In this document: piece by piece, positions 1-32,826 of the stretch | How the letters are laid out: each line of letters begins with the position of its first letter | Numbering within the stretch: position 1 is the first letter of the stretch | From: Deltaproteobacteria bacterium | Lineage (GTDB): Bacteria > Myxococcota_A > Polyangia > Haliangiales > Haliangiaceae | Assembly (NCBI GenBank): GCA_005887925.1 | Contig: VBLP01000108.1 | Span: 1-32,826, forward strand | Length of the DNA stretch: 32,826 nt | Reading direction: 5' to 3' | The notes under the pieces: model-generated | The model's database searches: none | Told to the model about the DNA's origin: nothing | Seen by the model: the letters and a program-made list of their open reading frames with translations, nothing else | Translations under genes and position numbers: made by a program

Positions 1-361
1 CGGCGACCCGATCGCGCGCGTGGCCGGCGCTGCGGTGCGCGTGGATCGCGGCGACCAGGACGTTCTCGAACACCGTCAGGTTGGCGAACGGCCGGACGAT
101 CTGGTGGGTGCGGACGATCCCGGCGCGCACGCGGCGATGCGCCGGCAGCCGGGTCACCGGCTGGCCCTGGAGCAAGATCTCGCCCGCGCTCGGCTGGATC
201 GAGCCGGCGATCAGGCTGAACAGCGTGGTCTTGCCCGCGCCGTTGGGGCCGATCACGCCGAGGATCTCGCCGGCGCCGAGCGCGAGGTCCACGCGATCGA
301 GCGCGGTCAGGCCGCCGAAGCGCCTCGTCAGCCCGCGGGTCGAGAGCAGCGCCCCCGTCAT
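1..361 (-). CDS. livG: Branched-chain amino-acid ABC transporter ATP-binding protein (LivG-like), truncated by window edge
   Basis: Minus-strand translation from ATG at 361: MTGALLSTRGLTRRFGGLTALDRVDLALGAGEILGVIGPNGAGKTTLFSLIAG... with Walker A GPNGAGKTT; 4-nt ATGA overlap with livM stop; runs off the window. Confidence 0.9.
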   Translation of the reverse strand, partial: MTGALLSTRGLTRRFGGLTALDRVDLALGAGEILGVIGPNGAGKTTLFSLIAGSIQPSAGEILLQGQPVTRLPAHRRVRAGIVRTHQIVRPFANLTVFENVLVAAIHAHRSAGHARDRVA

Positions 362-1317
362 GCGCCACCCGCGCGCCGCGCGCCGCGGACCCGGCGCACG
401 AAGCGCCGGCCGAGCCCGGTGAGCCCGAGCGGCTCGAACAGGATGATCGCGATCAGGAGCACGCCGTACAGCCCGAGATGCAGCGTGGGAAACGACTGGA
501 GCAGGTAGCTCCGCACCAGCACGAACACCACCGCCCCGAGCGCCGGCCCCAGGGAGGTGCCGACGCCGCCGATCACCGCCAGCAGCACGAACGTGATCGA
601 GCGATCGAAGCCGAACATGTCGCTGGGCTCGATGTCGCTCTGATACGACGCGTGCATCGCGCCGGCCAGCCCCACGGCCGCGCCGGACAGGGCGAAGATC
701 ACGTCCTGGTACAGCGTCGCCGAGACCCCGACGTCGGCGGCGGCGTCGACGTCGGCCTTGATCGCGAGCAGCCGGAGCCCGAAGCTCGAGTGCCGGATCG
801 CGAGCGAGGCCACCGCGACCGCCGCGGCCAGCCCCAGCGTCCACCAGTACAGCTGATAGCGGAAGTCGACGTCGATCGGCAGCGACAGCCCCGTCGCGCC
901 GCCGGTGAAGCGCTCCCAGTAGGTGAAGACATGCCGGCTGACCTCGCCGACGCCGATCGTGGCGATCGAGAAGTACGGTCCGCGCAACCGCAGCGTCGGA
1001 TGCGCGCCGAGCGCGAACACCCCCGCGGCGATCGCGCCGCCGAGCCAGGCCACCGGCGCCGGCAGGTGCACGTGGAGGATCAGCCGCGCGGCGACGAAGC
1101 CACCGAGGCCGAACATCGCGGCGTGGCCGAAGCTGATCTGGCCGACGAAGCCACCCATCCAGTTCCACGCCAGCACGCAGGCGATCATCAGGTACGACTC
1201 GGTGAGCTGGTCGTGGGCGTAGTCCGACAGGACCAGCGCCGGCAGCACGGCGAGCACCGCGCACGCCGCGGCGAAGCCCCAGGCCGGGCGCGGCGGGATC
1301 CGCGGCCGCCCCGTCAT
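358..1317 (-). CDS. livM: Branched-chain amino-acid ABC transporter permease (LivM-like)
   Basis: 319-aa ORF, multi-TM, LivM-type motifs (LAWNWMGGFVGQISFGHAAMFGLGGF; LAVIGGVGTSLGPALGA); between livH and livG. Confidence 0.92.
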   Translation of the reverse strand: MTGRPRIPPRPAWGFAAACAVLAVLPALVLSDYAHDQLTESYLMIACVLAWNWMGGFVGQISFGHAAMFGLGGFVAARLILHVHLPAPVAWLGGAIAAGVFALGAHPTLRLRGPYFSIATIGVGEVSRHVFTYWERFTGGATGLSLPIDVDFRYQLYWWTLGLAAAVAVASLAIRHSSFGLRLLAIKADVDAAADVGVSATLYQDVIFALSGAAVGLAGAMHASYQSDIEPSDMFGFDRSITFVLLAVIGGVGTSLGPALGAVVFVLVRSYLLQSFPTLHLGLYGVLLIAIILFEPLGLTGLGRRFVRRVRGARRAGGA

Positions 1318-2146
1318 GACAGGACCCGATGGCCGAACAGCCCGCCGGGCCGCAGCACCAGGACCAGCACCAGCAGCGCGAAGCCGACCGTGGTCGTCAG
1401 GTACGTCGGCAGGATCAGCACCGAGAACTGCTCGACCGCCGCCACGATCAGCGCCGCCAGCCCCACGCCGTAGATGCTGCCCAGCCCGCCCAGCACTCGA
1501 ACGGGAACACCGTCGCCAGCAGCACGCCCGCCACGCTCGCCAGCGCGGTCCCGATGCCGAAGGTCAGCGCGTAGATCGCGTCGACGTCGATGCCGACCAG
1601 CGTGCAGCTATCGGCGTTCTGGGCCGCGGCGCGGATCGCGCGGCCGATCAACGTGCGGCGCAACAGCAGGTGCAGCGCCACCGCGATCGCCGCGCCGACA
1701 CCGAGCAGCACCAGCCGGGGCAGCGCGACGTGGAGGCCGAGCAGCGACAGCGAGCGCGTGTACGTCCCGTGGATGTCGTGCGTGTTGCCGGTGAACAGCA
1801 CGTAGGCGATGTTGCGCAGCACCAGCCACACGCCGAACAGCAGCAGGAGCGACGCCGGCCCGCCGGCCGGGCCGCGCGGCAGTCGCCGCACCAGCCCGCG
1901 GTAGATCGCGGCGCCGAGCCCGAAGCCGATCGCCCCCACCACCGGGATCGCGAGGTACGGATCGAGGCCGAGGTGGTCGCGGATCACCCAGGCCAGGTAC
2001 GCCCCGACCATGATGACGCCGCCGTGCGCCAGGTTGACCACGCGCAAGACGCCGTAGATCAGGCTGAGGCCGTACGCCATCGTCGCGTACAGCCCCGCGA
2101 GCAGCACCGAGGACACCACCAGGTCGGCGAAGCGCGACGCCGACAT
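1314..2146 (-). pseudogene. livH: Branched-chain amino-acid ABC transporter permease (LivH-like), frame-disrupted near 1495-1502
   Basis: N-terminal part in ORF 1448..2146 (MSASRFADLVVSSVLLAGLYATMAYGLSLIYGVLRVVNLAHGG...VLLATVFPFE); C-terminal part in another frame, ORF 1314..1496 ([V]LGGLGSIYGVGLAALIVAAVEQF...). The usual stretch between FPF and VLGGLGS is absent. Confidence 0.85.
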
Positions 2147-3394
2147 TCACTTGCAGCGCGGATCGGGCACGCCGGCCGCGGCCGCGACGTCCTTCGGGAA
2201 GATGATCGGCGAAGTGCCGTCGGGCTGGTTCTGCTGCAGCACGTACGAGGCCTGGACCTGGCCACCCTTGTCCTGCGGGAACTCGAGGACGCCGCCCGGC
2301 AGGAGCGAGTCGAGCTTGAGCGCCGCGAGCTTGCCGCGCACCGCCTCGCGATCGACCGCGCCGGCCTGCTCGATCGCGGTGAACAGCGCGCGCGCCGCCT
2401 CGTAGCCGAGCGCCTGGAACCACTCCGGCGTCCGGCCGCCGTACTTCGCCTTGAACGCCTCGACGTACTTCTTGGCCAGCGGGTTCGTGGCCGCGAGCAG
2501 GGGACTCCACCACGTGCCCGACAGCACGTACTGGACGTTGTCCTTGCCGAGCTTCTCGAACGCGTCCTTCTCGGCGCCGCGCGCGCCGTAGCTCGCGACC
2601 TTGTGACACAGCCCGGCGTCGATGTACTGGCGCTGCATCGTGATGTAGTCCGGCAGGTGGGCGTCGACGAGGAAGATGTCGGTGCCGGCCGCCTTGACCT
2701 TGCCGAGCACCGCGCTGAAGTCCTTGGCGTTGATCTCGAACGACTCGTCGACGGCGATCTCGTACGCGCCGCCCGACTTGCCCGCGTAGCTCGCGACGCC
2801 CTCGCGGAACTCCTTGCCGTGCGACGCGTTCTCCCACAACAGCGCGATCTTCGACGGCCTGGGCAGCTTGCCGGCCTTCTGCTGCTCGTCGATCCACGTC
2901 ATCAGCGTCGTGCTCAGCAGCTCGATCGACGACAGCGCGCCGAACAGGTACTTGTAGCCGCGCTTGTAGATCGCGCTCGCCGCGCCGCCGCCGTTGACGT
3001 ACGGCACCTTGTTCTGCTCGGCGACCGTGCTCTGCCGGTTGACCAGCGCGGTCGAGTAGGTGCCCAGCAGAAAGTCGACCTTGTCGCTCTTGATCAGCTT
3101 GTCGGCCAGGCTGGCGGCGGTGTCCTGGGTGCTGGTGTCATCGTAGAGCTTCAGCGTGACCTTGAGCTTCTTGCCGCCGACGTCGAGGCCGCCGCGCTGG
3201 TTGACCTCGTCGAACGCCAGCTCGTAGCCCTCCTTGAAGAATCCGCCGGTCCGCGCCTCGGCCCCGGTCAGCGGCAGCGTGGCGCCGATCAGGATCTCGG
3301 TCCGGTCCCCGGACGCGGTGGACTTGGGCTTGCACGCCGCAGGGATCGCGGCCAGGACGAGCAGGACACAGAGCGATCGGGCGCGGCAGGTCAT
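2147..3394 (-). CDS. Branched-chain amino-acid ABC transporter substrate-binding lipoprotein (LivJ/K family, periplasmic binding protein type 1 fold)
   Basis: From ATG 3394: MTCRARSLCVLLVLAAIPAAC (lipobox) then EILIGATLPLTGAEARTGGFFKEGYELAFDEVNQRGG. GGAG SD upstream. ORF track start at 3490 is over-extended. Confidence 0.9.
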   Translation of the reverse strand: MTCRARSLCVLLVLAAIPAACKPKSTASGDRTEILIGATLPLTGAEARTGGFFKEGYELAFDEVNQRGGLDVGGKKLKVTLKLYDDTSTQDTAASLADKLIKSDKVDFLLGTYSTALVNRQSTVAEQNKVPYVNGGGAASAIYKRGYKYLFGALSSIELLSTTLMTWIDEQQKAGKLPRPSKIALLWENASHGKEFREGVASYAGKSGGAYEIAVDESFEINAKDFSAVLGKVKAAGTDIFLVDAHLPDYITMQRQYIDAGLCHKVASYGARGAEKDAFEKLGKDNVQYVLSGTWWSPLLAATNPLAKKYVEAFKAKYGGRTPEWFQALGYEAARALFTAIEQAGAVDREAVRGKLAALKLDSLLPGGVLEFPQDKGGQVQASYVLQQNQPDGTSPIIFPKDVAAAAGVPDPRCK

Positions 3395-3600
3395 GGCCAA
3401 CTCCTCGGCGATGGGTCGCCACGACGATGGGTACCACAGCCGGTCCTCGAGATTCTTGTCAATCCCACCCGCAATCACACGCGCCCCCACCGGGCGGTCG
3501 CCGGGATCCGGTCGCCCCGCGGCTCGACGCGATGCGTCTTTGCAGGCGCCGGCCCGCGGCAGTCACGGCGCGGTCGTGACCGTCGCGCGTCGCGCCACCG

Positions 3601-4254
3601 TCATCGCGGACTGGCGGTTACGCCGAGATCGCAGCTATCGTGCGCCGGCATCGGCCCGCACTGGCTGCCGACCACGTAGTCGCGTGCGCACTGGCAGTCG
3701 CACATCGCCATGCCGGCCGGGCAGGTCGGTACCAGGGTGATCTCGGTCTGCGCCTTCCTGCCTTCGTCGTCCTCGATGCGCACCCGCAAGAGGTACGGCA
3801 CGTCGTTGAGATCGCGCGTCGACGTGATGTGCGGACAGACCTCGAGGTTGCTGAACGTGGTCACGGACGACACGCCCCAGCCGTCGCTGCCCACGATCAG
3901 CCTCGTCGGGCGCTGGTCGATCTTGAGGATCTCGTCGTTGCAGGGATCGATCAGCGCGGTCGTGAGGCTGATCCGGCAGCCATCGATGTTTCGCGCGCGC
4001 GCGCCGAGCAGGACGATCCAGCCGCCCTGCGGAGGCTGGATCAGCGGCACGGCCGCCATCGCCGTGCTCTCGATCACCGTGTTCTCGGCGTCGAGATGGA
4101 CGATCTCGAGCTCGGCCGGCGCCGCCAGGTCGCCGATCGGACACGGCTGGGTCTCCGACGCATCCGGGTGGGGCTCACCTCCGCCGCCGCACCCGAGTGC
4201 GATCGCACCCGCGAGTGCGACCGGGTGGACGCGGGTCAGCATGGTGGGGATCAT
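3601..4254 (-). CDS. Secreted/lipoprotein of unknown function
   Basis: ATG at 4254 (MIPTMLTRVHPVALAGAIALGCGGGGEPHPDASETQPC...), lipoprotein-type signal; ATGA overlap with upstream gene 4251..5327. Confidence 0.75.
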   Translation of the reverse strand: MIPTMLTRVHPVALAGAIALGCGGGGEPHPDASETQPCPIGDLAAPAELEIVHLDAENTVIESTAMAAVPLIQPPQGGWIVLLGARARNIDGCRISLTTALIDPCNDEILKIDQRPTRLIVGSDGWGVSSVTTFSNLEVCPHITSTRDLNDVPYLLRVRIEDDEGRKAQTEITLVPTCPAGMAMCDCQCARDYVVGSQCGPMPAHDSCDLGVTASPR

Positions 4255-5327
4255 AGACAGAAGATGTCCGATTCTACCTTTGGATAGTAGTAGAGGAACA
4301 CGTTGCAGTGTTCCCCGACGTCGGTATTGCCGCCGAACGTGTAGCAGCAGTCGCCCTGGTGCAGCGGGTCCTTGTTGTTGACGTCGTCGCAGGTGAACTC
4401 GACCGGCCGCTGCCACTGGTACTCGCAGTCCCACCAGATGCCGGAGCTCGCCGGCAGTGGCACGGCGAGGCTGGTCGCCATCGGTGGGTCGTTCCAGTAC
4501 AGGCTCTCGTAGAACTGCGCGGCCGCGGGCGGGTGATCGATCGACTTGCCGTCCCAGGCCGAGATCGCGAACCTGGTGCCGCGCTTGTGGAAGTGACCGT
4601 TGGCCGCGGCGATCGTCGTCGCGCCCGGGAACCGGCAGGTCCCCGAATACGTGACGCGGGGCTGGCTCGCGCAGATCCGGATGTTCTGCTGGGTCGCGAA
4701 CAGCGAGCCCATCTCGACCGGCGGCTCGGTGGCCTGGCGGCGGTAGAAGTTGATCCCGACGCGTGCGCCGTACTTGGTGGTCTGGTCGCCGGCGTTCACG
4801 TAATGGGTCTGCAGCATCAGCATCTCGCCGGGGCGGAGCCGGATCGCCACGTCGGTCGGCAGGTTCCAGTCGGTCGTGAGCTCGCCGGAGTTGGCGTGCT
4901 GCGAGTTGGCGATCAGCGGCCAGTCGGCCCAGTTCGCGCTGCCCCAGCACGGGCTGTTCTTGTAGTCGTCGGAGCCTTCGATCACCGTGGCCGGATAGTC
5001 GCCGAGCATCGTGGGCGTGCCGCGGTCGGGGTGGAGATCGATGATGGTCTTCACCCGGAACACGTTGACGTGGTGGCTGCCGGGGTTGATCCCGGTCAGC
5101 ACGCGATCGATCCAGATGTCGTCGCCGACGCCGAGATCGGGCACGCGAACGAAGTAGCAGTTCTGGCTCTCGCGGCCCGGCGCGACCTCGAACTCGGGCA
5201 CGCGCAGGGAGAAGCCCTGCTTGCCGTGCAGGTCGTCGAGGACCCAAGGGATGAAGTCCGGTTGATCGGAGCTACAGCCGATCGAGCCGATGACCGCGAG
5301 CGCGATTACTGCTGATCTGACCTTCAT
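4251..5327 (-). CDS. Lipoprotein with PHM/DBM-like type II copper monooxygenase fold
   Basis: MKVRSAVIALAVIGSIGC lipobox; motifs aligning with peptidylglycine/dopamine monooxygenase copper sites: GSHHVNVF, LMLQTHYVN, NGHFHKRGTRFAISAW, GGNTDVGEHCNVFLYYYPK. SD GAGG upstream of ATG 5327. Confidence 0.75.
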   Translation of the reverse strand: MKVRSAVIALAVIGSIGCSSDQPDFIPWVLDDLHGKQGFSLRVPEFEVAPGRESQNCYFVRVPDLGVGDDIWIDRVLTGINPGSHHVNVFRVKTIIDLHPDRGTPTMLGDYPATVIEGSDDYKNSPCWGSANWADWPLIANSQHANSGELTTDWNLPTDVAIRLRPGEMLMLQTHYVNAGDQTTKYGARVGINFYRRQATEPPVEMGSLFATQQNIRICASQPRVTYSGTCRFPGATTIAAANGHFHKRGTRFAISAWDGKSIDHPPAAAQFYESLYWNDPPMATSLAVPLPASSGIWWDCEYQWQRPVEFTCDDVNNKDPLHQGDCCYTFGGNTDVGEHCNVFLYYYPKVESDIFCL

Positions 5328-5443
5328 GGGGACCTCGTCTACGGTTCTGGTTTCGAGCGCCGGTCGCCAGCCGCAATGAACGGCGTGTCCGTGTGCGCGT
5401 TTCAGCGAGGGAGTGCGCGTGTGCGAGTTGCATTGTCGGATCG

Positions 5444-5896
5444 CTACGGCTGGCCTTTCGTAGGCACGATCGTCCTCTCGGCGATCGCCGAGCGGCCGTC
5501 GCGGTCGCGGGCTTCGAGCCGCCACACGCATCGCTGGTTCTGGAACTGTTCCTCGTCGGGCAGAAACACCGGGTGGCCGGAGGTCGTGCTCGCCGCGAAG
5601 CCGTCGTCGGCATCGTGGAGGTCGACGAGCACTCTGCTCAGCGATGGTGCGCCTGCGGGAGGCTTGATCGTGAAGGTGAGCTCGAGCTGATCCGGATCGA
5701 GGTAGCGCACCGACGCGGCACCCCACACGACGGTGCCGCCCTGTGGGCCGGTCCCGATCGGCACCGGATCGCCATCATGGATCAAGACGAGCTCGCTCTC
5801 CCCGAAACCGAGCGTCAGCTCCGGAGGTCCGGGATACTGCGTGTTGTGCTCGGCTCAGGCAGCCAGGACGACGACTAGACCATCGATGCGCATCAT
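5444..5896 (-). pseudogene. Small putative lipoprotein with an in-frame TGA at the lipobox Cys position
   Basis: Minus-strand reading from ATG 5896: MMRIDGLVVVLAA*AEHNTQYPGPPELTLGFGESELVLIHDGDPVPIG...; 151 codons including one internal TGA at 5855-5857; GGAG upstream. ORF track lists only 5444..5785 from a TTG. Confidence 0.6.
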
Positions 5897-5911
5897 GGCA
5901 AGCTCCACGAG

Positions 5912-6745
5912 CTAGACGCGACGCCGCGCGCGGCCGAATGCGAGTCCGAGAGCTACGAGCCCGAGCAGCAGCGCGTCGGTCGGGCCCGGGCCGCGCGTGG
6001 CGCTGCAGCCGCCGTCCGATTCGCCGCCGTCCGACTCGCTCTTGATCTCTCCATTGGGCGTCAACCCGAGCATCGTGACCGCGTCGGTGCCGGCGCACGC
6101 GATCTTGGCCGCGAACAGGGGGGTCTGGTCCAGCTGCGAGCGCGCCGTCTGGATGGCGATGCACGCGGCGGCGGACGGGTTCACCGAACAGTCGGTGCAC
6201 TGCGCGACGTTGATGCTCGCGACCGCCTGGTGCTGCGGGTCGACCGTGACTGTCCCCCCTGGGCCGAAGTTCACCTGCGCGACGCCGGCGACGCCGTCGA
6301 ACCGTCCGTCGGGAGTGTAGATCTTCCAGATCCCGTAGCCGGCCTGGCCGCCGGCGACGCCCCGGGTCGAGATTGCGTTCAGCACCGCATTCGACCACGT
6401 CACGCCCCCCAGCGCGGACTGGAACGCGCCGGTCGTCGCGGCATTCGTGCCGCCCCCACAGAACGCGGAGGTGTTGTTCCCGTTCGGATCGAACAAGCCG
6501 GCGCCCACCACGCTGGCGCCGGTGGGCAGGTTGCCGAGCGCCTGACCGCAGCCGCAGTTCGTTGACCCGGAGGTCGTGACCGTCTGGAGTGACCGCGCGT
6601 AGTAGGTGTAGGCACCGTCGTGGGTGACCGCGCAGTTGTTCTCCGGTGGGATCGTGCTGCACGCGTCGGCGTCGTCTTGCACTCCGAGCGCGAGCGCCGC
6701 GAATGCGGCAGTGCCGAGGATTCCAGTAACGATGATTTGCCTCAT
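5912..6745 (-). CDS. Secreted protein with C-terminal MYXO-CTERM-like sorting tail
   Basis: MRQIIVTGILGTAAFAALALGVQDDADAC... signal peptide; C-terminus ...DGGCSATRGPGPTDALLLGLVALGLAFGRARRRV (Cys, hydrophobic helix, basic tail); strong SD AAGGAG before ATG 6745. Confidence 0.8.
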   Translation of the reverse strand: MRQIIVTGILGTAAFAALALGVQDDADACSTIPPENNCAVTHDGAYTYYARSLQTVTTSGSTNCGCGQALGNLPTGASVVGAGLFDPNGNNTSAFCGGGTNAATTGAFQSALGGVTWSNAVLNAISTRGVAGGQAGYGIWKIYTPDGRFDGVAGVAQVNFGPGGTVTVDPQHQAVASINVAQCTDCSVNPSAAACIAIQTARSQLDQTPLFAAKIACAGTDAVTMLGLTPNGEIKSESDGGESDGGCSATRGPGPTDALLLGLVALGLAFGRARRRV

Positions 6746-6998
6746 ATTGATCTCCTTCGTGAAGGCCCGCTGCGGCCGCTGCAAACGAACAGCCATGGTG
6801 ACCGGGCGCGATCTATTGGGGATAGCCGTCGATCGCTGCCTGTCGCGGGCGGCAGGTGCAGCCGCGCGCCAGCAGGGTGATGCGCAATCGGTGTCGTTGA
6901 CCTGCGGGGGATCCGGTGGTTCGACGCGCGAGACCGATGCGCTTGCTGGCGCGATCTGTGCTCTGCGAGCCGTGCATGATCTCCAAGCGATCTGCTCG

Positions 6999-8057
6999 AT
7001 GGAGCGTGCGCGCCGGAGGGCGGCGCCACCACGGGGCCTGCTCGTGATCGCGCGCTGGTCGGCGTGTATCGCCTTGCTCGCATCGGCGTGTGGGTCGGCA
7101 GACGATGCATCGCCAGCGTGGTCGGCCGTGTTCACCCAGCTCGATCGAGTCGCGCTGTCCGTGTGGAGCGCCCGCCCCGATGACGTGTACATCGTCGGCG
7201 GTGGGCTCGGCGCGCCGGGCCTGACCGCGCTCGCGCTTCACTGGGACGGCTCGCGCTGGCGCGACCTCGATCCCGCCGTCGAACAGACGCTCTGGTGGGT
7301 CACCGGCGTGCGCGGCCAGCCGCGCGGCGTGTGGATGGTCGGCGAATCGGGGACCGTGCTCCGGTGGGATGGCACCGCGTTCCTGGCGATCGAATCTCCG
7401 GTGCGGGCGACCCTGTTCGGCGCGTGGGCCGCTGCCCCCGACGATGTCTGGATCGTCGGCGGGGTCCCCGGTGCCGGCACGGTGCTCGAGAATGACGTGG
7501 TCCTGCACTGGGACGGTCAGCGCCTCGTTCGCGATGACACGCTGCCCAGCCGCGGGGTCGCGCTCCTGAAGGTCTGGGGCTCCGGTCCGGACGACCTGTG
7601 GGTCGTCGGCGAGCACGGCGCGCTGTGGCACCGCACGCAGGATCGCTGGGAGGACCACTCGATGAGCTCGTCGACCCTGTTCTCCGTGCACGGCTGCAGC
7701 CGCGACGATGTCTACACCGTCGGCGGCTCGCAGCTCCTCCACTTCGACGGCGCCACGTGGTCGCAGGTGGGTCCTCCGATCAACGCCTCCGCGATCGGCG
7801 TGGCCTGCGATACGACAGGCGTGTTGATCACCGGGTCTGGCGGCTTGAAGCTGCGCTGGGACCGGCGCTCCGGGGAATGGCACGACGAGCAGAACGTCGC
7901 CCCCTGGAATACCGACTTCCATGCCGCATGGATCGATGGCGACGGCGGCAACTGGGTCGTCGGCGGCAACTATAACCAGACGAGCAAGACCTCGCCGCGG
8001 CTCGGCGTCGTTGGCTATTACGGTGTGCGACCCCCACTACCCGGTGACCGTTTGTGA
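6999..8057 (+). CDS. Lipoprotein with repeated WD/beta-propeller-like motifs, unknown function
   Basis: MERARRRAAPPRGLLVIARWSACIALLASACGSADD; repeats such as SARPDDVYIVGG, AAPDDVWIVGG, SGPDDLWVVGE, CSRDDVYTVGG and LHWDG/LRWDG/LHFDG. Confidence 0.8.
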   Translation: MERARRRAAPPRGLLVIARWSACIALLASACGSADDASPAWSAVFTQLDRVALSVWSARPDDVYIVGGGLGAPGLTALALHWDGSRWRDLDPAVEQTLWWVTGVRGQPRGVWMVGESGTVLRWDGTAFLAIESPVRATLFGAWAAAPDDVWIVGGVPGAGTVLENDVVLHWDGQRLVRDDTLPSRGVALLKVWGSGPDDLWVVGEHGALWHRTQDRWEDHSMSSSTLFSVHGCSRDDVYTVGGSQLLHFDGATWSQVGPPINASAIGVACDTTGVLITGSGGLKLRWDRRSGEWHDEQNVAPWNTDFHAAWIDGDGGNWVVGGNYNQTSKTSPRLGVVGYYGVRPPLPGDRL

Positions 8058-8144
8058 CGACTGCGACGCCGCCGTGCTGGTGCACGCCGTGCTGAGCCGG
8101 CAAGTCACTCGGCGTTCGCGCCCGCGTACATCGCGGCGATCGAT

Positions 8145-8216
8145 AGGGGGCTTTCCCGCCCCCTCTTTCGCGGCAAAGCCGCGAAATTCACCCCTCCGCG
8201 CGTCGCGTCGCGCGGA
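8145..8216. terminator. Cluster of three consecutive strong hairpins between convergent genes (candidate bidirectional terminator or structured element)
   Basis: AGGGGGC-tttccc-GCCCCCT (8145-8164), TTTCGCGGC-aaa-GCCGCGAAA (8166-8186), TCCGCGCG-tcgcgt-CGCGCGGA (8195-8216); lies between convergent genes ending at 8057 (+) and 8249 (-). Confidence 0.6.
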
Positions 8217-8248
8217 TCTTCTTGGCCATCCACCCGGGGGAGCTTGTT

Positions 8249-10023
8249 TTAGCTCTCTGCGTCCGCATTGCGGTACATCGCCTCGATCGCGGCGGCGTAC
8301 TTGTGGACGATCACGCGCCGCTTGAGCTTGAGCGTCGGCGTGAGCTCCTCGCTCTCGGCCGTCCACTCGCCGGGCAGGATCGTCCACTTGCGGATGCTCT
8401 CGACCCGCGACACCCGCTCGTTGACCGCCGCGACCGCGCGCGCGACCTCGGCCGCGACCTCGGGGTGCGCCGCGAGCTCGGCGATCGCCTGGCCCGCCAT
8501 GCCGCGCGCCGCGGCCCACGCCGGCGCGTTCTGACCGTCGAGCACGATCAGCGCCGTCAGGTAGGCCCGGTTGTCGCCGATCACGCAGGCCTGTCCGATC
8601 AGCGAGTGCGCCTTGAGCAGGCCCTCGAGGTTGGCCGGCGAGATGTTCTTGCCGCCGGCGGTGATGATCAGCTCCTTCTTGCGATCGACGATCGTGTAGT
8701 AGCCGTCGGCGTCGACCGCCGCGATGTCGCCGGTCGACAGCCAGCCGTCGGCGTCGATCGTCTCGGCGGTCTTGGCCGGCTCCTTGTAGTAGCCGCGCAT
8801 CACCAGGCCGCCGCGGACCTGGAGCTCGCCGTCGGCCGCGAGCCGGAGCTCGACGCCGGGCAGCGCCGTGCCGATCGAGCCGATCTTCACCCGGTCGGGC
8901 GGGTTGCGCGTCCCCATCACGGCGATCTCGCTCATCCCCCAGACCTCGTTGATCCGCAGGCCGATCGCGTGGAAGAACTCGAGGACCTCGCGCGGCGTCG
9001 GCGCGGCGCCCGTGACCGTGTAGCGCGTGCGGTCGAGCCCGATCCGGGCGCGGATCGCCGCGAAGATCGGCTCGACCATCGCGCGCTTCTGCTGCAGGTC
9101 GGCAGGGACCGGCTCGCCGCGCTGCTCGTGCGCGACGACCGCTCGCCCGATCTCGAGCGCGCCCAGCACCATGCGCCGCTTTTGCTCGTCGGGCTCGTTG
9201 CTGATCGCGCTCGTCAAGCCTGCATGAAGCTTCTCCCAGATCCGTGGCACGTGTGCCCGGTCACCAGCGACGTGTAGTAGCCGAGGAAGCGGTCCGCCGC
9301 GTGGGCGAGCGGCAGGTAGCTCAGCGTGCAGTCCTGCTCGGTGTTCTGCACGTCGCGGCGCGCCGACTCGATGACCCACAGCGCGGAGCGCTGGGTGTCG
9401 ATCACGCCCTTCGGCGGGCCGGTGGTGCCCGACGTGTAGATCAACGTCACGATGTCGTCGGGCGTGACCGCCCGCCACAGCCGGTCGAACGCTCCCGCGT
9501 CGCGGGCGTGCACGGCGCGGCCGAGCGCGAGCAGCTCGTCGAACGTGATCACCGACGGGTCATCGCTCGCGCCGTCGAGCAGCACGATGTGGTCGAGCTG
9601 CGGCAGCTCGTCGCGCCGGAACCGCGCCAGGAACGCCGGGTTGTCGACCACCGCGACCCGGGCGTCGCAGTGGTTGGTGATGTAGCTGATCTGCTCGGGC
9701 GCCAGCGTGTTGTACAGACCGACCGCCGTGACCCCCGCGTGCATCAGGCCGAGATCGGCGATCACGTACTCCATGCGATTGCGCGCCATGACCACGCCGA
9801 AGCTCCTCGGCTTCACCCCGAGCGCCTGGAAGCCGAGCGCCGCGTCGCGGACCCGCTCGCGATACTGCTTCCACGTCAACGACCGCCGCTCGCCGCCCGG
9901 GCCCTTGTCGACCAGCGCCTCGGCATCCCCCAGCCGCTCGGCCGTCGCGGCGAACTTGCTGCACAGCGTCTGGCCCTCGATCGCTCGTTCGATATCTCTT
10001 CGCTCGGCGGCGATATCGCGCAT
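8249..10023 (-). pseudogene. Long-chain fatty-acid--CoA ligase / AMP-dependent synthetase, frame-disrupted near 9246-9256
   Basis: N-terminal part ORF 9214..10023 (LIYTSGTTGPPKGV; SYLPLAHAADRFLGYYTSLVTGHTC) and C-terminal part in another frame of ORF 8249..9478 (VPRIWEKLHAG...NEVWGMSE...WLSTGDIAAVDADGYYTIVDRKKELIITAGGKNISP). Confidence 0.88.
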
Positions 10024-10193
10024 GCGGACCTCCTGGTGCGGACGTTACGCCGGCCGGGGCCGACCGACCAAGCTGGAACTGCCATCGGTCGGCTCACCCG
10101 GCGCCCTCCGCCTCCGGTCACAGCACGGAACCGGCTCGATGCCGCACCCGGGCCGAGCCGGTGCTGTTATCGTGCCGGCCCAGGAGGTCAGCC

Positions 10194-11294
10194 ATGATGG
10201 GACTCGCGGTCGTGGTCGGCGTCGGGCTGCTGGCCTGGTGGAACGGCGCGAACGACAACCTCAAGGGTGTTGCGACGCTGTACGGGTCGGGCGCGGTGTC
10301 GTACCGGGTAGCCCTCGGCTGGGCGACCGTGACACAGCTCGCAGGCTCGCTCCTGGCCACCGTCCTGGCCGCCGGGCTGATCCAGACCTTCTCGGCCAGG
10401 GGCCTGGTCCCCGACGCGGTCGCGGCCGACCCCGGATTCCTGGCTGCGGCGGCCCTCGGCGGCATGGCGACCGTGCTGCTCGCGACGCTGATCGGCATGC
10501 CGGTCTCGACCACCCACGCGCTCACCGGCGCGCTGGTCGGTGCGGGCCTCGTCGCCGCCGGCACCGACATCAACGTGGCTGTCCTGGGCAAGAGCTTCGT
10601 CCTCCCGCTGCTGGTCAGCCCGGCGATCGCGATGGCGCTCACCGCCACCCTCTACCCGCTCGCGCACCTCGCGCGCAAGGCGCTCGGCGTCCAGCGTGAA
10701 TCGTGTGTGTGCGTCGGCGCGCAGTACGTTCCGGTCTCATCGCTGTCGCGCCACGGCGCGGCCCAGCTCTCGACCCCGCCCGCCGCAGCCGTCACCGTGT
10801 GCGTCGAGCGCTATCGCGGGACCCAGGCCGGCATCTCGGTCCAGGGCGCGCTCGACTCCCTGCACTTCGTCTCGGCCGGGGCGATCTGCTTTGCGCGTGC
10901 GCTCAACGACACCCCCAAGATCCTGGCGCTCTGCCTGTCGGCGAAGGCCCTCGGCGTCCCTCTCGGGCTGCCGATGGTCGGCGCCGCCATGGCCGCCGGC
11001 GGGCTGGTCAACGCCCGCAAGGTCGCCGAGACGATGTCGAAGAAGATCACCGCGATCAACACCGGCCAGGGCCTCGTCGCCAACCTCACCACGGCATTCC
11101 TCGTGATCGTCGCGTCGCGCGCCGGCATGCCGGTGTCGACCACCCACGTCTCCACCAGCGCCATGTTCGGCATCGCGGCCATCAATCGGTCCGCCAATTG
11201 CAAGACCGTGCTGCACATCATCGCCGCCTGGATCACGACCCTGCCCGCCGGCGCCGCGATCGGAGCCATCGCCTACGCGATCCTGGCGCGATGA
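10194..11294 (+). CDS. pit: Inorganic phosphate transporter, PiT family
   Basis: Two PiT signature halves: WWNGANDNLKGVATL ... GMPVSTTHALTGALVGAG and CFARALNDTPKILAL ... GMPVSTTHVSTSAMFGIA; AGGAGG SD upstream of ATG 10194. Confidence 0.92.
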   Translation: MMGLAVVVGVGLLAWWNGANDNLKGVATLYGSGAVSYRVALGWATVTQLAGSLLATVLAAGLIQTFSARGLVPDAVAADPGFLAAAALGGMATVLLATLIGMPVSTTHALTGALVGAGLVAAGTDINVAVLGKSFVLPLLVSPAIAMALTATLYPLAHLARKALGVQRESCVCVGAQYVPVSSLSRHGAAQLSTPPAAAVTVCVERYRGTQAGISVQGALDSLHFVSAGAICFARALNDTPKILALCLSAKALGVPLGLPMVGAAMAAGGLVNARKVAETMSKKITAINTGQGLVANLTTAFLVIVASRAGMPVSTTHVSTSAMFGIAAINRSANCKTVLHIIAAWITTLPAGAAIGAIAYAILAR

Positions 11295-11375
11295 CCGCCA
11301 TCGCTCCATTCCGCATGCGCGACCACCGCGATCCGATCGCTGACTCCCGCGGCGATCTCGCGTAGGCTCGCCGCC

Positions 11376-12197
11376 GTGCATCGACGGGACTACGAGCACG
11401 ACGGCTTCCTCGTCCTCGAGCGCTTCGTCGATCCCGCCGCGTGCGACGCGCTGATCGCCCGCGCCGGCGAGCTGGTCCGCGGGTTCCGCCCCGACACCGT
11501 CTCGATCTTCACCACCCGCGAGCAGACCCGCACCGCCGACGACTACTTCCTCGACTCCGGCGACAAGATCCGGTTCTTCTTCGAGGAAGACGCCATCGCG
11601 CCCGACGGCTCGTTCCGCTATCCCCTCGCCCGCTCGATCAACAAGATCGGCCACGCCCTCCACGACCTCGACCCGGTGTTCTCGCGGTTCTCCCGCGATC
11701 CGCGGCTCGCCGAGCTGATCGGCGCGCTCGGCATCGCACAGCCGTTGCTCCTGCAATCGATGTACATCTTCAAGCAGCCGTTCGTCGGCGGCGAGGTCAC
11801 CGCGCACCAGGACCACACCTACCTGTGGACCGATCCGCCGTCCGCCACCGGCCTGTGGTTCGCGCTCGAGGACGCTACCGTCGGCAACGGCTGCCTGTGG
11901 GTCCGGCCCGGCGGCCACACCGAGCCGCCGCGCAAGCGGTTTCACCGCCGCCCCGGCGGCGGCGCCTCGTTCGAGCTGCTCGACGACCGCGACCTGCCCT
12001 TCGACGGCATGGTCCCGCTCGAGGTGCCCCGCGGCACCTGCATCGTGCTGCACGGCCTGCTCCCCCATTACAGCGGCCCCAACCGCTCGCCCATCTCGCG
12101 GCAGGCCTACACGCTCCACGTCATCGACGCCGCTGCCCACTACCGCAGCGACAACTGGCTGCAGCGCAGCCCCGCCCTCCCCCTCCGCGGCTTCTAG
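11376..12197 (+). CDS. Phytanoyl-CoA dioxygenase (PhyH) family Fe(II)/2-oxoglutarate oxygenase
   Basis: 273 aa; HxD in TAHQDHTYLW, distal His in VLHGLLPHYSGPNRSPISRQAYTLHVID. Confidence 0.85.
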   Translation: MHRRDYEHDGFLVLERFVDPAACDALIARAGELVRGFRPDTVSIFTTREQTRTADDYFLDSGDKIRFFFEEDAIAPDGSFRYPLARSINKIGHALHDLDPVFSRFSRDPRLAELIGALGIAQPLLLQSMYIFKQPFVGGEVTAHQDHTYLWTDPPSATGLWFALEDATVGNGCLWVRPGGHTEPPRKRFHRRPGGGASFELLDDRDLPFDGMVPLEVPRGTCIVLHGLLPHYSGPNRSPISRQAYTLHVIDAAAHYRSDNWLQRSPALPLRGF

Positions 12198-12278
12198 CCC
12201 CGCATCATCCCGGCCGCGCGCCGCCTCTGCATGGCCGGCGACGCAGCCGCGCGTGGCTTTCTGTAAGATGCGCGCACC

Positions 12279-13232
12279 ATGCCGCGCCCCCTCCTCGCGC
12301 TCGCCGCCTTGACCTTGCTCCTCCGCGCGGCGCCGGCCCGCGCCGACGTCCCCTCCGGCTGCGCGACCAAGGACGTCACCGCCGCGTTCGGCGACTTCCT
12401 GCGCACCGGCAAGATGCCGCCCGACACCGGGCGCTGGCTCTACGACAAGAAGGCCCAGTACATCGCGCCGTGGAAGGCGTTCGACAACGTCCACTTCGTC
12501 GGGATCTGCTGGGTCTCGGCGTGGCTGATCACCTCGCCCAAGGGCCACATCCTGATCGACACGCTGTACGACCCGTTCGTCGACACGCTGCTCGACAACA
12601 TCCGCAAGGTCGGCGCCGACCCCAGGGACATCAAGGTCGTCCTCATCACCCACGGCCACTTCGACCACGCCGCCGGCGCGGCCAAGCTCAAGCCGCTCTT
12701 GCCCAGGGCGCGCTTCGTCATGACCGAGACCGGCTGGCGCGAGGGCGCCGAGTCCGCCGCCGCGTCGCAGACCACCCCGAGGCCATGGACCATGCTCGCC
12801 AAGGACGTCGTCGCCAAGGAGGGCGACACGTTCACCGCCGGCGGCGTCACCGTGCGCGTCTTCGAAACGCCCGGCCACACCTTCGGCACCGCGTCGTACG
12901 CGTACGACGTCATGGACGGCAAGACCGTCGAGCACGCCGTGACCGTCGGCGGCCTCGGCCTCAACGCGATCAAGGACGCGAGCCAGGTCGAGGCCTACCT
13001 CGCCAGCGTCAAGAAGCTGCGCGCGCTGATCACCAGCGCCGACCACCCCGTGCGAGTGCACCTGACGACACACCCGTTCTCCAACGGCATGTTCGAGGCC
13101 GCCGCCGGCCTCAAGACCCGCAAACCCGGCGAGCCCCACCCGCTCGTCAACCAGCCCGGCATCCTCAAGCAGCTCGACGGCCTCGAGGCCTCGGCCAAGG
13201 ACCGCCTCGAGATCGAACGCGCCAAGAAGTAG
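12279..13232 (+). CDS. Metallo-beta-lactamase-fold hydrolase, subclass B3-like, secreted
   Basis: Signal peptide MPRPLLALAALTLLLRAAPARA; Zn motif THGHFDHAAG, second His ETPGHTFGTASY, third TTHPFSNGMFE. Confidence 0.82.
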   Translation: MPRPLLALAALTLLLRAAPARADVPSGCATKDVTAAFGDFLRTGKMPPDTGRWLYDKKAQYIAPWKAFDNVHFVGICWVSAWLITSPKGHILIDTLYDPFVDTLLDNIRKVGADPRDIKVVLITHGHFDHAAGAAKLKPLLPRARFVMTETGWREGAESAAASQTTPRPWTMLAKDVVAKEGDTFTAGGVTVRVFETPGHTFGTASYAYDVMDGKTVEHAVTVGGLGLNAIKDASQVEAYLASVKKLRALITSADHPVRVHLTTHPFSNGMFEAAAGLKTRKPGEPHPLVNQPGILKQLDGLEASAKDRLEIERAKK

Positions 13233-13256
13233 CGAGCCGAGCCACGCTGCCACATT

Positions 13257-13270
13257 CCGCGGAAACGCGG
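13257..13270. terminator. Small hairpin with GAAA tetraloop between convergent genes
   Basis: CCGCG-GAAA-CGCGG, 5-bp stem, just after the MBL stop at 13232 and before the convergent gene ending at 13340. Confidence 0.35.
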
Positions 13271-13339
13271 CCCGAGTCACAGAACGATTCCACGGATCCA
13301 CGGAAACGCGACCTCCCGCGTGGGACCGAAGCGACGGAG

Positions 13340-13969
13340 CTACGGCGACGACCGGCGGCGGACCGCCGCACGCACGGCATCGATCACCGGTGCGAGCACC
13401 TCGCGGTCCTGGCGCGCGCGGTGCGCCGCGGTGAAGGCCCGCATCGCGCGCTCGAGCTCGGCGAGCTGGGCCTCGACCTCGTCGAGCCGGCCGCGGCGGT
13501 GCAGCTCGACGCGTAGCGTGTCGCACACGTAATGGACGCAGCGCGCCGGACGGTGCTCGAGCGCGAGCGAGCACGCCTCGGCGCCACGGAACGCGCAGCC
13601 CGCGTGCGCATCGCGACCGGCGGGCGGGCGCAGATCGCGCGGCCGCGTCCCGGCATGGGCCAGCGCGGCGAGCTCGTGATCGTCGAACACGCTGGCGGTC
13701 GCACCCGCGCAGCACGCGCCGCCCGCGAACCCGCCGACCGGCCACGGCTGGCGCGCCGCGCACGATCCGCACGACGCCACCTCGCCGAATGCTGCGGCAG
13801 CCGCCCGCTTGGCGCGCGCGACCTCGCCCGCCAGCCCCCGCTCGTCGTCGGCGACCGTGCTCGCCCGCTCGACGCGCAGCCGCTGCCGCAGCGCCGCGAC
13901 CTCGGCCGCGCGCGACGCCGGCTGGCGCAGCCGCATCACCAGGCGCTCGATCGGCACGAACACGCACAT
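13340..13969 (-). CDS. Cysteine-rich YkgJ-like (putative Zn/Fe-chelating) protein
   Basis: 209 aa; Cys pattern CGSC...GGACCAG...GCAF..AEACSL...RPARCVHYVCDTL resembling YkgJ/FliB-type cysteine clusters. Confidence 0.5.
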   Translation of the reverse strand: MCVFVPIERLVMRLRQPASRAAEVAALRQRLRVERASTVADDERGLAGEVARAKRAAAAAFGEVASCGSCAARQPWPVGGFAGGACCAGATASVFDDHELAALAHAGTRPRDLRPPAGRDAHAGCAFRGAEACSLALEHRPARCVHYVCDTLRVELHRRGRLDEVEAQLAELERAMRAFTAAHRARQDREVLAPVIDAVRAAVRRRSSP

Positions 13970-14160
13970 ACCCTAGCATCCATCGAGCGCAAGTACGGCG
14001 AGCCGGGTCTCCCACTGGAACACCGGCTCCTCGATACTGTCATCCACCATCAGGTCCGCCGGTGACGTCGGTCATCCAGGCTGCGCATGAGAACCACGTA
14101 CACTTCGCTCGTCGCGCGCGAGCCTCCGAGCGTCACCTGATGGGCGTCTCCGCAGAGCAT

Positions 14161-14508
14161 TCAGCGCGAGGGCTGCAGCAGGTACATCGCGACGCGATAC
14201 CGAACACAAGCGGGAAGCCCGGAGCGCAGCACTTCGGCGCGCCTGCGAGCAGCGGCCGACGGAGCTCGTATCGCAGTGAGCTGCTGCGGAACGATGCCGG
14301 CCGGACCGAAGAGATGCCGACGGAGCGTCACCGCCTTCCAGGTCTCGCTGCCCGACATCGAGCTGTCCCCGAGCGCCAGCGCGAGCGCGTCCCGCGCGTC
14401 CTCCGGCCACTTCGCGAGGTCGGTCCCGCCTTCGAGCAAGCCGGCAACCTGTTCGAGCATCGCCTCGTCGTCGACGATCTCTCGTTCAACGTCTGCGCGC
14501 TCGATCAT
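14161..14508 (-). CDS. Small protein of unknown function, translationally coupled to an NTase-like gene
   Basis: 115 aa (MIERADVEREIVDDEAMLEQVAGLLEGGTDLAKWPEDARDALALALGDS...); ATGA overlap with upstream gene stop (14505-14508). Confidence 0.55.
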   Translation of the reverse strand: MIERADVEREIVDDEAMLEQVAGLLEGGTDLAKWPEDARDALALALGDSSMSGSETWKAVTLRRHLFGPAGIVPQQLTAIRAPSAAARRRAEVLRSGLPACVRYRVAMYLLQPSR

Positions 14509-15362
14509 TTCGATCCTCTGTCACAATACATATCGAGCAGCAACTCGCGCTGGCCGGCCGTGACCTCGAGCCGGGCGATGATCGCCACAGGATCAAGTCC
14601 AAACAGCCGTCGCAACTGGACTACCAGTGCGTCTGCGAACCCCAGGATCGCGTGACGATCGCCGTGCCACTTGATGAGCTGGTTCCAGCGATCCACGAGA
14701 GCATCCGCGGTGGTCCGCGGCGCGAGCAGATCGAGATCCGGAAGGTCTCTCGCGCGCCCGCTCGCCAGCTTCAGCAGGAACAGGTCCTCGATGCGAAGTG
14801 CCCGGAGCTCGAGATCGGAGATCCCTCCGATCACCGGCGACCATGCGATGTCACGGATGAGGATCTGCCCCCATACGTTCTCGCCGGTGGTCACGTCGAG
14901 CCGGAAGCTCGGGCCATGGCGTGCCCGGAACTCCTGCTCGACCAGCTCGACGGCGTCGGCCGAGATCTCGGGCATGTAGATGTCCACGTCGCGCGAATAG
15001 GCGCGGATCTTCCAACCGGCAAGCGCGGTTCCTCCGACCAGCACGATCGGGGACCGGAGCGCCTCTCCGCGAGACCGTGCCACATCCACGAGACGCGCGA
15101 TGACGGCAAGCGCATCGTCGTACGACAGGAGCTGGGCTGGATCGTCGATGTGTTGATGGTCGGCTCGTCGTGAGACGAGGTCAAGGTGAACATGCGCGCG
15201 TGGAGCCGCGCCAGCGAGGTCGTTGCCGGGTTCAGAGCAGCTGCTGACGATCAAGCACCACGCCGAGCATCTCCACGCCGGGTAGCGCCGAGATCGAAGC
15301 CGCCTCCAAGGACTCGAGCTCACTCGCGCCGAGCGATCGATGCGCTCGAGATAGCGGCGCAA
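14505..15362 (-). CDS. Nucleotidyltransferase-fold protein (AbiEii/DUF6036-like); true start uncertain, probably within 15150-15270
   Basis: Core: VLVGGTALAGWKIRAYSRDVDIYMPEISADAVELVEQEFRARHG...LRIEDLFLLKLASGRARDLPDLDLLAPRTTADALVDRW (GG-x-A...DVD NTase signature). The ORF N-terminus in the track looks non-coding. Confidence 0.65.
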   Translation of the reverse strand: MRRYLERIDRSARVSSSPWRRLRSRRYPAWRCSAWCLIVSSCSEPGNDLAGAAPRAHVHLDLVSRRADHQHIDDPAQLLSYDDALAVIARLVDVARSRGEALRSPIVLVGGTALAGWKIRAYSRDVDIYMPEISADAVELVEQEFRARHGPSFRLDVTTGENVWGQILIRDIAWSPVIGGISDLELRALRIEDLFLLKLASGRARDLPDLDLLAPRTTADALVDRWNQLIKWHGDRHAILGFADALVVQLRRLFGLDPVAIIARLEVTAGQRELLLDMYCDRGSK

Positions 15363-15421
15363 CCCGGCGCCGAACCCGTGGGCCGTGCGGTCAGAGGCAG
15401 TGCCAAGCTATCGCAGCGCAG

Positions 15422-15811
15422 TCATGCTCGGAGCAGAGGAACACCGTATGCCTCGAATGCCGGATCGCGCGAAACGATCGTGTAGCCCTGCTCGAGCGCC
15501 TGAGCGATCAACAACCGATCGAAGGGATCCTTGTGATGCCAGGCGAGCCCGCGGACGTGCAATGCGGACGATAGAGACAGCTCCGCCACCTCGAACCCGG
15601 TGCGCCTCAGCACCTCAGGCAGCCAATGCTCGGCGGGTCTCGCGAGATCGAGCTTTCCCAGCGATTGCTTGATCGCGATCTCCCACGCGCTCACGACGCT
15701 GACCAGGACCTCATTCGTGCCGTCTTCGATCGCTGCACGAGCCTCCGCCCCCAGGCGACCGACATCGGTGGCAGCCCATATCAGGGTGTGCGTATCGAGC
15801 AGGAGCTTCAT
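15422..15811 (-). CDS. vapC: Type II toxin, PIN-domain ribonuclease (VapC family)
   Basis: MKLLLDTHTLIWAATD...VSVVSAWEIAIKQSLGKLDL...HHKDPFDRLLIAQALEQGYTIVSRDPAFEAYGV; conserved PIN acidic residues. Confidence 0.93.
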   Translation of the reverse strand: MKLLLDTHTLIWAATDVGRLGAEARAAIEDGTNEVLVSVVSAWEIAIKQSLGKLDLARPAEHWLPEVLRRTGFEVAELSLSSALHVRGLAWHHKDPFDRLLIAQALEQGYTIVSRDPAFEAYGVPLLRA

Positions 15812-16041
15812 TCCATGCCGAACGCGGTCGCGATGTCCGCCGGGAGCTCATCGAAGTCGGCATGCATCGTTGCCTCACCCGCGAACAGCCCGAGTCGACG
15901 CCGCCGTGCCACGGCCCTGTACGGTACGAGAACGGCCACCGGCTCGCCGGCCCGGGCAATCACGATCCGCTCCCCGCCTTCTACCTCTTCCAGAAGCCGA
16001 GACAGCTGCGACTTGGCCTCGTGGATGTTCACCTGCTTCAC
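15808..16041 (-). CDS. vapB: Type II antitoxin, Phd/YefM-VapB family
   Basis: MKQVNIHEAKSQLSRLLEEVEGGERIVIARAGEPVAVLVPY; 4-nt overlap with vapC. Confidence 0.92.
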   Translation of the reverse strand: MKQVNIHEAKSQLSRLLEEVEGGERIVIARAGEPVAVLVPYRAVARRRRLGLFAGEATMHADFDELPADIATAFGME

Positions 16042-16089
16042 GACCTCAGCTTAGCTAAGGTTAGTCCATGAGACAAGCATCCGCCGCGA

Positions 16090-16755
16090 TCAGAACTGGC
16101 CGAGCACGGAGAGCGAGAGGGTCGGGCCGCTGAGGTCGAGGCGGCCGAGGGGGAGCTCGGTCATCGGCAGCGCGAGGGTGTCGTCGGGGTGGCTGCGGCG
16201 CGGGGTCAGCGCGATGCCGCGGGCGGCGACATAGCCGAGCTCGAGGCGGACGCCGAGGCCGAACTGGTGGGCCGTGCTGACCACGAGGTCGAGCGCGGCG
16301 CCGGCCTGCGCCATGGCGCCCCAGCCGTGATCGGACGCCGAGGCGCCGGTGGGATCGCTGATCGAGACATTGGCGCGCTGGGCGCCGAGGGCGAGGCGTG
16401 CGCTGGCGGCGACCATGCGGTGGAGCTGATAGCGCGCCGCGACGCCGCCGGTCAGGCCGAGCTGGCCGATGCTCGTGGACAGGGACTGGAACATGGTGCC
16501 GTCGGCCGAGGTGGCGGCGAGGCCGGCCTCGGCCCACAAGCTGAGGCCGGGCAGCGGCCCGCCGTCGAGGATGCCGAGGTCGCGGGCGGCGCCGAGGGTG
16601 ATGCCGGCGAGGTTGTCGGCGGTGAGGGCATTGGCGCTCGACGAGCGCAGCGCGCGGGCGGTGCCGCCGAACGACAGCTCGTTGGGGGTGGGATCGGCAT
16701 GCGCGGGGGCGCCGGTGGCAGCGAGGGCGAAGGCGAGCGCGGGGAGGTGGCGCAT
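16090..16755 (-). CDS. Secreted, putative outer-membrane beta-barrel-like protein
   Basis: Signal peptide MRHLPALAFALAATGAPAHA; alternating hydrophobic Gly/Ala-rich strands; C-terminal LSLSVLGQF ends in aromatic. Confidence 0.65.
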   Translation of the reverse strand: MRHLPALAFALAATGAPAHADPTPNELSFGGTARALRSSSANALTADNLAGITLGAARDLGILDGGPLPGLSLWAEAGLAATSADGTMFQSLSTSIGQLGLTGGVAARYQLHRMVAASARLALGAQRANVSISDPTGASASDHGWGAMAQAGAALDLVVSTAHQFGLGVRLELGYVAARGIALTPRRSHPDDTLALPMTELPLGRLDLSGPTLSLSVLGQF

Positions 16756-16756
16756 G

Positions 16757-18373
16757 TCAGTGGTCCTCGTCGAGCAGGTCGGCGGTGAGGAAACCGGACA
16801 GCACGATCGCGTCGCCGCGCGCGGCGGTGGGCGACGGGATCACGGTGGCGTGGCCGAGCGGCCCGCCGTGATCGACGAACACCTTGTCGTTGGCGGTCGC
16901 CAGGACGTGCGCCGGGAGGTCGTCGAGCCGGAAGTCGGTGGGGTGGAGGTTGTCGAGCGCGACGAAGCCGACGCGCGCGACGCCGCGGGTCGCGCCGATC
17001 AGGTAGCTGCCGCCGGGCGAGAAGTCGTAGCTGTCGAGCTTGCCGGTGCCGAGCAGCGGCGCGGTCGCGGTGGTGGCGAGGTCGACCATGCCGAGCACGG
17101 TGCGCGCGTCGTCGTGGACGATCATCGCGAGGTCGCGGCCGGGGACGGCGACGACATCGTGGACCGGCTTGTCGAGCGTGATCGCGACGGGGGCGACCTG
17201 GGCGAGCGGGTCGGCGAGGTGATCGAGCTCGAGCACCCAGAGCCGCGCGAGGCCACCGCCGGCGCCGCCCGAGCCGAGCGACGCGAACAGCGCCTTGTGC
17301 GGCGGACCGTCGTCGGGAAACAGCAGGATGCGGTTGATCGGGTCGGCGATCGGGATCGAGCGGAACTGGGCGGTGTCGGCGTCGATCACGACGACCTCGT
17401 GGGTGTCGGGCGTCGCGGCGAGCACGACGCGCCGGCCGCTGGCCTCGTCGTAGACCGCGATGTCGCTCGGGCCGCCGCCGGCGCCGAGCTCGGAGACGAC
17501 GGCGCGGAAGTCGTTGTCGGCGGGATCGGTGGGGTTGGGCGGCTCGGCCGCGAGCGCGACCTGCAGCACGTCGCGCGCGCGGTCGCTGCGCACGTAGGCG
17601 CTCGCGCTGCCGGGCGCGAACACGACCTCGCGCGGCACGACCACGGCGCCGCCGAGATCGAGCCGGATCGACACCTCGTGGCGCAGCGGGTGAGTCGCGT
17701 CGAGCACGGTGAGGTTGTCGGCCGACAGGATGAACGCGAAGCTGCGCGGGGCAGCGTCGGGGCCGCCCGGCAGGACCATCGGCGGCGACAGCGCGATGCC
17801 GTCGGGCACGGTGCCGAACGAGCGGATGGTCACGAGCGCGGGGTTGGACGCGCCGGCCGGGCTCGCGAGGTCGATCACGGCGAGCTCGTTCGGATTGCGG
17901 AACACGCCCTCGGCGTCCTGGCCGGAGCCGGAGTAGTAGGCGATCGCGAGCGAGCCGTCGGGCGAGACGGCGATGCGGTCGAACGGCGAGCCGATCGGAT
18001 AGGCCTGCGCGGCGCCGGGGCGCTGGCTGTCGACGACCCAGAACTGCGGCGGCTGGTCGATCTCTCCGGGATGGATCGCCTGCTCGCCGCGCGTGATCAC
18101 GAACAGGCGGTGGCGGTCGGCGCTCGGCACGGCGTACATCGCGCGCCGGCCGATCGCGGTGTGCGAGATCGCAGGGCGGTCGCCGCCGAGGTCGATCAGG
18201 ACGACGCGGTCGAGCGCCGAGTCGATGTACGCGATGTGGGTCTTGAGCGCGATCGGGCCGAGCACGGTGCGCTGGCGGTCCCAGCGGATCGGACGGTCAT
18301 CGCTCCAGCATGCCGCGGCGGCGACGGCGAGGACGGCCACGGCGAGCGAGGTTCGAGGCAGGTGGTGGCGCAT
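16757..18373 (-). CDS. Lipoprotein, YncE/propeller-like, unknown function
   Basis: MRHHLPRTSLAVAVLAVAAAACWSDD lipobox; repeated segments (HIAYIDSALDRVVLIDLGGDRP; ELAVIDLAS; HEVVVIDADT). Confidence 0.78.
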   Translation of the reverse strand: MRHHLPRTSLAVAVLAVAAAACWSDDRPIRWDRQRTVLGPIALKTHIAYIDSALDRVVLIDLGGDRPAISHTAIGRRAMYAVPSADRHRLFVITRGEQAIHPGEIDQPPQFWVVDSQRPGAAQAYPIGSPFDRIAVSPDGSLAIAYYSGSGQDAEGVFRNPNELAVIDLASPAGASNPALVTIRSFGTVPDGIALSPPMVLPGGPDAAPRSFAFILSADNLTVLDATHPLRHEVSIRLDLGGAVVVPREVVFAPGSASAYVRSDRARDVLQVALAAEPPNPTDPADNDFRAVVSELGAGGGPSDIAVYDEASGRRVVLAATPDTHEVVVIDADTAQFRSIPIADPINRILLFPDDGPPHKALFASLGSGGAGGGLARLWVLELDHLADPLAQVAPVAITLDKPVHDVVAVPGRDLAMIVHDDARTVLGMVDLATTATAPLLGTGKLDSYDFSPGGSYLIGATRGVARVGFVALDNLHPTDFRLDDLPAHVLATANDKVFVDHGGPLGHATVIPSPTAARGDAIVLSGFLTADLLDEDH

Positions 18374-18374
18374 G

Positions 18375-20039
18375 TCAGTGATCCACGATCTGGCTGTTGA
18401 GGTCGAAGCCGGTCACGGTGCGGATCGCGCCGGAGGCGAGCGCGACGAACGACATCCGGCCGAGCGGGTGGCGCTGCGCGACGAAGGCCTGGCCGGCCCC
18501 CGGGACGACGCCGACGGTGGACGGCGGCGAGCCGAGCGCGAGGCTGCGGACGATGCCGGTCCGGGCCGAGACGACCTGGACGGCGCGGGTCGCCGACGCC
18601 GCGTCGCCGCCATCGAGCGCGACGTAGGCGGTGTCGCCGTCGGGTGCGTACGCCGGTGGCCCGGGGTCGACCGGGGTGAGCTGCAGCTTGGCGAACCCGG
18701 TCGCGAGGTCGACCAGCTCGTAGCCGTAGCTCCGCGCGATGATCTCGTCGATCGAGCCGGCGGTGGCCGGATCGCCGGGCGCCTTGGCGGCGAGCACGAT
18801 CGCGGTGGCGCTGTCGGGCGCGATCGCGACGGTGCGGACCGCCTTCTGGAGCGGGTAGGTCACGTGCGGAAAGCCGGCGCGGCCGAGCTCGACCACGGTG
18901 AGGTGAGGGTCGAGCGTCGCGTTGGTGTAGAGCACCGCGCGCTTGCCGTCGGCCGACACCGCGAGCGAGCCGACGCTGGCCGGCGCGAGATCGACGGTGT
19001 CGACGCCGCTCGGGTCGATCGCGTCGCCGGGGATGTCGATGATGGCGAGCCGGGCCGCGTCGCGCAGGGCGGCGTAGACCCGCGAGCCGTCGGGGGCGAG
19101 ATCGATATCGGTCGGCGGCGCGTCGAGCGGGACGTCCCAGGTCTGCGCGGCGCCGCGCAGGCTGACCACGCGCACACCGGCGTGCCCGGCCTGGCGGACC
19201 GCCGCGTAATCGCCGGTCGCGACGATCTGGACCTCGAGGTCCTCGGCCGGCACACCCGGCTCGGCGACGGGGATCGGCGGCACGATCCGCGGACCGTGCT
19301 GGGTCGCGTCGACGAGGTCGATCACCGACACGCCGTCCTGGGTGATGACGTAGGCGCGCGCCCCGGCGGCGTCGAACTGTACGGCGCGCGGCCGGAACCC
19401 GACCGTGAGCGCGACCGAGGTCTCGTGGCCGGGCGCGAGCGCGGCGACCACGACGTCCTGGAAGCTCCCGGCGTTGCCGGTGCCGTCGTGCAGCGCGCGC
19501 ACCAGGTCGAACCAGATCACGGCGAAGCGGCCGGTCGGATCGACGTCGATGCGGTTGAGACTGGGCAGGGTCGCGAGCACGCGGGTGCCGTCGCCGCCGG
19601 TCACCACCGGCCGCACCACGGTCGCGGTGCCGCCGGCCGTGTCGAGCGCGATCGCGCCGTCGCTGCCCGGGATGGTGGCGACCTCGCGCGGCGCCGGGCC
19701 GACCGGGGTGGTCGAGACCGTGAGCGTCTCGCCGTCGATCCGCGCCAGCTTGCCCTGCGCGGTCATCGCGACGTAGACGAAGCGCTGCGAGCTGATCGGC
19801 GGCCCGAGCGCGATCTCGGTCTCGGCGGGTGCGCCGCCGTCGCCGGTCGGCGAGGGCGGGACACAGACATGGAAGTCGTTGCAGCTCCAGCCGGTCGGGC
19901 ATTCGCTCGCGACCAGGCAGCCCATCGCCCCGGCGTCGGCACCGGCGCCGCCACTGCTGCCGAGGTCGGCGGCGGTCGAGTTGCCGCAGGCCGCGCCGGC
20001 GACGAGCAGCGCCGCGGCGATCGTTTGCATCGCATGCAT
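18375..20039 (-). CDS. Lipoprotein, YncE/propeller-like, unknown function (probable distant paralogue of 16757..18373)
   Basis: MHAMQTIAAALLVAGAACGNSTAADL lipobox; repeats (RFVYVAMTAQGKLARIDGETLTV; DGSRVYAALRDAARLAIIDIPGD; GDTAYVALDGGD). Confidence 0.78.
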   Translation of the reverse strand: MHAMQTIAAALLVAGAACGNSTAADLGSSGGAGADAGAMGCLVASECPTGWSCNDFHVCVPPSPTGDGGAPAETEIALGPPISSQRFVYVAMTAQGKLARIDGETLTVSTTPVGPAPREVATIPGSDGAIALDTAGGTATVVRPVVTGGDGTRVLATLPSLNRIDVDPTGRFAVIWFDLVRALHDGTGNAGSFQDVVVAALAPGHETSVALTVGFRPRAVQFDAAGARAYVITQDGVSVIDLVDATQHGPRIVPPIPVAEPGVPAEDLEVQIVATGDYAAVRQAGHAGVRVVSLRGAAQTWDVPLDAPPTDIDLAPDGSRVYAALRDAARLAIIDIPGDAIDPSGVDTVDLAPASVGSLAVSADGKRAVLYTNATLDPHLTVVELGRAGFPHVTYPLQKAVRTVAIAPDSATAIVLAAKAPGDPATAGSIDEIIARSYGYELVDLATGFAKLQLTPVDPGPPAYAPDGDTAYVALDGGDAASATRAVQVVSARTGIVRSLALGSPPSTVGVVPGAGQAFVAQRHPLGRMSFVALASGAIRTVTGFDLNSQIVDH

Positions 20040-20194
20040 GCCGAGCGCCTTCGCAACCGATGTACCGCGGCCGCCGACGTGATCTCGGGGAGTTAGCCGG
20101 CACGTGTTTGCCAGCTCGCGCGTCGACCGCGACGCGGATGTCGCTCCTGCGCGGCGTTGCGCGCGCCGGGGCCCCGCGCGACCATGTGCCGGGA

Positions 20195-20932
20195 ATGCGC
20201 GTGCTCGCCGCGATCGGCCTTGCGATCCTGTTCGCGATCGGCGCCGGGCTCGGCCTGGCGATCGGCGCGGTGGTGTTCTTCGTCAGCTGGCGGCGCAGCG
20301 CGCGGGCGGTGCACGCCGACGGCGTGGTCTGCCGCGGCGAGCTCACGGCGGCTGACCGGTCGGCGGCGCGCCTGGCGGGGCCGGCGCTGGTCCGGCTGTC
20401 CGGCGCCCTGGAAGGCCAGGCCACCACCGGCACGGATGTGCTCGGCGTCGAGATCCGGATGCAGCGGACCGCGCGCAACGACGCGGCACACGGCGACCAG
20501 GATCTGGTGTTCGGCAGCTTCGAGTCGTTCGCCACGGCCGCGCGCGATCGCGCCCGGACCAACGCCGGCGACTACCTCGCCAACTGCTATTCGACGGTGA
20601 CGCCCTGGTGGCTGACAAGCCACGGGCCGGTGATCCTGCGGCTGATCGCGGCACCCGCGGCGGCGCCCGAGCGCGGCAGTGACCGGCTGGCCCGGCTCGA
20701 TGCAGATCTGGTAACCGATCGCGCACGGTTTTCACTGGTGGTCGACGCGCCGGCCGGCCGGGTCGCGCTCGGTGAGCTGCGTCTCGTCGAGCGGCTCGCG
20801 ATCGACGATCGCGCGCTGCGCGTCTCGATGTTCCGCCAGGGCCGCGGCGTCCGGCCGCTCGGGCTGCGGAACGGGATTCGCGCCACCGTATATCCGATGA
20901 GCCAGCTCGCGCGCCGTCTGCGCGGCGGGTAG
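20195..20932 (+). CDS. Membrane-anchored protein of unknown function
   Basis: MRVLAAIGLAILFAIGAGLGLAIGAVVFFVSWRRSARA N-terminal TM anchor; 245 aa; followed after 16 nt by the kinase gene. Confidence 0.7.
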   Translation: MRVLAAIGLAILFAIGAGLGLAIGAVVFFVSWRRSARAVHADGVVCRGELTAADRSAARLAGPALVRLSGALEGQATTGTDVLGVEIRMQRTARNDAAHGDQDLVFGSFESFATAARDRARTNAGDYLANCYSTVTPWWLTSHGPVILRLIAAPAAAPERGSDRLARLDADLVTDRARFSLVVDAPAGRVALGELRLVERLAIDDRALRVSMFRQGRGVRPLGLRNGIRATVYPMSQLARRLRGG

Positions 20933-20948
20933 GATCACGGCCCGAGCG

Positions 20949-23900
20949 ATGCAGGAGGTCGCAAGCTCCATCGATCGGTACCAGGTGGTGCGGCGGATCG
21001 GCGCCGGCGGCATGGGCGTGGTGTACGAGGCCGACGACGTCGAGCGCGGCCAGAAGGTCGCGCTCAAGACGATCTCCAACCCCGACGTCGAGAAGATCTA
21101 CCAGCTCAAGCGCGAGTTCCGCGCGCTCGCCGACCTGTCGCATCCCAACCTGGTCGCGCTCTACGATCTCGTGGTCGTCGCGGACTCGTGCTTCTTCACG
21201 ATGGAGCTGCTCGACGGCGTCGACCTGCTCACCTACCTGTGGGGCCGCAAGGTCGAGGATCCGGCGGAGCTCGTGACCACGACGCTCACGCCGATGCCGC
21301 CCGGCTTCGAGGGCGCCCCCGGCGAAGGCGAGTCGATCACGCTGACCTCGCCGCAGCCGACGCCGTGCGACATCGATCGCCTGCGCCATGCGCTGCCGCA
21401 GCTCGCGCGCGGCCTGCACGCGCTGCACAGCGCCGGCAAGATCCACCGCGACGTCAAGCCGTCGAACATCCAGGTCACCAGCGACGGCCGGGTCGTGCTG
21501 CTCGATTTCGGGCTGGTCGCCGAGCTCGAGCGCCGCCAGGGTGCCGACGGCATGATCGTCGGCACCGTCGCGTACATGGCGCCCGAGCAGTGCGCCGGCG
21601 ACGTCCAGCTCAGCGCCGCCGCTGACTGGTACGGCCTGGGCGTCGTGGTGTTCCAGGCGCTGACCGGGCGGCTGCCGTTCGAGGGCGTGCCGACCCGCGT
21701 GCTGTTCGAGAAGCAGACCGAACCCGCGCCGCGGCCGTCGCGGCTGGTCCAGCACGTCCCGCGCGACCTCGACGATCTGTGCGCCGAGCTCCTCGAGCGC
21801 GAGCCCGCCGATCGGCCGACCGGCGCGCAGCTCCTGCACCGCCTCGGCGTCGCCGACACCGACCGGATGGCCGCGCCGATGGTCACGGTGTCGCGCGAGG
21901 GCGGCTTCGCGGGCCGCACCGCCGAGCTCGCCACGCTGGAGGCCGCGCTCGAGCCGCTCGCGGTCAAGCGCGCCTCGGTCGCGCTGGTCCGCGCGCCGTC
22001 GGGCATGGGCAAGACCGCGCTGGTCACGCGGTTCCTCGAGCGACTGCGCTCGACCAACCCCAACGCGCTCCTGCTCCACGGCCGCTGCCTCGATCGCGAG
22101 GACGTGCCGTACAAGGCGATGGATCCGTTGATCGACGAGCTCAGCGACTGGTGGCTCGGCCTGGCACCCAAGCAGGCCCAGGCGCTGTTGCCGCGCGACG
22201 CCTACCTCCTGCCGACCTTGTTCCCGGTGCTCGACCGCGTGCCGGCGATCGCCGATGCGCCGCGCACCCGGGTCGTCGCCGATCCGCAGGCCCGCCGGAC
22301 CCACGCGTTCGGCGCGCTGCGCGAGACCCTGCAGCGGCTCGGCGACCGCCACACCGTCGTGCTGTTCCTCGACGACATGCAGTGGGTCGATCGCGACACC
22401 ACGGCGCTGCTCGCCGACCTGATGCGCGCGCCCGATCCGCCGCCGGTGCTGCTCGTGCTCGCGACCCGCAGCGAGGGCGGCGCGCCGGTCGTCGACCTGG
22501 TGCGCCGCATGGACGCCGCGCAGCGCCTGATCGACCTGGGCCCGCTGTCGGTCGACGCCGCGACCGCGATCGCGGTGTCGCACCTCGGCGAGGACAACCG
22601 CGAGACCGCCGAGCAGCTGGTGCGCGAGGCCGACGGCAGCCCGCTGTTCTTGATCGAGCTCGCCCGCTACCTGCACGGCCGCAGCGTCGCCGACGTCGCC
22701 GGCAAGGGGCTCGACGCGATGCTCGCCGAGCGAATCGGCGGCCTGGGCGAGACCGCGCGCGCGATCGCCGAGATCGTCGCGGTCGCCGGCGAGCCGATGA
22801 CGCGCTCGGCGCTGGGCGCGATCAGCGCCGTGCCCCCGGCAGAGCTGTCGCGCCAGCTCTCGCTGCTCCGCGCGCAGCGCGTGGTGCGGATGTCGGGCTC
22901 GCGCGCCGAGGACACGATCGAGCCGTACCACGCCCGGGTCCGCTCGGCGGTGCTGAACCAGCTCGACAACGAACACCGCGCGCGCCACCACCGCGCGCTC
23001 GCGATCGCGCTGTCGGGCAAGGGCTCGGCCGAGCAGCTCGCGCGCCACTGGTACGGCGCCGGCGACCTCGAGCACGCCGCGGGCCACGCGCGGCGCGCCG
23101 GCGACGAGGCCCGCGCCAAGCTCGACTTCGACCTGTCGTCGCGCTGGTACGCGATCGCGCTCGAGGGCCCGCAGTGGACCGACGCCGAGCGCCGCGCCCT
23201 GCGCACCCAGCTCGCCGACGCGCTCGCCGACGCCGGCCGGCCGCGCGAGGCGGCCGAACAGTTCCTGGTCGCCGCGTCCGGCGCCGACGCCGCGACCACG
23301 CTCGAGCTGCGCCGCCGTGCCGCCGGCTCGCTGCTCCAGTCGGGCTACGTCGCGGAGGGCCTGGGGTTCCGGCCGCGCTCGCTCGCCGAGATCAGCCAGG
23401 CCGAGCTGACCCGCGTCGATGTCTGCGAGGGCGTCTCGTTCGGGCTCGCGCTGGTCGACACCTTCCGCTCGATGGACTTCGGCACGCGGTTCCTCCTGTC
23501 CGCGCTGCGGCTCGGCGAGCGCTGGCGGGTGTCGCGCGCGATCGCGCTCGAGACCGACTTCCTCGCCGCGACCGCCAAGTCGGCGCGCGCGGTGCGCCTG
23601 CTCGACAGGCTCGAGCAGCTGACCGCCACGCTCGACGAGGTGCCCGCCCACGCGCAGCTGCTCACCACGCGCGGCTTCGTCGACTTCTTCGTTCATGCCC
23701 GGTTCCGCCGCGCGCTCGGCCACTTCAGCGAGGCGATCGCGAGCTACCGCGCGGTGGTCGGCCGCGCCGGCTTCGAGCTCGACACCGTCAGCATGTTCTG
23801 CTGCTGGGCGCTGTACTACCTGGGCGAGATCGGCGAGCTGTCGCGGCGGGTCCCGGCGATGGCCGAGGCCGCCGCCCGCAACGGCAACCGCTACACCGCC

Positions 23901-24569
23901 GTCACGCTGCGCTGCGCATTTCCGATCGCGTGGCTCGCCCGGTTCGAGCCCGACGCGATCGAGGCCGAGATCGACGCCGCGCTCGGCTCGTGGAGCAGCA
24001 GCGACGGCAGCTACCAGCTCCAGCACCTGTTCGCGCTCGCGTCGCGGCTCGACCTGTCGCTGTATCGCCGCCGCCCCGAGGACCTCACGCCGCGGATCGC
24101 CGCGGAGTGCAAGCGGATCCGGCGCTCGCTGGTCGACCGCCCGCCGATGCAGGGCGTGGTCCTGCAGTCGACGCTGTTGCGCCACGCCGTCGCGTGCGCC
24201 CGGCACGCCCCGCCCGGCTCGTCGCGCCGCCGCGAGGCGCTCGCCGAGGCCCGCGGTCACCTGCGCCGGTTCCCGCGCCGCTCGCTCCCGGTGATCGCGT
24301 ACGTCTCGCAGCTGTTCGATGGCCTGATCGCCGACGCGGACGGCCGCCCCGAGGAGGCGATCGCCCGGTACCGCGCGGCGATCCCCGGGCTCGACCGGCA
24401 TGACACGCACCTGTATGCCAACGCCGCACGCGACCGCCTCGGCCGGCTGATCGGCGGCGACGAGGGCGCCGCCCTGCGCGCCGGCGTGCGCGCCTGGCTG
24501 GATCGCGAGTCGGTCCGCGAGCCCGACACCATCCTCGACATGCTGCTCCCGGGCCCACCCTCGGTCTGA
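20949..24569 (+). CDS. Serine/threonine protein kinase fused to AAA-type predicted ATPase and helical repeat (TPR-like) region
   Basis: 1206 aa; kinase motifs GAGGMGVVYEA, VALKTI, KIHRDVKPSNIQV, LLDFGLVAE, GTVAYMAPEQ; then Walker A APSGMGKTALV and VVLFLDDMQWVD; C-terminal repeats. Confidence 0.95.
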   Translation: MQEVASSIDRYQVVRRIGAGGMGVVYEADDVERGQKVALKTISNPDVEKIYQLKREFRALADLSHPNLVALYDLVVVADSCFFTMELLDGVDLLTYLWGRKVEDPAELVTTTLTPMPPGFEGAPGEGESITLTSPQPTPCDIDRLRHALPQLARGLHALHSAGKIHRDVKPSNIQVTSDGRVVLLDFGLVAELERRQGADGMIVGTVAYMAPEQCAGDVQLSAAADWYGLGVVVFQALTGRLPFEGVPTRVLFEKQTEPAPRPSRLVQHVPRDLDDLCAELLEREPADRPTGAQLLHRLGVADTDRMAAPMVTVSREGGFAGRTAELATLEAALEPLAVKRASVALVRAPSGMGKTALVTRFLERLRSTNPNALLLHGRCLDREDVPYKAMDPLIDELSDWWLGLAPKQAQALLPRDAYLLPTLFPVLDRVPAIADAPRTRVVADPQARRTHAFGALRETLQRLGDRHTVVLFLDDMQWVDRDTTALLADLMRAPDPPPVLLVLATRSEGGAPVVDLVRRMDAAQRLIDLGPLSVDAATAIAVSHLGEDNRETAEQLVREADGSPLFLIELARYLHGRSVADVAGKGLDAMLAERIGGLGETARAIAEIVAVAGEPMTRSALGAISAVPPAELSRQLSLLRAQRVVRMSGSRAEDTIEPYHARVRSAVLNQLDNEHRARHHRALAIALSGKGSAEQLARHWYGAGDLEHAAGHARRAGDEARAKLDFDLSSRWYAIALEGPQWTDAERRALRTQLADALADAGRPREAAEQFLVAASGADAATTLELRRRAAGSLLQSGYVAEGLGFRPRSLAEISQAELTRVDVCEGVSFGLALVDTFRSMDFGTRFLLSALRLGERWRVSRAIALETDFLAATAKSARAVRLLDRLEQLTATLDEVPAHAQLLTTRGFVDFFVHARFRRALGHFSEAIASYRAVVGRAGFELDTVSMFCCWALYYLGEIGELSRRVPAMAEAAARNGNRYTAVTLRCAFPIAWLARFEPDAIEAEIDAALGSWSSSDGSYQLQHLFALASRLDLSLYRRRPEDLTPRIAAECKRIRRSLVDRPPMQGVVLQSTLLRHAVACARHAPPGSSRRREALAEARGHLRRFPRRSLPVIAYVSQLFDGLIADADGRPEEAIARYRAAIPGLDRHDTHLYANAARDRLGRLIGGDEGAALRAGVRAWLDRESVREPDTILDMLLPGPPSV

Positions 24570-24650
24570 CACGACGAGCCTCGCCGTCATCGCAGTCATC
24601 ACCTGCAACCCGAGGTGGACATGCCGGGCCGGGCGAGCCAACATCACGTC

Positions 24651-24938
24651 ATGCGCCACGCGCTGCTCACCCTCACCGTCCTGACGTCGGCCTGTCTGGC
24701 CGAGTCCGCGAACGGTCCCGCGGGTCACACGGCGACGCGCGCCGCGCCGGCCTGCGCGACCGCGCGGCCTACCGGCAGCAACATCACTCGCTGGGTCTGT
24801 CCGCCCGAGCTGAAACCGACCGATCCCATGGAAGCGGCCGTCTGGGGCAACCACGATCCGGCCCGGCCATTCGATCCCGCGCGCGAGGGCTCGTACACCA
24901 CGGACACGCCGGGTCTCCGCGTCTATCCAATCCGATGA
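24651..24938 (+). CDS. Small putative lipoprotein
   Basis: MRHALLTLTVLTSACLAESANGPAG...; 95 aa; stop codon lies inside the first tandem-repeat unit. Confidence 0.6.
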   Translation: MRHALLTLTVLTSACLAESANGPAGHTATRAAPACATARPTGSNITRWVCPPELKPTDPMEAAVWGNHDPARPFDPAREGSYTTDTPGLRVYPIR

Positions 24939-25043
24939 TCCCGCTCCGGCCAATCCGATGATCCCGCTCCGGCCATTCCGATGATCCCCCGCTCCGGCCA
25001 TTCCGATGATCCCGCTCCGGCCATTCCGATGACGCCGCTCGGG
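24927..25043. repeat. Tandem repeat, 5 units of about 23 bp, consensus CCATTCCGATGATCCCGCTCCGG
   Basis: Units 24927-24949, 24950-24972, 24973-24997 (25 nt), 24998-25020, 25021-25043 (diverged). Confidence 0.95.
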
Positions 25044-25075
25044 CGGGTCGGCGGGCGAGCGCGGTACCTGACGTG

Positions 25076-26288
25076 ATGCGCGACGCGACCCAGGCGCTGA
25101 CCATCCTCGCCGAGATCGCGCCCGGCGCGCGCGCGCCGCTCGCGCGCCGGCTCGCCGCGATCGCCGAGGACCTCGATGGCAATCCTGTCTTCCGGCCGTG
25201 CGAGCTGCCGGATACCCACTTCATGCGCCTGGTGATCATCGATGACCCGCGCCGAGAGCTGCCGGCGCTGCTCGCGTGGGAGAGCAACCACGACGGCCCG
25301 GCCGCCGACTACCTCGCCGCGGTGGCCCGCACCGCTCCGTCGATCTCGGCGGTGTTCGAGTGCTGCGCCGGCTATCCCGCGGGCGGCATCGCCGATATCG
25401 ACCGCTGGGTCGCGTGGATGCGCGCGCACAGCCACCGCGCCAACGCGTTCTACGCCGGCTATCGCGGCGTGCCGCGCAGCGCCGTGGTCAACGATCGCCG
25501 CGTCCACGACGCGATCCGCGACGTCCTCGATCGCGCCGACCGCGACGAGCTGTGCACGCTGTCGCGCAGCGACCTCCAGCGCGCGATCTGCGAGCGCGTC
25601 GCGGCGCGCCGCCCCGAGCTCGACACCTCACCGCGCGGCGACGACGAGCTGCGCTGGCTGCTCGGCAAGCTCGCCGCGGCCGCCGCCGGCCTCGCGCTGC
25701 TGCCGCTCGTGCTCGTCGTGGCCCCGCTGTGGTACCTCGTGCTGCGCCACCGGGAGAGCCGACCAGGTGACCCAGAACCAGCTGACCCACGTGGTCGACG
25801 TGAGGCCCGGCCGGTTCCGGCTCGCCACGCTGTGGCTGGTGCTCGCCGCGATCGACATCGCCGCGCGGGTCCACGCCGTGCGCGGCCAGCTCGGCGGCAT
25901 CACCGCGATCCACTTCGCGCGCTGGGTGATCGTCCGCGATCGCCGCCCCGTGCAGCCGCGGCGCCACCGGCTGGTGTTCTTCTCGAACTACGACGGCAGC
26001 TGGGAGAGCTACCTCGGCGAGTTCATCGACCGCGCCGCCTCGGGGCTCACCGCGGTGTGGTCGAACACCGTCGGGTTCCCGGCGACGCGGCACCTCGTGC
26101 TCGCCGGCGCGCGGGACGAGGAGTCGTTCAAGCAGTGGACCCGCGAGCATCAGCTGCCGACCCAGGTGTGGTGGAGCGGCGTCCCCGATGCCACGGTGCA
26201 GAACATCCGCGACGACGTGTGGATCCGGCAGCAGCTGAGCCGCGGCCTGCCCGACCACGAGCTCGAGACCTGGCTCGGCAAGCTATGA
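25076..26288 (+). pseudogene. Two-domain protein of unknown function paired with DyP peroxidase, frame-disrupted near 25751-25765
   Basis: N-terminal half in one frame (THFMRLVIIDDPRRELPALLAWESNHDGPAADYLAAVARTAPSISAVFECCAGYP...PLVLVVAPLWYLVLRHRE); C-terminal half in another frame (ADQVTQNQLTHVVDVRPGRFRLATLWLVLAAIDIAARV...IHFARWVIVRDRR...LVFFSNYDGSWESYLGEFIDRAASGLTAVWSNTVGFP). Skipping 1 nt near 25757 joins them. Confidence 0.75.
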
Positions 26289-27577
26289 CCGTGCCCGGCC
26301 CCGACGACCTCGAGGACATCCAGGGCCTGATCTACAGCGCCTGGCTCGATCATCCGCACGCCGGCTTCCTGTTCGCCCGCCTCGGCGACGACCCGGCCGC
26401 CGCGCGCGGCTGGCTCGACACCGTGCGCCGCCTGGTCACGCCGGCGGTCCGGCATCGCCGCCGCCTCCACGGCCGGCTGCAGGTCGCGCTGTCGCCGACC
26501 GGCCTCGCCGCGCTCGGCGTCCCCGGCGACGTGATCGCGATGATGGCGCCCGAGGCCACCGCCGGCATGGCCGCCCGCCGCCGCGTCCTGGCCGACACAC
26601 CCGCCGACGCGTGGGAGCTCGGCGGCCCCGGCGACCGGCTCGACGCGCTCGTGATGGTCTATACCCGCGACGCGGAGACGCTGGCCGGCGAGCTCGCCGC
26701 GCAGCGCCATGCGCTCGTCGCCGCCGGCGCCCAGGTTCACGCCGACGAGCTCGGCTCGCCGATCGGACAGCGCGAGCACTTCGGCTTCGCCGACGGCCTG
26801 TCGCAGCCGTTCATCGCCGGCGTCCATCCCCGGCCCCGGCCCGGCGAGGACCCGATCCCCGTCGGCGAGATCGTGCTCGGCTACCCCAACGCCTACGGCC
26901 GGCTGCCGATGACCCCGATCTGGGGTGACTTCGATCTCGGCCGGAACGGCAGCTACCTGGTGTTCCGCAAGCTCGCGCAGGACGTCGCCGGGCTGTGGCG
27001 CTGGGTCGCCGATCACGCCCGCCGCCTCGCCGCCGGCGATCCGGCCATGGCCGACTACCTCACCGAGCTGCTCGCCGCCAAGCTGATCGGCCGCTGGCCG
27101 AGCGGCGCGCCGCTCACCCTCGCCCCCGATCGCGACGATCGATCGCTCGCCGCGCCGGAGCGCCGCAACTGCTTCGGCTACCTCGAGCACGACCGCGATG
27201 GCCTGCGCTGTCCGATCTCGGCGCACATTCGCCGCGCCAACCCGCGCGACGCCCGCGGCGGCAGCGCCGACGATTCGCAGACCGTCGTCGGCCGCCACGC
27301 CGTACTGCTCGCTCGCCTCGGCGCCGCGCTGACGGCCCTGCGAGCCGGCTTCGAGTTCATCCAGCAGACCTGGCTCGCCAACCCCGGCTTCCTCGGCCTG
27401 CACTGCGAGCCCGATCCGCTGCTCGGCGGCGCCGCCGGCCAGGGCCACTTCACCATCCCAGCCGATCCGATCCGCCTCCGCCTCACCGGCGTCCCGACGG
27501 TGGTGACCAACCGCGGCGGCGGCTACTTCTTCCTGCCGTCGCTCTCGGCCCTCGCCCGCATCGCCGCCGGCCCGTGA
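26285..27577 (+). CDS. DyP-type heme peroxidase with an abnormal internal segment
   Basis: HFGFADGLSQPF (GxxDG), proximal His motif CPISAHIRRANPRD, FEFIQQTWLANPGF, GGGYFFLPSL. ATGA overlap with the preceding gene. Segment between VVGRH and FEFIQQTW is atypical. Confidence 0.85.
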   Translation: MTVPGPDDLEDIQGLIYSAWLDHPHAGFLFARLGDDPAAARGWLDTVRRLVTPAVRHRRRLHGRLQVALSPTGLAALGVPGDVIAMMAPEATAGMAARRRVLADTPADAWELGGPGDRLDALVMVYTRDAETLAGELAAQRHALVAAGAQVHADELGSPIGQREHFGFADGLSQPFIAGVHPRPRPGEDPIPVGEIVLGYPNAYGRLPMTPIWGDFDLGRNGSYLVFRKLAQDVAGLWRWVADHARRLAAGDPAMADYLTELLAAKLIGRWPSGAPLTLAPDRDDRSLAAPERRNCFGYLEHDRDGLRCPISAHIRRANPRDARGGSADDSQTVVGRHAVLLARLGAALTALRAGFEFIQQTWLANPGFLGLHCEPDPLLGGAAGQGHFTIPADPIRLRLTGVPTVVTNRGGGYFFLPSLSALARIAAGP

Positions 27578-27643
27578 GCCATGGCTCGCAGGGCCGTCAG
27601 CGCGGCGCCGAGGCGAGCGAGCAGTACGGCGTGGCGGCCGACG
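27286..27643. repeat. Perfect 61-nt inverted repeat: arms 27286-27346 and 27583-27643
   Basis: CGTCGGCCGCCACGCCGTACTGCTCGCTCGCCTCGGCGCCGCGCTGACGGCCCTGCGAGCC and its exact reverse complement; 236-nt spacer. Confidence 0.97.
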
Positions 27644-28063
27644 GCGCCTCGACTCGACCGCGATCGCGCGCTGCGGGCACGACTCGTCCTCGCTCCAGGC
27701 GCGCCAGGTCGTCGAGTAGCCGTCGACCGACGGCGTCCACGCCAGCGATGCGATCCACCGGCTGAACTTGGCGTCCCAGGTCAGGCCGCTGTCGGCGGGC
27801 CAGGCCAGCCCGGCCGCGCGCGCCGCCGGCGTGTCGGTGTCCTCCCAGCGGTTTCTCGCGATCCACACCTGCGTGCGCGTGGTATCGCTCGCGACCGGCA
27901 GGCCGCGCCGCAGCTCGGAGTCGTCCTTGCCCGGCGGCGGCGTCGGCGACAGCGGCCCGGACATGCCCCATTCCTCGTCGAGGTCGATGTCACCGCTCGC
28001 GCAGCCAGCGAGGCCCGCGCCGGACAGCCCGGACAGCACAGCCACGAGCGCGACCGATCTCAT
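27644..28063 (-). pseudogene. 5' fragment of a lipoprotein gene, fused at its 3' end to the inverted-repeat arm
   Basis: ATG 28063: MRSVALVAVLSGLSGAGLAGCASGDIDLDEEWGMSG...FSRWIASLAWTPSVDGYSTTWRAWSEDESCPQRAIAVES then low-complexity RRRRPPRRTARSPRRR read from the repeat; GGAGG SD upstream. Confidence 0.6.
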
Positions 28064-28264
28064 GCGGCCACCTCCAGCACGCGTCGTGCCCATCGCCGCC
28101 GGGCGTGGTCCCGGCAGGTTGCCGCGATTCGCGCCACGCGGGTTCCGGCGCGCGCGCTGGCCGGAAGCTCGACTGACCAGGACGGATGTCACCGCGCGCG
28201 CCAGGCGTCCCGCGCGCCTTTGGGGACCGCTCGGTCTGCGCTTGCGCTAAGGTGCCTGGACCCG

Positions 28265-29224
28265 ATGCCGATCGAAGGTGTGGTCAGCTCGCTCGACGAG
28301 GCCCCCGGAGCCGCCGTGCGCGATCCGGTGCGCGCCACCGCGGCCGGGACTATCGCGGCGCTGGTGCGCACGCTGCGGCCCAAGCAGTGGGTGAAGAACC
28401 TGTTCGTCGCGGCGCCGCTGGTGTTCTCGCGCCACCTGACCAGCCCCACGTATGCGATCAAGACCGCGCTCGCCGTGCTCGCGTTCTGCGCGCTGTCGGG
28501 GGCGGTCTACGCGTTCAACGACGTCCGCGACGTCGCGGCCGACCGCCTGCACCCGATCAAGCGCCACCGGCCGGTCGCCGCCGGTGCGCTGTCGGAGCGC
28601 GCCGCGCTGATCTGGGCCGGCGTGCTCGCGGCCGGCGCGCTCGGCGGCTGCCTGGTGCTGAGCTGGAAGCTCGCCGCGTTCGCCACCGCGTACCTGATCC
28701 AGAACGTCGCGTACACGCTGAGGCTCAAGCAGGTCGCGTTCATCGACGTCCTGCTGATCGCGAGCGGCTTCATCCTGCGCGTGCTCGCCGGCGCCGTCGC
28801 GATCGCCGTCCCGGCGTCCGGCTGGGTGCTGCTGTGCACCACGCTGCTCGCGGTGTTCCTCGGCTTCGGCAAGCGAGCGCACGAGCTGGCGTGGGCAGAG
28901 CGCACCGGGCGCGCCGCCACCACGCGCGCCGCGCTCGCCGGCTACACGCTCAACGTCCTCAAGCTCGCCATGCTGGTCCTGGCCGTGGTGACGTGCGGCG
29001 CGTTCGTCGCGTACACCGTCGACCCCCACACCATCGAGTACTTCAGCTCCGATCGGCTGATCCTGAGCTCGCCGTTCGTCGCGCTCGGCATCGTCCGGTT
29101 CCTGTCGCTCTCGCTGTGGTGGCCCAAGGACGACTCGCCGACCGACGCGATGCTGCGCGATCCGTGGTTCCTCGCGATCCTCGCCGGCGCGGCGGCGACG
29201 ATGCTCTACGCGATCTACGGCTGA
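28265..29224 (+). CDS. UbiA-family prenyltransferase, decaprenyl-phosphate phosphoribosyltransferase-like
   Basis: LVRTLRPKQWVKNLFVAAPLVFSRHL; NDVRDVAADRLHPIKRHRPVAAG; multi-TM. Confidence 0.88.
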   Translation: MPIEGVVSSLDEAPGAAVRDPVRATAAGTIAALVRTLRPKQWVKNLFVAAPLVFSRHLTSPTYAIKTALAVLAFCALSGAVYAFNDVRDVAADRLHPIKRHRPVAAGALSERAALIWAGVLAAGALGGCLVLSWKLAAFATAYLIQNVAYTLRLKQVAFIDVLLIASGFILRVLAGAVAIAVPASGWVLLCTTLLAVFLGFGKRAHELAWAERTGRAATTRAALAGYTLNVLKLAMLVLAVVTCGAFVAYTVDPHTIEYFSSDRLILSSPFVALGIVRFLSLSLWWPKDDSPTDAMLRDPWFLAILAGAAATMLYAIYG

Positions 29225-29230
29225 GCCAGG

Positions 29231-29428
29231 TCACTCCGTGCCCAGCGCGCCCGACCCCGGCGGCCCCGGCGGCGCGAACCCGCGGCAGGCGCGCACCGGC
29301 TGCGCCGTGTACTTGGGCAGCGACGGCTCCTGACACATCAGGAAGCACGAGCCCTTCGCGCTGCGAACGATCCGCAGGTGGCGGCAGCGATGGCACAGGC
29401 TCTCGGGGAACGGCAGCTCGTCGGTCAT
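29231..29428 (-). CDS. Small four-Cys protein, putative metal-binding
   Basis: MTDELPFPESLCHRCRHLRIVRSAKGSCFLMCQEPSLPKYTAQPVRACRGF; CxxC...C...C arrangement; converges with the UbiA gene. Confidence 0.6.
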   Translation of the reverse strand: MTDELPFPESLCHRCRHLRIVRSAKGSCFLMCQEPSLPKYTAQPVRACRGFAPPGPPGSGALGTE

Positions 29429-29489
29429 GTCTCGGAGGCTGCGACGAGCACGTCGCCGCCCGGGATGGTACTCCTAGATCCAGCAGGCG

Positions 29490-32400
29490 ATGGACGAACT
29501 CGATGCCGAGCTCGCGCACGCGGGCGCCGCTGTCCTCGAAGATCGCGTCGTCCGCCGCGTGATCAAGCAGCACCGCCGGCTGCCCGGGATCGGCCTGCAG
29601 GTGCCCCACGCGCAGTGCTACACGCTGCCGCGCGCCGCGCTCGAGCGGCTGGTCGATCGCGACGAGCTCACCACCGATCCCGCCGCGCTGCCGGACGATG
29701 TCGTGATCTTCGGGGGCCCGCGCGCCGCGCTCGCCGCGGGCGACCCCGCCGCGCTGTCGCGGGCCTGGCGCGCGATCTTCCATGGCCGGATCCACCAGGC
29801 GCTCGCCGCGCTGGTCGACCGCGGCGCGATCACCCGCGCCTCGATCCGCGAGCGCGTCCACCGGATCGGCCAGACCGAGTTCGACGAGATCCGCACCGTG
29901 CTGCGCCAGGAGGACCTGCTGCTGCCGCCGGTCGACGACCTCGCCGCGTACATCGAGTTCGTCGCGCTGTACCTCGAGCTCCGCGAGTTCGCGCCGCGCA
30001 CGCTCGATCGCACGTTCCCCACGCTCGACCTGCCGCGGGTCGATGCGACGATCGCGCTCGACCTCGACGGCGCCGCCGTGCTCGCCGCGGCGCGGCCCGC
30101 GCGCGCCCCCGAGCGGCCGATCGCCGACGAGCCCGCCACGCCGCCGCCCGCCGACGATGCCGACGCGCTGCCCGCCGCGGTCGCGCCGATCGCCGTGGTC
30201 AATCCCTCGGTGCGCAGGCGCGCGTCGCGCGCACGGGTCAAGGGCAACCGCGCCCGCGCCGCGATCCTCGCGCTGCGCGCCGGCGATCGCGAGGGCGCGC
30301 GCGCCGACCTCGACGCCCTGTGCGCGCGCCTCGCCGGCGCCATCGGCTGCGCCCCCAGCCCCGCCTGGGCCGCCGCGCTCCTGCCCGTCGCCGAGGCCGC
30401 CGCCGCGCAGCGCGTGCTGCGGTTCACGCCCGGCGCGCGGCTGCTCCACGATCTGCAGGCCGCGTGCGTGGTCGCCGAGCGCGAGGTCCGCGTCGTCGAC
30501 GTCGCCGGCTGGGCCCTGTCGCGCGGCAAGCGGCCGGTGGTCCGCGCGCTGCCGGCGACGCGCGAGGTCCGGGTCGCCAAGCACCTCCACGCCGCCGTCG
30601 CCAAGGTCGCCGAGCATCGCCTCGTGGCGGGCCGCGACCGCGAGCGCCTGTCGGCCGCCGTGCGCGACATCGTCGACTGCGCCGATCGCCACGTCCGGGT
30701 CGTGCTGCGCCCCAAGATCGAGGCCGCGCTCGACGGCGTCGCGCTCCACCCGCGCAACCTGCCCGAGCGGGTCGCCCAGAAGAAGCTGATCGACGAGCTG
30801 CTCGATCGCGCCGTCGAGGTCGGTCAGCTCTCGCTCGGCAACCTGCGCGACGCGATCTCGCACAACGACCTCAAGCTCCCCGATCTGACCCGCGCGCGGC
30901 TGCGCTCGGGCGACGAGCTGCTGCGCTGCGACGACACGCTGTCGCGCTCGCTCGACGGCGTGTATCGCCGCGGCGAGAGCTACCTGCGCTGGCTGCAGAA
31001 GATCTCGTCGGTGCTGTTCGGCACCGCGGTCGGCCGCGTGCTCACGCTGTACCTGATCCTGCCGCTGCTCGGCTCGTACACCGTGTTCACCGGCGCCCAG
31101 CACATGGTCGGCTGGGTCACGATGCACACCATCCATCGCGACCCGGTGATCGAGACCACGCCGCGGATCTACGCCGGTGCCGCGTTCCTGTTCCTCTTGC
31201 TCCACGTCACGGTGTTTCGCCGCAGCATCGTCTGGGTGCTCCGCATGCTCGGGCGCGGCCTCCGGCTGGTGCTGCTCGACCTGCCGCGCGCGTTGCTGCA
31301 CCGCCCGCTGGTCCGCCGCCTGCTCGACAGCCGGTTCGTGCGCTGGTTGATCCAGCCCGCGATCCCCGCCGCGATCCCCTGGCTCGTCCTCGACGAGCTG
31401 TGGCGCTGGCCCGTCGCCGCGCTCGTGTTCGTCGCGTTCGCGTTCGGCCTCAACTCGCGGCTCGGCCGGCGCGCGCAGGAGATCGCCGCCGACGCGGTCG
31501 TGCACTGGGGCCATCACCTCACCGGCCGGATCGTGCCGAGCATCATCAAGTGGCTGCTCGCAGTGTTCAGCGAGATGATCGAGCTCCTCGACCGCGCGCT
31601 GTACCGCGTCGACGAGTGGCTGCGCTTCAAGTCCGGCCAGCCGCGGATCACGCTCGTCGCCAAGGGCGCGCTCGGCCTCGTGTGGTCCGCCGTGGCCTAC
31701 GTGCTGCGGCTCTACATCAACCTGTTCATCGAGCCCGAGGTCAACCCGATCAAGCACTTCCCCGTCGTGACGGTCGCCGCGAAGATCATCCTGCCGTTCT
31801 CCGAGCCGATCGTCAGCGCGATCAGCGGCCCCGCCAGCCGCATCATGGGCACCACGCTCGGCGTGTCGTTCGCCGCGTTCACCCTGTTCGTCCTGCCCGG
31901 CCTCGCCGGCTTCCTGGTCTGGGAGTTCAAGGAGAACTGGCGCCTCTACCGCAAGACCCGGCCCACCACGCTGCGCGAGGTGTCGTTCGGCCACCACGGC
32001 GAGACCATGGTCGGCTTCCTCAAGCCGGGCTTCCACTCCGGCACGATCCCCAAGCGGTTCACCAAGCTGCGCCGCGCCGCGTGGAAGGCCGACGAGCGGG
32101 CCGTCGCCCGCCACCGCGAGGCGCTGCACCACGTCGAGGACGCGATCCGTACCTTCGTCGACCGCGAGCTGGTCTCGATGCTCAACGCCGCCCCTGCGTT
32201 CCGCATCGCCGACGTCGCCGTCGCGCACGTCGCGATCGGCTCCAACCGCGTGCACATCGACCTCGCCTGCCCCAGCGTCGGCCCCGGCCTCGCCCGGATC
32301 GCCTTCGAGCAGCAGTCCGGGTGGACCGTCGCCAGCATCCCCGAGCGCGGCTGGATCGATCGCCTCGCCGACGACCAGCGCCAGATCCTCGAGATCGCCC

Positions 32401-32780
32401 TCGCCGGCTTCTACAAGCGGTCCGGCGTCGACCTCGTGCGCGAACAGCTCGAGCACGCGATCGCCGGCGACCACGCCCCGCCGCCCTACGACATCTCCGA
32501 CGAGGGCCTCGTGGTCTGGCCCGGCAACGGCTACCAGACCGAGGCCGTCTACGACCTCCGCGCTGCCCAGCCCGCGCCCAGCCTGCGCGGCACACCATGG
32601 ACCGGCGAGCTGCCGCCCCTCGCCGGCTGCCACGCCCTCTACCGCCGCGAGCCCCTGTCGTGGACCGCATGGACCGCTGTGTGGGAGCAGCTCGCCCGCG
32701 GCGAGCCGCCCACCCCGATCCTCGCCGGCCCCAGCCTGCTCCACCGTCCGGCGCCGCACGCCGCCGCGCTCGCCGGCTGA
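29490..32780 (+). CDS. Large multi-TM membrane protein of unknown function (1096 aa)
   Basis: Long ORF with hydrophobic segments around RVLTLYLILPLLGSYTVF, IYAGAAFLFLLLHVTVF, VAALVFVAFAFGL, SFAAFTLFVLPGLAGFLVW; motif GFLKPGFHSGTIPKRFTKLRRA. Confidence 0.8.
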   Translation: MDELDAELAHAGAAVLEDRVVRRVIKQHRRLPGIGLQVPHAQCYTLPRAALERLVDRDELTTDPAALPDDVVIFGGPRAALAAGDPAALSRAWRAIFHGRIHQALAALVDRGAITRASIRERVHRIGQTEFDEIRTVLRQEDLLLPPVDDLAAYIEFVALYLELREFAPRTLDRTFPTLDLPRVDATIALDLDGAAVLAAARPARAPERPIADEPATPPPADDADALPAAVAPIAVVNPSVRRRASRARVKGNRARAAILALRAGDREGARADLDALCARLAGAIGCAPSPAWAAALLPVAEAAAAQRVLRFTPGARLLHDLQAACVVAEREVRVVDVAGWALSRGKRPVVRALPATREVRVAKHLHAAVAKVAEHRLVAGRDRERLSAAVRDIVDCADRHVRVVLRPKIEAALDGVALHPRNLPERVAQKKLIDELLDRAVEVGQLSLGNLRDAISHNDLKLPDLTRARLRSGDELLRCDDTLSRSLDGVYRRGESYLRWLQKISSVLFGTAVGRVLTLYLILPLLGSYTVFTGAQHMVGWVTMHTIHRDPVIETTPRIYAGAAFLFLLLHVTVFRRSIVWVLRMLGRGLRLVLLDLPRALLHRPLVRRLLDSRFVRWLIQPAIPAAIPWLVLDELWRWPVAALVFVAFAFGLNSRLGRRAQEIAADAVVHWGHHLTGRIVPSIIKWLLAVFSEMIELLDRALYRVDEWLRFKSGQPRITLVAKGALGLVWSAVAYVLRLYINLFIEPEVNPIKHFPVVTVAAKIILPFSEPIVSAISGPASRIMGTTLGVSFAAFTLFVLPGLAGFLVWEFKENWRLYRKTRPTTLREVSFGHHGETMVGFLKPGFHSGTIPKRFTKLRRAAWKADERAVARHREALHHVEDAIRTFVDRELVSMLNAAPAFRIADVAVAHVAIGSNRVHIDLACPSVGPGLARIAFEQQSGWTVASIPERGWIDRLADDQRQILEIALAGFYKRSGVDLVREQLEHAIAGDHAPPPYDISDEGLVVWPGNGYQTEAVYDLRAAQPAPSLRGTPWTGELPPLAGCHALYRREPLSWTAWTAVWEQLARGEPPTPILAGPSLLHRPAPHAAALAG

Positions 32781-32826
32781 CGCCGCCGCGGCTACTCGCC
32801 GGATCGATACCGCATGGCACAGGGCC

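Follow-up and report, generated by a model that had tools for sequence, protein, structure and literature searches.

Organization of the locus

The window, i.e., the whole stretch of DNA analyzed here (32,826 nt, one contig of a draft genome), carries on its forward strand an open reading frame for a DyP-type peroxidase (26285–27577), which starts with MTVPGPDDLEDIQG and is full length save for one replaced segment. Upstream lies a gene (25073–26288, forward strand) that is continuous in relatives and breaks here at ~25756–25762, with ~20–24 codons lost and a frameshift. Downstream, on the reverse strand, is the remnant of a lipoprotein gene (27597–28063), in which the N-terminal ~119 residues are joined to the last ~40; its relatives are ~540–570 residues long.

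The peroxidase and lipoprotein genes share an inverted repeat. Positions 27286–27346, within the peroxidase frame, are the exact reverse complement of 27583–27643 over 61 nt with 0 mismatches (arms 100% identical), as a preliminary description of this DNA had stated. The arms are separated by 236 nt, and the outer span is 358 nt. When the window was shuffled 30 times with dinucleotides preserved, exact inverted repeats within 5 kb were at most 14–28 nt long per shuffle, against the 61 nt observed. A 31-nt piece of the arm, searched with up to 3 mismatches allowed, occurs at two places in the genome, both of which are these arms, and was found in none of the 16 relatives searched, where the preliminary description had proposed looking for the same junction. 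A dispersed repeat or mobile element is ruled out by these two genome copies and the lack of any in the 16 relatives. The genome sample for repeats and reading frames comprised 810 kb, or 6.6% of the genome, and the sampled stretches came from 60 contigs of the source genome (G000) and 40 of genome G007. Apart from this repeat, the 810 kb contain a single exact inverted repeat of 22 nt or longer whose arms are separate, a 28-nt one on contig C21, and an excess of inverted repeats across the sampled genome was not found (at least 15 nt within 1 kb: 4.2 per 100 kb, vs. 3.3 and 4.4 in relatives).

An exchanged segment in the peroxidase

In same-genus DyP homologues the conserved VVxRH is followed by RILRRGRSYG..., a stretch of ~41 residues that ends in RGLYFISLQASIAR, and then by GFEFIQQTW. 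The window protein instead reads VVGRH, then AVLLARLGAALTALRA, then GFEFIQQTW, and the ILRRGxxYG stretch is missing. In an alignment with 21 homologous sequences, the same-genus members of which are 49–56% identical, AVLLARLGAALTALRA occurs at this position in the window protein alone, and the same-genus relatives keep an intact ILRRG segment. Of the repeat, the 13 nt at its left end (CGTCGGCCGCCAC, 27286–27298, forward strand) are native to the peroxidase gene, where they form the VVGRH codons; the lipoprotein 3′ end contains them too, and they constitute a microhomology at the left junction. The foreign part is thus the remaining 48 nt (27299–27346, forward strand), exactly 16 codons, which encode AVLLARLGAALTALRA and are copied in inverted orientation from the lipoprotein 3′ end. 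Through this exchange the protein loses ~41 residues, among them the distal Arg and those of two core β-strands, and gains in frame 16 residues of lipoprotein antisense. The replacement of the catalytic segment by the repeat arm, its in-frame outcome and the shared left edge had all been proposed beforehand, and alignment with homologues, the check suggested at the time, agrees with them; the earlier count of 17 residues between VVGRH and FEFIQQTW includes the G. At the right junction no clear overlap is seen; both the right-edge microhomology and the peroxidase length lost are estimates made from relatives. The missing peroxidase segment was not found elsewhere in the same genome. Outside the exchange the reading frame and the third-position G+C of the gene are intact, and decay by base substitution is not evident.

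PDB DyP chains match the window protein with E-values down to 2.6e-49. TIGR01413 matches it at E 4.6e-20 and 72 bits, under the 100.5-bit cut-off of that model, and no Pfam model scores above its own cut-off. The GXXDG motif, which holds the distal Asp, is present as GFADG (26783–26797), with D169 and G170 invariant in the alignment, and so is the proximal heme His in SAH (27218–27226), whose column, H313, is likewise invariant. The distal Arg of ILRRGxxYG is absent from the assembled protein. When a relative is aligned with the chain of PDB 2d3q (Bjerkandera DyP), the first R of its LRR falls on R329 and the histidine of its SSH on H308, which we take to be the distal Arg and proximal His, respectively, of that enzyme. 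Compared with that enzyme and other DyP-type peroxidases, the assembled sequence retains the GFADG Asp and the proximal His and resembles them in overall sequence, whereas it is without the distal Arg and the two flanking strands. Most DyPs conserve a distal Asp and Arg, and the weight of the Arg varies between enzymes (PMC8197335). The AlphaFold2 model of a relative (L037; pTM 0.82) contains strands at 337–342 and 362–369 (ILRRGRSY and GLYFISL); that of the window protein (pTM 0.71) has neither strand, with pLDDT <50 over 329–395. As both models were built from the same 14 sequences, a shallow alignment, this comparison is supportive only. It is very probable that the protein as assembled would not work as a peroxidase.

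The lipoprotein gene as source of the copy

The right arm (27583–27643, reverse strand) comprises the lipoprotein 3′ end SAATPYCSLASAPR, its stop codon (27597–27599) and 14 nt past the stop, and it is the source of the copy. One frame of this arm reads VEAPSAATPYCSLASAPR followed by a stop, the native end of the lipoprotein being ...EAPSAATPYCSLASAPR and a stop, and same-genus lipoprotein relatives terminate in ...EDESCPQKNVAADTETELEATPYCSL or similar. This agreement of sequence identifies the right arm as the native terminus of the lipoprotein gene. Since the right arm is native, the copy went from the end of the lipoprotein gene into the peroxidase gene. The preliminary description had the lipoprotein lose its 3′ end at this arm, which is wrong; the defects of the gene lie at ~27652 and ~27706. 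The first (27645–27655, reverse strand) is a frameshift with a frame change at ~27652 that fits the loss of 1 nt, and the second (27700–27710, reverse strand) is the junction, at ~27706, of an internal loss of ~1.2 kb. The missing middle of the lipoprotein gene was not found on other contigs of the same genome.

Breaks elsewhere in the contig and the genome

The 32.8-kb contig contains ~7 breaks including the peroxidase event, and in most of the others a few dozen codons are gone, in many cases together with a frameshift. In a 1221-residue gene (20901–24569), a junction at 23343–23363 (forward strand) marks an in-frame loss of 37 codons that are present in G015, and split matches from G007 and G011 agree with a loss at ~23.36 kb. 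A long-chain acyl-CoA ligase has a junction at 9180–9320 (reverse strand) with a frame change at ~9242; the Pfam AMP-binding profile is matched over 1–235 and 284–384 in different frames, and part of it is missing. In a branched-chain amino-acid permease (junction 1430–1570, reverse strand) the frame changes at ~1495, and a short conserved stretch is apparently missing. A scan of codon usage, made without homologues, independently located breaks at 1495, 9242, 25756, and 27652. Two minor features were seen in the same contig: the 37-codon loss falls between two similar Gly-Leu codon stretches, and between two genes, at 24927–25033, there are imperfect tandem copies of a 22–24-nt unit (GATCCCGCTCCGGCCATTCCGAT).

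The genome as a whole spans 12.2 Mb in 778 contigs and is 81% complete; genomes of the same genus measure 4.8–9.8 Mb. In the bin rpoB was not found, and one gyrA/parC match is partial; neither search bears on the question of breakage. The 810 kb sampled include 33 N-runs of 2–362 nt, so the assembly was scaffolded, and none occurs in the sampled stretches of G007, G013, and G015, contigs withheld in full being set aside. A role of G+C content in producing the N-runs is unsupported (0.697 near them, 0.700 elsewhere). One further gene split, at L161, was considered as a silent loss and rejected, as it sits at an N-run and is therefore a declared gap. The only purA of the genome is also split (contig C51, L196 4730–5949, break at ~5275), with ~25 codons missing, a frame change, and profile positions 173–202 lacking; in 16 of 19 relatives a single purA is intact over its full length. 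PurA is required for adenine nucleotide synthesis, and a broken sole copy would for this reason be implausible in a living cell, as far as can be concluded from an incomplete bin. Frame changes amount to 21.1 per 100 kb of coding sequence, vs. 7.6 in G007 and 16.6 in G013/G015, but this rate alone is weak evidence, because the measure also counts overlapping genes and the G013/G015 stretches reach 16.6 without N-runs.

Origin of the inverted repeat

What the data show is which way the copy went, how much was exchanged, that 13 nt are shared at one edge, that the assembly is a gapped scaffold, and that contig and genome have many other losses. In all likelihood the inverted repeat is an artefact that arose in making the draft genome, and not a feature of the organism. 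This reading is favored because the contig and the genome hold many comparable breaks, including that of the only purA. Recovery of the ~41-codon peroxidase segment would have been faulty; from the left flank, which ends in CGTCGGCCGCCAC, the sequence would have continued on the reverse strand of the lipoprotein 3′ end, where the same 13 nt lie ~300 nt downstream, and after 48 nt it would have been taken back into the peroxidase gene at GFEFIQQTW. Two routes may have led there. In route (a), a gap closer or scaffolder bridges the missing part either with a wrongly oriented mate read or by a false short overlap; in route (b), a template-switched chimeric molecule from the library or from amplification dominates a thinly covered spot. 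The outer span of 358 nt resembles a short-read insert, the largest N-run being 362 nt, and a wrongly oriented mate would be expected to give exactly this pattern. Since no clear overlap is seen at the right edge, a chimeric molecule is a somewhat better fit than a join made by overlap alone.

In several respects the locus resembles the misjoins and gap-fill errors of scaffolded short-read metagenome genomes, with which it shares N-runs of variable length, short losses and frameshifts in conserved genes, and joins at short shared sequences. Those errors are mostly simple losses, however, and an inverted fill is unusual. Some observations stand against an artefact. Inverted fills do not recur as a signature of this assembly, as this is the sole one in the 810 kb sampled and the breaks besides it are simple losses; a pure overlap-based misjoin would need a clear overlap, which the right junction lacks; and the exchange is in frame. 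Inverted chimeras from amplification, formed by template switching in MDA or PCR and seen as palindromic reads (PMC13265396), are alike in carrying an inverted copy of nearby sequence, which forms when a 3′ end anneals to a strand close by. Typical ones, in contrast, do not switch back after 48 nt to the strand they started from, and nothing here indicates an amplified sample.

The best-surviving alternative is a genuine template switch during replication, in which CGTCGGCCGCCAC would have let the nascent peroxidase strand pair with the opposite strand at the end of the lipoprotein gene; after a copy of 48 nt, synthesis would have resumed in the peroxidase gene ~123 nt further on, leaving a peroxidase that is in frame and probably dead. 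The preliminary description had left the choice between such an event and an assembly or amplification chimera; the many breaks, including that of the only purA, favor the chimera and make the template switch unlikely. Short-range template switch mutations of the four-point model (PMC7954356) do resemble the locus in that a short inverted stretch is copied exactly from a template before a return switch, one edge carries microhomology, and the segment skipped over is lost; the in-frame outcome also speaks for such an event. Templated inversions in great apes have a median copied length of 12 nt and a maximum of 128 nt (PMC7954356), so that a copy of 48–61 nt, far above the median, is long yet within the documented range. 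Against a natural event stand the surrounding, error-rich assembly and the many other breaks of contig and genome, that of the only purA among them, which would hardly be tolerable in a living cell. Arms without any divergence would moreover demand a very recent event, and no sister genome searched carries it. That a very recent natural switch in this myxobacterium-related lineage exchanged the distal part of the active site in frame for antisense of the neighboring gene, and so gave a full-length altered protein, is accordingly improbable.

Gene decay in a real organism fares worse and is very unlikely. The peroxidase gene, its upstream neighbor and the lipoprotein gene would then be pseudogenes that had accumulated deletions, in one case combined with a templated inversion, and the damage to three adjoining genes within ~2.3 kb, together with a lipoprotein loss (~1.2 kb) that exceeds the other gaps, would suit this account. 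Comparable damage is found elsewhere too, however (the permease, the acyl-CoA ligase, the 1221-residue gene and purA), and the intact frame and third-position G+C of the peroxidase outside the exchange show no evident decay by base substitution. That the repeat is a functional element between the two genes, i.e., a terminator, a recombination site or a phase-variable switch, is hardly credible: the single-strand fold of the region, a check proposed earlier, is very stable (z = −13), but it follows trivially from an exact repeat; there is no terminator- or promoter-like site, and neither the rest of the genome nor the 16 relatives hold a further copy; and the codons in which one arm lies belong to the active site, where all homologues differ in sequence.

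Implications for the use of the genome

A draft genome from a metagenome can thus present a plausible new protein variant, in this case an in-frame exchange within an active site, which should not enter protein databases as real. Given the many lost segments and frameshifts, claims of gene loss or of pseudogenes in the genome of this species need support from reads.

The 28-nt exact inverted repeat on contig C21 (L166 11326–11590) has a different setting. It lies at two convergent, paralogous gene ends that share a near-identical C-terminus (GIGEIIGGSQREERLD...), presumably resembling asparaginyl-tRNA synthetase.
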